Origin: Arenimonas oryziterrae DSM 21050 = YC6267
Lineage (GTDB): Bacteria > Pseudomonadota > Gammaproteobacteria > Xanthomonadales > Xanthomonadaceae
Length of the DNA: 64,000 bases
Assembly: GCF_000420545.1 (NCBI RefSeq)
Contig: NZ_ATVD01000003.1
Location: forward strand, 486,370-550,369
Reading direction: 5' to 3'
Of the stretch, positions 1-64,000 are shown piece by piece. Made by a program: the position numbers and the translations under genes. The notes beneath the pieces were generated by a model. It was not told the DNA's origin and searched no databases. It was given only the letters and a program-made list of their open reading frames with translations. The first letter of the stretch is position 1. Each line of letters opens with the position of its first letter.

Positions 1-444
1 TACTACCTGCGTTCGCGCGGTCTGCTGCACGGCCTGGCCTCGGGCACGAACTGGGTATTCCGCGACGAGAGCGGGCATATGGCCTTCGCCTTCGAGGTCA
101 TCCGTGTCGCGCGCGAAGAAGAGCCGGAGTTGTTCGACGAACAGATGAAGGCCGATGTCGCGATGATGCTGCGCGAGGCGGTCGACTGCGAGCTGCAGTT
201 CGCCGAGGACGTGCTGTCCGGCGGCGTGGCCGGATTGTCGATCCGCGACATGCGCCAGTATCTGGAATACGTCGCCGACCAGCGCCTGGCGCAGTTGGGC
301 CTGCCCAAGCAGTTCGGCGCGAGCAATCCGTTCCCGTTCATGGATCTGCAGGACGTGCAGGAGCTGACCAATTTCTTTGAGCGTCGCGTATCGGCGTATC
401 AGGTCGGCGTGCAAGGTGAGGTCGCGTTCGACGCGGCGTTCTGA
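1..444 (+). CDS. nrdB: Ribonucleoside-diphosphate reductase small subunit, C-terminal part
   Basis: Class I ribonucleotide reductase beta subunit, which generates the radical used by NrdA to make deoxynucleotides. Only the last 147 residues lie in the window; the frame is open from base 1 and the start is upstream. The motif RDESGH at residues 21-26 matches the RDExxH helix supplying two ligands of the dimetal centre. The following MxREAVDCELQFAED helix and the FFERRVSAYQVG tail are typical of the shorter R2 proteins of xanthomonads. An ATG at 79 is internal, because homology continues upstream of it. The stop is TGA at 442. A dispersed palindrome follows 25 bases later. The family call is firm; nothing can be said about the N-terminus. 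Confidence 0.93.
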   Translation, partial: YYLRSRGLLHGLASGTNWVFRDESGHMAFAFEVIRVAREEEPELFDEQMKADVAMMLREAVDCELQFAEDVLSGGVAGLSIRDMRQYLEYVADQRLAQLGLPKQFGASNPFPFMDLQDVQELTNFFERRVSAYQVGVQGEVAFDAAF

Positions 445-469
445 TCCGGCGGCCGGACCCCGCCCCGGT

Positions 470-518
470 AGGAGCCGGCTTGCCGGCGACCCGGGTGTTC
501 GCCAGCAAGCCGGCTCCT
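470..518. repeat. REP-like palindrome, family A copy 1
   Basis: Inverted repeat between nrdB and queF. Perfect 14-base arms (AGGAGCCGGCTTGC at 470-483, its complement at 505-518) are extended by a further GGCGA/TCGCC pairing. Closely related copies lie at 4993-5048 and, as a half copy, 43268-43295. It probably acts as an RNA hairpin at the 3' end of nrdB; no T-run follows. Confidence 0.85.
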
Positions 519-539
519 GCTTGGTCTGCGGGAGCGAGG

Positions 540-545
540 TAACAT
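540..545 (+). promoter_or_regulatory. Putative -10 element of queF
   Basis: TAACAT ends 6 bases before the ATG of queF, so transcription would start at or next to the start codon. No Shine-Dalgarno sequence fits in between, which suggests a leaderless or very short-leader mRNA, as for aceK and rluE here. No convincing -35 was seen. Confidence 0.4.
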
Positions 546-551
546 AGGGGC

Positions 552-1379
552 ATGGACCCGCTCGACCAATCCAGCCTCGGCAAGCCCGTCGTTTACGCCG
601 GCAGCTACGACCCCGGTCTGCTGTTTCCGATTGCGCGCGCCGACAAGCGTGCCGAACTCGGCATCGGCGCCGACCTGCCGTTCATCGGCATCGACATCTG
701 GAATGCCTTCGAACTGAGCTGGCTTGATGCGCGCGGCAAACCGCGCGTGGCGATCGCCGAGTTCCGCGTGCCGGCCGAATCGCCGAACATCGTCGAGTCC
801 AAGAGCTTCAAGCTCTATCTCAACAGCTACATGCAAACGCGCGTGCCCGACACCGACACGCTGCGCGCTCAACTGGCGCGCGATCTCGGCGCCGCCGCCG
901 GTGCGCCGGTGTCGGTCGTGCTGACCACGCCGACCGCGAAACAGGCGGCCCCGGTTGGGCCGCTCGAGGGCGAGGTCATCGACGACCTGCCGATCGAGGT
1001 CACGCATTACGGCCCGCCGCGGCCGGATCTGCTGTACGTCAATCCCGAAGCGATGGTCGAGGAAACCCTGGTCTCGCACCTGCTCAAATCCAATTGCCCG
1101 GTGACCGGCCAGCCCGACTGGGCCAGCCTGCAGATCCACTACACCGGTGCGCGTCTGGGTCGCGACGGCCTGTTGCGCTACCTGGTGAGCTTTCGCGAAC
1201 ACAACGATTTCCACGAGCAATGCGTCGAACGCGTGTTCATGGATATCCTGCGCGAATGCGCGCCGAGCCGGCTGTCGGTGTATGCGCGCTACACACGACG
1301 CGGCGGCCTGGACATCAATCCGTTCCGTTGCACGCCCGGCTGGCTCATGCCGGAAAACATCCGCACTTCGCGCCAGTGA
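552..1379 (+). CDS. queF: NADPH-dependent 7-cyano-7-deazaguanine (preQ0) reductase, long form
   Basis: Reduces the nitrile of preQ0 to the amine preQ1 in the cytoplasm, a step in queuosine tRNA modification. At 275 residues it is the long, two-domain (E. coli-type) form. The N-terminal half carries the QueF motif [11 protein letters not shown]. The C-terminal half has the nucleophilic cysteine in [11 protein letters not shown] (Cys182), which forms the thioimide with substrate, and then an [11 protein letters not shown] segment. The ATG at 552 gives the usual N-terminus and lies just after a -10-like TAACAT. No other queuosine gene is adjacent. A lipoprotein gene begins 11 bases after the stop, so the two may be cotranscribed. 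Confidence 0.96.
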
Positions 1380-1390
1380 GAGGAATGCCC

Positions 1391-1918
1391 ATGCCGCGTC
1401 TGAGTCTGATCGTCCTTGCCGTGCTCGCCCTGTCGCCGCTGGTGGCCTGCAAGAAGGCGGCTGCACCGATTCCGGCCACGACGCCCGCGGCCGCCACCGC
1501 ACCGGCGCCTGCGCCGGAGAAGAAAGAAGGTGGTCTGTTCGGTTTTCTCGCCAGCGAAGAAAAGCCCGCGCCGGCCGCGCTCGATCTGGGCGAATTCGAG
1601 ATCGTCTCGGTGCGCCTGGGCAGTGCCGTCGATGCCGAGAACAATGTCGATGTCGGCAAGGACGTGCTCGGCACCAAGGATGCGATCTACGCCGCCGTGC
1701 TCAGCCAGGGCAAGCATCAGGGCCTGAAGATGTCGGCCAAATGGACCACGGCCGACGGTCAGCTCATCGCCGATACCGAGCAGGTGCTGGTGCCGACCTC
1801 GGCGACGGTCACGACCTTCAGCGTGCGCAATCCCGAAGGCTGGCCGGTCGGCAAATACCGCGTGCAGATTTCCGTCGATGGCCAGCCGATGCAGACGCGC
1901 AATTTCGAAGTGCGCTGA
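1391..1918 (+). CDS. Lipoprotein with C-terminal GWPxGKY domain
   Basis: Predicted envelope lipoprotein of 175 residues. A short signal peptide ends in the lipobox LVAC (Cys at about residue 19), followed by a Pro/Ala-rich linker and a domain of about 110 residues ending in NPEGWPVGKYRVQISVDG. The gene at 54375 encodes a paralogue with the same layout and the same closing signature. The ATG at 1391 is chosen over that at 1385 because AGAGG sits 7 bases before it. I do not recognise a function. The beta-rich, Ig-like look of the C-terminal domain suggests a binding or structural role rather than an enzyme. Confidence 0.8.
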   Translation: MPRLSLIVLAVLALSPLVACKKAAAPIPATTPAAATAPAPAPEKKEGGLFGFLASEEKPAPAALDLGEFEIVSVRLGSAVDAENNVDVGKDVLGTKDAIYAAVLSQGKHQGLKMSAKWTTADGQLIADTEQVLVPTSATVTTFSVRNPEGWPVGKYRVQISVDGQPMQTRNFEVR

Positions 1919-1924
1919 ATCCGC

Positions 1925-2461
1925 TCAGGGCGTGGCAGCGGGGCGGCGATACAGACCGTCGAAGCTGACGATCCAGGTCTTGCCATCGTCGTTGGAGGTT
2001 TCCCACAGCTGTCGCACGGTGCCGTCGGCATTCGGCGTCCAGGTGATGCGTTCGTGCTGGGTCAGTCCGGTCTTGGCATTGGGCTTGTCCTGGCGTCCGG
2101 AGAGCACCATTTTGCCCTCGGCCCAGCCACCGACCAGATGCAGACGGCTGCCGGTGGTGTCGACCCAGAACTGCTCCCAGTGACCGGTGTCGCGGTTGTA
2201 GAGATTGAAACTCTTGCCCGAGTAACCGCTACCGCCGCTCCAGTTTTCGAGGATCACGCAGCCCTCGAGGATCGATTCGATGCGGCTGTGGCCCATCGGC
2301 TGATTGCCTGGCGCGGGCACTTCCCACTCTCCCAGCCAGAAGTCGAACTGGCGATGCTCGGGTGCGCGGCAGTCGGGTGGCGGCGGCGAACTCTGCGCAT
2401 CGGCCGCACCGGCGGCGGCAAGCAGGGGCAATACGGCGAGGCGGCGCAGGAACGGATGCAT
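1925..2461 (-). CDS. Secreted DUF1579-like protein
   Basis: Exported protein of 178 residues with a signal peptide (MHPFLRRLAVLPLL... cut after ADA). The mature part opens with PEHRQFDFWLGEWEV, the hallmark start of DUF1579-like lipocalin-type beta-barrel domains, and contains repeated WVDTTGSRL and GGWAEGKMVLSG strands. The biochemical role is unknown. The start at 2461 is preferred over the longer frame because GGGAG lies just upstream and it begins the signal peptide exactly. It converges with the lipoprotein gene, with only 6 bases between the stops. Confidence 0.75.
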   Translation of the reverse strand: MHPFLRRLAVLPLLAAAGAADAQSSPPPPDCRAPEHRQFDFWLGEWEVPAPGNQPMGHSRIESILEGCVILENWSGGSGYSGKSFNLYNRDTGHWEQFWVDTTGSRLHLVGGWAEGKMVLSGRQDKPNAKTGLTQHERITWTPNADGTVRQLWETSNDDGKTWIVSFDGLYRRPAATP

Positions 2462-2571
2462 GGCGATCTCCCGATGAGAACCCGAGCCTAGGCGCATCGA
2501 TCCGAACCGACAACACGCCAGAGGTCATGGCCTGGCCGATAATGCGCTTTACCCCTCGGCCGGGATTCCGC

Positions 2572-2943
2572 GTGACCCAGCGCTCCGCCATCGCCCATCC
2601 CTGTTTGAGCTGCGGCGCCTGCTGCGCGGCGTTTCGCGTCGCCTTCCACTGGAGCGAATCGGCGCCGGCCGATCCCGGCGGCGTGCCCGAAGCCCTGACC
2701 GCGCCGGTGCGTCCGCATGTGCTGGCGATGCGCGGCACCGATGCGCGCGATCCGCACTGCATCGCGCTCGAGGGCGTGGTCGGGCAGGCGGTGCATTGCC
2801 GCATCTATGCCGCGCGGCCGTCGCCGTGTCGCGAGCTCCAGGCCAGTTACGAAGACGGCACGCACAGTGCGCAATGCGATCGTGCGCGGGCGCGCTACGG
2901 CCTCGCGCCGCTCACGCCGGCCACGTGGACCCAACCCATGTAG
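2572..2943 (+). CDS. YkgJ-family cysteine cluster protein
   Basis: Small cytoplasmic protein (123 residues) with the CxxCxxCC cluster at residues 11-18 (CLSCGACC) and later cysteines in DPHC, VHC, SPC and AQC. This is the pattern of the zinc/iron-chelating YkgJ/UPF0153 domain, whose members are thought to bind metal; the role is unproven. A GTG start at 2572 is chosen because GGGA precedes it and family members begin close to the cluster. An ATG at 2542 is the alternative and would place the -10-like GATAAT (2538-2543) inside the leader. The stop codon lies inside a hairpin shared with the convergent thioesterase gene. Confidence 0.8.
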   Translation: MTQRSAIAHPCLSCGACCAAFRVAFHWSESAPADPGGVPEALTAPVRPHVLAMRGTDARDPHCIALEGVVGQAVHCRIYAARPSPCRELQASYEDGTHSAQCDRARARYGLAPLTPATWTQPM

Positions 2944-2965
2944 GAGCGACCCAGGCCGATCCTAC
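2940..2965. terminator. Small hairpin at convergent gene ends
   Basis: GTAGGA (2940-2945) pairs with TCCTAC (2960-2965). It covers the stop of the YkgJ-type gene and the stop of the thioesterase gene. The TGTAGGAGCG start resembles a degenerate copy of the dispersed palindromes. There is no U-tract, so its terminator role is uncertain. Confidence 0.35.
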
Positions 2966-3522
2966 GTCAGTGTGGCGTCGACGCGTTGCATCAAGGCCTG
3001 CTCCGAGGCGCGCCAGGCGATGACGTCGTCGGTGAGCGGGCGCGCGAGCATGCGCGACAGTTCGTCGCGCACCGCTGCCGGAAACGTGTCCAGATAGCTC
3101 GCCGTCGGCCGCAGGCCTTCGCCGCTGACCGCGCCGCCTTTCATGATGCCGCTCGCATGCAGCTTGCCGTGGCGCACGAATTCGAAACCCATGTAGTTCC
3201 AGCGTTCGTCCGAACACAGCCAGCGGAAGCGCAGCTCATAGCGCTGAAAGGGATTGAGTCCGCGCCGGTAGCTGATCAGCACGCCGCCGGCCATCGGTCG
3301 CCAGCCCTGCGCGACAAGGGCCTTGAGGAAACCGGTGCGACTGAAGAACTCCACCAGGGCCAGGTCGACCATCGTCAGGTAGCGACCGTTGTTCATGTGG
3401 ATATTGATGTCCAGGTCATTGGGCAGGACGCGCCAACGCTGGCTCAGGGTGTCGGTGAAGGCCAGCGGGCGCATGAAATGCGCGCGCAGCAGGGTCCAGA
3501 GCAGGCGCAGGTAGAGGTTCAT
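2962..3522 (-). CDS. Thioesterase-like (hot-dog fold) protein
   Basis: Protein of 186 residues resembling the THEM6/4HBT acyl thioesterase group. The segment [19 protein letters not shown] carries the Asp-x-x-x-His-x-N-N pattern of the hot-dog active-site region. The later [20 protein letters not shown] and [12 protein letters not shown] segments match the beta-sheet part of the fold. It probably hydrolyses acyl-CoA or acyl-ACP thioesters in the cytoplasm; the substrate is unknown. The ATG at 3522 has GGAGA 8 bases upstream and gives the usual start, while the longer frame upstream overlaps the icd promoter region. It is divergent from icd. Confidence 0.8.
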
Positions 3523-3658
3523 GCCGGCATTCTCCGCCGCCCTGGCGGACCTCGCCAGAGCCGTTCCAGACGCGCTGGCGCTTTCGCCACGGCCGGCAAA
3601 CCGCGACAATGCGCGTCCAGCGCCCGACGAGGCGTCGAAGCATTCCACGGGAGGAGTC

Positions 3659-4987
<1,329 letters not shown>

Positions 4988-4992
4988 GAAAA

Positions 4993-5048
4993 TGTAGGAG
5001 CCGGCTTGCCGGCGACCTGGTCGGGTCGCCAGCGAGCTGGCTCCTACA
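4993..5048. repeat. REP-like palindrome, family A copy 2
   Basis: Begins TGTAGGAGCCGGCTTGCCGG and ends with the imperfect complement AGCTGGCTCCTACA, with TCGCC/GGCGA pairing inside. It is the same element as at 470-518 and lies between icd and its terminator. Confidence 0.85.
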
Positions 5049-5053
5049 AGAAC

Positions 5054-5080
5054 AAAAAAGGCGCCGCGAGGCGCCTTTTT
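5054..5080. terminator. Bidirectional rho-independent terminator
   Basis: Perfect GGCGCC stem (5060-5065 / 5070-5075) around a GCGA loop, flanked by six A on the left and five T on the right. It serves icd on the plus strand and the convergent LysR gene on the minus strand. Confidence 0.9.
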
Positions 5081-5094
5081 CTTTGTGCGAGGGA

Positions 5095-6135
5095 TCAGCG
5101 GTTCGCCGTGACCAGCTCCGCATGCGCCTGCGGCTGCGCACCGACGCGCGCGAGTTCGACCGAGGCCAGGACCTGCGTCGCTTCCTGCGCGGCCTTCTCG
5201 TAGCGCAGCCGGTCCGGGCACAGCACCTGCATGTAGTCGGCGTCGAAATTCAGGCGTTCGACCAGGAAATCGACGAACGCGCGCACTTTCGGCGACTGCA
5301 CCTGCCCGCGTGGATAGACCGCGTTGAACTCCATTTCCGGGCCGGTCCAGCCAGCGAGCACACGCCGCACATGGCCAAGCTCGGCGAAGGCTTTGACGGT
5401 GACATCGCTGGCGAGCATCAGGCCTTCGCCGCAGAGCAGCGCGCCGCGCAACGCGGCGGGATCGTTGGCGACCAGCACCGGGTCGACGGCGTAGTCGGAC
5501 AGACGCGTGCCGTCGCTCAGCTGCCAGATGTAGCCGTTGTTGCGCCGCGACTTGGTCATCGCCAGCGCGCGATGGTGCATGAGGTCGTCCGGATGCAGGG
5601 GCTCGCCGTGGCGCTCGAGGTACAGCGGACTGGCATAGACCTGCGTGCGGAACACCGACAGGCGACGCGCGACGAGATTGGAATCGGGCAGGCTGCCGAT
5701 GCGCAGCGCGACATCGATTTCCTTGTCGATGATGTCCAGCGACTCGTTGGTCAGGATCATTTCCACGCGCACTTCCGGATGGCGTGCGTGGAATTCGCCG
5801 AGCAGGGGCGCGATCCAGGTGATGCCGACCGAATACGGCGCAGTGAAACGCAGCCAGCCGCGCGGACCGCCTTGCAACTGACCGACGGCGCTTTCGGCTT
5901 CATCGAGTTCGCGCGCGATGCGCTGGCAATGTTCGAAATACACATTGCCCGCTTCGGTCAGGCCGAGCTTGCGCGTCGTTCGATGCAACAGCTGCGCACC
6001 GAGTCGCGTTTCCAGATCCTGCACCTTGCGGCTGACCGTGGTCTTGGGCAGGCGCAGGGCTTTGGCGGCGGCGATGAAGCTGCCGGCTTCGACCACCTTG
6101 ACGAAGATGATCGTGTCGTTGAGATCGCGGGTCAT
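5095..6135 (-). CDS. LysR-family transcriptional regulator
   Basis: DNA-binding regulator of 346 residues. An N-terminal winged helix-turn-helix (about residues 4-62, with AGSFIAAAKALRLPKTTVSR) is followed by the LysR substrate-binding domain (about 90-300). The C-terminal tail beyond residue 300 is longer than usual. The recognition-helix type and RFTAPYSVG linker fit the CrgA/DmlR-like branch, whose members often control adjacent oxidoreductases. It is divergent from a small exported protein and a short-chain dehydrogenase relative. A GGGA-N7-TCCC dyad in its own upstream region recurs twice before the dehydrogenase gene, so those genes are the likely targets. The effector is unknown. Confidence 0.9.
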   Translation of the reverse strand: MTRDLNDTIIFVKVVEAGSFIAAAKALRLPKTTVSRKVQDLETRLGAQLLHRTTRKLGLTEAGNVYFEHCQRIARELDEAESAVGQLQGGPRGWLRFTAPYSVGITWIAPLLGEFHARHPEVRVEMILTNESLDIIDKEIDVALRIGSLPDSNLVARRLSVFRTQVYASPLYLERHGEPLHPDDLMHHRALAMTKSRRNNGYIWQLSDGTRLSDYAVDPVLVANDPAALRGALLCGEGLMLASDVTVKAFAELGHVRRVLAGWTGPEMEFNAVYPRGQVQSPKVRAFVDFLVERLNFDADYMQVLCPDRLRYEKAAQEATQVLASVELARVGAQPQAHAELVTANR

Positions 6136-6177
6136 GGCCGGGCTCCGTAATGGGCAAATCTGGATTGGACCGATTTC

Positions 6178-6192
6178 GGGACAATTATTCCC
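6178..6192. promoter_or_regulatory. GGGA-N7-TCCC dyad, candidate LysR operator 1
   Basis: A 15-base interrupted dyad in the 96-base gap between the LysR gene and the gene at 6232. Its size suits a LysR site. The same dyad recurs at 6501-6515 and, with an 8-base spacer, at 6479-6494. Confidence 0.5.
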
Positions 6193-6231
6193 TGAATTGC
6201 CGGCTAATCAAGGGCCAATCGGAGGACTAGA

Positions 6232-6531
6232 GTGCGTCCACTCTCCCACCGGACCCTCGCCATGTCGGTACTTCGACTCGCCGGACCCATCTTCCTGACC
6301 CTGCTGCTGGCGTCCCTGTCGGCGCTCGCGCCGGGCGCCAGCGCCCCGCAGGAAACCGCGTCACAGCGCGCTCTCCCGGCCCTTCCGGCCGTGCCGGTGC
6401 AGGCCGCGCCGAGCCGCGACCCAATGCACGAAAGCAATCTGATCGCCGCAGCCAGCCCGGCCTCGGGCCTTTCCCGCTGGGACATTATCGTCCCGAATGC
6501 GGGAGAAAATATCCCGGATATGGGACAGTGA
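6232..6531 (+). CDS. Small exported protein of unknown function
   Basis: A 99-residue protein starting at GTG with a good GGAGG 6 bases upstream. Residues about 11-38 form a signal peptide or membrane segment (VLRLAGPIFLTLLLASLSA then APGASA). The rest is Ala/Pro-rich with no recognisable domain. The stop overlaps the GTG of the next gene (GTGA at 6528-6531), which suggests translational coupling and supports it as a real gene. Its last 20 codons overlap two GGGA-N7/8-TCCC dyads, so part of the frame may instead be regulatory DNA. An in-frame ATG at 6262 is the alternative start. Confidence 0.5.
   Translation: MRPLSHRTLAMSVLRLAGPIFLTLLLASLSALAPGASAPQETASQRALPALPAVPVQAAPSRDPMHESNLIAAASPASGLSRWDIIVPNAGENIPDMGQ
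6479..6515. promoter_or_regulatory. Two GGGA/TCCC dyads upstream of the dehydrogenase gene
   Basis: GGGACATTATCGTCCC (6479-6494) and a GGGA-N7-TCCC dyad (6501-6515) lie 13-50 bases before the start at 6528. They match the dyad beside the LysR gene at 6178-6192, which points to a shared regulator. Confidence 0.5.
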
Positions 6532-7415
6532 AAGGCCCGGTCCTGGTTCTCGACGCCCTGAACGGTATCGGCCGCGGCCTGGTGCAGGCCGTCATCGACG
6601 ACGGTCGCCCGGTCATCGCCGTGTCGCGCGACCGCGCCGGCCTGGCCGTGCTGCAGGCCGAGTACATCGATGCCGACTTTACCGCCGTGCGCGGCTCGGT
6701 CGACACCGAACGCGACAGCGCCGCGCTCGCCGAAACCCTGCGTGCGCTGCATCGTCCGATCGCCGGCATGATCATCAGCCGCTGCCGCGAACAGGCGCGC
6801 GGCCGCATGCTCGATCTGCCGGGCGAGGCGCTCAAGGAAAAACTCGACAGCGATCTCTTGCCGCAACTCGCGGCTGCGCGGCAACTGCTGCCGCTGCTCG
6901 CCGCGTCGGGACGCAATGGCAGCTACGTCGTCGTTGGCGGCCCGGGCAGCGAAAATCCCTGGGCCGGTTACGGTCACCACTCGGTCTGTTCGGCCGCGCT
7001 GAGCATGCTCGTGCGCGTGCTGCACGACGAAGCACGTGCGTTGTCGGTGCGCGTGCAGCTGCTCGCCGTCGACACGCCCGCGCGCACCGTCGAAAACGAG
7101 GCCTGCGCCTGCGAGCAATGGCCCAGCGCCGTCGCGATCGGCAAGCAGGCGCTCGCGCTGATCGACCAGACCGACCCCGGTCAGCCCGTGCAGGCAATCG
7201 TGCGCTACGCGACGCCGACGACGCGCACGCGCCGCAGCCCCGCGACCGCCAACCTGTCCGCGCGTGCGCTCACACAACAGGCGACGTCCGCCTATCTGTC
7301 GCCCACGCATGCCGAACCGCTGATCGACGATCCGACCAGCAAGGATCCGCAGCGCTATCTCGACGATACCTGGGCGTTGCTCAAGCCGCTGTTGTCGGCC
7401 TCGGCCGGCAAATGA
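6528..7415 (+). CDS. Short-chain dehydrogenase-like protein, catalytic residues not conserved
   Basis: A 295-residue protein with the Rossmann-type layout of short-chain dehydrogenases: a nucleotide-binding turn LVLDALNGIGRGL at residues 5-17, and a SYVVVGGPGS strand where the catalytic Ser region normally lies. In the next segment (YGHHSVCSAALSML) the usual Tyr-x-x-x-Lys aligns to His and Ser, so the catalytic dyad appears lost. The last 70 residues are an extra tail unlike typical family members. It starts at GTG overlapping the previous stop. It may be a nucleotide-binding or regulatory relative rather than an oxidoreductase. Regulation by the upstream LysR protein is inferred from the repeated dyads. 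Confidence 0.7.
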   Translation: MKGPVLVLDALNGIGRGLVQAVIDDGRPVIAVSRDRAGLAVLQAEYIDADFTAVRGSVDTERDSAALAETLRALHRPIAGMIISRCREQARGRMLDLPGEALKEKLDSDLLPQLAAARQLLPLLAASGRNGSYVVVGGPGSENPWAGYGHHSVCSAALSMLVRVLHDEARALSVRVQLLAVDTPARTVENEACACEQWPSAVAIGKQALALIDQTDPGQPVQAIVRYATPTTRTRRSPATANLSARALTQQATSAYLSPTHAEPLIDDPTSKDPQRYLDDTWALLKPLLSASAGK

Positions 7416-7447
7416 GCAACGCCATCGCGAACCCTGAGACATCGAGG

Positions 7448-7470
7448 CTTGACCTTCCCCCCAGGGCAAG
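7448..7470. promoter_or_regulatory. MerR-like dyad upstream of efflux operon
   Basis: Imperfect inverted repeat CTTGnCCT-N7-AGGnCAAG containing a TTGACC -35-like hexamer, 59 bases before the adaptor gene. The geometry resembles MerR-family operators placed between -35 and -10, but no good -10 follows and no merR gene is nearby. Confidence 0.35.
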
Positions 7471-7528
7471 CCCGAGCCTGCCATCCCCAGTCCACCGAAT
7501 CCGAGTCGCCCTTCACGAGGTCAACGCC

Positions 7529-8734
7529 ATGAACCACGCATCCATCACCGCCAAGAATCCGCCCGCCCTGCGCCTGCTCGCGCTGGCCGGCACCATCGCG
7601 TTTGCCCTCGTGCTCGCCGGTTGCGGCAGCCAGGCCGCCGAGCCGGTGGGTGGTCCGCCGCCCGCCGAGGTCAGCATCGCCACGGTGCTGTCCAAGAACG
7701 TGCGTCAGTGGGACGACTTCACCGGCCGCGTGGCCGCCGTGGAAACCGTCGACCTGCGTCCGCGCGTGAGCGGTTACATCGAACGCGTCGCTTACCAGGA
7801 AGGCCAGGAAGTGCGCAAAGGCGATCTGCTGTTCGTGATCGACCAGCGTCCCTACCAGGCCGAACTCGCCCAGGCGCAGGCGCAGCTCGAACGCGCCCGC
7901 AGCGACGCGGCCCTGGCGAAAACCCAGGACGCGCGCGCGCAGACCCTGATCGCGGCGAAAGTGATTTCCCGCGAGGAGTTCGAAACCCGTCACGCCGCGA
8001 CCGCCGAACGCAATGCCGCCGTGCGCGGCGCCGAAGCAGCCGTCGCCACGGCGCGCCTGAATCTGCAGTTCACCGAAGTGCGTTCGCCGATTTCCGGCCG
8101 CGCCGGCCGTGCGCTGGTGACCACGGGCAATCTCGCGCAGGCCGATGCCACCTTGCTGACGACCCTGGTCTCGCTCGATCCCGTGCACGTGTATTTCGAA
8201 GGCGACGAGCAGAGCTACCTGCGCTACAACCAGCTCGCGCGCGAAGGCCGTCGCGACGCCTCGCACAATCCGGTGCGCGTGGGCCTGGCCAATGAAGTCG
8301 GCTTCCCGCACACCGGCACGGTCGATTTCATCGACAACCAGGTCGATGCGCGCACCGGCACGATCCGCGCGCGCGCCGTGCTCGCCAATCCCGACCACAT
8401 CTTCACGCCCGGCCTGTTCGCGCGCGTGCAGATCGAGGGCAGTGGCGAGTTCAAGGCCCTGCTGATCGACGACAAGGCCGTGCTCACCGACCAGGACCGC
8501 AAGTACGTCTATGTCGTCGGGCCGGAGAACACCGCGCAGCGCAAGGACGTGCAGCTCGGTCGCCTGGTCGATGGCCTGCGCGTGGTGCAAACCGGCCTGG
8601 TGGCTGGCGATCGCGTGGTCGTGGACGGCGTGCAGAAGATCTTCTTCCCCGGCATGCCGGTGAAGGCGACGGTGGTGGCGATGGGAAAACCTGCCGGCGG
8701 CGTTGCCGCGACGACGGCGGTCGCCAGCAAGTAA
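7529..8734 (+). CDS. RND efflux periplasmic adaptor (membrane fusion) lipoprotein
   Basis: Periplasmic adaptor linking an inner-membrane RND pump to an outer-membrane channel; 401 residues. A signal peptide ends in a lipobox (VLAGC, Cys near residue 32). Then come the barrel-sandwich/lipoyl half-motif (VETVDLRPRVSGYIERV... GQEVRKGDLLFVID), a coiled-coil hairpin (about residues 110-175), the second lipoyl half (TEVRSPISGRAGR), and the beta-barrel and membrane-proximal domains. The ATG at 7529 has GAGG 9 bases upstream. First gene of a three-gene operon with the pump at 8847 and the channel at 12013. Adaptor type is MexE/AcrA-like; substrates cannot be read from sequence. Confidence 0.95.
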   Translation: MNHASITAKNPPALRLLALAGTIAFALVLAGCGSQAAEPVGGPPPAEVSIATVLSKNVRQWDDFTGRVAAVETVDLRPRVSGYIERVAYQEGQEVRKGDLLFVIDQRPYQAELAQAQAQLERARSDAALAKTQDARAQTLIAAKVISREEFETRHAATAERNAAVRGAEAAVATARLNLQFTEVRSPISGRAGRALVTTGNLAQADATLLTTLVSLDPVHVYFEGDEQSYLRYNQLAREGRRDASHNPVRVGLANEVGFPHTGTVDFIDNQVDARTGTIRARAVLANPDHIFTPGLFARVQIEGSGEFKALLIDDKAVLTDQDRKYVYVVGPENTAQRKDVQLGRLVDGLRVVQTGLVAGDRVVVDGVQKIFFPGMPVKATVVAMGKPAGGVAATTAVASK

Positions 8735-8751
8735 GCGCAAGCGAAAGAACG

Positions 8752-8811
8752 CGCGGTCGGCAACGACCGCGGCAACACGAAATCATCCGGGCGGCCGTCC
8801 TGACGGCCGCC
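8752..8811 (+). other. Two strong hairpins between adaptor and pump genes
   Basis: CGCGGTCG and its complement (8752-8759/8764-8771) enclose a GCAA tetraloop. A second, 10-base-pair stem (GGCGGCCGTC, 8790-8799/8802-8811) follows. Neither has a U-tract. They could protect or separate the adaptor and pump parts of the operon mRNA. Confidence 0.5.
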
Positions 8812-8846
8812 GATACCCGCGGCTTCGCGTCGCCCAAGGATTCGTC

Positions 8847-11800
8847 ATGGATTTCTCCAGATTCTTCATCGACCGGCCGATCTTCGCCGCGGTGTTGTCG
8901 ATCGTCATTTTCGCCGCCGGCCTGATTGCGATTCCGCAATTGCCGATCAGCGAATACCCCGATGTGGTGCCGCCGACCGTGCAGGTGCGCGCGATCTATC
9001 CGGGTGCGAACCCGAAGGTCATCGCCGAAACCGTGGCTACGCCGCTGGAAGAAGCGATCAACGGCGTCGAGGACATGATGTACATGAAGTCGGTCGCTGG
9101 CTCCGACGGCGTGCTCGTGATCACCGTGACCTTCCGTCCCGGCACCGATCCCGACCAGGCCCAGGTGCAGGTGCAGAACCGCGTCAGCCAGGCGCAGGCG
9201 CGTCTGCCCGAAGACGTGCGCCGCCAGGGCGTGACCACGCAGAAGCAATCGCCGACGCTGACCATGGTCGTGCACCTGCTCTCGCCGAGCGGCAAGTACG
9301 ACTCGCTGTACCTGCGCAACTACGCCACGCTCAAGATCAAGGACGAACTTGCGCGCCTGCCCGGCGTCGGCCAGGCCGCGCTGTTCGGCTCGGGCGACTA
9401 TGCGATGCGTCTGTGGCTGGATCCGAACAAGGTCGCGGCCCGCGGTCTCACGGCCGGCGATGTCGTGCGCGCGGTGCGCGAACAGAACGTACAGGTCTCG
9501 GCCGGCCAGCTCGGCGCCGAACCCACGCCCAACGGCAGCGACTTCCTCGTCCAGATCAATGCCCAGGGTCGTCTGCAGTCGGAAGAGGAATTCGGTCGCA
9601 TCGTCATCAAGGCCGGCACGGACGGTGAAATCGTCCGCCTGTCCGATGTCGCGCGCATCGAACTCGGCGCCGGCAATTACACCCTGCGCTCGCAGCTCGA
9701 CAACAAGGACGCGGTCGCGATTCCGATCTTCCAGTCGCCGGGCGCGAACGCAATCGAGCTGTCCGATGCCGTGCGTGCGCGCATGGCCGAACTGTCCACG
9801 CGTTTCCCCGAAGGCATGAGTTACGAGGTCGTGTACGACCCGACCGTGTTCGTGCGCGATTCGATCAAGGCCGTCGTCACGACCTTGCTCGAAGCCGTGC
9901 TGCTGGTCGTACTGGTGGTGATCCTGTTCCTGCAGACCTGGCGCGCGTCGATCATTCCGCTGCTCGCCGTGCCGGTATCGGTCGTGGGCACGTTCGCGGC
10001 CTTGTACCTGCTCGGTTTCTCGATCAATACGCTGACCCTGTTCGGCCTGGTGCTGGCGATCGGCATCGTCGTCGACGATGCGATCGTCGTCGTGGAAAAC
10101 GTCGAGCGCAACATCGAGCAGGGCATGAGCCCGCTCGCGGCGGCGCACCAGGCGATGAAGGAAGTGTCCGGCCCGATCATCGCCATCGCCCTGGTGCTGT
10201 GCGCGGTGTTCGTGCCGATGGCCTTCCTCAACGGCGTCACCGGCCAGTTCTACAAGCAGTTCGCCGTGACGATCGCGATCTCGACGGTGATTTCGGCGAT
10301 CAATTCCCTGACCTTGTCGCCGGCGTTGGCCGCGGCCCTGCTCAAGCCGCACGGTGCCGAGAAGGACGCGCCGTCGCGTCTGATCGACCGGCTGTTCGGT
10401 TGGGTGTTCCGTCCGTTCAACCGCTTCTTCGGTCGCAGCTCGGAGCGTTACCAGGGCGCCGTTGCACGTGCGCTCGGCAAGCGCGGTGCGGTGTTCGCCG
10501 TTTATGCCGCTTTGCTGATCGGCACGGGCGTGATGTTCCAGGCCGTGCCGGGTGGTTTCATCCCGACCCAGGACAAGCTCTATCTCATCGGCGGCGTGAA
10601 ATTGCCTGAAGGCGCCTCGCTCGAGCGCACCGACGCGGTCATCCGCAAGATGAGCCAGATCGCGATGGAGACCGACGGCGTGCAGAACGCGGTCGCGTTC
10701 CCGGGCCTGAATGCGCTGCAGTTCACCAACACGCCCAATACCGGCACGGTGTTCTTCCCGCTCAAGCCTTTCCATGAACGCCACGGCCGCAGCGCCGAGC
10801 AGATCAATGCCGAGATCAACGCCAAGATCGCTGGCATCCAGGAGGGTTTCGCGTTCTCGATCATGCCGCCGCCGATCCTCGGCCTCGGTCAGGGCTCGGG
10901 CTACTCGTTGTTCGTGCAGGATCGCGCGGGCTTGGGCTATGGCCAGCTGCAGAATGCGGTGAATGGTTTCTCGGGTGCGATCTCGCAAACCCCGGGCATG
11001 CATTTCCCGATCAGCACCTACCAGGCCAACGTGCCGCAGCTCGACGCGCAAGTCGACCGCGACAAGGCCAAGGCGCAGGGCGTGCCGCTGACCGAGCTGT
11101 TCGACACCCTGCAGACCTATCTGGGTTCGCAGTACGTCAACGACTTCAACCGCTTCGGTCGCACGTATCAGGTCATCGCCCAGGCCGATGCGCCGTACCG
11201 CGATGGCGCGGAAGATATCGCCAACCTGCGTACGCGCAATGCCAACGGCGAGATGGTGCCGATCGGCAGCATGGTCACCCTGACCCAGACCTATGGTCCG
11301 GATCCGGTGATCCGCTACAACGGCTACCCGGCCGCCGACCTCATCGGCGATGCCGATCCGCGTCTGCTGTCCTCGACCGAGGCGATGGCCAAGCTCAAGG
11401 AAATGGCACCGCACGTGTTGCCCAATGGCATGAGCATCGAGTGGACCGACCTGAGCTTCCAGCAGGCCACGCAGGGCAATGCCGCGCTGCTGATCTTCCC
11501 GCTGTCGGTGCTGCTGGCCTTCCTCGTGCTCGCGGCGCTGTATGAAAGCTGGACGCTGCCGCTGGCGGTGATCCTGATCGTGCCGATGACCCTGCTGTCG
11601 GCCCTGGTCGGCGTGTGGCTGACCGGCGGCGACAACAATGTGTTCGTGCAGGTCGGCCTGGTCGTGCTCATGGGCCTGGCTTGCAAGAACGCGATCCTCA
11701 TCGTGGAGTTCGCGCGTGAACTGGAGATGCAGGGCATGGGCGTGGTCGAAGCCGCGCTGGAAGCCTGCCGTCTGCGTCTGCGTCCGATCGTGATGACGTC

Positions 11801-12020
11801 CATCGCCTTCATCGCCGGCACCGTGCCGTTGGTGCTGGGCAGTGGCGCCGGCAGCGAAGTGCGCTCGGTGACCGGCATCACGGTGTTCGCCGGCATGCTC
11901 GGCGTGACCCTGTTCGGCCTGTTCCTTACCCCGGTGTTCTACGTGGCGCTGCGCAAGCTCATCGCGCGGCCGCTCGTGGTGCACGCCCCGACTGCGGCCC
12001 AGGAGGCTGTCCATGCGTAA
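8847..12020 (+). CDS. RND multidrug efflux pump, inner-membrane transporter (HAE1 family)
   Basis: Proton-driven inner-membrane pump of 1057 residues, full length for the AcrB/MexF family. It has the expected duplicated layout: TM1 at the extreme N-terminus (FFIDRPIFAAVLSIVIF), a large periplasmic porter loop, TM2-6, a second loop and TM8-12. Proton-relay residues are present: Asp410-Asp411 in IGIVVDDAIVVVENVER and Lys947 in GLACKNAILIVEFARE. The ATG at 8847 has AAGGA 7 bases upstream. The 3' end overlaps the channel gene by 8 bases. The QxSGxGYSLFVQDR-type second loop resembles MexF-like members, but the drug spectrum is not inferable. Confidence 0.97.
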   Translation: MDFSRFFIDRPIFAAVLSIVIFAAGLIAIPQLPISEYPDVVPPTVQVRAIYPGANPKVIAETVATPLEEAINGVEDMMYMKSVAGSDGVLVITVTFRPGTDPDQAQVQVQNRVSQAQARLPEDVRRQGVTTQKQSPTLTMVVHLLSPSGKYDSLYLRNYATLKIKDELARLPGVGQAALFGSGDYAMRLWLDPNKVAARGLTAGDVVRAVREQNVQVSAGQLGAEPTPNGSDFLVQINAQGRLQSEEEFGRIVIKAGTDGEIVRLSDVARIELGAGNYTLRSQLDNKDAVAIPIFQSPGANAIELSDAVRARMAELSTRFPEGMSYEVVYDPTVFVRDSIKAVVTTLLEAVLLVVLVVILFLQTWRASIIPLLAVPVSVVGTFAALYLLGFSINTLTLFGLVLAIGIVVDDAIVVVENVERNIEQGMSPLAAAHQAMKEVSGPIIAIALVLCAVFVPMAFLNGVTGQFYKQFAVTIAISTVISAINSLTLSPALAAALLKPHGAEKDAPSRLIDRLFGWVFRPFNRFFGRSSERYQGAVARALGKRGAVFAVYAALLIGTGVMFQAVPGGFIPTQDKLYLIGGVKLPEGASLERTDAVIRKMSQIAMETDGVQNAVAFPGLNALQFTNTPNTGTVFFPLKPFHERHGRSAEQINAEINAKIAGIQEGFAFSIMPPPILGLGQGSGYSLFVQDRAGLGYGQLQNAVNGFSGAISQTPGMHFPISTYQANVPQLDAQVDRDKAKAQGVPLTELFDTLQTYLGSQYVNDFNRFGRTYQVIAQADAPYRDGAEDIANLRTRNANGEMVPIGSMVTLTQTYGPDPVIRYNGYPAADLIGDADPRLLSSTEAMAKLKEMAPHVLPNGMSIEWTDLSFQQATQGNAALLIFPLSVLLAFLVLAALYESWTLPLAVILIVPMTLLSALVGVWLTGGDNNVFVQVGLVVLMGLACKNAILIVEFARELEMQGMGVVEAALEACRLRLRPIVMTSIAFIAGTVPLVLGSGAGSEVRSVTGITVFAGMLGVTLFGLFLTPVFYVALRKLIARPLVVHAPTAAQEAVHA

Positions 12021-13485
12021 TGTCCCGAATAAAACCGCGCTCGCCGCGGCGGTGTTCGCCTTCGTGCTGTCGGCCTGCGCGATCGGCCCCGACCACGTCC
12101 GTCCTTCGTCGCTGGCGGTGCCGGAGAAATTCGTCGAAGCCGGTGCGATCGAGCCGCTGATGGCCACCAGCGCCGAGCGCAACGACCAAAGCGACTTCTG
12201 GCGCCGTCTGGGTGATGCGCAACTGACCGCGCTCGTCGAGCAGGCCCTGCTCGCGAACCACGATCTGCGCATCGCGCTGGCCAATGCCGAACGCGCACAG
12301 GCCCTGCAACGCGGCACGCGTCTGGATCTGTTGCCGACGGTGACCGGCGATGCCCAGGGCAGCGATGTGCGCGCCAGCGCCGATCAGCAGCCGGGGGTTG
12401 CCCGTGCCGATCGCGATGGCCGGCAGTACGACGCCGGTATTCGCGCGGCTTGGGAACTGGATCTGTTCGGGCGGGTGCGTCGCCAGGTCGAGGCCGGCCG
12501 GGCCGGCACCGACGCAGCGAATGCGGATTTCCGCGCGTTGCAGGTGGCGATCGTGGCGGAAGTCGCGCGCGACTACATCGAACTGCGCGGTCTGCAGGAA
12601 CAGCTGCGCGTCGCCCAGGAAAGCGCGGAATCGCAGGCGGAAACCCTGCGCTTGGTCGAAATGGGTTTCCAGGCGGGACGCGGCACCGAATTCGATACCG
12701 CGCGTGCGCGCGCCTTGCTCGCCGGCACGCAGTCGCGCGCGCCGGCCCTGGAAGCGCGCATCGCGATCACGCTGCACCATCTGGCCGTGCTGATCGGCCA
12801 GCCGCCGGGCGCGGTCACCGAGGCGCTGAAATGGCGCGAACCGTTGCCGGCATTGCCGGGTGTTGTCGATCCGGGCACGCCGGGCGATCTGCTGCGCCGG
12901 CGTCCGGATGTCGCCGCTGCGGAATACCGTCTGCATGCCGCCACCGCGCGAATCGGCGTGGCCAAGGCCGATTTCTTTCCACGCTTCACGCTCGGCGGAT
13001 TGATCGGCAGCCAGGCGGTGGATCGCGACGCGCTGTTCGGCCGTGACAGCGAAACGCGCCTGGTCGCGCTCGGCGTCGACTGGTCCTTCCTCGATATCGG
13101 TCGGGTGCGCGCCCGCGTCGCGGCGGCGGATGCCGACGCGGCCGCGGAACTCGCCCGGTACGAACAGACCGTGCTGCACGCCTTGGCCGACACCGAAGAT
13201 GCGCTGGTGCGCTACGGCAATGCCCGCGTCGAAGACGAACATCTCGCGCGCGCCGCCGGCGACAGCGCCCGGGCCGCGCAACTGGCGCGCATCCGCTACG
13301 AAAACGGCGCGACGGACCTGTTCGAAGTGCTCGATGCCGAGCGCAGCAACCTGCAGGCGCAGGACGCGCTCGCGCAAAGCCGCACGCGCAGCCTCACCGG
13401 CTGGGTGGCCTTGTATCAGGCGCTGGCGGGCGGCTGGCCCGACACCCGTCCCACGCACACCGGCGTCGCCGCGCGCAGCCCCTAG
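12013..13485 (+). CDS. RND efflux outer-membrane factor (OprM/NodT family lipoprotein)
   Basis: Outer-membrane channel of 490 residues completing the tripartite pump. The signal peptide ends in lipobox LSAC (Cys near residue 22), and the mature chain begins AIGPDHVRPS as in NodT/OprM proteins. Two repeated coiled-coil regions form the periplasmic tunnel. WELDLFGRVRRQVEA and RRRPDVAAAEYRLHAATARIG are family signatures. The start codon lies within the last codons of the pump gene, so translation is probably coupled. The C-terminal 30 residues after the last helix are variable. Confidence 0.95.
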   Translation: MRNVPNKTALAAAVFAFVLSACAIGPDHVRPSSLAVPEKFVEAGAIEPLMATSAERNDQSDFWRRLGDAQLTALVEQALLANHDLRIALANAERAQALQRGTRLDLLPTVTGDAQGSDVRASADQQPGVARADRDGRQYDAGIRAAWELDLFGRVRRQVEAGRAGTDAANADFRALQVAIVAEVARDYIELRGLQEQLRVAQESAESQAETLRLVEMGFQAGRGTEFDTARARALLAGTQSRAPALEARIAITLHHLAVLIGQPPGAVTEALKWREPLPALPGVVDPGTPGDLLRRRPDVAAAEYRLHAATARIGVAKADFFPRFTLGGLIGSQAVDRDALFGRDSETRLVALGVDWSFLDIGRVRARVAAADADAAAELARYEQTVLHALADTEDALVRYGNARVEDEHLARAAGDSARAAQLARIRYENGATDLFEVLDAERSNLQAQDALAQSRTRSLTGWVALYQALAGGWPDTRPTHTGVAARSP

Positions 13486-13511
13486 GTCCGTCCGGGGCAG
13501 GCGCGGCGGCG

Positions 13512-13517
13512 CATAAT
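13512..13517 (+). promoter_or_regulatory. Putative -10 element of the acyl-CoA dehydrogenase gene
   Basis: CATAAT, 35 bases before the ATG at 13553, in the only gap between the efflux operon and the next gene. No clear -35. Confidence 0.4.
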
Positions 13518-13552
13518 CGGTCCGGAAGCTTCGACAGCCGACAGGTGAGCGC

Positions 13553-15331
13553 ATGAACCAGGCCCAGACCCACGATCCGTCCGGCGATGCCGACTCGCGC
13601 CTGCTGCGCGACCAGAGCGTCGCCAAGAATCTGCTGTTCGGACAGATCCTCGAAGAGAACCTGTTCCCGTATCCGGCGCTGCGCGATCGCGATCGCGAGA
13701 TGCTCGGCCAGATGGTCGATGCGATCGACAGCTTCCTCGCCGACAAGCGCGCCGACTTCGCACGCTGGGACCGCGAGGCGCACCAGCCCGCCGAGTTCAT
13801 CCAGGCCCTGCGCGACATGGGTCTGTTCGGCCTGATCATCCCCGAACAGTTCGGCGGCCTGGAACTGTCCAACGCCGCGTATGCACGCGTGCTCGCGCAG
13901 ACCAGCCGGCACGACAGTTCGGTCTCGCTGACGATCGGTGCGCACAGCTCGATCGGCATGAAGGGTCTGCTGCTGTTCGGCACCGACGAGCAGAAGGCGC
14001 GCTATCTGCCGCGTCTGGCGAGTGGCGAGATGATCGCCGCGTTCTGCCTGACCGAATCCGGCGCCGGCTCCGACGCGGCGTCCATCCGCACGACCGCCAA
14101 GGCCAATGCCGATGGCAGTTGGACGCTGAGCGGCGAGAAGATCTGGATCACCAATGGCGGCATCGCCGATCTGTACACGGTGTTCGCGCGCACCGACGGT
14201 GCCGAAGGCAAGATCAGCGCCTTCGTCGTCGAAGCCGCCTGGCCGGGCGTGAGTCATGGCGCACACGAGGACAAGATGGGCATCCGCGCCTCGTCGACGA
14301 CGACCGTCGCCTTCAGCGATGTGCGCGTGCCCGCCGAAAACGTCCTGGGCGAGATCGGCAAGGGTTTCAAGGTCGCGATGGGCATCCTCAACAACGGACG
14401 CACCGGCCTGGGCGGCGGTGCCGTCGGCGGCATGAAGGCGCTGATCAAGCTGTCGGTGCAGCAGGCGCAGGAGCGGCGTCAGTTCGACCGGCCGATCGCC
14501 GAGTTCGGCTTGGTGCGGGAAAAGATCGCGCAGATGACCGTGGATTGTTTCGCGGCCGAAAGCGCCGTGTGGATGGTGGCGCACTATATCGACAGCGGCT
14601 GCCAGGATTATTCGGTCGAAGCGGCGATCAGCAAGGTGTTCGCCAGCGAGGCGATGCAGCGCGCGGCCTACGAGGCCTTGCAGATCGCCGGCGGCAGCGG
14701 CTACATGCGCGAGTTCCCGTACGAGCAGGTCACGCGCGATGCGCGCATCCTGCCGATTTTCGAAGGCACCAACGAAATCCTGCGCCTGTACATCGCCCTG
14801 TCCGGACTCAAGGATGTGGGCGCTTCCTTGTCCGAGCTCAAGTCGGCGGTCAACGCGATCTTCAACGATCCGATCAAGGGCTTCGGCGTGCTTTCGGGCT
14901 ATGCCGAGCGCCGCTTCACCCAGGCCACGGGCTTCGGCGGCGATCGCATCCTCAGCCAGCTGGAGCCGCCGTTGCGGCCGCTGGCGGCGGTGTTCGAAAA
15001 GTACGCGACCGAACTCGCGCGCGTCGCCGATGAGTCCCTGCGCAAGTATGGCAAGGGCATCGCCGAGCACCAGCACGTGCAAAAGCGCATCGCCGACCTG
15101 ACCATCGACCTGTTCGTCGGCCTGTGCGTGCTCTCGCGCGCCGATTCCCTGGCCAAGGCCGAGCCGGCGGAGGCCGCGCGGGTGATCGCGATCGCCAAGA
15201 CCTTCACGCGCCAGGCGCGCCGGCGCATGAACCGCAACGTCCGTGATCTCGCGCGCAACGAGGACGAGACGCTGGATGCAATCGCCGCTGACGTGATCGG
15301 TCGCGGCGGCTATGGCTGGGACGTGATCTGA
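13553..15331 (+). CDS. Acyl-CoA dehydrogenase (VLCAD/ACAD9-like)
   Basis: Flavoenzyme for the first step of fatty acid beta-oxidation, making trans-2-enoyl-CoA; 592 residues. The usual dehydrogenase core covers about residues 70-440: [13 protein letters not shown] and WITNGG FAD-binding segments, and the catalytic base Glu404 in [13 protein letters not shown]-terminal extension of about 150 residues is the arrangement seen in very-long-chain enzymes, where it aids dimer or membrane contact. It probably acts on long acyl chains. Neighbouring aceK fits a fatty acid/acetate growth theme: acetyl-CoA from beta-oxidation needs the glyoxylate bypass. The stop lies 40 bases before aceK. Confidence 0.94.
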
Positions 15332-15360
15332 ACCCTTGCACCAAAGGCAGGCCGGCCCGC

Positions 15361-15366
15361 TAGACT
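15361..15366 (+). promoter_or_regulatory. Putative -10 element of aceK (short leader)
   Basis: TAGACT followed by GGGCC and then the ATG of aceK. Transcription would start at or next to the ATG. Nearly the same arrangement (TAGACTGGGGCC-ATG) precedes rluE at 31199. Confidence 0.5.
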
Positions 15367-15371
15367 GGGCC

Positions 15372-17108
15372 ATGCCTGCCGATGCCGTCCGCGCCGACAC
15401 CCGCCCCGAATTCGCCGCGACCTGCGCGGCGGCGATCCGCGATGCCTTCAGCGACTACGACGCCCGCTTCGACGCGATCACCCGGCGCGCGCGCCATCGT
15501 TTCGAGACCCGCGACTGGGGTGCGGCGCGCGAGGATGCGCTCGAGCGCATCGAGTTGTACGACCGGTGCGTGGCCGAGATTTCCCTGGAGCTCGAACAGC
15601 GCCTCGGCGACCACGCGCAGGACCGGCCGCTGTGGTCGGCGGTCCGCGACCACTACGCGGCCCTCATTGCCGACCTGCTCGATCAGGAACTGTACAAGAC
15701 CTTCTTCAACACGCTGACGCGGCGCTTCTTCAAGACCCGTGGTGTCGCCGCCGACATCGAATTCGTCGCGCTCGACATCGAGCCCACCGACCGCATCACC
15801 CATCCTGTGGCGCGGCACAGCTATGCGGTGTCGGGCGATCTCGCCGCGACCGTGGAGCGCGTGCTCGCCGGCTATCCGTTCGCGGTCGCGCACGCCGATG
15901 CACGCGGCGATGCCGCACGCGTCGCGCAGACGCTGACGGCGCGGCTGGCCGACTGGGGCGAGGCCGGCATCGTCGCGATCGAACTGCTCGACACCGTCTT
16001 CTACCGCGAACGCCGTGCGTATCTCGTCGGCCGCGTGTTCGGCCGCGAGCACTACGCACCCTGCGTGATCGCCCTGGTCAACGACGGCGCCGGCCTGCGC
16101 GTGGACGCCGTGCTCAGCGCGCGCCAGCATGTCGCGGTGCTGTTCGGCTATACGCACAGCTATTTCCACGCCGATCTCGCCACGGTCGGCGATGCGGTGG
16201 TGTTCCTGCGCACCTTGCTGCCGGGCAAGCCGGTCGACGAGATCTACACCGTGCTCGGCCGCGCCAAGCAGGGCAAGACCGAACGCTACCGGCATTTTTT
16301 CGGCTATCTGAGTGCACATCCCGACCAGAAGCTCATCCAGGCCGACGGCGAACGCGGCATGGTCATGGCGGTGTTCACGCTGCCGGGCAATCCGCTGGTG
16401 TTCAAGCTCATCCGCGACAAGTTCGCCTATCCCAAGAACATCGCGCGCGAGCAGGTGCAGGAAAAATACCGCCTCGTATTCCGCCACGACCGCGTCGGCC
16501 GTTTGATCGACGCGCAGGAATACCGGTTCCTGAGATTCCCGCGCGCGCAGTTCGCCCAGGTCCTGCTCGACGAGCTGCGCCGCGAGTGCCGCGAGTCGGT
16601 CAGCGAGGACGGCGAGGATATCGTCGTGCACCACTGCTACGTCGAACGCCGCCTGCGTCCGTTGAATCTTTATGTGAAGGAAGTCGGCGAAGACGCCGCG
16701 CTGGCGGCCGTGCTCGACTACGGCCAGGCGATCAAGGATCTCGCCCGCAGCAATATCTTCCCGGGCGACCTGCTGCTGAAGAATTTCGGCGTTACCCGCA
16801 ACGGTCGCGCGATCTTCTACGACTACGACGAATTGTGCCTGGTCACCGAGTGCCGGTTCCGTCCGCTGCCCGAGCCGAAAAACGACGAAGAGGAAATGCA
16901 TCACGGCGCCTGGTATTACGTCGCCGACAACGATGTTTTCCCCGAACAGTTCCCGCGCTTCCTCGGCCTGACCCCGCCCCAGCGCGACGCCCTGCTGCAA
17001 GTGCACGGCGAAATCTTCGACGTGCACTGGTGGCAGGACCTGCAGAAAAACCTGCACGCCGGCGGCTTCACCGACGTCCCGCCGTACCCGGAAAGCCTGA
17101 GGCTATAA
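15372..17108 (+). CDS. aceK: Isocitrate dehydrogenase kinase/phosphatase
   Basis: Bifunctional enzyme that phosphorylates and dephosphorylates Icd, diverting isocitrate into the glyoxylate bypass. At 578 residues it equals the E. coli length. The N-terminal half is the regulatory domain. The C-terminal kinase-like domain shows the ATP-binding Lys in [11 protein letters not shown] and the catalytic/metal segment [13 protein letters not shown]...FYDYDE, whose Asp and Asn residues serve both activities in E. coli. The ATG at 15372 is chosen from length and the preceding -10; a TTG 12 codons earlier is unlikely. Unlike E. coli, aceK is not in an operon with aceBA but sits 26 kb away behind an acyl-CoA dehydrogenase gene. 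Confidence 0.97.
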
Positions 17109-17144
17109 CCATCGCTCTCGCCGGGATTTTCCTCAGCAGATGAA

Positions 17145-17213
17145 GCGCGCTGGCCCTCGCATTTCAACCAAGCCGGTAACGTGCGGCGACTTGAAATGCG
17201 AGGGCCAGCGCGC
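17145..17213. repeat. Perfect 23-bp inverted repeat with 23-nt loop
   Basis: GCGCGCTGGCCCTCGCATTT-CAA at 17145-17167 and its exact complement at 17191-17213, separated by 23 bases. It lies between the convergent aceK and katG genes, just before the likely aceK terminator. It is unlike the other dispersed palindromes in the window and has no U-tract. Confidence 0.85.
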
Positions 17214-17217
17214 CACT

Positions 17218-17247
17218 GGCGACACCGCCCACCGGTGCCGCCTTTTT
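17218..17247 (+). terminator. Rho-independent terminator of aceK
   Basis: GGCGACACC (17218-17226) pairs with GGTGCCGCC (17234-17242) with one mismatch, and is followed by TTTTT. It is oriented for transcription from aceK. Confidence 0.65.
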
Positions 17248-17255
17248 CGCAAAAA

Positions 17256-19556
<2,301 letters not shown>

Positions 19557-19716
19557 TCAGTTGTGCCGGCCACCGGGGGCGCGTGGCCGCCCGGCAGAGT
19601 GTGCGCCTTGCCGACGAAAGTCCTCCATGTTGCAGCGCATCGAGCTGATCGACGCGGCGTCCGTCGCACCGGCCGACGTGCCACACGCGCACTGAGGCCG
19701 GGCACCGGCGTCCGGA

Positions 19717-20796
19717 CTATCCGGCGGTCGCCAGGCGCGGCTGGGTCGGCCAGGCGTGGCGGAACAATCGCGCCATCACGCCCGCGTACTGCCGGAGGAA
19801 ACCGCCGGTGTTGTAGTGCACGCCGTAGCGCGCGCAGATGTCGCGCACCTGCGGCGCGATTTCCGCGTAGCGCGGCGCCGGCAGATCCGGGAACAGATGA
19901 TGTTCGATCTGATGGCTCAGATGCCCGGTCAGCAGATGGAACAGGCGGCCGCCTTCGAGATTGCTTGAGCCCTGGATCTGGCGCAGGTACCACTGGCCGC
20001 GGGTTTCGTTCTCGACTTCGCGGCGCGTGTAGGTCTGCGCGTGTTCGGTCAGATGCCCGCAGAAGATGATCGCGTTCGTCCACAGGTTGCGCAGGCCGTT
20101 CGCGACCAGATTGCCCAGCAGCACGCGCGGCCACTGCCAGAACGCAAGCGCCGGAAAGAGCACGTAGTCCTTGAACAGCTGACGCCCCGCTTTGCGCAGG
20201 AACGGACGCATGCGCTCGCCGAACTCGGCGCGTTTCATGCGACCTTTGAGGAAGCGGCCGATCTTGATGTCATGCACCGCCACGCCCCACTGGAAATTCA
20301 ACGCCAGCAGCAGGTACCACAGCGGCTGCAGCAGCGACGCCGGTGACCACTTCTGCTGCTCGCTCATGCGCAGCATGCCGTAGCCGAAGTCGTGGTCCTT
20401 GCCGAGGATGTTGGTGTGGTCGTGGTGTTCGACATTGTGCGAATGCCGCCAGTGCTCGCCGTCGCAGACGATGTCCCACTCGTAGGTCTGCGAGCTCAGC
20501 GACGGATCGTTCATCCAGTCGTACTGGCCATGCATGACGTTGTGGCCGATCTCCATGTTCTCGAGAATTTTCGCGAGTGCCAGACCGAGCACGCCGGCGA
20601 TCCAGCTCACGGGTCCGAAGCCGAACATCAGCAGGCCGCGCCCGGCGATCGCCGTGCCCTGGGCGATGCCACGCATGCGTCGGATATGGCGTGCGTCGCG
20701 CTCGCCGACGTCGGCGAACGCGGCACGACGCACGGCGTCGAGTTCGGCGGCGAAGCGCGCGTAGGTGTCGGTATCGAATCGGACTTTGTCGGTCAT
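19717..20796 (-). CDS. Membrane fatty acid desaturase
   Basis: Inner-membrane di-iron desaturase introducing a double bond into acyl chains of phospholipid or CoA; 359 residues. The three histidine boxes are present: HNVMH (residues 85-89), HSHNVEHH (118-125) and HQIEHH near residue 300. Hydrophobic stretches fit 4-6 membrane spans. Electrons should come from the ferredoxin reductase encoded just upstream at 20860. Together with the divergent TetR gene the layout matches the pseudomonad desCB/desT arrangement for aerobic unsaturated fatty acid synthesis. A 38-base repeat lies between desaturase and reductase genes. The acyl position specificity is unknown. Confidence 0.93.
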   Translation of the reverse strand: MTDKVRFDTDTYARFAAELDAVRRAAFADVGERDARHIRRMRGIAQGTAIAGRGLLMFGFGPVSWIAGVLGLALAKILENMEIGHNVMHGQYDWMNDPSLSSQTYEWDIVCDGEHWRHSHNVEHHDHTNILGKDHDFGYGMLRMSEQQKWSPASLLQPLWYLLLALNFQWGVAVHDIKIGRFLKGRMKRAEFGERMRPFLRKAGRQLFKDYVLFPALAFWQWPRVLLGNLVANGLRNLWTNAIIFCGHLTEHAQTYTRREVENETRGQWYLRQIQGSSNLEGGRLFHLLTGHLSHQIEHHLFPDLPAPRYAEIAPQVRDICARYGVHYNTGGFLRQYAGVMARLFRHAWPTQPRLATAG

Positions 20797-20816
20797 GGTT
20801 CTTTTCCTGGACAGTC

Positions 20817-20854
20817 GACTCCCTCCCCCATCGGGAGAGGGCCGGGGTGAGGGG
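20817..20854. repeat. Dispersed GC-rich repeat, family C copy 1
   Basis: Starts GACTCCCTC and ends GGGAGAGGGCCGGGGTGAGG. A near-identical copy lies at 23844-23883. It sits between the reductase and desaturase genes, with CTCCC/GGGAG pairing. Confidence 0.8.
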
Positions 20855-20859
20855 TCGCG

Positions 20860-21951
20860 CTACAAGGCCAGTTCCACCGCGCCCAGCGGCGCGGCGATGC
20901 ACAGTTGAATCAGTTCTTCGCCCGGCCCCGAGGTCTCGCCGGTGAGCAGATTGACCACGCTGCCGCTGCGCTTGCGGCACTGGCAGGTGCGGCAGATGCC
21001 GCGCCGGCAACCGAAACGTGGCGCGAGGCCGGCCGCTTCCGCGGCTTCGAGCAGGGATTGACCGGCGCGCGCGGCGAAGCGCGTGCCCGAGGTCGCGAAA
21101 GCGATGGCATGTTCCGCGGCCTGCGGATCGATCGGCGCCGCACGCCGGCCGAAACTTTCGCGGTGCAAGCGCGCGCCGCTGCCGGCCTGCGCATGCATCG
21201 CCTCGATCCGGCGCATGAAATCGTCGGGGCCGCACAGCAGGGTTTCCCGCGCGGCCCAGTCGGGCACGAGGCGCGCGATCGTCGCGTCATCCAGGCGGCC
21301 GTCGGTTTGGCTCAGATGCCAATGCAGGCGCAGCGTGGGCCAGGTCCGGGCCAATGCCTGCAGCTCTGCCGCGAAAATCCGGTCCGCCGGCGCGCGCGCG
21401 GCATGCACGAGGACCACGTCGCGCCTGGCGTCTTCCGTGGCGAGCGTTTGTAGCAAGGCCATCATCGGCGTGATGCCGCTGCCGGCCGCGAGCAGCAGAA
21501 GCGGGCCGTCGCCCTGCGGCGCAAACGTGCCCTGCGCCGCACCGAGACCGACGATGTCGCCCGGCTGCAAGGCATGCACCGCCACGGACACGGCGCCTGC
21601 GGTCTGGCGCTTGATCGTCAGACGCAGCTGGCCGTCGGCGCGCGGGGCCTGCGAAAAACTGAAGCAGCGCGCCTGGCGAACCCCGGCGACGTCGAGTTCC
21701 AGCAGGACGTGCTGGCCGGCCCGAAAGCCAGCGAAGCGCGCATTGGGCTGCAACCACAGGCTGAGCACGCCCGGCGCCTCGTCGACGGTGCGAAGTACCC
21801 GGGCCCGCGTTTGGGTGAACGACCATACCGGATTGACCGCGCGCGCCAAGCGGCCCCAGGCCTCGGCGTCATTGAGCGGTGCCAGCAAGGGATGACGCCA
21901 TAGTCCTCGCAGGGCGCGACGGGGCAGGGCAGCAGCGGCGGGCTGGGTCAT
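20860..21951 (-). CDS. Ferredoxin reductase (FAD, NAD(P)H, 2Fe-2S)
   Basis: Electron-transfer flavoprotein of 363 residues. The first 250 residues form the FAD and NAD(P)H domains of the ferredoxin reductase family (RCFSFSQAP for FAD, LLAAGSGITPMMALLQ for nucleotide, TLLCGPDDFM). The C-terminal plant-type ferredoxin domain has the 2Fe-2S cysteines in FGCRRGICRTCQC plus a later LIQLC. The ATG at 21951 is chosen over the in-frame GTG before it because GGAG is 7 bases upstream. It is cotranscribed with and probably the electron donor for the desaturase. A palindromic operator lies 20 bases before its start. Confidence 0.93.
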   Translation of the reverse strand: MTQPAAAALPRRALRGLWRHPLLAPLNDAEAWGRLARAVNPVWSFTQTRARVLRTVDEAPGVLSLWLQPNARFAGFRAGQHVLLELDVAGVRQARCFSFSQAPRADGQLRLTIKRQTAGAVSVAVHALQPGDIVGLGAAQGTFAPQGDGPLLLLAAGSGITPMMALLQTLATEDARRDVVLVHAARAPADRIFAAELQALARTWPTLRLHWHLSQTDGRLDDATIARLVPDWAARETLLCGPDDFMRRIEAMHAQAGSGARLHRESFGRRAAPIDPQAAEHAIAFATSGTRFAARAGQSLLEAAEAAGLAPRFGCRRGICRTCQCRKRSGSVVNLLTGETSGPGEELIQLCIAAPLGAVELAL

Positions 21952-21971
21952 CACCGGACTCCGGATTTACA

Positions 21972-21987
21972 GTAAACATATGTTTAC
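21972..21987. promoter_or_regulatory. Perfect 16-base palindrome, probable TetR operator
   Basis: GTAAACATATGTTTAC, in a short AT-rich stretch between the divergent reductase/desaturase operon and the TetR gene. Position and symmetry suit autoregulation and operon control by the TetR protein at 22087. Confidence 0.75.
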
Positions 21988-22086
21988 CGAAAAATCGTAG
22001 AGTTTCCACTCCAGGCCGCCGGCCCGGGTGCCGCCTATACTGGCCCGGGCAGCCAGCGGGCTGCCGTCCCGCTCCGGAGCTGCCTT

Positions 22087-22752
22087 TTGCCCTCGACGCC
22101 TCCCCTGCCCTTGCGCGCCGCCGCGCCCACCCCGGGCACGCGCATCGAACGCAAGGAACGCACGCGCCAGCGCCTGATCGAAGCCGCGCTGGCCCTGCTT
22201 GGCGAAGGGCGTGGCTACACCTCGTTGAGCCTGCGCGAGATCACGCGCGCGGCCGGCGTCGTGCCGGCGGCGTTCTACCGGCATTTCCGCGACCTCGACG
22301 AACTGGGTCTGGCCCTGGTCGAGATGGGCGGCGTGACGCTGCGCCGGCTGTTGCGCGAAGCCCGTCGTGACGGCATTCCGCCGACCGACATGCTGCGCGG
22401 CTCGGTGCTGATCTATAAGCGTTTCGTCGAAGAGCGCCCGTTGGTGTTCCGCTTCATCGCCAGCGAACGCGGCGGCGGCTCGCCGGTGATCCGCGCGGCG
22501 ATCCGTACCGAAGAAAGCCATTTCGCGTCCGAGATGGCGCAGGATCTGCGCGCGCTCGGCACCCTGCCCGACCTGTCCAGTGCGAGCCTGCAGATGATCT
22601 GCGGTCTGGTCGTGGCGACGATGCTCAATGCCGCCTCCGACATCCTCGACCTGCCACCCGGCCAGCCCACGCCCGAGCACGAGCTGGTGGAGAATTTCGT
22701 GCGCCAGCTGCGCCTGGTCTTTCTCGGTGCGCGGCACTGGCGCGAGGCCTGA
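22087..22752 (+). CDS. TetR-family regulator, FabR/DesT-like
   Basis: DNA-binding regulator of 221 residues. The helix-turn-helix is at about residues 25-75 (TRQRLIEAALALLGEGRGYTSLS, then REITRAAGVVPAAFYRHF), with a helical ligand domain after it. FYRHFRDLDELGLALVEMGG and the overall length resemble FabR/DesT proteins, which sense acyl-CoA or acyl-ACP saturation in E. coli and Pseudomonas. It is divergent from a desaturase/reductase operon with a palindrome between, which supports that role. The start is TTG, chosen because GGAG lies 7 bases upstream and no other start precedes the DNA-binding domain. Confidence 0.87.
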   Translation: MPSTPPLPLRAAAPTPGTRIERKERTRQRLIEAALALLGEGRGYTSLSLREITRAAGVVPAAFYRHFRDLDELGLALVEMGGVTLRRLLREARRDGIPPTDMLRGSVLIYKRFVEERPLVFRFIASERGGGSPVIRAAIRTEESHFASEMAQDLRALGTLPDLSSASLQMICGLVVATMLNAASDILDLPPGQPTPEHELVENFVRQLRLVFLGARHWREA

Positions 22753-22794
22753 GTCGCGCCGGGAAAGCGTCATCCGATCTTTCCCGACCTGATC

Positions 22795-22800
22795 CATAAT
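22795..22800 (+). promoter_or_regulatory. Putative -10 element (CATAAT)
   Basis: CATAAT 32 bases before the ATG of the exported methyltransferase gene. No clear -35. Confidence 0.35.
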
Positions 22801-22831
22801 CGAACGACCCCACCCCTGTCCGGAGTTGCGC

Positions 22832-23719
22832 ATGCGAGTGCCTGTCACGATCGTCCTGTCGGCGTTGTTGCTCAGTGCCTGCGGTCAGCGCGGCCAGGAA
22901 GCGGCCAGCCCGAAGCCGCCCATGCCGGCCGACGCCGGTAGTCCAGAAGTGCAGGCAGCGCTCGCGCATCCGCTCGATCGCATCCTCGCCGGCGACTGGC
23001 GCGACGAGAAGAACAAGGCACGCGACGTCTACCGGCATCCGCGCGAAACGCTGGCGTTTTTCGGTGTCGCGCGCGGCCAGAACGTCATCGAGATCTGGCC
23101 CGGCGGCGGCTGGTACGCGGAAATTCTCGCGCCGCTCATGCGCGATGCCGGCGACTACACCGCGATCATTCCCGATCCGAGCAAGCTCGCCGATGCCGAG
23201 GCGCAGGCCGCGACCGCCAAACGCAATCAGGCCCTGCGCGAGAAGTTCGGGGCACGTGGCGATATCTTCGATCGCGCACGCCTGATCGAAGTGGATACGA
23301 ACGCGCCCGTGCTCGGTGCACCGGGTTCGGCCGATGTCGTGCTCACCTTCCGCAACGTGCACAACTGGGTCATGGACGGACAGGAGAAGGCGATGTTTGC
23401 GGCGTTCTTCGCCGTGCTCAAGCCGGGCGGCACGCTGGGCGTCGTCGATCATCGCGCGCGTCCCGGCGCCCCGGCCGAAGAAATGAAGACCAGCGGCTAT
23501 CTGCCCGAGGACTACGTGATCGAGCTGGCGAAGGCGGCGGGCTTCGAGCTGGTCGAAAAGAGCGAGATCAATGCCAATCCCAAGGACACCAAGGACTACC
23601 CCGGCGGTGTCTGGACCTTGCCGCCGAGCCTGAAGGAAGGCGATGTCGATCGCGCGAAATATCTGGCGATCGGCGAAAGCGATCGCATGACGCTGCGGTT
23701 TGTGAAGCCCAAGCCTTAA
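22832..23719 (+). CDS. Exported methyltransferase-like lipoprotein
   Basis: A 295-residue protein whose signal peptide ends in the lipobox LSAC (Cys about residue 15), so it should be an envelope lipoprotein. The mature domain is a class I SAM methyltransferase fold: NVIEIWPGGGWYAEILAPL (SAM-binding loop, with the usual GxGxG altered), DVVLTFRNVHNW and LKPGGTLGVVDH. Exported SAM-like proteins of this type are common in Xanthomonadales and relatives, although SAM is not expected in the periplasm, so the true ligand or reaction is uncertain. The ATG at 22832 follows CGGAG by 6 bases. Downstream lie tandem 45-base repeats. Confidence 0.82.
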   Translation: MRVPVTIVLSALLLSACGQRGQEAASPKPPMPADAGSPEVQAALAHPLDRILAGDWRDEKNKARDVYRHPRETLAFFGVARGQNVIEIWPGGGWYAEILAPLMRDAGDYTAIIPDPSKLADAEAQAATAKRNQALREKFGARGDIFDRARLIEVDTNAPVLGAPGSADVVLTFRNVHNWVMDGQEKAMFAAFFAVLKPGGTLGVVDHRARPGAPAEEMKTSGYLPEDYVIELAKAAGFELVEKSEINANPKDTKDYPGGVWTLPPSLKEGDVDRAKYLAIGESDRMTLRFVKPKP

Positions 23720-23725
23720 AAGCAG

Positions 23726-23824
23726 CCCCTCATCCGCCCTGCGGGCACCTTCTCCCCGGTGGGGAGAAGGCAACAGCTTCCCCTCATCCGCCCTGCGGGC
23801 ACCTTCTCCCCGGTGGGGAGAAGG
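23726..23824. repeat. Tandem pair of identical 45-base repeats (family D)
   Basis: Two identical 45-base units at 23726-23770 and 23780-23824, each starting CCCCTCATCCGCCCTGCGGG and ending in a CTTCTCCCC/GGGGAGAAG palindrome. The spacer is 9 bases. It fills the gap after the exported methyltransferase gene. Confidence 0.9.
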
Positions 23825-23843
23825 GAGGCTTGCGGCGGCAGGT

Positions 23844-23883
23844 GACTCCCTCTCCCGCTCGCGGGAGAGGGCCGGGGTGAGGG
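23844..23883. repeat. Dispersed GC-rich repeat, family C copy 2
   Basis: Starts GACTCCCTCTCCCGC and ends GGGAGAGGGCCGGGGTGAGG; same family as 20817-20854, here with a stronger CTCTCCCGC/GCGGGAGAG hairpin. It directly follows the tandem 45-base repeats. Confidence 0.8.
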
Positions 23884-23932
23884 CGCGCTTCCCGGCTTTC
23901 GTCGGCGAAATCCGGGTTCCGTCGCACAGGGC

Positions 23933-23992
23933 TTGACTTCCCCAATCGGCTGTCTGTACTGTACTAACACACACAGTACAGGCAGGACAGCC
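23933..23992 (+). promoter_or_regulatory. Promoter and nested operator of the GntR-ABC operon
   Basis: TTGACT (23933-23938) is a good -35; TACTGT at 23957 is a weak -10 with 18-base spacing. Over it lies a nested dyad: TGTACT (23960-23965) with AGTACA (23975-23980), and an outer pair GGCTGTC (23948-23954) with GACAGCC (23986-23992). The operator thus covers the start of transcription and reaches the ATG, suggesting repression by the first gene product. Confidence 0.65.
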
Positions 23993-23993
23993 A

Positions 23994-24404
23994 ATGGCCC
24001 GCACCCAAGCCCTGATGATCGAGATCGCCACCGGCGATCCGCGTCCGATCAGCAAGCAGATCGTCGACGGCGTGCGCATGAAGGTCGCGACCGGCGAACT
24101 GCAGCTGGGCATGCAGCTGCCCAGCGTGCGCGGCCTCGCCCAGCAGCTGGCCATCAATCCCAACACCGTCGCCAAGGCCTATGCCGAACTCACCAGCGAA
24201 GGCTGGCTGGAGTCCCGCCAGGGCCTGGGCCTGTTCGTCGCGCCGCCGCGCCAGCGGCTAAGTGCGAGCGAACGCGACAAGCGCTTCGACGAGGCGGTGA
24301 ACCGTTTCGTGCATGAAGTCGTCGCGCTCGACATCGGCGCCGAGCAGGTGCTCGCCCGTCTCGACGCTGAACTGCTCGCCTTCGCGCCAAAAAAAACCGC
24401 CTGA
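23994..24404 (+). CDS. GntR-family regulator, YtrA type
   Basis: Short regulator of 136 residues: the GntR winged helix at about 10-75 (GDPRPISKQIVDGVRMKVATG, QLPSVRGLAQQLAINPNTVAKAYAEL) followed by a small helical tail, the YtrA-subfamily layout. Members usually repress an ABC transporter operon that they begin. Here the ABC ATPase and membrane subunit follow directly. The nested dyad over its promoter is the probable binding site. The inducing signal is unknown; in Bacillus YtrA relatives respond to cell-envelope antibiotics. Confidence 0.92.
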   Translation: MARTQALMIEIATGDPRPISKQIVDGVRMKVATGELQLGMQLPSVRGLAQQLAINPNTVAKAYAELTSEGWLESRQGLGLFVAPPRQRLSASERDKRFDEAVNRFVHEVVALDIGAEQVLARLDAELLAFAPKKTA

Positions 24405-24452
24405 CCCCCTCTGACCCCGACGCCGGCCCCGATGCCGGCCTGTGAGAACGCC

Positions 24453-25358
24453 ATGTCCGACTTCGTCATCGAAACCCAGGGACTGAGCAAACGCTACGGC
24501 GGCAAGCTCGCCCTCAATCATCTCGACCTGCAGATTCCGCGCGGGCGCATCCACGCCATCGTCGGTGCCAACGGCGCCGGCAAGTCCACGCTGTTCCGGA
24601 TACTGCTGGGCTTTCTCGCACCGACCGCCGGCAGCTCGCGCCTGCTCGGCTGCGATTCGCAGAAGCTCACCACCGCCTTGCGCAGCCGCATCGGCTTCGT
24701 CAACGAGGAACACACCTTGCCCGGCTGGATGACGGTCAAGGACGTCGTCGCGATGCAGCGCCGCCACTATCCGCGCTGGAACGAAGACGCGTTCAAGAAC
24801 ATTCTCGGCAACTACCACGTGCTGCCGGAACAGAAAGTCGGCCAGCTCTCGCGCGGCGAACGCGCCGGCCTGAATCTCGCGCTGGCGCTGGCGCAGAGTC
24901 CGGAGTTGCTCGTGCTCGATGAGCCCACGCTCGGTCTCGACGTCGTCGCCAAGCGCGCCTTCCTCGAATCGCTGCTGTATTCGAACGCGAGCGAGGAGTG
25001 CACGATCATCTACTGTTCGCACCAGATGGAGGAGATCGAGCGCGTCGCCGACAACCTCATCATCCTCGAGCGCGGCGAACTCAAGAACATGTCGCCGCCG
25101 GACGCCTTCTGCGAGCGCGTGCGCTACTGGATCGCCGACATGCCGTTCAAGGGACCGGAGCAACACCTGGTGCCGGGCCTGCTGCAGGTGCAGCGCATCG
25201 ACGGCCTGTTCCACTACGTCGTCATCGATCAGGACGACGACTTCGCCGACTTCCTGCGCGCACACGGCGCCCGCAGCGTGCAGAGCATGCCGGTCAGTCT
25301 GGACCGGGCCGTCAATGGCTTCCTGGCCAAGAACCACGCAGCGCCGGCCGCGGCCTGA
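24453..25358 (+). CDS. ABC transporter ATP-binding protein
   Basis: ATPase of an ABC transporter, 301 residues. Walker A is GANGAGKST (about residues 42-50), the signature is LSRGE in place of LSGGQ, and Walker B is ELLVLDEPTLGLD. The switch His is in IIYCSHQMEE. The Q-loop position reads FVNEEH rather than the usual Gln. A C-terminal extension of about 80 residues follows the ATPase core. The ATG at 24453 is preferred to one 7 codons earlier because homology starts at MSDFVIETQGLSK. It is operonic with the GntR regulator and the membrane protein at 25388. Confidence 0.93.
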   Translation: MSDFVIETQGLSKRYGGKLALNHLDLQIPRGRIHAIVGANGAGKSTLFRILLGFLAPTAGSSRLLGCDSQKLTTALRSRIGFVNEEHTLPGWMTVKDVVAMQRRHYPRWNEDAFKNILGNYHVLPEQKVGQLSRGERAGLNLALALAQSPELLVLDEPTLGLDVVAKRAFLESLLYSNASEECTIIYCSHQMEEIERVADNLIILERGELKNMSPPDAFCERVRYWIADMPFKGPEQHLVPGLLQVQRIDGLFHYVVIDQDDDFADFLRAHGARSVQSMPVSLDRAVNGFLAKNHAAPAAA

Positions 25359-25387
25359 GCGACGCAACAGCATCGAGGGGAATCATC

Positions 25388-27202
25388 ATGTGGGATCTGT
25401 TCAAAGCTGAATTTCTGCGCTTCCGCACCTGGGCGATCGTGTTCGCCGTCGTGCATCTGCTCGTCCTGGGTTTCATGACCCGGGTCGTCGACCTCGCGCA
25501 GCAGCCCGATGTCGTCTATCAGGTCATCGGCGGTTTGTACGTGCTCACCGGCCTGCTGCTGGGTCTGTATCAGATGGGCGGCTATCGTCGTCCGAACGCG
25601 TGGCTGAATCTGTTGCACCGGCCCTTGCCGCACGCACAGATCGCGGCGGCGCTGTTTGGTGCCGGCGCGGTCGTGCTGGTCATCGGCGTGGCTTTGCCGC
25701 CGCTGGTCATCGCCGGCTGGCAGGAAACGATGACGGCGCGCGTACTCGACACGCGGCATTTGTGGCTGGTGCTGTCGACGGCCTTGATCGCCTGGTGCGG
25801 CTATCTTGCCGGCGGCTATGCGATGCTCGGACACAAGCGCTACGGCGCGAGTGCACTGGTGTTCCTGGCTCTACTGATGGCCAGTAATGCCGTCGGACTG
25901 GGCGCGATCGCCGTGCAGCTCATCGTGCTGGCTTGGCTGGGCACGATGATCGTGTCCGCGTTCAAGCCCGATCTCAGCTCGCCGCCGCAACACCTGGTCG
26001 GCATCGTCGCAACCGCGCTGCCGCTGCAGATGGCGGCCTGGATGCTGTTCATGCTGATCTGCTTCGGCGCCGAGATGCTCTGGATCATGCAGGGCACGCA
26101 TCCCAACAATCTGCCGACGCCGATCCCGGGCAGCGCCAAGGAAGCCGACAACGCCGAACCCAAGGACCTGATCATCGCCGGCCTGCGCCAGAGCACTGCC
26201 GCCGAAGCACCGCTGTGGCGCGAGCAGGCGGCGATCTCGGACGTGTTCCAGATGGCGACGAATGTGCGCTGGAATCCGGTGCGCAACGAGCTCACCAACA
26301 AGAATCCGATGGAGTTCGACGACGAGACGCGGCGTATCCGCTGGGTGTTCAGTCACGACAGCATGCGTTTCGAAGGCTACAGCCTCGCCGACTTCCGCGC
26401 GGTCGGTCGCCTGGGCGTCGATGGCGACGGCGCGTTCCCGTCGCCGCCGGCGATCGGTCCGATGAATTCGCTGATCAGCCGCGACACGGTGTTCCAGTAC
26501 GACAGCGACGCCAAGCTGGTGCTGCCGCGCCTGCGCGTGCCGGCCGGCGAAACCATCACCGCGATCGAGACCTTCGACGAACGCGTGCTGCTGATGAGCG
26601 ATCGCGCCCTGTACTTCTACGACATCCGCGAACTGCACAACGGCGACGGCGTGCTGACGCCGCGCGCGCACGTGCCGGTGCCGGGCAAGACCGGCAATCT
26701 CGAGCGCGTCGATGTCATGGAACTGCTCGACGGCTATCTGGTGTCCTTCGTCTACAGCCGCTATTCGCACAATGGCGACAGCCCGGCGTTCCAGGAAGTC
26801 CTGCGCGTCGACGAGCACGACCGCACGGTCTCGGTCGGTCATCGCGAGTTGGGCATCGGCTACGGACCGGTGTTCCGCTATTCCAACTGGTATCTCTCGC
26901 CGGTTTTGTTCAAGGTGCAGAAGGTCGCGGTGAATCTGTTCGCCGGTTACGTGCCGGTGCGCGATTTCCAGCGGCCGCCGGTGCTGCCGGCGGCCGTGGC
27001 GATCGCGGCCGGCATGGCGTTGCTGTCGCTGCTGGGCGGGATCTGGCGCACGCAACGCGTGACCCTGTCGCTGCCGGCGCGGTTGAGCTGGATCCTCGCG
27101 TGCTTCGTGCTCGGTCCGCCGGCACTGTTCAGTCTGTGGCTGTTGTATCCCGAGCGCGAGCGCCTCGACGATCTGCCGATCGCGTCCGCGACGACGGCCT
27201 GA
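25388..27202 (+). CDS. ABC transporter membrane subunit with large soluble insert
   Basis: A 604-residue protein. Residues about 10-232 contain six hydrophobic segments like an ABC-2 type permease. About 290 residues without membrane segments follow (roughly 235-525), rich in beta-strand-like DxRVLLMSDRALYFYDI and LLDGYLVSFVYSRYS motifs. Two more membrane segments close the chain (about 535-557 and 572-593). The soluble part should form an extracytoplasmic domain, perhaps a beta-propeller-like sensor or binding module. GAGGGGA precedes the ATG. Partner of the ATPase at 24453; the substrate is unknown. Confidence 0.82.
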   Translation: MWDLFKAEFLRFRTWAIVFAVVHLLVLGFMTRVVDLAQQPDVVYQVIGGLYVLTGLLLGLYQMGGYRRPNAWLNLLHRPLPHAQIAAALFGAGAVVLVIGVALPPLVIAGWQETMTARVLDTRHLWLVLSTALIAWCGYLAGGYAMLGHKRYGASALVFLALLMASNAVGLGAIAVQLIVLAWLGTMIVSAFKPDLSSPPQHLVGIVATALPLQMAAWMLFMLICFGAEMLWIMQGTHPNNLPTPIPGSAKEADNAEPKDLIIAGLRQSTAAEAPLWREQAAISDVFQMATNVRWNPVRNELTNKNPMEFDDETRRIRWVFSHDSMRFEGYSLADFRAVGRLGVDGDGAFPSPPAIGPMNSLISRDTVFQYDSDAKLVLPRLRVPAGETITAIETFDERVLLMSDRALYFYDIRELHNGDGVLTPRAHVPVPGKTGNLERVDVMELLDGYLVSFVYSRYSHNGDSPAFQEVLRVDEHDRTVSVGHRELGIGYGPVFRYSNWYLSPVLFKVQKVAVNLFAGYVPVRDFQRPPVLPAAVAIAAGMALLSLLGGIWRTQRVTLSLPARLSWILACFVLGPPALFSLWLLYPERERLDDLPIASATTA

Positions 27203-27265
27203 GCGACCGAAACCATCATCGGTCCGCCGCGCCAGCTGGCGCGGTGGGCCTTGCAGGAGAAACCC

Positions 27266-29377
27266 ATGAAGACGTTCCCGAAATCGCTCGGGGCGCGGCT
27301 CGCCGCGTCCCTGCTGACCGGGCTGGTGATGTCGACGCTGCTCGCGTTCGCCGGTCCGGTGCGCGCCGACGACGAAGCCGCCGCGCTCAAAGCCGCCGTC
27401 GCCGCCGAACGCCAGCGCGCGCGGGCGCCGCGCCTGGCGCGCAGTGCCTTTCTCTCGCGCAGCAACCAGGGCGACACCGCGCTCTCGCCCGATGGTCGGC
27501 AACTGGCCTACCTGCGCGAGCAGGGCGAGCATCGCAGCGTCTGGATGCTGCCGACTGCCGGCGGCGATGCCCGCCGCGTGCTGCTGGAAACCGACGCCAG
27601 CCAGATCGCGTGGTCGCGCGACGGTCGTTGGCTGCTGCTGATCTCGCCGCGCCAGGTGTTCAGGCTCGCGGCGACCGGCAGCGCGGGCTCGGGCATCGTC
27701 ACCGTGTTGGGCGAGCGCACGCGGCGCGAATTCTTCGGCGTGGATTCGTCGCGTCCGGCGGCGATCCTGGTGCGGGAAGTGCCGCCGGTGGTGTCGCGCG
27801 CGCCCAAACGTTGGCGCCTGTGGCGCGTGGACTTGCAGGGCCGGCAAACCCTGCTGCGCGAGGACGCGACGGCGATCGTCGACGCGGCTTTCGATCCTGC
27901 GGGGCGACTGGCGTTCCTGCTGCGCGCCGAAGGCGATGGCCAGGTCATCCAGCGCGTGGACGCCGGCGGAGCCGTGCATCCGATCGCGCGCTGCGAGCGC
28001 ATGACCCGTTGCCTGTTCCTGGCCACGAGCGAGGATGGCCGTGATCTGCTGTTGCGCACGAATCTCGGCGGCGACCTCATGCGGCCGGTGCGGATGTCGC
28101 CCGACGGCGCGCTGAGCGTGCTGCACGAAGACCCGCGCGGCGAGGCCGACGTCGATGGCATCGCACTCGATCCGGTCACGCGGCAGCCGCTGATCGCGAG
28201 TTACCGCAGCACCGTGGCAGCGAGCTACGGCCTGACACCGGACAGCCAGCGTCTGGTCGAAACGATCAAGCGCCTGTTTCCGCAGCGCAATCTGCAGATC
28301 GATGTCGGCGTTGGTCCCGACGCGCGCTGGCTGGTGCACGAGCGCTCGGGTTCGCTGCGTGGCGAGCGTCTGCATTTGTTCGATCCCGCCCAGGGCAGCG
28401 CGCGCCGCGTGCTCGCGGATGTGCGCTGGGACTTCGACCAACGGCCGCAGCCGGCGATCCCGGAGTCGGCGATGGCGCGCAAGATCGCCTTTTCCTACCG
28501 CGCGTCCGACGGCATGCGCCTGCACGGCTTCCTGATGGTGCCGCCGGGCGTGGATGCGGCGAAAGCGCCGCTGGTGGCCAGCGTGCACGGCGGTCCGTTC
28601 AATCTCGTGCGGCCGAGTTTCAGCAATGACGGCCAGTTTCTCGCCAATCGCGGCTATGTGGTGTTCCAGCCGAACTTCCGCGGTTCCACCGGTCTGGGCA
28701 AGCGCTATCTGTTCGCCGCCAACGGCGACTTCGGCAACGGTCGCGTGCAGCGCGATATCGTCGAAGGCGTGCGCTATCTGCTCGCGCAGGGCATCGGCGA
28801 TGCGGAGCGCGTGGGCATCACCGGTGCCTCGTTCGGCGGCTATTCGACCCTGCTCGGGGTGACGTTTCAGCCGGAGCTGTTCAAGGTCGGCATCGCCGGC
28901 GTGCCGCCTGCGGATTTCGGCTGGGTGCTGCGCGAATACGTCGGTACCGGCACGGAAATGGTACCTGGCGTGCCGATCGCGACGAGCATGCGGGATCTGT
29001 CGCTGGACCCCGCCGACCGCGTGATCGCGCAGCGTCTCACCGCGCAATCACCGATCGCCAATGCCGAAAAACTACGCCGGCCGCTGTTGATGCTTGCCGG
29101 CGGCGAAGACGAGCGCGTGCCGATCCGCGGCGTGACCCATTACGCGGCCAAGCTGCATGCGCTGCACAAGGACGTCAGCCTGTTCGTCGATGCGCAGGCC
29201 GGCCACAGCGCTACCGACGTGCACACGCGCGAGGCCTATTTCTATCTCATGGAATGGATGCTGCACCGGAATCTTGGCGGTCCCGCACCGACGCCGCCGG
29301 ACCGCGAACTGCGCGAGCACCTGCGCAAGAACCTGCGCCTGGCGGGCAAGGACCTGCAGTCCCTCGTTGCGCCCTGA
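27266..29377 (+). CDS. Secreted S9-family peptidase (prolyl oligopeptidase-like)
   Basis: Exported serine peptidase of 703 residues with signal peptide 1-37. The N-terminal half carries TolB/WD-like beta-propeller repeats (DTALSPDGRQLAYL, QIAWSRDGRWLLL). The C-terminal alpha/beta hydrolase domain has the triad Ser522 in GASFGGYS, Asp615 in GGEDERVP and His647 in AGHSAT. It likely cleaves short peptides in the periplasm or medium. The ATG at 27266 follows GGAGA. It is 63 bases downstream of the ABC membrane-subunit gene and on the same strand, so it may be read with that operon; a link to peptide or antibiotic handling is only inference. Confidence 0.93.
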   Translation: MKTFPKSLGARLAASLLTGLVMSTLLAFAGPVRADDEAAALKAAVAAERQRARAPRLARSAFLSRSNQGDTALSPDGRQLAYLREQGEHRSVWMLPTAGGDARRVLLETDASQIAWSRDGRWLLLISPRQVFRLAATGSAGSGIVTVLGERTRREFFGVDSSRPAAILVREVPPVVSRAPKRWRLWRVDLQGRQTLLREDATAIVDAAFDPAGRLAFLLRAEGDGQVIQRVDAGGAVHPIARCERMTRCLFLATSEDGRDLLLRTNLGGDLMRPVRMSPDGALSVLHEDPRGEADVDGIALDPVTRQPLIASYRSTVAASYGLTPDSQRLVETIKRLFPQRNLQIDVGVGPDARWLVHERSGSLRGERLHLFDPAQGSARRVLADVRWDFDQRPQPAIPESAMARKIAFSYRASDGMRLHGFLMVPPGVDAAKAPLVASVHGGPFNLVRPSFSNDGQFLANRGYVVFQPNFRGSTGLGKRYLFAANGDFGNGRVQRDIVEGVRYLLAQGIGDAERVGITGASFGGYSTLLGVTFQPELFKVGIAGVPPADFGWVLREYVGTGTEMVPGVPIATSMRDLSLDPADRVIAQRLTAQSPIANAEKLRRPLLMLAGGEDERVPIRGVTHYAAKLHALHKDVSLFVDAQAGHSATDVHTREAYFYLMEWMLHRNLGGPAPTPPDRELREHLRKNLRLAGKDLQSLVAP

Positions 29378-29404
29378 CGGGCGCGCCCGGCGCAGCGGGC
29401 GGAC

Positions 29405-31153
29405 TTACGCTTCGCCGGTTTGCAGACGCCACAGCGCGGCGTAGAAACCGTTGCGGGCGACGAGTTCGTCGTGCGTGCCGCTCTCGACGATGCGGCCGGC
29501 ATCGAGCACGTGGATGGCATCGGCCTGGCGGACGGTCGACAGGCGGTGCGCCACGATCAACGTCGTGCGCTGGTGCGTGATGCGGGCGAGCGAGCGCTGG
29601 ATCGCCGCTTCGGTTTCGTTGTCGACGGCCGAGGTCGCCTCATCGAGCACGAGGATCGCCGGATCGCGGTACAGCGCGCGCGCCAGTGCAATGCGCTGGC
29701 GCTGGCCGCCGGACAGTTGCGCACCGCGCTCGCCGACCGCGCTGGCATAGCCCTGCGGCAGCGCCGCAACGAAATCATGCGCTTCCGCCGCACGCGCGGC
29801 GGCTTCGACTTTCGCCAGATCCGGCACGCGTTCGCCGTAGGCGATGTTGTCGGCGATCGTGCCGTCGGTCAGGAACGGATCCTGCGCCACGTAACCGATC
29901 ACCCGCCGCAACGCCGCGGGATCGAGCGCCGCGATATCCATGCCGTCCAGGCGGATGCGACCCGCGTCGGGATCGATGAAGCGCAGCAGCAGCTTGAGCA
30001 AGGTGCTCTTGCCGCCCCCGGTGCCGCCAACCAGGGCGACCGTCTGTCCAGCCGGCACTCGCAGGCTGATGTCCTGCACTGCCGGGCGCGCATCGTAGGA
30101 AAAGCCCACGTTCTCGAACGCCAGCGCGCCTTTGGCCGGCGCCGCCGGTTGCGCGTTGCCGCGCACGGGCAGTTTCGTTTCCAGCAGATCCATGACGCGA
30201 TTGGCCGAGGCCATCGCGCGCTGGTACAGGTCGGTCATATCGGCCAGGCGCGTGAGCGGCCAGAGCAGACGCTGGGTGAGATACACGAGCGCCGAATAAC
30301 TGCCGACGCCGAGCTTGCCGTTGAGCGCCAGCCAGCCGCCGTACAACAGCGTCGCGATGAAGCCCGCGAGCACGGCCATGCGGATGACCGGCGTGATCGC
30401 CGCCGAGACGCGAATCGCGGCCGCATTGCGCTGGCGGAAGTCGTCCGAGGCCGCGCGCACATGTTCGGCTTCGAACGCTTCGGCGGTGTAGGCCTGGATG
30501 GTCGCCATGCCGGCGAGATTGTTGTTGAGCCGCGAAGACACGGTCGCGGCGGCATCGCGGGCGGCGGCATAACGCGGATACAGGCGTTTCTGGAACCAGA
30601 ACGCGCCGAGCAGGATTAGCGGAATCGGCAGCAGGGCGAGCACGGCGAGGTCGGCGGTGAGGGCGAAAAACACCGCGCCAACCATCAGCGAAGAACAGAA
30701 CACCTGGATCAGGTCGTTCGCGCCGGTGTTGAGGAAGCGTTCGATCTGGTTGACGTCCTCGTTCATCAGCGCCATCAGCCGGCCGCTGCGCTCGCGCGCG
30801 ATCGTGTCCGGCGGCAACGCCTGCAAGTGCGCGTAGGCGGCATTGCGCAGCGTGTGCTGCAGGTCCTGGGCCAGGCCGCGCCATTTGAGCGCGTACAGGT
30901 ATTCGAAGATCGATTCGAACACCCAGACCGCGACGGTCAGTGCGACCAGGGCATAGAGCTGGTGCATCGGGTCGACCAGCCCGAGCCGGGCCAGGAACGA
31001 GGCCTGGCGGTTCACGACCACGTCGACCGCCACGCCGATCAGCAATTCGGGCAGTACGTCGAAGAATTTGTTCAGAACTGAGTAGACCGTGCCCAGGGCG
31101 GCGTCGCGGCGGTAGGGGCGGGCGAAGGCGAACAGGCGACGGAGCGGATGCAT
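29405..31153 (-). CDS. ABC exporter, fused membrane and ATPase domains
   Basis: Half-size ABC exporter of 582 residues of the MsbA/LmrA/BmrA type. The N-terminal transmembrane domain (about 15-330, six helices) includes the coupling-helix motif [19 protein letters not shown]. The ATPase domain has Walker [10 protein letters not shown], signature LSGGQ, Walker [11 protein letters not shown] and the H-loop in AHRLST. It functions as a homodimer or with a partner. The substrate could be lipid or drug and cannot be decided from sequence. The ATG at 31153 begins [17 protein letters not shown], typical for the family; longer frames upstream overlap rluE. It converges with the S9 peptidase gene. Confidence 0.93.
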
Positions 31154-31198
31154 CGGACGATTCTTGCCTCGGGGAGCCTGCGGCATTCTCGCATGGGC

Positions 31199-31204
31199 TA
31201 GACT
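31199..31204 (+). promoter_or_regulatory. Putative -10 element of rluE (short leader)
   Basis: TAGACT followed by GGGGCC and the ATG of rluE, so transcription would start at or next to the ATG. Nearly identical to the sequence before aceK. Confidence 0.5.
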
Positions 31205-31210
31205 GGGGCC

Positions 31211-31756
31211 ATGCTGATCGCCTTCAACAAGCCCTACGGCGTGTTGTGCCAATTCACCGATGACTCGGTGCCGCCGCGTCCTACCCTGGCCGGCTTCGAG
31301 TTGCCGGCGGGCGTGTACGCCGCCGGGCGACTGGATTTTGATTCCGAAGGCCTGCTGCTGCTGTCCGACGACGGCCCGCGCATCGCGCAGATCAGTTCGC
31401 CGAAATTCAAATGGCCCAAGACCTATCTGGTCCAGGTCGAAGGCGAGGCCAAGGACGAACACCTCGATGCGCTGCGCAAGGGCGTCATGCTCAACGACGG
31501 CCTGACCCAGCCTGCGCAGGCGTCCGCCCTGCAATCGGTGCCCGACTGGCTGTGGCCGCGCGATCCGCCGATCCGCACGCGCAAGACCGTGCCCGATAGC
31601 TATATCGAGCTGACCATTCGCGAAGGCCGCAACCGCCAGGTGCGGCGCATGACTGCGGCCGTCGGTTTGCCGACTTTGCGCCTGGTGCGCATTTCGATCG
31701 GTCCGCACCGCCTCGATGGCCTGGCCTCGGGGGCCTGGCGCAAGGAACCCGTTTAG
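31211..31756 (+). CDS. rluE: 23S rRNA pseudouridine synthase, RluE type
   Basis: Isomerises a uridine of 23S rRNA to pseudouridine (U2457 for E. coli RluE). At 181 residues it lacks an S4 domain, as in RluE. The catalytic Asp42 is in GRLDFDSEGLLLLS; FNKPYGVL near the start and EGRNRQVRRMTAAVGLPTLRL near the end are further RsuA/RluE-family motifs. It is divergent from the ABC exporter gene. A methyltransferase gene begins 7 bases after the stop and is probably cotranscribed. The exact target base is inferred from family resemblance. Confidence 0.92.
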   Translation: MLIAFNKPYGVLCQFTDDSVPPRPTLAGFELPAGVYAAGRLDFDSEGLLLLSDDGPRIAQISSPKFKWPKTYLVQVEGEAKDEHLDALRKGVMLNDGLTQPAQASALQSVPDWLWPRDPPIRTRKTVPDSYIELTIREGRNRQVRRMTAAVGLPTLRLVRISIGPHRLDGLASGAWRKEPV

Positions 31757-31763
31757 GCGCGGC

Positions 31764-32507
31764 ATGAGTTTCAAGGATCATTTTTCCGGCCATGCGGCGG
31801 TTTATGCCCAGGCCCGGCCCACGTATCCCGCTGCGTTGTTCGACTGGCTGGCTGCGCAATGCACCGGACAGGGGCTCGTCTGGGATGCCGGTTGCGGCAA
31901 TGGTCAGGCCAGCGTCGCGCTGGCCGGGCATTTCGACGCGGTGTTCGCCACCGACCCCAGCGCCACGCAAGTCGACGCCGCGCCCGCGCATCCGAAGATC
32001 CGCTATGCCGTCGAACCGGCGGAAGCGTGTTCGCTCGACGCGGCCAGCGCGGACCTCATCACCGTGGCGCAGGCCCTGCACTGGTTCGACCACGCGCGCT
32101 TTTACGCCGAAGTGCGGCGCGTGCTGCGGCCCGGCGGCGTCATCGCGGCATGGACGTACGAACGCTCGTCGGTCTCGCCGGCGGTGGATGCCGTGTTCGC
32201 GCGCTTGTATCTGGGCGAGCTTGGCGACTACTGGCCGCCGGAACGCCGGCATGTCGAGGCGGGCTACGCGACCTTGCCGTTTCCGTTCGACGTGATTCCC
32301 GCGCCCTCGTTCGAACTGCGCTGCGACTGGACCTTGCCGCAGTACCTCGCGTACCTGCGCAGCTGGTCGGCGAGCCAGCGCTATCTCAAGGCCACGGGCC
32401 GCGATGCGGTGGGCGACATCGCCGAGGCGATGGAGCAAGCTTGGGGCGATCCCGACGCCGTGCGCACCGTGGCGTGGCCGATGACGATGAAGGCGGGGCG
32501 GGTCTGA
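31764..32507 (+). CDS. Class I SAM-dependent methyltransferase
   Basis: Cytoplasmic methyltransferase of 247 residues. Motif I is LVWDAGCGNGQASVAL (about residues 35-50), followed by VFATDPSATQVDAA, AQALHWFDHARFY and LRPGGVIAAWTYER. This set of motifs is typical of the family that includes yeast Crg1/Tmt1 small-molecule methyltransferases. The substrate is unknown. It starts 7 bases after rluE without a clear ribosome-binding site, suggesting translational coupling. Confidence 0.85.
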   Translation: MSFKDHFSGHAAVYAQARPTYPAALFDWLAAQCTGQGLVWDAGCGNGQASVALAGHFDAVFATDPSATQVDAAPAHPKIRYAVEPAEACSLDAASADLITVAQALHWFDHARFYAEVRRVLRPGGVIAAWTYERSSVSPAVDAVFARLYLGELGDYWPPERRHVEAGYATLPFPFDVIPAPSFELRCDWTLPQYLAYLRSWSASQRYLKATGRDAVGDIAEAMEQAWGDPDAVRTVAWPMTMKAGRV

Positions 32508-32564
32508 GGCGCTCGGCATCCTCACCGCCAAGAACACGTGGCGATCAAAAAAGGAATTTGTAAC

Positions 32565-34499
32565 GTGAAAAATTGGCTAGTCTCGGTTCTTCTGGCGACA
32601 GCGGCCCTCCTGCCGTCCGCGAGCGCCGCACAGGCGCAGACCTTGCCCGCCTTCACCAGCGAGACCGAGTTCCAGGCATATCTGGGGAGACTCCAGCGCG
32701 AAGATCAGGCCAAGCGGAAGGCCGATGAGGCGAAGCGCAAGCAGAAGGCAGCCATGCCCGTCTCTGCGCCCACGGCCTCTCCGGATGTTTCGTCAGTGGA
32801 ATCGAACACGATCCTGACCGAAGCGCAGATTGACCGAATCCCGGTCGGCAAGAACGTCACCTCGCTTGCGCTTCTCGCACCGGGCACGACTGGCTCCGAC
32901 GAAGGCGAATCCGACAACATCACCAACGTACAGACAGCGGGCGTGGACGAAGGCGGAATCGTCAAGAAGCTCGGCGAGTTCCTGATCGTCCTGCGTCGCG
33001 GCCACCTGTTTAGCCTGCACGCTACCGACAGCGACTTGCGCGCGGTCTCCACGATCAATGCCTATGGCCCGGACATCTCCCCGGACGATTCCTGGTACGA
33101 CGAAATGCTGGTCAGTGGCCGCACGATCGTCGTGGTCGGCTACAGCTATGACCGGGGCGGCACCGAGCTGGGCATCTTCGATATCGATGACGCCGGCGTC
33201 CTGTCCTACCGGGCGACGCATCAGTTGCGCAGCAATGACTACTATTCGGCGCGCAACTACGCGAGCCGGCTGGTGGGCAAGACCCTGATCTTCTATTCGC
33301 CCCTCTCGCTCGATGTCTACGCGCCCGCCAACGAATCTTTGCCTGCTGTTCGTCATTGGGATAGCGCGGGTGGAAACGTTCCGTTCGAGCGCTCCCTGCC
33401 GGCGACGCGAATCTATCGCTCCGGCTATGACCACCTGAGCGATCCCACGCTGCATACGGTCACCCGGTGCGAGATCGGCGCGGGCCGGGCGCTTGATTGC
33501 GCGTCAACAGCCGTCATCGGTTCCTGGGGCAGCGAGTTCTACGTGTCCGAGAACGCGGTATATGTTTGGACGATGCAAGACGAGGGGGAAACCACGACGA
33601 ACGATCGCGCCCGGTCCTCGGTGCTGCGCCTGCCGCTCGATGGTTCCGCGCCCGCCGCGCTGCGCGTCGAGGGTTCCCCGATCGACCAGCTGTCCTTCCT
33701 AGAACGCGACGGCTATCTCAATGTCCTGATCAATGGCGATGGCGTGGGCGGACGGATGTGGAGCTCGTTGCGCACGCCCGAAGACCTGGCCCTGCTGCGC
33801 GTGCCGCTCACGGCGTTCGGCGGGACGCGCGCGCGGGCCGGACGCAGTGCCTACCGGGATCTGCCGACGTTCGGAGGCCGATGGTTGCCCGAACAGAACC
33901 GTTACATCGGCGATTGGCTGCTCTATGGCAGCGAGTCCGAGCGCAGCCCGCTAACGGCGGTGCGTTTTGCACAGAACCGGCCGGTGATTCGCCGCGAGTT
34001 GGGTCACGGGACGGAGCGGATCGAAGCCATGGGCGACGATGCGGTGGTGGTAGGTAGCCAGAGCAAGGATCTGGTCTTCACCAGTCTTGACCTGGACGCG
34101 GACGTTCGCATCGCTTCCCGCTTCGTGCAGAAGGACAGTGCCCAGTCGGACAGCCGCACGCATGGGTTTTTCTACCGGCCTACCGGACCGGATGAAGGGT
34201 TGCTCGGCTTGCCTATCCTCGGCCGTGAACCCCGTACCGCGTCCGTGAAGTTCCTGCGCAACCAAGCGCTCACGCTCGGCGATCTTGGCGCACTGGTAGC
34301 GGCGTCGGCAAAACCCGCCGACGATGACTGCCAGGCAAGTTGCGTGGACTGGTATGGCAATGCCCGGCCCATTTTCGCGGGTGAGCGTGTCTACGCTTTG
34401 ATGGGCTACGAGTTGGTCGAAGGCGCGCTGCGTGACGGTCGCATCACCGAGCGTCGGCGAATTGATTTCGCGCCCAAGGCGGTCAAGGCGGCGAAGTGA
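32565..34499 (+). CDS. Secreted beta-propeller domain protein
   Basis: Exported protein of 644 residues. The signal peptide MKNWLVSVLLATAALLPSAS is followed by a charged Lys/Arg-rich helix (about 40-65). Next comes a stretch, TILTEAQIDRIPVGKNVTS then LALLAPGT, like the plug-proximal motif of Oar-type TonB-dependent receptors. The C-terminal beta-propeller domain (from NITNVQTAGVDEGGIVKK, about residue 125, to the end) matches the secreted Beta_propel family. The function is unknown. A GTG start at 32565 is preferred because AAGGA lies 9 bases upstream and it opens the signal peptide; another GTG lies at 32538. Base composition looks slightly less GC-biased than its neighbours. Confidence 0.8.
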   Translation: MKNWLVSVLLATAALLPSASAAQAQTLPAFTSETEFQAYLGRLQREDQAKRKADEAKRKQKAAMPVSAPTASPDVSSVESNTILTEAQIDRIPVGKNVTSLALLAPGTTGSDEGESDNITNVQTAGVDEGGIVKKLGEFLIVLRRGHLFSLHATDSDLRAVSTINAYGPDISPDDSWYDEMLVSGRTIVVVGYSYDRGGTELGIFDIDDAGVLSYRATHQLRSNDYYSARNYASRLVGKTLIFYSPLSLDVYAPANESLPAVRHWDSAGGNVPFERSLPATRIYRSGYDHLSDPTLHTVTRCEIGAGRALDCASTAVIGSWGSEFYVSENAVYVWTMQDEGETTTNDRARSSVLRLPLDGSAPAALRVEGSPIDQLSFLERDGYLNVLINGDGVGGRMWSSLRTPEDLALLRVPLTAFGGTRARAGRSAYRDLPTFGGRWLPEQNRYIGDWLLYGSESERSPLTAVRFAQNRPVIRRELGHGTERIEAMGDDAVVVGSQSKDLVFTSLDLDADVRIASRFVQKDSAQSDSRTHGFFYRPTGPDEGLLGLPILGREPRTASVKFLRNQALTLGDLGALVAASAKPADDDCQASCVDWYGNARPIFAGERVYALMGYELVEGALRDGRITERRRIDFAPKAVKAAK

Positions 34500-34560
34500 C
34501 CTGGCGATGAAAAATCGCCAGCGCAGGGGCGAAAGCCCTATGTCTGGCGAGACGTGCGAA

Positions 34561-34584
34561 ATCGCGGTCAGGCCCGCTCCCACG
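34561..34584. repeat. Dispersed repeat, family B copy 1
   Basis: A 24-base sequence starting ATCGCGGTCAGGCCCGCTCC, followed by a short CCCACGGGAG hairpin. An identical 24 bases lie inside hrpB at 35706-35729. Reverse-complement reading gives the GTGGGAGCGGGCC... type repeat common in related genomes. Confidence 0.8.
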
Positions 34585-34604
34585 GGAGCAGCCCAAGATC
34601 GGAG

Positions 34605-37142
34605 TCAGGTGCCGCGCGGTTTGGCGCGGTGCGTGGCCGTGGCGGTCCACGGATCCTCCGGCCACGGGTGACGCGGGTAGCGGCCTTTCATTTCCTTTTT
34701 CACTTCCGGGTAGGTGCGTTCCCAGAAGCCCTTGAGGTCTTGCGTGACCTGCAAGGGTTTTCCGCCCGGCGAGAGCAGATGCAGGATCACCGGCACGCGG
34801 CCGTCGGCGATGCGCGGCGTGTCGGCGAGGCCGAACAGTTCCTGCAACTTCACCGCGAGCACCGGCGGCGCGGCCTGGCCGTGATCGTCGATGACATAGG
34901 TGATCGCGCGCTCCATGCCCGACGGCACGGTAAGGCGCGTCGGTGCGAGCTGGTCGATCTTCTGGCGTTGCGACCAGTCCAGTTGCGAGCGCAAGGCATC
35001 GCCCAACTCGGATTCGCTCAGCGCATCGAGCCGGGTCTTTCCTGACAGCGCTGGCTTAAGCCAGGTAGCGAGCGTGGCGAGCAACGCGTCCTCGCCAAAA
35101 TCCGGCAAGGCCATATCCGGAAACCACTGCCGCACGCAACGCACGCGCGCGACAAACTGCTGCAGGCCTTCGGTCCAAGGCAGGGAGGCCAGGCCCAGGT
35201 CAGCGACGGCCTCGCACAGCGCCTGCGCCGCAAGCGCCGGATCGGGACGGCCCGCGGGTTTGCTCGACAGCACGATGCGATCGAAGCGTTTTTCGCGGCG
35301 TGCGATCAACGCGCGGGTGTCGACATCCCAGCGCACGAAATCGCGCTCGACGAAACGCGCGGGAAAATCACGCTCCAGGCGCGCTTCGTCCAGCGGTGCG
35401 GCGCGCAGCACGAGCGAGTCCTTGGCGTCGAAGCGCAGTTCGCTGGCGACGATCCAGGGTTCGCCGTACAGCGCGCTGTCGTCGAGCAGGCGCGCCATGC
35501 GACCGTTGGCGAGCTGATAGCGACGCGCATCGCCGGGATGCTGGCGCGCGATGCGTTCGGGGAACGCGTGCAGCAGCAGGTCGCCGAGCAGGTGCGCGGG
35601 AATCGAGGCCGGTGAAACATGCTCGCAACGGAGGCGGCGGCGCCATTGTTTTGCCGCCTGGTCGATCGCGGCGAGGGAGCCGGTGTTGGCGCTAGGGACA
35701 GGTTTATCGCGGTCAGGCCCGCTCCCACGATGGCTCCCGCGCGGTGTGCGGAACGCGGCGAGCGCGTGCCAGCGCGATTGCCAGTCGTCGCGTCGCGGGC
35801 CGGTCAGCGGATCGCGCGCTTCGATGAGCGCGGCGAGATCGCAGGCGAGCGCGCGTTCGTCGTCGCTGCGTGCGGCGAGCAGCATCGCGGCCAGGCGCGG
35901 ATGCGTGCCCAGGGCGAGCAGGCGACGCCCGAAGGCGGTGATGCGGCGGTCGCCGTCGATGGCTTCGAGACGTTGCAGCAATTCGTCGGCCGCCGCGAGC
36001 GCGCCGCTCGGCGGTGCGTCGGGAAAGCGCAGCGCGTCACTGCCCCAGGCGGCGAGTTCGAGACGAAGCGCGGTCAGTTCGGTCTGCGCGATTTCCGGCG
36101 TGCGCATCGGTTCGAGCCGTTGCGACTGCGGCCACAGGCGATAGGCAAACCCCTCGGCGACGCGCCCGGCGCGGCCAGCGCGCTGGTCGGCCGAGGCCTG
36201 CGAGATCGCGACGGTTTCCAGGCGCGAGAAGCCGCTGTTGGGATCGAAGCGCGGCTCGCGCGCCAGGCCGGCGTCGATGACCACGCGCACGCCGGGCAGG
36301 GTCACGCTCGATTCGGCGACATTGGTTGCGAGCACGATGCGCCGGCGACCGTCGGGATCGGCGGCGAGGGCGGAGCTTTGTTTTTCCATCGACAATTCGC
36401 CGTGCAGCGGCACGAGCGCGATGTCGTTGGGCAGGGACGCGAGCAGGCGCTCGGCATCGCCGATCTCGCGTTGACCGGGCAGAAAGACCAGCACGTCGCC
36501 CGGATGCGCGGCGAGCGTGTGTTCGACGCAGCGCTTGAGCTGGAACAGCAAGGCCTCGTCGCGCCGTGCCGCGTAGTGCGCGATCTCGACCGGGTAGCTG
36601 CGGCCGGCCGAGGTCAGGCGCGGCGCGTCGAGAAAACGCGCGAGTTTCTCGCCATCGAGCGTCGCCGACATCACCAGCAGGCGCAGGTCCGGCCGCAGTT
36701 GTGCCTGGACATCCAGGGCCAGCGCGAGCCCGAGGTCGCCGGCGAGGTGGCGTTCGTGGAATTCGTCGAAGACGATCGCGGCGACGCCGTCGAGCGTCGG
36801 GTCGTCCTGGATCAGGCGCGTGAGGATGCCTTCGGTGACCACTTCCACGCGGGTCCGGACCGAGACCCGATTTTCGAAACGGATGCGATAACCGATCGTG
36901 TCGCCGACCGGTTCGCCCAGTTGCGCGGCCATGAATCCCGCCGCCGCACGTGCGGCGACGCGACGCGGTTCGAGCATCAGGATCTTGCCGTCGCCGCGCC
37001 AGTCCGCACCCAGCAGGGCCAGCGGCACCTGCGTGGTCTTGCCGGCGCCGGGCGGGGCTTCGAGGACGAGGCGGGTCTGCGTGGACAGCGTCGCCAGCAG
37101 GTCGGGCAGCAGCGTTCGAATGGGAAAGTCGGGCAGGGTCAC
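34605..37142 (-). CDS. hrpB: ATP-dependent helicase HrpB
   Basis: DEAH-box RNA helicase of 845 residues. Walker A is EAPPGAGKTT (about 28-37), motif II is DEFHERH, motif III is MSATLDG, and motif VI is QRAGRAGRV. The helicase-associated and HrpB C-terminal domains follow (ending near YPRHPWPEDPW). The cellular role is poorly known. The GTG start at 37142 gives the usual VTLPDFPIRTLLPDLL opening. Around residues 467-490 the chain carries an extra GSHRGSGPDRDKPVPS stretch encoded by a dispersed repeat that has entered the gene in frame. It is divergent from tatD, with only 46 bases between. Confidence 0.93.
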   Translation of the reverse strand: MTLPDFPIRTLLPDLLATLSTQTRLVLEAPPGAGKTTQVPLALLGADWRGDGKILMLEPRRVAARAAAGFMAAQLGEPVGDTIGYRIRFENRVSVRTRVEVVTEGILTRLIQDDPTLDGVAAIVFDEFHERHLAGDLGLALALDVQAQLRPDLRLLVMSATLDGEKLARFLDAPRLTSAGRSYPVEIAHYAARRDEALLFQLKRCVEHTLAAHPGDVLVFLPGQREIGDAERLLASLPNDIALVPLHGELSMEKQSSALAADPDGRRRIVLATNVAESSVTLPGVRVVIDAGLAREPRFDPNSGFSRLETVAISQASADQRAGRAGRVAEGFAYRLWPQSQRLEPMRTPEIAQTELTALRLELAAWGSDALRFPDAPPSGALAAADELLQRLEAIDGDRRITAFGRRLLALGTHPRLAAMLLAARSDDERALACDLAALIEARDPLTGPRRDDWQSRWHALAAFRTPRGSHRGSGPDRDKPVPSANTGSLAAIDQAAKQWRRRLRCEHVSPASIPAHLLGDLLLHAFPERIARQHPGDARRYQLANGRMARLLDDSALYGEPWIVASELRFDAKDSLVLRAAPLDEARLERDFPARFVERDFVRWDVDTRALIARREKRFDRIVLSSKPAGRPDPALAAQALCEAVADLGLASLPWTEGLQQFVARVRCVRQWFPDMALPDFGEDALLATLATWLKPALSGKTRLDALSESELGDALRSQLDWSQRQKIDQLAPTRLTVPSGMERAITYVIDDHGQAAPPVLAVKLQELFGLADTPRIADGRVPVILHLLSPGGKPLQVTQDLKGFWERTYPEVKKEMKGRYPRHPWPEDPWTATATHRAKPRGT
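35706..35729. repeat. Dispersed repeat, family B copy 2, inside hrpB
   Basis: Identical over 24 bases to 34561-34584. It lies in frame within hrpB and encodes about residues 472-479 of the helicase, with related sequence on both sides. Confidence 0.8.
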
Positions 37143-37188
37143 GGCGCAAGGATACGGTGCGCGCTGCGGCCGCGCTAAACTTCCTGCC

Positions 37189-37977
37189 ATGGACCTTATC
37201 GATATCGGCGCCAACCTGGGCCACGAAAGCTTCGCCCACGATTTCGATGCGGTGCTGGCGCGTGCGCGCGCGGCCGGCATCGTGCATATGGTGGTGACCG
37301 GCGCCAGCCGCGAGGGCTCGCGTCAGGCGCTCGAGATCGCGCGCGCGCAGCCGGGCTTCCTGTCGGCGACCGCAGGCGTGCATCCGCACCATGCCGTGGA
37401 ATACACCGACGAGGCCGATGCGGAGCTGCGCGCCTTGCACCGCGCGCCGGAAATCGTCGCGGTCGGCGAATGCGGATTGGACTATCACCGCGATTTTTCG
37501 CCGCGTCCGGCCCAGCGCCAGGCCTTCGAGCGCCAGCTGCAGATCGCCGCCGATACCGGCAAGCCCTTGTTCCTGCACCAGCGCGAGGCGCATGCCGATT
37601 TCCTGGCGATCCTGAAGAACTTCGCCGGCCGCCTCGGTCCTGCGGTCGTGCACTGTTTCACCGGCACCCGCGAGGAATTGCACGACTGCCTCGATGCCGG
37701 CTACTACATCGGCATCACCGGCTGGCTGTGCGACGAGCGCCGCGGCCTGCATCTGCGGGAAATGGTCCGCGATATTCCGGCCGACCGTCTGATGATCGAG
37801 ACCGACGCGCCCTATCTGCTGCCGCGCACCGTGCGTCCGCTTCCCTCGCACCGGCGCAATGAGCCGATGTATCTGCGGCATATCGTCGAAGAACTGGCGA
37901 AGGATCGCGGCGAAGCGCCGGAGATCACGGCGGCAGCGGCCACAGCCGCTGCCCGCCGGTTTTTTGCGTTGCCGTAA
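37189..37977 (+). CDS. tatD: TatD-family metal-dependent DNase
   Basis: Hydrolase of 262 residues with the TatD fold. The N-terminal DIGANLGHESF replaces the HxH motif as in E. coli TatD. The metal and catalytic residues lie in ATAGVHPHHAVEY, VAVGECGLDYHRDF, LFLHQREAH, VVHCFTGT and MIETDAPYLLPR. The family acts as a 3'-5' exonuclease in DNA repair and has no proven role in Tat export. The ATG at 37189 is 7 bases after a -10-like TAAACT (37176-37181), suggesting a short leader. No tatABC genes are adjacent. Confidence 0.94.
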   Translation: MDLIDIGANLGHESFAHDFDAVLARARAAGIVHMVVTGASREGSRQALEIARAQPGFLSATAGVHPHHAVEYTDEADAELRALHRAPEIVAVGECGLDYHRDFSPRPAQRQAFERQLQIAADTGKPLFLHQREAHADFLAILKNFAGRLGPAVVHCFTGTREELHDCLDAGYYIGITGWLCDERRGLHLREMVRDIPADRLMIETDAPYLLPRTVRPLPSHRRNEPMYLRHIVEELAKDRGEAPEITAAAATAAARRFFALP

Positions 37978-38024
37978 CGCGTGCCGTCACGGGCCGGTGC
38001 GGCCATCCAGGCCGCGGAGAACAC

Positions 38025-38336
38025 TTAGCCGCGCGCTTTCCAGCTCAGCGATTTGCCGTTCGCGCCGCGGGTCACCACGATGTTTTCTTCGCCGGCCGCG
38101 CAGGCTTCGGCGGCGGCCGCCATCAGTTTGCTGCGCAGGCCGTTGATCTGCGTGGCGTCGTTGACGATGAGGATGCGGGCCACGTCGTCGGGCGTGGGCT
38201 GGCTGGGATTGTTGCAGGCGATGGTGAGGGAGTTCTCGGTTTCCGCGCGCACTTCCACGGTCGGAAATTCCTGTTTGGCGGTCGCGGCGGCGCTGACGAG
38301 TACGACGGAAATCGCGACAAGGTGCTTGAGGTTCAT
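38025..38336 (-). CDS. Small exported protein of unknown function
   Basis: A 103-residue protein with a clear signal peptide (MNLKHLVAISVVLVSAAATA). The mature part is about 83 residues with two cysteines (IACNN and EACAAG) that could form a disulfide. A central DDVARILIVNDATQINGLRSKL segment looks helical. I do not recognise a family. It lies between tatD (convergent) and a DUF2167 gene on the same strand. Confidence 0.7.
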   Translation of the reverse strand: MNLKHLVAISVVLVSAAATAKQEFPTVEVRAETENSLTIACNNPSQPTPDDVARILIVNDATQINGLRSKLMAAAAEACAAGEENIVVTRGANGKSLSWKARG

Positions 38337-38457
38337 TGTGCGTCTCCTGGCGGTTTCGGCGGGCGGCGCATTGCCGCCCTGTCCCGAGATCGCATCGTTC
38401 TCCCTCGCCGGGGCGAGGGCATGTGCAGGAGGTCGGGGTGCCGAAAGAGGGGCCGCG

Positions 38458-39357
38458 TCAGCGCACCGTATTGTTCTTGTCGCGGCCGCCGCCGAACAGT
38501 TTTTTCACGAACGCGCCGATGGCGACAAGACCGACCACGAGGAATTTCTTCAGGCCCAGCAGCAACAGGCCGAGCTTGGCGAACAGGCCCGATTTGGCCG
38601 CGATGCCGCCGCCGACGAGTGCCGCCAGACCGTAGGCGGCGAGCTTGTCGCTGCCGGGCTGGAAATCGGCATAACGCGCACCGGAATCGAACTGCGCCAT
38701 CGGCAGCACCTGGTCCATGCCGGCCTTGACCGGCGCCAGTTCGCTCATGCCCGCGATCGCGTTCAGGCTCAGGAAGCCTTTGCGGCCGAGCACGCGGATG
38801 TCGTAGTTGAGCGTGTTCTGCGCGACGCCGTCGAAATGCAGTTCCTTGGCCCAGTACAGGCGCTTGCCGCTGGCGTCGTAACGCGGCGGCTGCGCCCAGC
38901 CGATCAGCTCGACCGTTTCGTACCCGTTCTTCTTGCGCTCTTCGTTGCCGTCGCTCGTGTCTTGCTTGAGCTCGGCGAGCATCTTGGTGTAATCGATTTC
39001 CTGCGCGTCTTCGTCGGAGACGTAGCCTTCGTCGGAATACGTCACCAGCACGGCCCAACTGTGGTCGGAGTCGAGCGGCGCGTTGTCGGGAACGAGCAGG
39101 CCGAGCACTTCGTCGTCGGGCGGATTGCCCCACAGCTCTTCGAGCACGCGGCGCGTGTCGTCGTGACCGAGATAGCGAAAGCCGGGGGCGACCTGCAGAT
39201 GCGCGGCGGCGCTGGGCAGCGCGATCTCGCCGGTCTGGAAATGCAGCGACTGCACGAACTGGCGCAGTTTCGCGGCATCGGCCGCTTCTTCCTGGGCCGC
39301 GGCCGACGACGTCCACACGGCGCAGGCCAGCAAGGCCGCGCGCAGAATCTGATGCAT
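38458..39357 (-). CDS. DUF2167 membrane-anchored protein
   Basis: Exported protein of 299 residues with signal peptide MHQILRAALLACAVWTSSAAA. The long soluble domain (about 25-215) has the DUF2167 pattern GEIALPSAAAHLQVAPGFRYL and DDTRRVLEELWGNPP. C-terminal hydrophobic stretches (about 235-285) should anchor it in the membrane, ending in a basic tail. The function is not known. The ATG at 39357 fits the signal peptide. Confidence 0.85.
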   Translation of the reverse strand: MHQILRAALLACAVWTSSAAAQEEAADAAKLRQFVQSLHFQTGEIALPSAAAHLQVAPGFRYLGHDDTRRVLEELWGNPPDDEVLGLLVPDNAPLDSDHSWAVLVTYSDEGYVSDEDAQEIDYTKMLAELKQDTSDGNEERKKNGYETVELIGWAQPPRYDASGKRLYWAKELHFDGVAQNTLNYDIRVLGRKGFLSLNAIAGMSELAPVKAGMDQVLPMAQFDSGARYADFQPGSDKLAAYGLAALVGGGIAAKSGLFAKLGLLLLGLKKFLVVGLVAIGAFVKKLFGGGRDKNNTVR

Positions 39358-39517
39358 TGAAGTCCCCCGAGACGGGCGTTGCCGCCGATGTTGAGCGCCC
39401 TAGACTGCCCAAGCCTCGTCGCCCGGGCAAGCGTATGGTTTTTCGCTGGCCGGGGCCGTGCATGGGCCGGCGGGATTCCCTTGGCGCGCGCGCGGCGATT
39501 CGGGAATACTGGGGAGT

Positions 39518-39946
39518 ATGCTTTTCATCCATTCCGGTCTTTCCCTGCCCGCCCATGAGCTGGTCGAACGCTTCGTGCGTGCGAGCGGCCCGGGCGGCCA
39601 GAACGTCAACAAGGTCGCCACCGCGGTCGAGCTGCGCTTCGATGCGAAGAACTCGCCCTCGTTGAACGAGGCCCTGCGCGAGCGACTGCTGGCGCGGCGC
39701 GATCGCCGCATCACCGACGAAGGTGTCGTCGTCATCAGCGCGCAGCGTTTCCGCACGCAGGAGCGCAACCGCGAGGACGCGCGCGAACGCTTGGTCGCGC
39801 TGATCCAGGCCGCCGAACACGTGCCCAAGAAGCGCATCGCGACCAAACCCAGCAAGGGCGCCAAGGAGCGCCGGCTGACCGGCAAGCGCGAACGCTCGAC
39901 GATCAAGAGCGGTCGCGGGTCGCGCGGCTGGGAGCGCGACGCATGA
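39518..39946 (+). CDS. arfB: Alternative ribosome-rescue peptidyl-tRNA hydrolase ArfB
   Basis: Rescues ribosomes stalled on non-stop mRNA by hydrolysing peptidyl-tRNA; 142 residues. The GGQ motif of class I release factors is at residues 26-28 (SGPGGQNVNK). The C-terminal tail from about residue 105 is very basic (KPSKGAKERRLTGKRERS), as needed to enter the empty mRNA channel. A -10-like AATACT ends 7 bases before the ATG, again suggesting a short leader. The stop overlaps the next gene by ATGA. Formerly called YaeJ. Confidence 0.95.
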   Translation: MLFIHSGLSLPAHELVERFVRASGPGGQNVNKVATAVELRFDAKNSPSLNEALRERLLARRDRRITDEGVVVISAQRFRTQERNREDARERLVALIQAAEHVPKKRIATKPSKGAKERRLTGKRERSTIKSGRGSRGWERDA

Positions 39947-40536
39947 GGCGCGTCGTTCCCGACCTGCCGCCGAACGCCGCCCGCAGCGGCGGCAATGCTT
40001 TCACGCGCTGGATCGGGCGCAGCGTTCTGCGCGTCGGCGGCTGGCGCATGGTCGGGCAGTGGCCGGATCTGCCGAAGATGGTCGTCATCGTCGCGCCGCA
40101 TTCTTCGGGCTGGGATGCGATCTGGGGCATCGCCGCCAAGGTCGCGCTCGGCGTGCATATCGTTTTCATCGGCAAGGCCGAGCTGTTTCGCGGTCCGCTG
40201 GGCTGGCTGCTGCGCTGCTTCGGCGGCATGCCGGTGGACCGCAGCGCGCCGGCGGGCATCGTCGACCAGGTCGCGCAGCAGATCCGCGACGCCGAGCGCA
40301 TGTGGTTCGTGCTCGCGCCCGAAGGCACGCGGCGCAAGGTCACGAAGTGGAAGTCGGGCTTCTGGAAAATCGCCAAGCGCGCCGATGTGCCGGTGTTCTG
40401 CGCGTGGTTCCACTATCCCGAAAAAATCATCGGCCTGGGCCCGATCGTCGAACTCAGCGATGACATGGAAGGCGATCTCGTGCGCATCCGGCAGATGTTC
40501 GCGCCGCACCTGGGCAAGAATCGCGGCGCGGTGTGA
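39943..40536 (+). CDS. PlsC-like acyltransferase
   Basis: Glycerophosphate acyltransferase-type protein of 197 residues. The catalytic His-x4-Asp is HSSGWD (His53, Asp58). FRGPLGWLLRCFGGMPVDRS and the PEGTRR motif (126-131) complete the PlsC pattern. It is short for 1-acylglycerol-3-phosphate acyltransferase and lacks a clear N-terminal membrane helix, so the acceptor could be another lipid. Translationally coupled to arfB through an ATGA overlap. It converges with the LysR gene, with 3 bases between the stops. Confidence 0.87.
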   Translation: MRRVVPDLPPNAARSGGNAFTRWIGRSVLRVGGWRMVGQWPDLPKMVVIVAPHSSGWDAIWGIAAKVALGVHIVFIGKAELFRGPLGWLLRCFGGMPVDRSAPAGIVDQVAQQIRDAERMWFVLAPEGTRRKVTKWKSGFWKIAKRADVPVFCAWFHYPEKIIGLGPIVELSDDMEGDLVRIRQMFAPHLGKNRGAV

Positions 40537-40539
40537 GGC

Positions 40540-41499
40540 CTACCGGTCGGAATGGCCGGATTCGAAATAATCGGTGCGCTCGAACGCACCGGGTTTGACC
40601 AGATCGGCGAACGCACGCGCCTGCGGCGACAGGAACTTGCCCTTGCGCACGACCACGCCATAGCTGCGCGGCGGAAAATAGTCGCGCAGATTGCGCACTT
40701 CCAGGCGGTCGCGGTCGGCGTCGGTCAGACAGATGCCGGTGACGATGGAAATGCCCATGTCCATCGCGACGTATTGCTTGATGACTTCCCAGCCGCCCAC
40801 TTCCAGTGCGACGGTGTAGGGCACGCGGCGCTGCTGGAACACCAGATCGACCAGGCGCCAGGTGGTGAGTCGTTTCGGTGGCAGGATCAGGCCGTAGGGC
40901 GAGAGATCCTCGAGCTGCAGCGTCGCTTTCGCCGCGAGCGGATGGCCCTTGGCCATGATCAGCATCGGATCGAAGGAATACACCGGCGCGTAGGACAGAT
41001 CGGTCGGCACATCGAGCATCGAGCCAACCGCGAGGTCGACCGCATCCGAGCGCAGCAGGCTCAGGCCGTCCTTGCCGGTGACGTTGTGCAGGACCAGTTG
41101 CACCTTCGGATGCGATTCGCGGAATGCCTGCACCAGGCGCGGCAGCAGGTACAGGATCGTCGAGCTGCCGGCAGCGACATGCAGCTCGTCGCCTTCCAGG
41201 CCCTTGAGCTTGTTGCGGAATTCGCCTTCCAGCCCGTCCAGTCCCTCGACCAGCGGGCGTGCGAGTTCGTACAGCGCATTGCCTTCGCGGGTCAGGCTCA
41301 GGCGCCGGCCGATGCGTTCGAACAAGGCGGCGCCCAGGTCGCGCTCCAGTGCCTGCAACTGCAGGGTCACTGCGGGCTGGCTGAGGAACAGGGCCTCCGC
41401 CGCCCGGGACACCGAGCCGAGGCGGGCGACCTGGCAAAACGCGCGCAGGGGCTTGAGCCGATCGCCCTTGTAATAGAAGCGGGGCTTGGTCTCAGCCAC
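40540..41499 (-). CDS. LysR-family regulator beside the glyoxylate bypass genes
   Basis: Regulator of 319 residues, CysB/Cbl-like in its helix-turn-helix (LGSVSRAAEALFLSQPAVTLQLQALERDLG, about 27-55) with a standard effector-binding domain (about 95-305). It is divergent from aceB-aceA across a 151-base AT-rich region, so control of the bypass operon is the natural inference. The effector could be a C2/C3 metabolite or an acyl-CoA; the sequence does not tell. No IclR-type aceBA repressor gene is in the window. Confidence 0.9.
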   Translation of the reverse strand: MAETKPRFYYKGDRLKPLRAFCQVARLGSVSRAAEALFLSQPAVTLQLQALERDLGAALFERIGRRLSLTREGNALYELARPLVEGLDGLEGEFRNKLKGLEGDELHVAAGSSTILYLLPRLVQAFRESHPKVQLVLHNVTGKDGLSLLRSDAVDLAVGSMLDVPTDLSYAPVYSFDPMLIMAKGHPLAAKATLQLEDLSPYGLILPPKRLTTWRLVDLVFQQRRVPYTVALEVGGWEVIKQYVAMDMGISIVTGICLTDADRDRLEVRNLRDYFPPRSYGVVVRKGKFLSPQARAFADLVKPGAFERTDYFESGHSDR

Positions 41500-41530
41500 C
41501 GGTCGCCGAAAACTGGAGTTTTCGCTCAGC

Positions 41531-41620
41531 CATAAGTACTTGGAAAGATTAGTTATACGATTTGCTTATACATTCCATTCAAATATTTGTTTTGTCAAAT
41601 TCAAACGGCCGCTTTAGCTT
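41531..41620 (+). promoter_or_regulatory. aceB promoter and candidate LysR site
   Basis: AT-rich island in GC-rich DNA. It holds the palindrome AAGTACTT (41534-41541) and two direct TTATAC words 13 bases apart (41553, 41566). Then come TTGTCA (41592-41597) and TAGCTT (41615-41620), which form a -35/-10 pair with 17-base spacing. The direct words upstream of -35 suit an activator. Confidence 0.5.
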
Positions 41621-41650
41621 GGAGTCCAGCCCCAAACCGACAAGCTCTCC

Positions 41651-43255
41651 ATGGCCAGCGTGATGGCAACGCCCGTTTCCGGACTCACCTTGCACGGCCC
41701 GGCCCAGCCAGGTCAGGAAGACCTGCTTAGCCCGGCCGCGCTCGCCTTCCTGACCGAACTGCATCGCCGTTTCGAGCCGCTGCGCCAAGCGCGACTGGCC
41801 GCCCGGCGCGACCGTCAGGCGCGCTTCGATGCCGGCGAGCTGCCCGATTTCCGCGCCGACACCCGTGCGATCCGCGAGGGAGACTGGCAGGTCGCCGATT
41901 TGCCCAAGGCCCTGCTCGACCGCCGCGTCGAGATCACCGGTCCGGTCGAACCCAAGATGGTCATCAACGCGCTCAATTCCGGCGCGAAGGTGTATATGGC
42001 CGATTTCGAGGATTCGACGGCGCCGACCTGGGCGAACCTGCTGATCGGCCAGCGCGCGCTGCGCAAGGCGGTCGCCGGCACGCTCGACTGGATGGCGCCG
42101 GACGGCAGCAAACACTACGTGCTGAACCAGGAAAACCTGGCCGTGCTCATGGTGCGGCCGCGTGGCTGGCACCTCGACGAAAAGAATGTGCGCATCGACG
42201 GCGAGCGGCTGTCGGGCTCGCTGTTCGACCTGGGCCTGTTCGCGTTCCACAACGCGGCGGCGCTCGCGGCGAAGGATCTCGGTCCGTACTTCTATCTGCC
42301 CAAGCTGCAGAGCATGGAAGAAGCCGCGCTCTGGGACGAGGTGCTGGCCTTCATCGAAGTGCGCCTGGGTCTGCCGATCGGCCAGATGAAGGTCACCGTA
42401 CTCATCGAGACCCTGCCCGCCGCGTTCGAGATGGACGAAATCCTGCACGCGCTGCGGGGCCGCATGGCCGGTCTGAACTGCGGCCGCTGGGACTACATCT
42501 TTTCCTACCTCAAGACCTTCCGGAAGCACCGCGATCGTGTGTTGCCCGAACGCAGCCAGGTGACGATGACGCAGCCGTTCCTCAAGGCGTATTCGGAGCT
42601 GCTGATCAAGACCTGTCACCGTCGCGGTGCGCTCGCGATGGGCGGCATGGCCGCGCAGATTCCGATCAGCGGCGACGACGAGGCCAATGAAAAGGCGCTG
42701 GCACGCGTGCGCGCCGACAAGCTGCGCGAAGTCAGCGCCGGCCACGACGGCACCTGGGTCGCACATCCGGCGCTGATTCCGGTCGCGCAGGAAATCTTCG
42801 ACGCGCACATGCCGCGCGCCAACCAGCGTCACCTGCTGCGCGAGGACGTCGGTCCAAGCCGCGATGAACTGATCAAGCCCAGCGTCGGCACGATCACCCG
42901 CGCCGGTTTCGACAACAGTGTCGAGGTCTGCGTGCGCTACCTCGCTGCCTGGCTCGACGGCCAGGGCTGCGTGCCGATCCACTGGCTGATGGAAGACGCC
43001 GCGACCGCGGAAATTTCCCGCACGCAGCTGTGGCAGTGGCTGCACCACGGCGGCCTGCATCTGGACGACGGCACGCCCGTCGATTTCACCCTGTTCGATC
43101 GCGCGCTGCTCGCGCTGCCGTCCAAGCTGGCCGATCGCATGCGCCTGCCGGGCGGCTCGAAGATCAATGAAGCGATCGCGCTGCTCGACCAACTGACCGA
43201 CAGCAGTGAGCTGGCGGAATTTCTGACGCTGGCGGCTTACGAAAAGATCCAGTGA
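41651..43255 (+). CDS. aceB: Malate synthase A
   Basis: Condenses glyoxylate with acetyl-CoA to malate, the second step of the glyoxylate bypass; 534 residues, the usual malate synthase A length. Family motifs include [20 protein letters not shown]-like segments, [15 protein letters not shown], the catalytic-region [16 protein letters not shown], and the C-terminal [17 protein letters not shown]. The ATG at 41651 has only a weak upstream GGAG (41621-41624). First gene of aceB-aceA. Expression is probably governed by the divergent LysR protein. Confidence 0.97.
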
Positions 43256-43267
43256 TTCCGGCTGTTT

Positions 43268-43295
43268 GTCGCCAGCAAGCTGGCTCCCACCTACA
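43268..43295. repeat. Half copy of REP-like family A
   Basis: GTCGCCAGCAAGCTGGCTCC-type sequence matching the right arm of the palindrome at 4993-5048. The left arm is missing. It sits between aceB and aceA. Confidence 0.7.
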
Positions 43296-43325
43296 CACGA
43301 ATACCACGACCCCAAGGACACGACG

Positions 43326-44627
43326 ATGAGCACGACCCTCAAGACCGCCGAGCAACTGAAGACCGAATGGGCCAGCGATCCGCGCTGGGCCGGCATCGAG
43401 CGCGGTTACACCGCCGAAGAGGTCGTCCGCCTGCGCGGTACCGTCGCCATCGACCATTCGCTCGCGCGACTGGGCGCCGAGAAGCTGTGGAAATACCTCG
43501 GCGAAAAACCCTTCGTGAACGCGCTCGGCGCGCTGACTGGCAACCAGGCGATGCAGCAGGTCAAGGCCGGCCTGAACGCGATCTACCTCTCGGGCTGGCA
43601 GGTCGCCGCCGATGCGAACGTCGCCGGCGAGATGTATCCCGACCAGTCGCTGTATCCGGCGAACTCGGTGCCGCTGGTGGTCAAGCGCATCAACAACACG
43701 CTGCTGCGCGCCGACCAGCTGCACCATGCCGAAGGCAATGACTCGATCGACTGGCTGCAGCCGATCGTCGCCGATGCCGAGGCCGGTTTCGGCGGCGTGC
43801 TCAATGCGTTCGAACTCATGAAGTCGATGATCGAAGCCGGCGCGGCGGGTGTGCATTTCGAGGACCAGCTCGCCTCGGTCAAGAAGTGCGGCCACATGGG
43901 CGGCAAGGTGCTGGTGCCGACGCAGGAAGCGGTGCAGAAGCTGATCGCCGCGCGTCTGGCCGCCGATACGATGGGCGTGCCGACCCTGGTCGTCGCGCGC
44001 ACCGATGCCGAAGCCGCCGATCTGATCACCTCCGACATCGATCCGAACGACCAGCCCTTCATCACCGGCGAACGCACGGTGGAAGGCTTCTACAAGACCA
44101 AGCCGGGTATCGACCAGGCGATCTCGCGCGGCCTGGCGTACGCGCCGTACGCCGACCTCGTCTGGTGCGAGACCGGCAAGCCCGACCTGGCGTTCGCGCG
44201 CAAGTTCGCCGAAGCGATCCACGCGAAGTTCCCCGGCAAGATGCTCGCCTACAACTGCTCGCCGAGCTTCAACTGGAAGAAGAACCTCGACGACGCCACG
44301 ATCGCCTCGTTCCAGAAGGAACTGGCCGCGATGGGCTACAAGTTCCAGTTCATCACTCTGGCCGGCTTCCACTCGCTGAACTACTCGATGTTCAACCTCG
44401 CCTACGGCTATGCGCGCAATCAGATGAGCGCGTTCGTCGAGCTGCAGGAAGCGGAGTTCGCTGCGGCTGAACGCGGATTCACCGCGGTCAAGCACCAGCG
44501 CGAGGTTGGCACCGGCTATTTCGACTCGGTGACCCAGACCATCCAGGGCGGCACCAGCTCGACCACGGCGCTCAAGGGCTCGACCGAGGAAGAGCAGTTC
44601 CACGGCCAACCGGTCAAGGCGGCCTGA
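43326..44627 (+). CDS. aceA: Isocitrate lyase
   Basis: Splits isocitrate into glyoxylate and succinate, the entry step of the bypass; 433 residues, matching E. coli AceA. The catalytic cysteine lies in KKCGHMGGK. Other active-site segments are [33 protein letters not shown] and [11 protein letters not shown]. The ATG at 43326 follows AAGGACACGACG. Separated from aceB by 70 bases containing half of a dispersed palindrome; a strong terminator follows. aceK is not in this operon. Confidence 0.98.
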
Positions 44628-44657
44628 GGGCAGTCTTCCAAAGCTTGAGGCAGTTCA

Positions 44658-44687
44658 CAGCGGGGCGCTGGCCGCCCCGCTGTTTTT
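44658..44687 (+). terminator. Rho-independent terminator of aceBA
   Basis: Perfect 10-base-pair stem CAGCGGGGCG/CGCCCCGCTG (44658-44667/44673-44682) with a CTGGC loop, followed by TTTTT. Confidence 0.92.
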
Positions 44688-44726
44688 GGTTACACTCCGG
44701 GTCCAGGTCTTCCTCTAGCGACCCTC

Positions 44727-45737
44727 GTGGCCGATATCGATACGTATCCTTCCCGCGCGACGCTTGCCTCCCAGGACGCCCGTCTGCCTTCGGCGCTGAC
44801 CGAAGACGAAAAGCAGGTGCTCGCCAGCACCGCGATCAGTCGCGCCGTATTGCCGGGACAGGAGCTGTTCCAGCGCGGCGACAACGCGCAGAGCATGTAT
44901 CTCATCGATACCGGCGAAGTGCGCCTGAGTTTCGAGGACGGCCTGGCCGACAAGCTGCTCGGCCCGGGCCAGTATTTCGGCGAGCTGTCGGTATTCATCG
45001 GACATCACCAGCGCTTTGCGCGTGCCGTCGTGGAAACGGCTGGCGTGCTCTATGAAATCACCCAGGACGGTTTCGAGAAGCTGCTCGAACGCGAACCGGC
45101 CGTCGTCGCGCGCTTCATGCAGCGCAGCTTCGCGTATCTGGTCGCGGGCGAACATCAGCTGGTGCAGAGCCTGCGCCGGCGCAACGAAGACCTCATGCAG
45201 ACGCTCGACACCCTGCGCCAGACGCGCAGCGAGCTGTCGGTCGCGCAGCAGCTCGTGCGCAGCGACGACCTGACCGGCTTGTCGAATCGCCGCGGCCTGT
45301 ACCGTTACCTCGACGAAATCAGCCGGCATCCGCTGGTTGGCCACAAGCTGGCGTTGCTGCTGATCGACATCGACCACTTCAAGCGTATCAACGACCTCAG
45401 CGGTCACCTCGCCGGCGATTCCGCCCTGCGCGCGGTCGCCGAGGAAGTGCGTCGCCAGGCCAATGCCATGGATCTGCCCTGCCGGCTGGGTGGCGACGAG
45501 TTCGCCCTGGTCCTGCGCGTGGCCGACGAAGGCGACCTGGCCAACCGCGCCCTGGGCCTGATCGCCTCGGTTCGGGCCCTGCGCCTGCCCAGCCTGCGCG
45601 AGCACCGGGTCAGCGTCAGCGTCGGCGGCGCGTTCTGCGTTGATCCCGGCGGCTGGTCGTCCTGGTACAGCCGGGCCGATGCGGCGCTGTACGAGGCCAA
45701 GCGCAAGGGCGGCGACCATTGGCGGCTCGCCTCGTGA
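44727..45737 (+). CDS. Cyclic-nucleotide-binding domain fused to diguanylate cyclase
   Basis: Signalling enzyme of 336 residues making c-di-GMP from GTP. Residues about 22-140 form a CRP-type cyclic-nucleotide-binding domain; its phosphate-binding cassette keeps Gly85-Glu86-Leu87 and Arg96, but the usual Ser after Arg is Phe. A short coiled-coil linker follows (about 145-170). The GGDEF domain (about 172-335) has an intact active site GGDEF at 255-259. The inhibitory RxxD site is not complete (NAMD). The start is GTG at 44727, preceded by a -10-like TACACT at 44691. A nucleotide cyclase gene begins 92 bases downstream, so ligand supply to the sensor domain is possible. Confidence 0.92.
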   Translation: MADIDTYPSRATLASQDARLPSALTEDEKQVLASTAISRAVLPGQELFQRGDNAQSMYLIDTGEVRLSFEDGLADKLLGPGQYFGELSVFIGHHQRFARAVVETAGVLYEITQDGFEKLLEREPAVVARFMQRSFAYLVAGEHQLVQSLRRRNEDLMQTLDTLRQTRSELSVAQQLVRSDDLTGLSNRRGLYRYLDEISRHPLVGHKLALLLIDIDHFKRINDLSGHLAGDSALRAVAEEVRRQANAMDLPCRLGGDEFALVLRVADEGDLANRALGLIASVRALRLPSLREHRVSVSVGGAFCVDPGGWSSWYSRADAALYEAKRKGGDHWRLAS

Positions 45738-45829
45738 ACCCCGGCGCCCCCGGCGTTGCCGACGTTAGTGGCCGTGACCTCGCCGACGCCGCGTTGTAGG
45801 CCTTATTGAAGCCGACTGACCTGCAGGCC

Positions 45830-48463
45830 ATGGATACCCCAGCGAGCCTTCCCCCGCAAACGGCCGCTGCGTCGGTAACGCCGATGCTGCGCACCGTGTT
45901 GCTGGCCGACCTGGCCGACTCCACGCAGTTCGTCGAACGCCTCGGCGACGCGGCGGCGGCGGCACTGTGGCAGCGCCTGGACCTGCAGATCCGCGACTTG
46001 CTCGAATTCACCGGCGGCCGGCTCATCGACAAGGCCGACGGCCTGCTCGCGCTGTTCGAGCGACCGGTCCAGGCCGTGGATTTCGCCCTGCGCTACCAGC
46101 ACGCCCTGCACGACGCGGCGGCCGAGCTGAAGATGGAGCTCAAGGCGCGCATCGGCATCCATGTCGGCGACGTCATGACCTGGGCCAATTCGCCGCAGGC
46201 CGTCGCTGCGGGCGCCAAGCCGCTGGAAGTCGAAGGTCTGGCCAAACCGGTCGCGGCGCGCCTGATGAATCTCGCCACGCCCGGCCAGATCCTGATGTCG
46301 GGCATGGCCCAGACCCTGGCCTATCGCGCCCAGGCGGAACTGGGCAGCGAGCGCGCGGCGAAACTGCGCTGGCTGGTGCATGGCCGCTATCGTTTCAAGG
46401 GCGTGCCCGCGCCGATGATCGTGCACGAGGTCGGCGAACCCGGCTTCTCGCCCTTGCGTCTGCCGCCGTCGGGCCAGAAGTCCTGGCGCGAAGTGCCGCT
46501 CTGGCGCCGTCCGCCGATGCTCGCACTGGAAGTGCTGTGCGTGCTGGGCGTGGTCGGCGGCACCTTGTACACGACCCTGCGCAGTCCGCCGGCCCTGGCT
46601 TTCCACGAACGCGATTGGGTCGTGGTCGGCGACATGAACAATTTCACCGACGATCCGCGCCTGGACGAATCGCTGGAAACGGCGCTGCGCGTGAGCCTGG
46701 AACAGTCGCGCTACGTGAACCTGGTATCGGACATCAAGGTGCGCGACGCGCTCACGCGCATGGGTCGCGATCCGCAGACGACGATCGATCGCGGTATCGG
46801 CAGCGAGATCGCCCTGCGCGAAGGCGCGCGCGCCCTGCTGTTGCCGTCGATCACCGAAGTCGGTGGGCAGCTGCGCGTGAACCTCGAGGTCGTCGATCCC
46901 AATACCCAGGTCACGGTCTACGCCGAATCCGCCGAAGGCCACGGGCAGGACTCGGCGCTGGCCTCGATCGACGAGGTCAACAGCGACCTGCGCGAAAAAC
47001 TCGGCGAAGCGCTCGGCGACATCCGCGCCAACGGCAAGCCGCTGGCGCAGGTGACCACACCGGACATCGACGCGCTGCAGATGTATTCGCAGGCCAACGA
47101 AGCGGCGCGGCAGTCCAAGCTGCAGGAAGCCCGGCGTCTGCTCGATCTGGCCCTGGCCAAGGATCCGCAGTTCGCGCTCGCGTATTCGAGCCGCGCCAAA
47201 CTGCATCTGGTCAACAGCGACTACGCGGCGGCAAAAGCCGATCTGGCGATGGCGCAGCGGTACCGCGCGCGCCTGAGCAACCGCGAGTCCCTGATTCTCG
47301 ATGCGCGCGCCGCCGAGTCCGGCCCGCCTGAGTCGCTGCTCGAACACTGGAACACCTACGCGCGCATGTATCCGGACGCGTTCACCGCGTACCTGGAAGC
47401 GGCGAACGTGCAGGCGTATTCGCTGCAGCGCTACGAGGCGGCCCTGGCCAGCCTGCGTCCGGCGGTGAGCAGCCAGAATCCGCGGCAGGCGTCGACGATG
47501 TACCTCATCGGCAAGATGAATCTCGCGCTGGGCCGCTACAAGGACGCGCAGGTCGCGTTCGACAAGTACGAAAGCCTGGGCGGTCGCGGCTTTAATCGCG
47601 ATCATGCCGACCTGTTCGCGGCGCAGCGCCGCTATGTCGATGCCGACGCCGTGCTGCACAAGCAGGATGCAACCGGCCTGGCCGGCGCCGATCTGGAAAT
47701 GCGCCTGCCCGAAGCAACCTACCGGCTCGATCGTGGCGAGTGGCGCGCGGGTCTGGACGCGTTGGGCGCCTTGCAGAAACAAGCGCTGCAAAGTGCGCCG
47801 ATGCTGGCGCGCGTGTACGCCGGCGCGGAACTGGGCCTGCGGGTCGAAGAAGGCGCGAGCGGCGTCCTGCCCGACGTGCAGCGCTTCATCGAGACCGAAC
47901 GCCTGATCGCGCTGCAGACCGATCATCCCGAGCGCCAGCACGGCCTGTTCGCCGCCTTGTACGGCGCGTCCCTGGCCGCGCGCCTGGGTGATACCGCGAC
48001 GGCGCGGCGGGTGCTCACGCAACTGCGTCAGCCGGCGCTGGACAGCGGCTATCCCGCGCTCGCCAACATGACACGAGTCGTCGATGCCGAGCTCGCGCTA
48101 AGCGAACATCAGCCCGAACGCGCGATCGCGGCCCTGGTGCCGACGCTGGACGGTAGCGAACTCAATCTGGTGCACGCGGTGCTGCTGCGCGCCTATCTGC
48201 AGGCGAAGTCGCCCGCGGATGCCGCGCGCGAGGCCGACTGGCTGGCGGACCATCGCGGTCGTGCGTTCGTGGAGTGGGGCAGCGAATACCTGCTGCAGCC
48301 GGTCAATGTCGTGCAGAGCTCGCTGGCTCTGCTGTCGGCCGCGGAGATCGCGCAGGCGCAGGGCGATGTCGCACTGGCGAAAACCCGGCGCGCGCAGTTC
48401 CTGCGCGCGTGGCCGCAACCGCCCGGCTTCGTCGCCGGGCGGCTGGCCAAACTCAAGCCTTAG
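45830..48463 (+). CDS. Class III nucleotide cyclase-like protein with TPR region (peptide-modification cassette)
   Basis: An 877-residue protein. Residues 18-200 are a class III adenylate/guanylate cyclase domain: metal-binding Asp27 and Asp70 (in LADLADST and DKADGLLALF) and Arg144 are kept. The Asn of the usual VNxAAR motif is replaced by Pro140, so activity is uncertain. One membrane helix (230-250) separates it from a periplasmic part with a TolB/FlgO-like domain (about 255-400) and tetratricopeptide repeats (about 425-870). The layout fits the family named 'putative peptide modification system cyclase' (from memory, TIGR04510). The precursor peptide gene overlaps its 3' end by 11 bases on the other strand. 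The ATG at 45830 is preferred over TTG 45806. Confidence 0.85.
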   Translation: MDTPASLPPQTAAASVTPMLRTVLLADLADSTQFVERLGDAAAAALWQRLDLQIRDLLEFTGGRLIDKADGLLALFERPVQAVDFALRYQHALHDAAAELKMELKARIGIHVGDVMTWANSPQAVAAGAKPLEVEGLAKPVAARLMNLATPGQILMSGMAQTLAYRAQAELGSERAAKLRWLVHGRYRFKGVPAPMIVHEVGEPGFSPLRLPPSGQKSWREVPLWRRPPMLALEVLCVLGVVGGTLYTTLRSPPALAFHERDWVVVGDMNNFTDDPRLDESLETALRVSLEQSRYVNLVSDIKVRDALTRMGRDPQTTIDRGIGSEIALREGARALLLPSITEVGGQLRVNLEVVDPNTQVTVYAESAEGHGQDSALASIDEVNSDLREKLGEALGDIRANGKPLAQVTTPDIDALQMYSQANEAARQSKLQEARRLLDLALAKDPQFALAYSSRAKLHLVNSDYAAAKADLAMAQRYRARLSNRESLILDARAAESGPPESLLEHWNTYARMYPDAFTAYLEAANVQAYSLQRYEAALASLRPAVSSQNPRQASTMYLIGKMNLALGRYKDAQVAFDKYESLGGRGFNRDHADLFAAQRRYVDADAVLHKQDATGLAGADLEMRLPEATYRLDRGEWRAGLDALGALQKQALQSAPMLARVYAGAELGLRVEEGASGVLPDVQRFIETERLIALQTDHPERQHGLFAALYGASLAARLGDTATARRVLTQLRQPALDSGYPALANMTRVVDAELALSEHQPERAIAALVPTLDGSELNLVHAVLLRAYLQAKSPADAAREADWLADHRGRAFVEWGSEYLLQPVNVVQSSLALLSAAEIAQAQGDVALAKTRRAQFLRAWPQPPGFVAGRLAKLKP

Positions 48464-48755
48464 ATTGCGTCGCGCACAGGTCGAACACGGCCTGCGGTTT
48501 CGGCGGAGCGACCAGCGCGGCGTGGATGCGCGAGCGGCCCTGCTTGATCGTTTCCTTGTCGGCCAGGCCATGCAGGTTGTAGCAGCACAGGACCGGGTCG
48601 GCGCCGCGGACATCGCGGTCTTCTTCCGGCGTGACGTGGCCGACCTGACGCAAGGCCGCACGCGGATTCTTCTGGAACAGCGCTCGGAAATCGTCGTCGC
48701 TCGACAACTTGTCGAGCAAGGCGTCGACGACTTTGGGCGAGAGGTTGTTGCTCAT
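48453..48755 (-). CDS. Putative modified-peptide (RiPP) precursor
   Basis: A 100-residue peptide. Residues 5-38 form an amphipathic leader-like helix (LSPKVVDALLDKLSSDDDF, then RALFQKNPRAALRQV), similar to nitrile-hydratase/Nif11-type leaders. The C-terminal part has Cys57-Cys58 and Cys94, with LADKETIKQGRSRIHAAL between. This fits the xanthomonad modified-peptide family found with a cyclase and a SagB-like dehydrogenase (from memory, TIGR04509). The ATG at 48755 has AGGGGA just upstream; the longer frame adds unrelated residues. It is antisense to both neighbours and overlaps the cyclase 3' end by 11 bases. The modification and mature product are unknown. Confidence 0.82.
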   Translation of the reverse strand: MSNNLSPKVVDALLDKLSSDDDFRALFQKNPRAALRQVGHVTPEEDRDVRGADPVLCCYNLHGLADKETIKQGRSRIHAALVAPPKPQAVFDLCATQSKA

Positions 48756-48861
48756 CGGGGTCCCCTGTAGTGATGGATGCAGCCCGCCGAGCATAGCGCC
48801 GCGACCGGGAAGCACCAAACGGCGAAGGATGGGCCGGTTGGCCATCGGCACAGCGCGCCCC

Positions 48862-48867
48862 GATAAT
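48862..48867 (+). promoter_or_regulatory. Putative -10 element of the SagB-like dehydrogenase gene
   Basis: GATAAT 39 bases before the ATG at 48907, in the divergent gap between the precursor peptide gene and the dehydrogenase gene. The -35 is not clear. Confidence 0.4.
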
Positions 48868-48906
48868 GCGACCGACACGCATGGCGTGCGGCCTGCCGGG
48901 AACCTC

Positions 48907-50148
48907 ATGCTCATCCATCGCTGTCCCTATCTGTTCGTCGAGCGTCGTGAGGACGTCGCCTTCTCGCTGGACGACCTGCTCGGCGGCGGCAGCGGTGCGG
49001 TTACGCGCGGCCGCTGGGTCGCGCTGGCCGCGCCGCTGGCCGAGGAGCACGAACTCGACGGCGACGATCTGCGCCTGCTCGAAGCGGTCGGCTGCGAGGA
49101 TCCGGTGCCGCGCGCCGAGCTCGAACGCGGGCATGCGCCCGAACGCATCGACCGCCTGCTCGCGGCCGGCCTGTTGCTGGGCGAGTCGGTGCCGCATCAG
49201 CGTCTGCGCGCGCGTGCGCGGCAGATGCAGGCTGCCGGCTGGTGGCCGCTCGCGGCCGCGATGCAGGCCTTCGGTCGCTGGCGCGGCGTCGATGTGCAGG
49301 AACATCCGCGCGAAACAATTGCCGACATGGTCGCTGCGCACGGCCCGGCCCCCGCCGAAACCCATGCGCGAGGCGATGTCGCGCACCGGCTGAGCTTGCC
49401 GCCACCGCGCAAGACGGCGCTCGACGATTTGCTCGCACGACGCGTGACATGCCGGAATTTCGCGGCGGACGGCGTGGTTCCGCTGGCGCAGCTCGCCGAT
49501 CTGCTGCACCGGGTGTTCGGTGAGCAAGGCCGCCAGGAGCTCGCTCCGGGAGCGGTCGCGCTGAAGAAAAATAGTCCGTCTGGCGGCGGCCTGCATCCGG
49601 TCGAAGCGTATGTGCTGGCGCAGCGCGTCGAGGGGCTCGCGCCCGGGCTTTATCACTATCACGCGGTCGCGCATGCGTTGGAGCCCCTGTCTGCGGGGGA
49701 CGTGGGGCCTGGCGACGGTGCGATGGCTGCGACGGATCCGAGTGGGTTGGATGCGGCGGATCCAAGTGGGTGGGACGCGACTCCTCCCGGCGGGTGGGCG
49801 AGCCTTGCCCTTCGGTTGGTGGCCGGCCAGACTTGGTTCGCCAACGCGCCGGTGCTGGTGCTGATGACGGCGCGCTTCGATCGCAATTTCTGGAAGTACC
49901 AGCGCCATGCCAAGGCCTGGAAAGTCGTGCAGCTCGACGCCGGCCATTTGTCGCAGAACCTCTACCTGACCGCGACCGAGATGGGCCACGGTGCCTTCGT
50001 CACCGGCGCGATCAATGACGAAGTCATCGAGCAGGTGCTGGGGCTGGATGGCGTGACCGAGGGTCCGGTGCTTATCAATGGCTTCGGCCCGCGCGCCGAG
50101 CAGATCGTCGTGGGCGAACTCGATCCCAACGGTCGTCTCGACGCTTGA
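48907..50148 (+). CDS. SagB-type FMN dehydrogenase, putative peptide maturation enzyme
   Basis: A 413-residue protein. About 160 N-terminal residues are specific to this family. The nitroreductase/SagB domain (about 165-410) has RRVTCRNFAADGVVPLAQLA, the FMN-binding KKNSPSGGGLHPVEAY, GLAPGLYHYHAVAHAL and the closing VLINGFGPR. SagB-type enzymes oxidise azolines to azoles in peptide natural products. It fits the family 'putative peptide maturation dehydrogenase' (from memory, TIGR04511) that accompanies the cyclase and precursor found here. No cyclodehydratase (YcaO) gene is nearby. Three tandem 8-residue repeats interrupt the domain at about 275-298. The ATG at 48907 follows CGGGAA. Confidence 0.85.
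   Translation: MLIHRCPYLFVERREDVAFSLDDLLGGGSGAVTRGRWVALAAPLAEEHELDGDDLRLLEAVGCEDPVPRAELERGHAPERIDRLLAAGLLLGESVPHQRLRARARQMQAAGWWPLAAAMQAFGRWRGVDVQEHPRETIADMVAAHGPAPAETHARGDVAHRLSLPPPRKTALDDLLARRVTCRNFAADGVVPLAQLADLLHRVFGEQGRQELAPGAVALKKNSPSGGGLHPVEAYVLAQRVEGLAPGLYHYHAVAHALEPLSAGDVGPGDGAMAATDPSGLDAADPSGWDATPPGGWASLALRLVAGQTWFANAPVLVLMTARFDRNFWKYQRHAKAWKVVQLDAGHLSQNLYLTATEMGHGAFVTGAINDEVIEQVLGLDGVTEGPVLINGFGPRAEQIVVGELDPNGRLDA
49729..49800 (+). repeat. Three tandem 24-base units inside the dehydrogenase gene
   Basis: In-frame units encode ATDPSGLD, AADPSGWD and ATPPGGWA. Each has the base pattern GCGxCGGATCCxAGTGGG or a diverged form. They make an extended Gly/Pro/Asp-rich loop in the SagB-like domain. 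Confidence 0.8.
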
Positions 50149-50149
50149 C

Positions 50150-51673
50150 TCAGTCGCCGCCGGTCGGTGACAGACCACGGTCGAGCTGCCGGTAGCCGAT
50201 CGCTTCGGTCAGCTGCGTCGTCGTGATCGCGGCGCTGTCCTCGAGATCGGCGATCGTGCGCGCAACGCGCAAGATGCGTTGGGTCGCGCGCGCCGTGAGT
50301 TGCAGGACCTCCATCGCACGTTCGAGCAGGTTCTGGTCGTCGGCTGACAGACGGCAATGTCGTTCGACCTGCGCCTGCGAGAGCCGGGCATTGGTCGTGC
50401 CGTTGCGCTGCTGCTGCCGGTCGCGCGCGGCGAGCACGCGTGCACGCACGCTGGCCGTGGATTCTCCGCGTGGCGCGTCGGCGCGCATTTCGTGCGCAGC
50501 CAGGCGCGGGACGTTCAGTTGCAGGTCGATGCGGTCGAGCAGGGGGCCCGACAAGCGGCCGCGGTAGCGCTGCACGACATCCAGCGCACAGCGACAGCGG
50601 CCGGACGGATCGCCGGCCCAGCCGCAGGGGCAGGGATTCATCGCCGCGACGAGCTGGAACTGCGCGGGAAATTCGGCGGTGCCGGCCGCCCGGGAAATCG
50701 TGATCACGCCCGACTCCATCGGTTCGCGCAGCACGTCCAGCGTGCGCCGCGACCATTGGCTGAGCTCGTCGAGAAAAAGCACGCCGTGATGCGCGAGGGA
50801 GATTTCTCCGGGGCGCGGTTCTGCACCGCCGCCGACCAGGGCGACGCCGCTCGCGGTGTGATGCGGCGAGCGAAACCCGCGCACGCGCCAGCGCGCGAGA
50901 TCCAGGCCGCGCCCGGACACCGAGGCGATCGCGGCGCTTTCCAGCGCCTCGGCTTCGCTGGGCTCGGGCAGCAGGCCCGGCAGTCGCGAGGCGAGCAAGG
51001 TCTTGCCGCAGCCTGGGGGTCCGATCAGCAACAGGTGGTGTGCGCCCGCCGCGGCGATTTCCAGTGCGCGCCGTGCCTGGAACTGACCGCGGACCTCGGC
51101 CAGATCGGGATACGCCGGCGTGAGCCAGGCCGCGGGATTGGTCTGTGCCAGCGGCAACGACTTCTGGCCATTGAGGTGCGCGACCACCTCGAGCAAGGTA
51201 CGCGCGACATAAGTCTGCGCGCCGCTGGCGAGTGCGGCTTCCTCGCCGTTGCCGGCCGGAACGATCAGGGCACGACCGGCGCGCGCGGCGGCCAGCGCGG
51301 CCGGCAATACGCCGTCGACCATGCGCAGTTCGCCGGTCAGGGCCAGTTCGCCGAGCAGTTCGCAGCGGCCCAGGGCCTCGACGTTGACGTCGCCGCTCGC
51401 GGCGAGCAAGGCCAGGGCGATCGGCAGATCGAAGCGCCCGCCTTCCTTCGGCAGATCGGCCGGCGCGAGATTGATGATCATGCGCCGGTTCGGCATGTCC
51501 AGTTGCGAGCACTGGATCGCCGCGCGCACGCGATCGCGGCTTTCGCGCACGGCCGCTTCCGGCAGGCCGACGATCTGGATGATCGGCAAACCGGGCGACA
51601 GATACACCTCCACCCGCACCGGCGGCGCGTGCACGCCCGTGCGGGCGCGGCTATGCGCCAGCGCCAGGGACAT
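50150..51673 (-). CDS. comM: YifB/ComM-family AAA+ ATPase (Mg-chelatase-like)
   Basis: Hexameric helicase that promotes branch migration during natural transformation; 507 residues. An N-terminal ChlI-fold domain (about 20-140, with VEVYLSPGLPIIQIVGLPEAA) precedes the AAA+ core with Walker A GPPGCGKT (218-225), Walker B GVLFLDELSQ and the zinc-like NPCPCGWAGDP...CRCA cluster. A C-terminal Mg_chelatase_C domain ends the chain. The ATG at 51673 gives the standard MSLALAHSRA start. ubiK lies 14 bases upstream on the same strand. The 3' end stops 1 base short of the convergent dehydrogenase gene. It indicates, but does not prove, natural competence. Confidence 0.95.
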   Translation of the reverse strand: MSLALAHSRARTGVHAPPVRVEVYLSPGLPIIQIVGLPEAAVRESRDRVRAAIQCSQLDMPNRRMIINLAPADLPKEGGRFDLPIALALLAASGDVNVEALGRCELLGELALTGELRMVDGVLPAALAAARAGRALIVPAGNGEEAALASGAQTYVARTLLEVVAHLNGQKSLPLAQTNPAAWLTPAYPDLAEVRGQFQARRALEIAAAGAHHLLLIGPPGCGKTLLASRLPGLLPEPSEAEALESAAIASVSGRGLDLARWRVRGFRSPHHTASGVALVGGGAEPRPGEISLAHHGVLFLDELSQWSRRTLDVLREPMESGVITISRAAGTAEFPAQFQLVAAMNPCPCGWAGDPSGRCRCALDVVQRYRGRLSGPLLDRIDLQLNVPRLAAHEMRADAPRGESTASVRARVLAARDRQQQRNGTTNARLSQAQVERHCRLSADDQNLLERAMEVLQLTARATQRILRVARTIADLEDSAAITTTQLTEAIGYRQLDRGLSPTGGD

Positions 51674-51687
51674 CGGTGGCTCGCCGC

Positions 51688-51954
51688 TTAGTTGCTGGGG
51701 CTGTCTTGCGCGGCCAGCCGCGCTTCGAGCACGGCGAGCGTGCGCTCGAGCGCGTCGATCTTCTCGCGCGTGCGCAGCAGCACGGCACGCTGCACTTCGA
51801 ATTCCTCGCGCGTGACCAGATCGAGTTTGCCCAGGCCGGCCTGCAGCGTGGCCTTCATGTTCTGCTCGAGATCGGCGCGCGCGTCTTTCAGTCCCGGCGG
51901 CACCAGACTGGTGAGGCGGCGGGCGAGGTCGTCGATGGTTTTGAGGTCGATCAT
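51688..51954 (-). CDS. ubiK: Ubiquinone biosynthesis accessory factor UbiK
   Basis: Small protein of 88 residues with the BMFP/YqiC domain. The N-terminal half (MIDLKTIDDLARRLTSLVPP) is an amphipathic helix, and the C-terminal half (REEFEVQRAVLLRTREKIDALE) is a coiled coil that trimerises. It assists the ubiquinone-synthesis complex with UbiJ in E. coli. The ATG at 51954 gives the standard length. Probably cotranscribed with comM, an arrangement common in gammaproteobacteria. Confidence 0.93.
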   Translation of the reverse strand: MIDLKTIDDLARRLTSLVPPGLKDARADLEQNMKATLQAGLGKLDLVTREEFEVQRAVLLRTREKIDALERTLAVLEARLAAQDSPSN

Positions 51955-52030
51955 GGGACGTTTCTCCGGTGGACGCCGGCAGTCTCGCCGCGTGATCGCC
52001 GGAACAACGTCGGCAGACGCCGATCCGGCC

Positions 52031-52048
52031 GGTAGGGCGTTGCCTACC
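52031..52048. promoter_or_regulatory. GGTAGG-N6-CCTACC dyad upstream of amtB
   Basis: Perfect 6-base arms in the 211-base gap between divergent ubiK and amtB. It could be an operator or a small hairpin. No sigma-54 promoter of the TGGCAC-N5-TTGC type was found nearby. Confidence 0.35.
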
Positions 52049-52165
52049 TGTGTTCCCGCCGAAAAATCCGCCGCCGGCGAGGGGCCCATATCGAACCATG
52101 ATCGGCGTGAGCAATCAATCGTTCGTCATCGCGCAACAGTCCGGTCATCTTTCCCGGAGGCTGCC

Positions 52166-53485
52166 ATGAACCGACCTGCCCTGACCCGACTGGCCGCGCT
52201 GGCGGTCCTCGCCCTGCCTCTTCCGGCCTGGGCCGCCGCGCCAGCCGTGGCCGACACCGGCGACACTGCCTGGATGATCGTGGCGACCGTGCTCGTGCTG
52301 TTCATGACGATCCCGGGCCTGGCCCTGTTCTACGGCGGCATGGTGCGCACCAAGAACGTGCTGTCGGTACTGATGCAGTGTTTTGCGATCACCGGCCTGG
52401 TCAGCGTGCTCTGGGTTCTGTACGGCTACAGCCTGGTGTTCGACACGACCGGCATGGCCAAGGGCGTGGTCAACCTGCATTCGTTCGTCGGTGGATTGAA
52501 CAAAGCCTTTCTCGCCGGGCTGACACCGGCCAGTCTGACGCTGACGATTCCCGAAAGCGTCTTCATCACCTTCCAGATGACCTTCGCGATCATCACGCCG
52601 GCGCTGATCGTCGGTGCGTTCGCCGAGCGCATGAAATTCTCCGCGATGCTGCTGTTCATGGGCCTGTGGTTCACCCTGGTGTATGCGCCGATCGCGCACA
52701 TGGTCTGGAGCGGCGATGGCGGCCTGCTCTGGGACTGGGGCGTGCTCGACTTCGCGGGCGGCACCGTCGTGCACATCAACGCCGGTATCGCCGGTCTGGT
52801 CGCGGCGCTGGTGCTGGGCAAGCGCAAGGGCTATCCGAACACGGCGATGCCGCCGCATAACCTCGGCTACACCCTGGTCGGCGCGAGCATGCTGTGGGTC
52901 GGCTGGTTCGGGTTCAACGCCGGTTCGGCGGTTGCGGCGAACGGCACGGCCGGCATGGCCATGCTGGTCACGCAGGTCGCCACGGCGAGCGCGGCGCTGG
53001 GCTGGATGTTCATCGAGTGGCTGACGCATCGCAAACCCAGTGTGCTCGGCATCGCCTCGGGCGCGGTCGCGGGTCTGGTTGCGATCACTCCCGCCTCGGG
53101 CACCGCCGGCCCGGCCGGTGCGCTGGTCATCGGTCTGGCGGCGGGCGTGATCTGTTTCCTCAGCGCCACGTCGCTCAAGCGCGCCCTCGGCTACGACGAT
53201 TCCCTCGACGTGTTCGGCGTGCATGCGGTTGGCGGCATCGTCGGCGCTTTGCTCACCGGCGTGTTCGCGGCGCCGGCGCTTGGCGGTTTCGGGTCGGTCA
53301 CCGATGTCGCCGACCAGTTGTGGAAGCAGGCGCAGGGCGTCGGCTTCACCATCCTTTACACTGCCGTGGTCAGCCTCGTGCTGCTCAAGCTGATCGACTG
53401 GACGATCGGCTTGCGCGTGGCGCCGGACGAAGAGACCGAAGGTCTCGACCTGGCCCTGCACAACGAACGTGGCTACAACCTTTAA
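52166..53485 (+). CDS. amtB: Ammonium transporter
   Basis: Inner-membrane ammonium channel of 439 residues with a cleavable signal sequence (to about residue 24, AWAAAPAVA) followed by 11 membrane helices. Family motifs include WMIVATVLVLFMTIPGLALFYGG, the GAFAERMKFSAMLLF signature, the conserved pore His region FAGGTVVHINAG, and FGVHAVGGIVGALLTGVFA with the second pore His. CGGAGG precedes the ATG. glnK follows after 18 bases, so the order is amtB-glnK, reversed from the usual glnK-amtB. Confidence 0.97.
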   Translation: MNRPALTRLAALAVLALPLPAWAAAPAVADTGDTAWMIVATVLVLFMTIPGLALFYGGMVRTKNVLSVLMQCFAITGLVSVLWVLYGYSLVFDTTGMAKGVVNLHSFVGGLNKAFLAGLTPASLTLTIPESVFITFQMTFAIITPALIVGAFAERMKFSAMLLFMGLWFTLVYAPIAHMVWSGDGGLLWDWGVLDFAGGTVVHINAGIAGLVAALVLGKRKGYPNTAMPPHNLGYTLVGASMLWVGWFGFNAGSAVAANGTAGMAMLVTQVATASAALGWMFIEWLTHRKPSVLGIASGAVAGLVAITPASGTAGPAGALVIGLAAGVICFLSATSLKRALGYDDSLDVFGVHAVGGIVGALLTGVFAAPALGGFGSVTDVADQLWKQAQGVGFTILYTAVVSLVLLKLIDWTIGLRVAPDEETEGLDLALHNERGYNL

Positions 53486-53842
<357 letters not shown>

Positions 53843-53868
53843 GGGCCGGCGTCGGTTGCACCCGGAAA

Positions 53869-53893
53869 GCCCCGCGTTCGCGGGGCCTTCTTC
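53869..53893 (+). terminator. Rho-independent terminator of amtB-glnK
   Basis: GCCCCGCG (53869-53876) pairs with CGCGGGGC (53879-53886), followed by CTTCTTCTT. Confidence 0.85.
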
Positions 53894-54016
53894 TTGTTGC
53901 GCCGCCGCAAACCTGGCGACATGAACAGGTCGCGCGCAATTAGCAAAACCTTAATTCGCCGGTGAAAAATACCCGCTAAGGTGGCCCTCGGACCCCATCG
54001 TCCGGGAGACCCCGCC

Positions 54017-54328
54017 ATGACCACGCCCCCGAAGAAACCCGATTTTTCGAACGTCCAGAGCACCGTCACCAGCACCGAACAGGCGAAAGCTGATTTCAGC
54101 AATGTGCGCACCACCGTCACGTCGACCGAACAGCCGCTCGAAGGCGGCGGCAGTACCGGCGAGCGCACCTACACCGTGGTCAAGGGCGACACGCTGTCGC
54201 ACATCGCCAAGGAGTTCTACGGCAAGGCGAGCAAATGGCACGCCATCTTCGAGGCCAATCGCGACCAGCTCGATGATCCTGACAAGATCAAGCCCGGTCA
54301 GGTGCTGAAGATTCCGTCGGCCGAGTAA
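54017..54328 (+). CDS. LysM-domain protein
   Basis: A 103-residue protein without a recognisable signal peptide. The N-terminal half has two near-repeats (DFSNVQSTVTSTEQ and DFSNVRTTVTSTEQ). The C-terminal LysM domain (about 52-101) has YTVVKGDTLSHIAKEFYG and IKPGQVLKIP, a peptidoglycan-binding fold. It resembles the LysM half of E. coli Kbp (YgaU), a cytoplasmic potassium-binding protein, but the BON domain is replaced by the repeats. GGGAGA lies 7 bases before the ATG. A lipoprotein gene follows on the same strand. Confidence 0.87.
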   Translation: MTTPPKKPDFSNVQSTVTSTEQAKADFSNVRTTVTSTEQPLEGGGSTGERTYTVVKGDTLSHIAKEFYGKASKWHAIFEANRDQLDDPDKIKPGQVLKIPSAE

Positions 54329-54374
54329 GCCGCGTCGCGTCGATGATCTCGTTCCCGAATTCCAGGAGAAACCC

Positions 54375-54863
54375 ATGAATCGCAATCTCAGCCGCACCCT
54401 GTTTGTCTCGGTACTGGCCGGTACGATGATGCTTTCGGCATGCAAGAAGGCCGAAGCCCCGCCGCCGCCCCCGCCGCCGCCGGCCCCGATGGAGCCCGCA
54501 CCGCCACCGCCGCCCGTCGCGCCCACCGTATCGGTGGTGAGCGTCGATCTCGGCAGTTCGGTTGGCGCCGACGGCAAGATCGCTGCTTCGGGCACGACCT
54601 TCGCCCCGAAGGACACGATCACTGCCTCGGTCGCCACCACTACCAGCGATCCGGCTGCCACCGTCGCCGGCACGCTTAACGCCAAGTGGACGTATCAGGA
54701 TGGTCAGGTCGTCAGCGAAGAGCCCAAGTCCTTCAGCTTCGCTGGACCGGGCGTGACCAACTTCCAGATCAGCAAGCCCGATGGCTGGCCGGCCGGCAAG
54801 TACAAGGTCGAGATCTCGCTCGACGGCACGGTCGTGCAGAGCAAGGATTTCGAAGTCAAATAA
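54375..54863 (+). CDS. Lipoprotein, paralogue of the gene at 1391
   Basis: A 162-residue lipoprotein. The signal peptide ends in lipobox LSAC (Cys at residue 23), then KKAEAP and a run of about 25 mainly prolines. The domain of about 110 residues ends KPDGWPAGKYKVEISLDG and FEVK, the same closing signature and layout as the lipoprotein at 1391. The Pro-rich linker would extend the domain from the membrane into the periplasm. The function is unknown. AGGAG precedes the ATG. A bidirectional-looking terminator follows. Confidence 0.82.
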   Translation: MNRNLSRTLFVSVLAGTMMLSACKKAEAPPPPPPPPAPMEPAPPPPPVAPTVSVVSVDLGSSVGADGKIAASGTTFAPKDTITASVATTTSDPAATVAGTLNAKWTYQDGQVVSEEPKSFSFAGPGVTNFQISKPDGWPAGKYKVEISLDGTVVQSKDFEVK

Positions 54864-54886
54864 TGCTGCTGCACGCGCAAGAAAAA

Positions 54887-54918
54887 GGGCGCGGAGAAAT
54901 CCGCGCCCTTCTTTGTTT
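54887..54918. terminator. Rho-independent terminator between convergent genes
   Basis: GGGCGCGGA (54887-54895), GAAA loop, TCCGCGCCC (54900-54908), then TTCTTTGTTT; an A-run on the left makes it usable by speE in the other direction. Confidence 0.9.
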
Positions 54919-54932
54919 ACGATGATCGCGGC

Positions 54933-55799
54933 TCAGTCGCCCAGCGCTTCCTGCATCAAGCCCGGCATCGCCAGCGCGCCGCGATGCACGCCGGCGTTGT
55001 AGTAGCGGCAGCCGAACTTGCTCGCGGCGGCCGCGGCATCTTCCTCGCGGAAGGCGGTGAGATCGCGCGCGGTCTTGCTGGCGATCGTGCCGCTCCACCA
55101 GCCGGTCGGATAGCAGGGCTGCGGAAACGGCAGCGTGCGGAAACTCTGGAAACCGGCGTCGCGCATCGCACCGCGCATGTCCTGGATCAGGTGCATCAGC
55201 GCCAGCGGTGATTCGCTCTGCTGCACCAGCAGACCGTCGGGGCGCAGAGCCTTGAGGCAGTTCTCGTAGAAGGCGCGATTGAACAGACCTTCAGCCGGAC
55301 CGACCGGATCGGTCGAGTCGACGATGATCACGTCGATCGAGCCGGGCGCGGCATTGGCCATGTAGGCGATGCCGTCGTCGAACATCACGGTCGCGCGCGA
55401 ATCGTTGTTGGACTCGCACAGTTCCGGGAAGTACAGCTCGGCCATGCGCGTGACCTGTTCATCGATGTCGCATTGAACCGCCGTGCGCACGCCCGGATGG
55501 CGCAGCACTTCGCGCAGGGTGCCGCAATCGCCGCCGCCGATGATGACCACGTGCTTGGGATCGGGGTGGGTGAACAGCGGCGCGTGCGCCATCATCTCGT
55601 GATAGAAGAAGTTGTCGCGCGTGGTCACCATCATCGCGCCGTCGATGAGCATCACATTGCCCCAGTCGCGGCTTTCGTAGATCTCGATCTTCTGGAACGG
55701 CGACTGCACCTCGTCGAGTTTGCGCGTGATGCGCAGGCCGAAGGCCGAGCCGGTGTGATCGAAGTTCTCGTACAGCCAATTCTGTGAACTGTTTTCCAT
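54933..55799 (-). CDS. speE: Spermidine synthase
   Basis: Transfers an aminopropyl group from decarboxylated SAM to putrescine; 288 residues, equal to E. coli SpeE. The substrate-binding motifs are VVIIGGGDCGTLREVLRHPG (dcSAM), DDGIAYMAN and the catalytic IIVDSTDPVGPAEGLF. GGGAG lies upstream of the ATG. It is divergent from speA, giving both ends of a polyamine route from arginine. Genes for agmatinase and SAM decarboxylase are not in the window. Confidence 0.96.
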   Translation of the reverse strand: MENSSQNWLYENFDHTGSAFGLRITRKLDEVQSPFQKIEIYESRDWGNVMLIDGAMMVTTRDNFFYHEMMAHAPLFTHPDPKHVVIIGGGDCGTLREVLRHPGVRTAVQCDIDEQVTRMAELYFPELCESNNDSRATVMFDDGIAYMANAAPGSIDVIIVDSTDPVGPAEGLFNRAFYENCLKALRPDGLLVQQSESPLALMHLIQDMRGAMRDAGFQSFRTLPFPQPCYPTGWWSGTIASKTARDLTAFREEDAAAAASKFGCRYYNAGVHRGALAMPGLMQEALGD

Positions 55800-55925
55800 G
55801 TGCGGCTCCCGAAAGTGGCTGGCAAGGCCGCCATTCTACCCGCGCTCCGGCGCACGGGTCTTTGCGAGCGACCCGCTGCCCGCCTGGCCGGTCTCTCCAC
55901 CTGAAGCCCCGGGCGGCAAGGGCGT

Positions 55926-55931
55926 TACAAT
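55926..55931 (+). promoter_or_regulatory. Putative -10 element of speA
   Basis: TACAAT, 34 bases before the ATG of speA, in the 166-base gap between divergent speE and speA. The -35 is unclear. Confidence 0.4.
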
Positions 55932-55965
55932 TGCGCCTCGTTCGCCACGCTCAGGATTGCCGCCG

Positions 55966-57858
55966 ATGCCCGCCTGGTCCCTCGACCGCGCCCGCCACAC
56001 CTATTCCATCCCCTACTGGGCCGATGGTTATTTCGACGTCGACGCGTCGGGTCGCATGTGCGCGTTGCCGCACGGTGCCGAGGGCGCGGCCTTGCCGCTG
56101 CCGGATATCCTCGACCTGGCCACCGCGGCCGGTCTGAAGCTGCCCTTGTTGCTGCGTTTCTCCGACATCCTCGGCGACCGGCTGCGCAAGATGCAGGCGG
56201 CCTTCCACAAGGCGATGACCGAACTGAACTACACCGGCGGCTACACCGCCGTGTACCCGATCAAGGTCAACCAGCACTACGGCGTGGCTGGCGAGCTCGC
56301 CGCGCAAGGCGGCGAAGGCTTCGGTCTGGAGGCGGGCTCCAAGCCCGAGCTCATGGCGGTGCTCGGGCTGGCCAAGCCCGGCTCGGTCGTCGTATGCAAC
56401 GGCTACAAGGATCGCGAGTTCATTCGTCTGGCCCTGATCGCGCGCAAGCTCGGTCTGCAGACTTTCCTGGTCGTCGAAAAACCCTCGGAGCTGGCGATCA
56501 TCCTCGAAGAGTCCAAGGCGCTCGGCGTGCAGCCGGGCCTGGGCGTGCGCATGCGCCTGGCCTCACTCGGTGCCGGCAAGTGGCAGAACAGCGGCGGCGA
56601 CAAGGCCAAATTCGGACTGTCGCCGCGCCAGGTGCTCGACCTGGTCGAAAAACTGCGCGCTGCCGACATGCTCGATGCGCTGCAGCTGCTGCATTTCCAC
56701 ATGGGCTCGCAGATCTCCAATGTGCGCGACATCGCCAATGGCATGCGCGAAGCGGTGCGCTATTTCGTCGAACTGTCCAAGCTCGGCTGCGGCATCCGCT
56801 ACATGGATTCCGGTGGCGGCCTGGGCGTGGACTACGAAGGCACGCGTTCGCGCGGGTACTGCTCGATCAACTACGGCCTCGACCAGTTCGCGCACACGCT
56901 CGTGCAGCCGCTGGCCGAAGCCTGCGCCGAATTCAACTTGCCGCCGCCGCGCATGATCACCGAAGCCGGCCGCGCGATGACCGCGCACCATGCGGTGATG
57001 GTGGTGAACGTGTCGGAAGTCGAGCGGGCGCCGGAGGGCGCCGTGCCCGCGCCGCAGTCGGGCGAGCCGGCGGTTCTGCGCCATCTGCGCGAGACGCATG
57101 CGGACCTGGACAAGCGTCCGGCGCTGGAGCTGTATCTGGAGGCGCAGCACGCGCTCGCCGAAGGCCAGGCGCTGTACGCGCTCGGCCAGTTGTCGCTGGC
57201 GCAGCGCGCGCAGCTCGACGATCTTTTCTACGCCATCGCGCACGGCGTGCGCGCGCGCCTGACCGGTGAGGAAAAGAGTCATCGCGACGTGCTCGACGAG
57301 CTCAACGAACGCCTCGTCGACAAGTATTTCGTGAATTTCTCGGTGTTCGAATCGATCCCGGACGTCTGGGCGATCGATCAGGTGTTTCCGATCGTGCCGA
57401 TCGCGCGTCTGGACGAGGTGCCGGATCGTCGCGGCGTGATCGCCGACCTGACCTGCGATTCCGATGGCCGCATCGATACGTATGTCGAATCCGAAGCCCT
57501 GGATTCCTCGCTGCCGATGCACAGCCTGCGCCGCGGCGAAAGCTACCGCCTCGGCATCTTCCTGGTTGGCGCGTACCAGGAAACCCTGGGCGACATCCAC
57601 AACCTGTTCGGCGACACCGACACCGCGAACGTACGCATGAATGCCGACGGCAGCTACACCCTGCTGCGTCAGCGCAAGGGCGACACGACCGACGTCATGC
57701 TCGATTACGTCGGCTATGCGCTCGACGATCTGCGCGCGGCGTATCGCGCCAAGGTCGAGGCGGCGCAGCTGCCGGCGGCCGAATCGGCCGCGATGCTCGC
57801 CGCGCTCGAAGCGGGGCTGACCGGTTACACCTACCTGCACGAAACGCCGCACGAATAG
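55966..57858 (+). CDS. speA: Biosynthetic arginine decarboxylase
   Basis: PLP enzyme converting arginine to agmatine; 630 residues, slightly shorter than E. coli SpeA (658). The PLP lysine is Lys100 in YPIKVNQH. The barrel includes LLHFHMGSQISNVRDI and YMDSGGGLGVDYEG, and the C-terminal domain has VADLTCDSDGRID-type and ESYRLGIFLVGAYQE motifs of alanine-racemase-fold decarboxylases. The ATG at 55966 is the first reasonable start; longer frames overlap the divergent speE promoter. An oxidoreductase gene follows after 35 bases. Confidence 0.96.
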   Translation: MPAWSLDRARHTYSIPYWADGYFDVDASGRMCALPHGAEGAALPLPDILDLATAAGLKLPLLLRFSDILGDRLRKMQAAFHKAMTELNYTGGYTAVYPIKVNQHYGVAGELAAQGGEGFGLEAGSKPELMAVLGLAKPGSVVVCNGYKDREFIRLALIARKLGLQTFLVVEKPSELAIILEESKALGVQPGLGVRMRLASLGAGKWQNSGGDKAKFGLSPRQVLDLVEKLRAADMLDALQLLHFHMGSQISNVRDIANGMREAVRYFVELSKLGCGIRYMDSGGGLGVDYEGTRSRGYCSINYGLDQFAHTLVQPLAEACAEFNLPPPRMITEAGRAMTAHHAVMVVNVSEVERAPEGAVPAPQSGEPAVLRHLRETHADLDKRPALELYLEAQHALAEGQALYALGQLSLAQRAQLDDLFYAIAHGVRARLTGEEKSHRDVLDELNERLVDKYFVNFSVFESIPDVWAIDQVFPIVPIARLDEVPDRRGVIADLTCDSDGRIDTYVESEALDSSLPMHSLRRGESYRLGIFLVGAYQETLGDIHNLFGDTDTANVRMNADGSYTLLRQRKGDTTDVMLDYVGYALDDLRAAYRAKVEAAQLPAAESAAMLAALEAGLTGYTYLHETPHE

Positions 57859-57893
57859 GCGCCATCAACCGGCCACTCTCAGAGACAGACACC

Positions 57894-58748
57894 ATGCATG
57901 TCGGATTTATCGGGTTGGGCGCCATGGGCCATTCCATGGCCGGTCATTTGCACGCGCGAGGACTGCTGTCCGTGGTCGGCAATCGCAGCGTGGCGCGCGC
58001 GCAGGCGTTTGCCGAAACCACAGGCGTGCGCGCGGCCAGCACGGCGGCCGACTTCGCCGAGTGCGACGCCGTCATGCTTTGCGTGTCTGCCGACGCCGAT
58101 GTGCTCGAGAACGTGCGTGCGCTCGCTGGCGTGCTCCGACCCGGTAGTGTGGTCGTCGATCATTCCACCGTTTCGGCCGATACTGCCAAGCAGGCTGCCG
58201 CATGGCTGCACGATCACGGCATCGGCTTTCTCGATGCGCCGGTGTCGGGCGGCGTCGAAGGCGCGCGCAACGGCAAGCTGTCGATCATGGTCGGCGGCGA
58301 CGCCGCCGATCTCGACAAGGCACGTCCCGCGCTGGAAGCTTATGCGCTGCGCATCACGCATATGGGGCCGAGCGGCGCCGGGCAAGCCACGAAGGCGGTG
58401 AACCAGGTGCTGGTCGCGGGCATCGCACAGGCCGTGTGCGAAGGCCTCGCGCTCGGCGAAAAGCTTGGCCTCGCGCCGGAGCTGCTGGTGCCCACGCTCG
58501 CCGCCGGCGCGGCTGGCAACTGGTTTCTCGACAAGCGTGGCGCGACCATGCTCGCCAGCAACTTCGCGCCGGGATTCAAGTCCGCGCTGTTGCACAAGGA
58601 TCTCAAGATCGTGCGCGAGATGGCGGCGCAGGCCGGCATCCGCGCCACGGTCATCGACCAGTCGCTGGCCGACTATGGCGAATTGATGCAGCAGGGCTTC
58701 GGCGAGGAAGACACGTCGGCCCTGATCCGTCTCAAGCGCGGAAACTGA
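57894..58748 (+). CDS. NAD(P)-dependent beta-hydroxyacid dehydrogenase
   Basis: A 284-residue member of the 3-hydroxyisobutyrate/tartronate-semialdehyde/glyoxylate-reductase group. The Rossmann motif is GFIGLGAMG at residues 4-12, the substrate signature is DAPVSGG (114-120), and the catalytic lysine is Lys167 with Asn170 in GAGQATKAVNQVL. The N-terminal MHVGFIGLGAMG is close to tartronate semialdehyde and succinic semialdehyde reductases, but the exact substrate is open. A glyoxylate-related role would fit the aceA/aceB genes only loosely. It may be cotranscribed with speA. Confidence 0.9.
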   Translation: MHVGFIGLGAMGHSMAGHLHARGLLSVVGNRSVARAQAFAETTGVRAASTAADFAECDAVMLCVSADADVLENVRALAGVLRPGSVVVDHSTVSADTAKQAAAWLHDHGIGFLDAPVSGGVEGARNGKLSIMVGGDAADLDKARPALEAYALRITHMGPSGAGQATKAVNQVLVAGIAQAVCEGLALGEKLGLAPELLVPTLAAGAAGNWFLDKRGATMLASNFAPGFKSALLHKDLKIVREMAAQAGIRATVIDQSLADYGELMQQGFGEEDTSALIRLKRGN

Positions 58749-58772
58749 GCCCGCCGGTCCGCGCGGAAAAGC

Positions 58773-59213
58773 TCAGACGCTCGAGGGCAGCGCGACGAAA
58801 TCGTCGGTGCGCGGCAGCAGGCGCATCGCCGCGAGCAAGGCCTCGGGTGGCACGATGAGCTTGCGCGCGGCCAGGTCCAGCCAACCGCCGGTGCTGATCA
58901 CGCGTGCACTGGGCTTGCCGTCGGCGCGGGTGAATTCGTTGCACAGGCGAAAGCGCGACCCGTCCTCGGACAGGCCGGCGAGGCTCAGGCCGACCTCGAT
59001 GGTCTCGAGCAGATTGACCTCGCGGAAATAGTCGACTTCGTCCTTGCGCACCACCGGACCGATGCGCCGGCGCGCGAACTCCTGCGCCGAAAAACCGTGT
59101 GCGGCGAAAAACAGCATGCGCGAGTCGGCCGACTTGTCGAGGTAGGCGGTATTGCGCATGTGCGAATTGAAATCCATGTCGCCCCAGCCGGCGATCATCG
59201 TTTGCGTGAACAT
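58773..59213 (-). CDS. Acyl-CoA thioesterase, 4HBT/YbgC type
   Basis: Hot-dog-fold thioesterase of 146 residues. The N-terminal GWGDMDFNSHMRNTAYLD holds the Asp-x-N-x-H pattern of 4-hydroxybenzoyl-CoA thioesterase relatives. RRIGPVVRKDEVDYFREVNLLE and LCNEFTRADGK follow as the usual sheet. The substrate is unknown. It is unrelated in detail to the larger thioesterase-like protein at 2962. It converges with the oxidoreductase gene. Confidence 0.88.
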   Translation of the reverse strand: MFTQTMIAGWGDMDFNSHMRNTAYLDKSADSRMLFFAAHGFSAQEFARRRIGPVVRKDEVDYFREVNLLETIEVGLSLAGLSEDGSRFRLCNEFTRADGKPSARVISTGGWLDLAARKLIVPPEALLAAMRLLPRTDDFVALPSSV

Positions 59214-59265
59214 GTCCTGCCCTCCGTGGTGGCATCGGTCCAGCGGCCGGATGACCGGCGCGCTC

Positions 59266-59640
59266 TCAGGTTCGCAGCCAGTCCAGCGCTTGATTCATGT
59301 CGGTGAAATGGCGGATGTTGCTCGCGCCCTTGCTGAGCGTGCGCACTTCGTAGAAGAAAAAATCCTCGCGCCGCGGCGAGTCGGCATTGAACACAATCGC
59401 CACCCGCATCGTGCGTGCGACGCCTTGCTCGGCATTGATGCGCGGCAGGTCGAAGATGTCTTCCGACGACAGCGACGGCAGCATGTTGCGATGGTCGACC
59501 AGAAAGCGCGTGGCGCCGTGCTGCGCGCCCGCCGCCATGCCTTCGGCTGCCATGCGCGTGATCTGTTCCATGTCCATGGTGCCGGACGTGGTCAGGCGCA
59601 GGATGCCGTCTTCCGGCAGGAAATCGATGTCCCAGCCCAT
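59266..59640 (-). CDS. STAS/SpoIIAA-like protein
   Basis: A 124-residue soluble protein. The alternation of strands and helices (ILRLTTSGTMDMEQITRMA, ATRFLVDHRNMLPSLS, IRHFTDMNQALDWLR at the end) resembles the SpoIIAA-like STAS fold, and the closing 'ALDWL' motif is typical of that group. A phosphorylatable Ser as in true anti-sigma factor antagonists is not evident. The function is unknown. Confidence 0.65.
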   Translation of the reverse strand: MGWDIDFLPEDGILRLTTSGTMDMEQITRMAAEGMAAGAQHGATRFLVDHRNMLPSLSSEDIFDLPRINAEQGVARTMRVAIVFNADSPRREDFFFYEVRTLSKGASNIRHFTDMNQALDWLRT

Positions 59641-59731
59641 GCGCTGACTCTCCCCTCGGCATGCCCCGCGACGCCGATGCGCGCTTCGATCCTACGGAGG
59701 CGCGGATGGCGGTGCCAGTGCCGCGCGGCGC

Positions 59732-60394
59732 TTACTTGGCGCGGATCGGCAGGGCGCCGGTGATACCGTGGTTGTTGAGCGCCTGCTTGGCTGCGGCGAG
59801 ACCGCCGGCGGTCGGATACGGACCCATGCGCACGCGGTAGACGGTGTTGCCGTTGATCTCCGCGGTTTCCACGCGGGCGACTTCGCCGGTCAACGCGATC
59901 TTCGCTTTCAGGGCTTCGGCTTCGTCGACGCTGCGGAACGCGCCGGCTTGCAGCAGGTAGCGCGCGCCATCGGCATTCGCGGCGACGGCGGGCGTCGTCG
60001 TTGGCGGCGATGGCTGGTCGGGATGGCCGGTTTCCGAGGCGGGGTTCGCCGGCGTGGGCGTCGGCTTCAGGGCCTCGGCGCGCGCCTGCTCAGCGAGTTC
60101 GGCGTCGGGAATGACGACTTCCTTACCCGGCAGGATCTCGAAGAACTCGAACTTGGGCTTGGGCTTGACCGGCGTTTCCGGCACAACCGGCTCGGCGCCC
60201 TCGGACGTCCGCGGCGCCTGCGCCTGCGGGTTGGGCTGCGGCAGGTCGCTGCCACCCTGCGCCCATTTGTCCTTGAGGAAGAGATAGCCAAAGGCGAGGG
60301 CACCGATCAGCAGGCCGACCAGCAGCCACATCCAGCCGGGAATACCGTTGCCGCCGTTGCGGCGCGCCTGGTTCTTGGAACGTTTTGCAGCCAT
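59732..60394 (-). CDS. SPOR-domain membrane protein (FtsN-like)
   Basis: A 220-residue bitopic inner-membrane protein. It has a basic cytoplasmic N-terminus (MAAKRSKNQARRNGGNG), one membrane helix (about 20-40), a Pro/Glu-rich periplasmic linker, and a C-terminal SPOR domain (about 142-218: YLLQAGAFRSVDEAEALKAK, VYRVRMGPYPT). SPOR domains bind denuded glycan at the division septum, so a role in cell division is likely. Its ATG overlaps the argS stop (TAATG), giving translational coupling. The gene order argS-SPOR is common in related bacteria. Confidence 0.92.
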   Translation of the reverse strand: MAAKRSKNQARRNGGNGIPGWMWLLVGLLIGALAFGYLFLKDKWAQGGSDLPQPNPQAQAPRTSEGAEPVVPETPVKPKPKFEFFEILPGKEVVIPDAELAEQARAEALKPTPTPANPASETGHPDQPSPPTTTPAVAANADGARYLLQAGAFRSVDEAEALKAKIALTGEVARVETAEINGNTVYRVRMGPYPTAGGLAAAKQALNNHGITGALPIRAK

Positions 60395-62157
60395 TACATG
60401 CTCTCCGGAGCCGATACGCCGAGCAGGGCCAGGCCATTGGCCAGCACCTGCTGCGTAGCCTTGCACAGCCCGAGGCGCGCGTGTCGCACTTCCTCTTCGG
60501 CAGTCAGGATCGGTTGCGAGTTGTAGAACGCGTGGAAGGCCGCGGCCAGCTCACGCAGGTAGTTGGCGAGGATCTGCGGACCGCGGTTGCCGGCGGCCGA
60601 TTCGATGATTTCCGGGAAACGCATGAGCTCGCCGATCAACTCGTCCTCGTGCGTCTCGGTCAGGCGCGCGCGCGCCGACAGCGCCGCGCTGTCGTTGTAA
60701 GCCAGGCTCTTTTCCTTGAGCTGGCGGAACAGGCTGGCGATGCGCGCATGCGCGTACTGGATGTAATAGACCGGGTTGTCGTTGGAGCGGCTCTTGGCCA
60801 GTTCCAGGTCGAAGTCCAGGTGCTGGTCGTTGCCGCGCATGACGTAGAAAAAGCGCGCGGCATCGGTGCCGACTTCCTCGCGCAACTCGCGCAGCGTCAC
60901 GAAGCTGCCGGCGCGCGTGGACATCTGCACGCGTTCGGCGCCGCGGAACAGGATCGCGAACTGCACCAGCTGCACTTCGATCTTGCCCGCATCCAGACCC
61001 AGACCCTGCGCGGCGGCCTTCAGGCGCGCGATGTAGCCATGGTGATCGGCGCCGAGGATGTAGAGCGCGCGTTCGAAGCCGCGTTCGAACTTCGACAGCA
61101 GATAGCCCAGGTCGGACGCGAAATACGTCGTGACGCCGTTCTCGCGCACGACCACGCGGTCCTTGTCGTCGCCGAAAGTGGTCGCGCGGAACCAGGTGGC
61201 GCCGCCGTCTTCGTACAGGTGGCCGTTCTCGCGCAGTGTGGCGATCGCGCGCTGCATGTAGCCGTCGGTCGCGAGCGAGCGTTCGGAGAAGAAATTGTCG
61301 TGGATCACGCCGAACCCGGCGAGATCGTTGCGGATATCGGCCAGGCACCAGTCGAGGCCGGCGTTGAACACCACGCGGTAGTCCGCATCGCCGAGCAGTT
61401 GTTTGGCGCGCGCGATCAGCGCGTCGACATGCAGTTCCTTGTCGCCGCCCTGGGTTTCGTCGGCAGGCAGGCCGTCGGTGATCTCGATCGCGCTGTGGCG
61501 CAGACGATCGCCCTCGCGGGCGCGCAAGCCGCGCGCGATATCGGTGACGTAGTCGCCCTTGTAGCCGTTGTCGGGGAAGCGCACGTTGACGCCGCCGAGC
61601 TCGTGATAGCGCAGCCACACCGACACCGCGAGGATATCCATCTGGCGACCGGCGTCGTTGACGTAGTACTCGCGCTGGACCTTGTGGCCGGCGGCTTCAA
61701 GCAGGTTGGCAACGGACGCGCCGTAGGCGGCGCCGCGGCCATGACCGACGTGCAGCGGGCCGTTGGGATTGGCCGAGACGAATTCGACGGTGATCGATTC
61801 GCGCGATTCGGACAGCTGGCGGCCGTATTCGGCGCCGAGTTCGAACACGCGGCGGATCGTCGCCAGGCGGCAGGGCGTGGAAATCGTGAAATTGATGAAG
61901 CCCGGGCCGGCGATCGCGACCTTGGAGACGTGCTGCGATTCGCCGAACGTCGCCACCAGGGCCTCGGCCAGCTCGCGCGGCTTCATGCCAGCGGCCTTCG
62001 CCAGCAGCAGGGCGATATTGGTCGCGTAGTCGCCGTGTTCGCGCGATTTGGTCCGCTCGATCACGTAGTCCGGGGTCGGCAGGTCCTGGGGCAGGCGGCC
62101 GTGGCGGCGGAGATCGAGCAGGGCCTGGGCCACCAGTTCGCGCAGATGTTCTTTCAC
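60394..62157 (-). CDS. argS: Arginyl-tRNA synthetase
   Basis: Charges tRNA-Arg; 587 residues, standard length. An N-terminal additional domain (1-110) is followed by the Rossmann core with HIGH motif HVGH (136-139, in NPNGPLHVGHGRG) and the C-terminal anticodon-binding domain with YAHARIASLFRQL and the closing HAFYNSQPIL segment. Class I ArgRS usually lacks a standard KMSKS, and none was identified here. The ATG at 62157 has no strong ribosome-binding site. First gene of argS-SPOR. Confidence 0.97.
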   Translation of the reverse strand: MKEHLRELVAQALLDLRRHGRLPQDLPTPDYVIERTKSREHGDYATNIALLLAKAAGMKPRELAEALVATFGESQHVSKVAIAGPGFINFTISTPCRLATIRRVFELGAEYGRQLSESRESITVEFVSANPNGPLHVGHGRGAAYGASVANLLEAAGHKVQREYYVNDAGRQMDILAVSVWLRYHELGGVNVRFPDNGYKGDYVTDIARGLRAREGDRLRHSAIEITDGLPADETQGGDKELHVDALIARAKQLLGDADYRVVFNAGLDWCLADIRNDLAGFGVIHDNFFSERSLATDGYMQRAIATLRENGHLYEDGGATWFRATTFGDDKDRVVVRENGVTTYFASDLGYLLSKFERGFERALYILGADHHGYIARLKAAAQGLGLDAGKIEVQLVQFAILFRGAERVQMSTRAGSFVTLRELREEVGTDAARFFYVMRGNDQHLDFDLELAKSRSNDNPVYYIQYAHARIASLFRQLKEKSLAYNDSAALSARARLTETHEDELIGELMRFPEIIESAAGNRGPQILANYLRELAAAFHAFYNSQPILTAEEEVRHARLGLCKATQQVLANGLALLGVSAPESM

Positions 62158-62318
62158 GGGGAAGCTTCGTCGGGGTGAGCCGACTATTGTAGCGCGGCGG
62201 GGCCGGAGCGACGGGCGGGCGGCCCCTTGTCATGCGCGCGTCACGAAGCCCGGTCAACATCGCGCCCCGGAAAAGAGGCATTTCGAACGGTCGACGTCAT
62301 AGGTCGGCTCGGGGCAAC

Positions 62319-62358
62319 CGCCGATCTCGGAGCGATTCCGGCGGTCGGCGTTTTTTTT
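62319..62358 (+). other. Hairpin followed by eight T
   Basis: CGCCGA (62319-62324) can pair with TCGGCG (62345-62350), directly followed by TTTTTTTT. It has the form of a terminator on the plus strand, but no plus-strand gene ends here. The rest of the 213-base gap before argS holds nothing I recognise. Confidence 0.3.
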
Positions 62359-62370
62359 GCCCGCGCTGAC

Positions 62371-63396
62371 TCAGCAGGCCCCGGTCAGCTCGGAAAAGGC
62401 CGCCAGCACTGCCTCGCCATTGGCCGGCGGGGCGGCCGCGAACCGCGCGAGCATCGCCGCACTGGTCTTCTTCACCAGGGGCCCGTTGGCGGCCTTGCCG
62501 GCACCGAACACGCTCTCGCCTTCACGCGAACAGAAGCGATGCAGCTCGAAGAAATAGTGCTGCTGGCCCGGCCCGAGGAAAGACAGGCTGGGTGCGGCCG
62601 AGGTGGCGGCGTCCAGGCGACGGCCGGCGCGCATTTCCCGTTCGCGGCACAGGCGCAGGGCGGTATCGCACAGCTGCACGAAATCCTCGCCGACATTGGC
62701 GGTGTCCAGATCGGCCGCGAGCCGGCCCAGACGCTCGCCGCGCCGCGCGTCGGCGTCTTCACGCCAGCCCGGGTGGTCGCTGTCGAGCCACAGGGCCAGG
62801 CCGCGCGCGAGCGCACCGCCGGCAAGGCCGGGCAGTTCGTCGGTGCGCGGATCGGGCTTGGGCACGGGTCGGGCATCGAACGTGCTGCCGGCAATCATCA
62901 TTTCCAGCGCGACGAAATAAGCGCGGTCCTGCTGCGGATCGAAGCCGCAGGCCGACAGGATGCGGAAGGTCTCGGCGACGCTGGCAGCCTCGTTGCCGCC
63001 GACGGGACCGGGCACATCGACGGTTTCGCGCTGGCGAAGATCGTGGCAGGCGGCGAACAGCAGCAGGGCGGCGGCGTCGTCGCCCCGCGGCGCCGAGTCG
63101 CCGAGGTCGTCCAAGGCACGTCGCAGGCGGCGATCGCCAAGTTCCAGGACATGGCCTTCGTTGTGGTAGGCGTGGAAATCGTCGCCGAAGCTGCCGTGGC
63201 GCAGGCCCAGACGGGCGGCACCGAGCAAGGTGGCATCGAGGACGCGGGCCGGGGCGCCGATGCGCTGGGTCACGGCCTGCAGGCGCTCGAACAAATCCGG
63301 GCGACGGGCCGCGACCAGGGTGCGCGCGGACGCGGCGTCGGGCAGCGCGATCTCGACCGCGTCGGGGGCGTAGAGCCTGTCGTAGCCGAGAATCAC
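62371..63396 (-). CDS. HD-domain-like protein, probable metal-dependent phosphohydrolase
   Basis: A 341-residue protein. The pattern YHNEGHVLEL (about residue 78), then LLFAACHDLRQ (about 118) and GNEAASVAETF matches the His ... His-Asp ... arrangement of HD-superfamily phosphohydrolases, so a metal centre and nucleotide or phosphoester hydrolysis are plausible. The C-terminal 150 residues are not recognised. The ATG at 63396 is used. It is followed by a gap before argS and preceded by radC on the same strand. Confidence 0.6.
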   Translation of the reverse strand: MILGYDRLYAPDAVEIALPDAASARTLVAARRPDLFERLQAVTQRIGAPARVLDATLLGAARLGLRHGSFGDDFHAYHNEGHVLELGDRRLRRALDDLGDSAPRGDDAAALLLFAACHDLRQRETVDVPGPVGGNEAASVAETFRILSACGFDPQQDRAYFVALEMMIAGSTFDARPVPKPDPRTDELPGLAGGALARGLALWLDSDHPGWREDADARRGERLGRLAADLDTANVGEDFVQLCDTALRLCREREMRAGRRLDAATSAAPSLSFLGPGQQHYFFELHRFCSREGESVFGAGKAANGPLVKKTSAAMLARFAAAPPANGEAVLAAFSELTGAC

Positions 63397-63462
63397 ATGG
63401 TCCGTCCGGTCGCAACCTGCCGCGCAGCAGTATACGCAGTGGCGGCCGATACGCAGCCACGC

Positions 63463-64000
63463 TCAGAGCAGGCCGCGCTGCGCCATCGACACCGGCGGGC
63501 CGTCGCCGACGATGAAATGGTCGAGCACGCGCACGTCGACCAGGGCCAGCGATTGTTTGAGCCGGGCGGTGACCGCCCGGTCGGCGGCGCTGGCCTCGGG
63601 ACTGCCGCTGGGGTGGTTGTGGCCGAAGATAACCGCCGCGGCATTGAGCGCCAGGCAACGGCGCGCGACCTCGCGCGGGTGGACCTCAGCGCCGTCGAGC
63701 GTGCCGCGAAAAAGCTCTTCGTAGGCAATGACGCGGTGACGGGTATCGAGGAACAGGCAGGCGAAAACTTCGTACGGCAGCGGCCGCAGCTTGCGTGCCA
63801 GGTAGTCGCCGGCCTGGGTGGGATCGCCGAGGGCATCGCCGCGCTCGAGCCGCTGGCCGAGGTGGCGCGTCCCCAATTCCAGTGCCGAAGCCAGGACGCA
63901 GGCTCGGGCCGGACCCAGGCCCGCACAACGTGCGAGTTCCGCCGCCGGCCGGTCCAGCAGCCCGCGCAGCCCGCCGTGATCGGCCAGCAAGCGGCGCGCC
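63463..64000 (-). CDS. radC: RadC family JAB-domain protein, partial
   Basis: The C-terminal 178 residues of a RadC protein; the start lies beyond the window and the frame is open to base 64000. A helix-hairpin-helix remnant (ELARCAGLGPARACVLASALELG) precedes the JAB/MPN domain with metal motif HNHPSGSPEASAAD. E. coli RadC is no longer regarded as a DNA-repair protein; the role of the family is uncertain. The TTG at 63990 is an in-frame codon, not the start. Confidence 0.93.
   Translation of the reverse strand, partial: ARRLLADHGGLRGLLDRPAAELARCAGLGPARACVLASALELGTRHLGQRLERGDALGDPTQAGDYLARKLRPLPYEVFACLFLDTRHRVIAYEELFRGTLDGAEVHPREVARRCLALNAAAVIFGHNHPSGSPEASAADRAVTARLKQSLALVDVRVLDHFIVGDGPPVSMAQRGLL

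What the first reader, a model, noticed from the sequence alone, without database searches (positions are those of the whole stretch)
45830..50148. Ribosomal-peptide cassette: nucleotide cyclase, precursor peptide, SagB-like dehydrogenase
Seen: a large cyclase-TM-TPR protein, a 100-residue peptide with a leader-like N-terminus and CC...C core, and a SagB-type FMN dehydrogenase lie together. The combination is known to me only as a family-level cassette of Xanthomonadales (TIGR04509/04510/04511 from memory), with no product described. Inference: a post-translationally modified peptide whose production is linked to a cyclic-nucleotide signal across the inner membrane. No YcaO cyclodehydratase, protease or exporter is next to it, so the chemistry may differ from SagB systems.
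Basis: partly seen in the sequence, partly recalled or inferred. Interest (0 to 1): 0.85.

Follow-up and report, generated by a model that had tools for sequence, protein, structure and literature searches.

The report
Polymorphic peptide–guanylate-cyclase signalling cassette
A small modified-peptide gene, its flavin enzyme and a membrane guanylate cyclase travel together in Xanthomonas relatives, and their evolution suggests that the cyclase is a receptor for the bacterium's own peptide, much like the peptide 'dialects' known from Gram-positive bacteria.

Summary
The three genes are clear members of NCBI's TIGR04510 (cyclase), TIGR04509 (NHLP-related peptide) and TIGR04511 (SagB-related dehydrogenase). 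In 200 genomes of the order the three families pass their cut-offs in the same 43 genomes. First, the upstream gene is a cNMP-binding GGDEF protein, and GGDEF + cyclase look like XC_0249/XC_0250 of Xanthomonas campestris, a proven cGMP to c-di-GMP pathway whose input is unknown (PMC3770947). Second, the cassette is allelic. Among 18 Xanthomonas genomes the cyclase domain is 91-99% identical, but the predicted periplasmic TPR half, peptide and dehydrogenase fall into six discrete types (TPR 24-37% between, 63-100% within), scattered over the tree and bounded by sharp DNA breakpoints. The pattern recurs in Arenimonas, Pseudoxanthomonas and tandem copies inside one genome. Peptide core and TPR co-vary after controls. 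I read this as a pherotype-like system: the dehydrogenase-matured peptide is the likely ligand of the receptor cyclase. Ligand binding, export and chemistry are inferred. Azole formation is unlikely: no YcaO in this genome, no conserved Cys.

The parts
44727..45737 (+). cNMP-binding + GGDEF protein, relative of XC_0249 (cGMP effector and diguanylate cyclase)
   Evidence: Pfam cNMP_binding 61.6 bits and GGDEF 115 bits. A full-length hit was found in 99 of 107 loci with at least 5 kb upstream of the cyclase. A Xanthomonas orthologue (L185) matches PDB 5h5o, a cNMP domain of a diguanylate cyclase, with 164 bits.
45830..48463 (+). Membrane class III nucleotide cyclase with C-terminal TPR-like region, TIGR04510, probable orthologue of guanylate cyclase XC_0250
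   Evidence: 1115 bits; AlphaFold model pLDDT 88
45887..46429 (+). Cyclase domain (residues 20-200 from ATG 45830); conserved half
46511..46579 (+). Predicted transmembrane helix (residues 228-250)
   Evidence: Helix 226-248 of the model after an Arg-rich stretch; topology inferred, no topology program run
46595..47044 (+). TolB-N-like alpha/beta domain (residues 256-405); intermediate conservation
   Evidence: Alpha/beta elements in the model; the domain name is recalled, not from a call
47045..48460 (+). TPR-like helical region (residues 406-877), predicted periplasmic; hypervariable half, proposed peptide receptor
   Evidence: Helical solenoid in the model, TPR hits below Pfam's cut-offs, identity collapse in relatives
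48453..48755 (-). Peptide precursor, TIGR04509, 100 aa; leader about residues 1-40, then a variable region; overlaps the cyclase 3' end by 11 nt, tail to tail
   Evidence: 103 bits; AGGGGA 5 nt before ATG; 151 of 151 peptide hits at loci with a cyclase are on the strand opposite to it
48907..50148 (+). SagB/McbC/ThcOx-type FMN dehydrogenase, TIGR04511, with an N-terminal part (residues 1-110) that aligns with ThcOx and BmdC
48756..48906 (.). Divergent intergenic region between peptide and dehydrogenase starts; one sigma-70-like site towards the dehydrogenase
   Evidence: consensus match only
41651..44627 (+). Malate synthase and isocitrate lyase genes, the usual upstream neighbours
   Evidence: TIGR01344 692 bits; NF011645 815 bits; isocitrate lyase hit in 87 and malate synthase hit in 83 of 107 loci

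Best explanation
This is a polymorphic, pherotype-like peptide signalling unit. The dehydrogenase binds the leader of the 100-aa precursor (inferred, through its N-terminal domain) and oxidises the core. The matured core leaves the cytoplasm by an unlinked route (inferred) and is read by the periplasmic TPR superhelix of the neighbouring membrane cyclase. The cyclase then changes cGMP output, and the upstream cNMP-GGDEF protein turns that into c-di-GMP. Shown by computation: gene content, geometry, allelic types, exchange of types, co-variation. Shown by others for X. campestris proteins: guanylate cyclase activity, cGMP binding, c-di-GMP synthesis, biofilm effect. Inferred: that the peptide is the ligand, its export, its chemistry, and that the X. 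campestris results carry over.
For: The three families occur in the same 43 of 200 genomes. Eighteen Xanthomonas loci fall into six types (grouped at TPR identity over 0.6): TPR 24-37% between types (126 pairs) and 63-100% within (27 pairs), none from 0.40 to 0.60, while the cyclase domain stays at 91-99% and GGDEF at 89-100% over all pairs. Periplasmic TPR controls in the same 18 genomes: BamD 87-100%, CpoB 84-100%. Types are scattered on the GGDEF+cyclase tree: 10 changes, shuffled mean 10.8, as low in 62 of 200. The cyclase-domain tree keeps 6 Xanthomonas loci together; TPR and dehydrogenase data reject that (p-AU 7e-11, 5e-8) and instead join L109 with L114 and L115 of other genera. Sharp DNA islands in the five pairs looked at. 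Exchange blocks that spare the peptide leader, e.g. L203/L210 with the first 45 residues identical and the rest diverged. TPR and core co-vary after cyclase domain, aceA, GGDEF, TolB-N, dehydrogenase and leader are controlled (r 0.156, 0 of 2000), whereas TolB-N and core do not (r -0.126, 1974 of 2000). Tandem cyclases in one genome: L208 cyclase domain 0.99, TPR 0.28, different peptides, one dehydrogenase. XC_0250/XC_0249 biochemistry: PMC3770947.
Against: No export route was found: Peptidase_C39 is absent from this genome and from 17 of 43 cassette genomes in all, and no signal-peptide program was run. Linkage alone can make adjacent segments co-vary; TPR also correlates weakly with the leader (0.130, 22 of 2000). 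Some loci have several peptides per cyclase (5 in L134; 2 in L119 and L219), and L207 has three cyclases for two peptides. In X. campestris the cyclase domain alone restored biofilm (PMC3770947), so a sensor input is not proven. Eight of 107 loci lack a GGDEF hit, and L134 has a degenerate cyclase domain yet keeps peptides and dehydrogenase. The side of the TPR region is a prediction. XC_0250 itself was not identified among the fetched loci. The allele evidence is from relatives, not from this strain.
Confidence: 0.62

Rival explanations
1. The peptide is a modified bacteriocin-like weapon. The TPR half of the cyclase is a specific immunity or danger sensor, so toxin and sensor diversify together.
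For: The same allelic linkage is expected. Arrays of several peptides occur (L134, L119; L219). NHLP-type leaders are usual for natural products (recalled).
Against: No exporter or separate immunity gene was seen to be conserved beside it (by eye; neighbours were not all run against a library). The unit has a GGDEF hit in 99 and an isocitrate lyase hit in 87 of 107 loci, so it mostly stays in one place. Its only known output is cGMP/c-di-GMP, biofilm and virulence regulation in a relative (PMC3770947).
Confidence: 0.14
2. The TPR half senses an environmental, host or phage-derived ligand and diversifies for that reason. Peptide and dehydrogenase are swept along by linkage.
For: The segments are contiguous, so one recombination event moves all.
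Against: It does not explain why three families occur in the same 43 genomes, why tandem cyclases come with different peptide genes while sharing one dehydrogenase (L174, L204, L205, L208), or why peptide leaders can stay identical while cores change.
Confidence: 0.12
3. The peptide acts inside the cell as a modified regulator or redox cofactor, and the cyclase controls its production.
For: No export route was found. Peptide and dehydrogenase are divergently transcribed and could be co-regulated (weak).
Against: A cytoplasmic regulator would not need a hypervariable periplasmic receptor in lock-step with it.
Confidence: 0.08
4. Azole-forming (TOMM/SagB) pathway with the usual chemistry, product antibiotic unrelated to the cyclase.
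For: Lys-Tyr pair invariant in 44 of 44; fold nearest to ThcOx, McbC and BmdC.
Against: YcaO is absent from this genome and from 41 of 43 cassette genomes in all. Cys is absent from 13 of 139 peptides.
Confidence: 0.04

Closest known systems
XC_0250/XC_0249 cGMP pathway of Xanthomonas campestris (PMC3770947: parts 1 and 2 of 4 of the text read, plus two term searches)
   Same: Adjacent class III cyclase + TPR protein and cNMP-GGDEF protein. 18 of 20 Xanthomonas genomes carry exactly one TIGR04510 protein over the cut-off. The paper's residue letters fit the X. vasicola protein L215 in 5 of 6 places.
   Different: Term search of the paper found no peptide, dehydrogenase or operon; no input signal and no polymorphism are reported in what I read. 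The letters fitted in 1 of the 6 loci tried and in none of 18 (N-termini differ in length), so the identity with XC_0250 is inferred.
ComQXPA of Bacillus (PMC4408185 abstract and outline; PMC4008528 start of abstract in a listing) and Agr of Staphylococcus (recalled)
   Same: Peptide precursor, modifying enzyme and receptor sensor adjacent and polymorphic, with a conserved output part; discrete groups (the general description is partly recalled).
   Different: There the receptor is a histidine kinase. Here it is a guanylate cyclase in Gram-negative bacteria, and the enzyme is an FMN dehydrogenase.
RRNPP receptors (Rap, PlcR, PrgX; recalled)
   Same: TPR superhelix as peptide receptor.
   Different: Those are cytoplasmic and bind imported peptides.
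SagB/McbC/ThcOx/BmdC dehydrogenases
   Same: Fold, Lys-Tyr pair, N-terminal part aligned with ThcOx and BmdC.
   Different: No YcaO partner in this genome; substrate family lacks a conserved Cys.
NHLP/Nif11 leader RiPPs (TIGR03793, NF038399)
   Same: Leader similarity.
   Different: Both models below cut-off (20.3 vs 50.9; 30.7 vs 40); no C39 peptidase hit in this genome.
Pycsar (PADLOC)
   Same: cNMP-binding domain and class III cyclase, weak hits.
   Different: The cNMP domain is fused to GGDEF, not to a TIR or TM effector (Pycsar effectors recalled).

Membership tests
TIGR04509/04510/04511 cassette | Each protein over its curated cut-off and adjacent | tested here: met
   103/34, 1115/400, 562/240 bits
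XC_0250/XC_0249 cGMP pathway | cNMP-GGDEF gene directly upstream of a cyclase-TPR gene | tested here: met
XC_0250/XC_0249 cGMP pathway | Catalytic Asp pair of the cyclase | tested here: met
   D27 and D70 present here; Asp in 44 and 45 of 48 aligned cyclases. The paper names D41 and D71; by L215 numbering D71 is D70 here, but D41 is not D27.
XC_0250/XC_0249 cGMP pathway | Asn145-Glu146 guanine contacts in the cNMP domain | tested here: inconclusive
   Glu kept in 112 of 112 loci; window has Gly-Glu; Asn in 56 of 112
XC_0250/XC_0249 cGMP pathway | GTP to cGMP activity | not testable with these tools
   Needs an assay
Pherotype quorum-sensing systems (ComQXPA/Agr kind) | Hypervariable sensor with conserved output domain | tested here: met
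   In relatives: controls
Pherotype quorum-sensing systems (ComQXPA/Agr kind) | Discrete groups scattered over the species tree | tested here: met
   18 Xanthomonas loci; the tree has one starred branch only
Pherotype quorum-sensing systems (ComQXPA/Agr kind) | Histidine kinase receptor | tested here: not met
   Receptor candidate is a class III cyclase; hence 'works like', not a member
Pherotype quorum-sensing systems (ComQXPA/Agr kind) | Secreted peptide activates its own-group receptor | not testable with these tools
   Needs bench work
TOMM / SagB azole RiPPs | YcaO cyclodehydratase | tested here: not met
   None in this genome; 2 of 43 cassette genomes
TOMM / SagB azole RiPPs | Dehydrogenase Lys-Tyr pair | tested here: met
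   44 of 44; aligned with FWKY of ThcOx
NHLP leader RiPPs | TIGR03793 cut-off | tested here: not met
   20.3 bits against 50.9
NHLP leader RiPPs | C39 peptidase-ABC exporter in the genome | tested here: not met
   No PF03412 match in G000

The most novel reading that the evidence does not exclude
A bacterial receptor guanylate cyclase for a self-made, dehydrogenase-modified peptide: a Gram-negative pherotype system in which sensor, peptide core and modifying enzyme are exchanged as one block between species and genera, setting 'dialects' for cGMP to c-di-GMP control of biofilm and host-associated life across Xanthomonas, Lysobacter, Pseudoxanthomonas, Arenimonas and kin.
Probability: 0.55. Interest if true: 0.95.

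Novelty: new variant of a known kind. Interest (0 to 1): 0.86.

Why it matters
It would give the missing input of the Xanthomonas cGMP pathway and add a peptide-based, type-specific signalling system to Gram-negative bacteria, with a receptor class (guanylate cyclase) not known to me for bacterial peptide pheromones. It also gives a function to three family models that now carry names such as 'putative', and points to a SagB-like chemistry that works without YcaO. The main steps have simple tests.

Tried and rejected
Thiazole core: rejected as general, since Cys varies and YcaO is absent here. Dead cyclase because the usual Asn (recalled) is replaced by Pro (P140 in 43 of 48 aligned rows): not pursued, because the position aligned in Rv1900c is not Asn either and XC_0250 is active (PMC3770947). 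C39 exporter as universal partner: rejected (26 of 43 cassette genomes have a match, 17 have none, read off). Conserved fourth downstream gene: none seen; by eye from the 40 largest clusters, the widest downstream one (YifB) is in 16 of 47 loci. Anti-phage Pycsar: only weak domain hits. Distribution outside the order: of 369 genomes of the class 5 have the peptide family, all in the order. Surface mapping by alternate helices: helices 636-653, 678-694, 720-736 change fast within types (0.26-0.33, the helices after them 0.13-0.19), but over all helices the two sets differ little (0.189, 0.169; sets assigned by simple alternation), so no groove is claimed. TPR part against solved folds: the lists were filled by the cyclase domain, so untested. 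Literature searches for a peptide signal at this locus listed no paper whose title or shown abstract describes it; most subscription papers are not held.
Full report
What is there. Window 44727-50148 holds four genes: a cNMP-binding GGDEF protein (44727-45737, +), a membrane cyclase (45830-48463, +), a 100-aa peptide on the other strand (48453-48755, -), and an FMN dehydrogenase (48907-50148, +). The last three pass the curated cut-offs of TIGR04510, TIGR04509 and TIGR04511 by wide margins. The cyclase and peptide genes meet tail to tail and overlap by 11 nt. The genes before are malate synthase and isocitrate lyase, and the gene after is a YifB-type ATPase. The genome is probably an Arenimonas: two same-genus genomes have contigs of the same length (170351 and 78611) as named A. 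terrae and A. fontis contigs (inference).

The cassette is real and old. In 200 genomes of the order, 43 pass the cut-off for each family, and the three sets are identical. In 369 genomes of the class only 5 carry the peptide family, all in the order. Over the window, 46 fetched stretches and 80 named loci (some genomes twice), all 151 peptide hits at loci with a cyclase lie on the opposite strand, and the dehydrogenase is inverted in 5 of 120. Of 107 loci with at least 5 kb upstream, 99 have a GGDEF hit and 87 an isocitrate lyase hit. A unit that stays at one chromosomal place for so long looks like regulation rather than a roaming antibiotic cluster (inference).

What the known relatives do. 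An et al. 2013 (PMC3770947; parts 1 and 2 of 4 read) show that XC_0250 of X. campestris, a class III cyclase joined to a TPR region, makes cGMP and had no activity on ATP. The linked XC_0249, a cNMP-GGDEF protein, binds cGMP (KD 0.29 uM) and then makes more c-di-GMP, and mutation of either lowers biofilm and virulence. The paper's text has no hit for peptide, dehydrogenase or operon. That XC_0250 belongs to this family is an inference: same architecture, same neighbour, one TIGR04510 protein over the cut-off per genome in 18 of 20 Xanthomonas genomes. The residue letters of the paper fit L215 (X. vasicola) in 5 of 6 places, but no other locus tried fitted (5 more, 18), because N-termini differ in length. 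PDB 5h5o, a cNMP domain of a diguanylate cyclase, matches a Xanthomonas orthologue of the upstream gene with 164 bits; the paper's own entry is 4KG1, which was not in the list, so that 5h5o is XC_0249 is a guess. The glutamate that reads guanine is kept in 112 of 112 loci; its neighbour varies (N 56, S 37, G 18, R 1; the window has G).

The central result: conserved output, polymorphic input. In close pairs the cyclase domain, GGDEF protein and isocitrate lyase are 91-99% identical while the TPR region can fall to 22-35%, the dehydrogenase to 28-58% and the peptide to 17-40%. For example Arenimonas L142 against L172: aceA 0.99, GGDEF 0.97, cyclase domain 0.99, TolB-N 0.75, TPR 0.27, dehydrogenase 0.44, peptide 0.28. 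Other pairs are alike throughout (L100/L101, L110/L112, L199/L200). To see whether this is a continuum I took 20 Xanthomonas genomes, of which 18 carry the cassette (the genus is read from a contig of 107247 bases shared by G573 and a named Xanthomonas record). The 153 pairs split cleanly: 126 have TPR identity 0.24-0.37 and 27 have 0.63-1.00. They form six types, A to F, of 3, 6, 3, 4, 1 and 1 loci. Types were drawn at TPR over 0.6, so the gap itself, not the grouping, is the result. Peptides (last 60 aa) are 0.53 or more alike within types (median 0.92) and at most 0.43 between (median 0.30); the dehydrogenase is 0.66-1.00 within and 0.30-0.60 between; TolB-N is intermediate, 0.50-0.77 between. 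In the same 18 genomes two other periplasmic TPR proteins are uniform, BamD 0.87-1.00 and CpoB 0.84-1.00.

Types are exchanged between species. On the GGDEF+cyclase-domain tree the six types need 10 changes, against a shuffled mean of 10.8 and as low in 62 of 200 shuffles; types B, C and D lie on both sides of the one starred split. With only that branch starred, the exact number is soft. With 35 of the 80 loci, the cyclase-domain tree keeps six Xanthomonas loci together (99), whereas TPR and dehydrogenase data reject this (p-AU 6.6e-11 and 4.9e-8). L109 joins L114 and L115 of other genera: 100 in the TPR tree, and with L132 100 in the dehydrogenase tree; L132 sits elsewhere in the TPR tree beside another long branch, where a joint clade is not rejected (p 0.075). 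L092 pairs with L096 of another genus in both (99, 91). The Arenimonas pair L142+L172 is held by the cyclase domain (96) and rejected by TPR (0.0023) and dehydrogenase (0.0003) (quick method, clades chosen after identities were seen). At the DNA level L092 and L109 are 90.5% identical over 9.1 kb up to a point inside the cyclase gene, give no alignment of over 150 bases across TPR, peptide and dehydrogenase, and are 80-90% identical again beyond. In L203 and L210 synonymous divergence is 0.09-0.21 in aceA, GGDEF and cyclase domain, 0.93 in TolB-N, 1.55 to saturated in the four TPR quarters, and 0.165 in the dehydrogenase; the first 45 residues of the peptide are identical while the core differs. 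So the exchanged block can end inside the peptide gene, at the leader. The tail-to-tail layout puts peptide core and sensor end to end, so one event can move both. I take that as a reason for the invariant orientation (inference). Not all divergence is exchange: in L160/L162 the last TPR quarter has dN 0.255 and dS 0.376 against 0.009 and 0.208 in the cyclase domain.

Co-variation. On 73 single-peptide loci, TPR similarity and core similarity correlate after cyclase-domain, aceA and GGDEF similarity are removed (r 0.315, 0 of 2000 permutations), and still after TolB-N, dehydrogenase and leader are removed too (r 0.156, 0 of 2000). TolB-N and core do not (r -0.126, 1974 of 2000). The dehydrogenase correlates with leader (0.189, 5 of 2000) and core (0.174, 0 of 2000), TPR with leader (0.130, 22 of 2000). 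Linkage can produce part of this. Inside single genomes tandem copies repeat the pattern: L208 has two cyclases with domain identity 0.99 and TolB-N 1.00 but TPR 0.28, two different peptides and one dehydrogenase. L174 and L205 are similar (domain 0.85-0.86, TPR 0.32-0.34); L204's first cyclase is cut by the contig end (TolB-N 0.94, TPR 0.34); L207 has three cyclases, two peptides and one dehydrogenase.

What speaks against the reading. I found no export route: no C39 peptidase in this genome and no conserved exporter gene recognised nearby. The periplasmic side of the TPR region rests on a predicted helix and charge. The isolated cyclase domain of XC_0250 restored biofilm (PMC3770947), so regulation by the sensor is unproven. 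L134 has a degenerate cyclase domain and no GGDEF hit but keeps the dehydrogenase and five peptides. Two peptides per cyclase occur. The allele evidence is from relatives, not from this strain. Therefore 0.62 for the mechanism, and high confidence only for the cassette and its polymorphism.

Noticed in passing
L134 (G091): Cyclase with a degenerate catalytic block, no GGDEF hit upstream, but intact dehydrogenase and five near-identical peptide genes: output and effector appear lost together.
   Followed up: partly
L103:12240-14357 and L159:15276-17405: Paralogues that keep the TolB-N-like and TPR parts but lack the cyclase domain, next to the cassette.
   Followed up: no
window 49696-49782 (dehydrogenase residues about 264-292): Insertion with a repeated DPSG pattern, a gap in about 41 of 44 aligned sequences and of low confidence in the model.
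   Followed up: no
window 44727-45737: The XC_0249 Asn145 equivalent is Gly here and varies across loci (N, S, G, R), while Glu146 is kept in 112 of 112; nucleotide preference may vary.
   Followed up: partly
PMC3770947: The paper assigns Leu157 and Ala161 to the transition-state positions, whereas the alignment with Rv1900c puts Arg144 (window numbering; Arg in 44 of 48) opposite an Arg and Pro140 at the Asn place (Asn place recalled).
   Followed up: partly
window 41651-44627: The signalling unit sits beside the glyoxylate-shunt genes in most relatives (87 of 107 with isocitrate lyase); a metabolic reason is not known to me.
   Followed up: no
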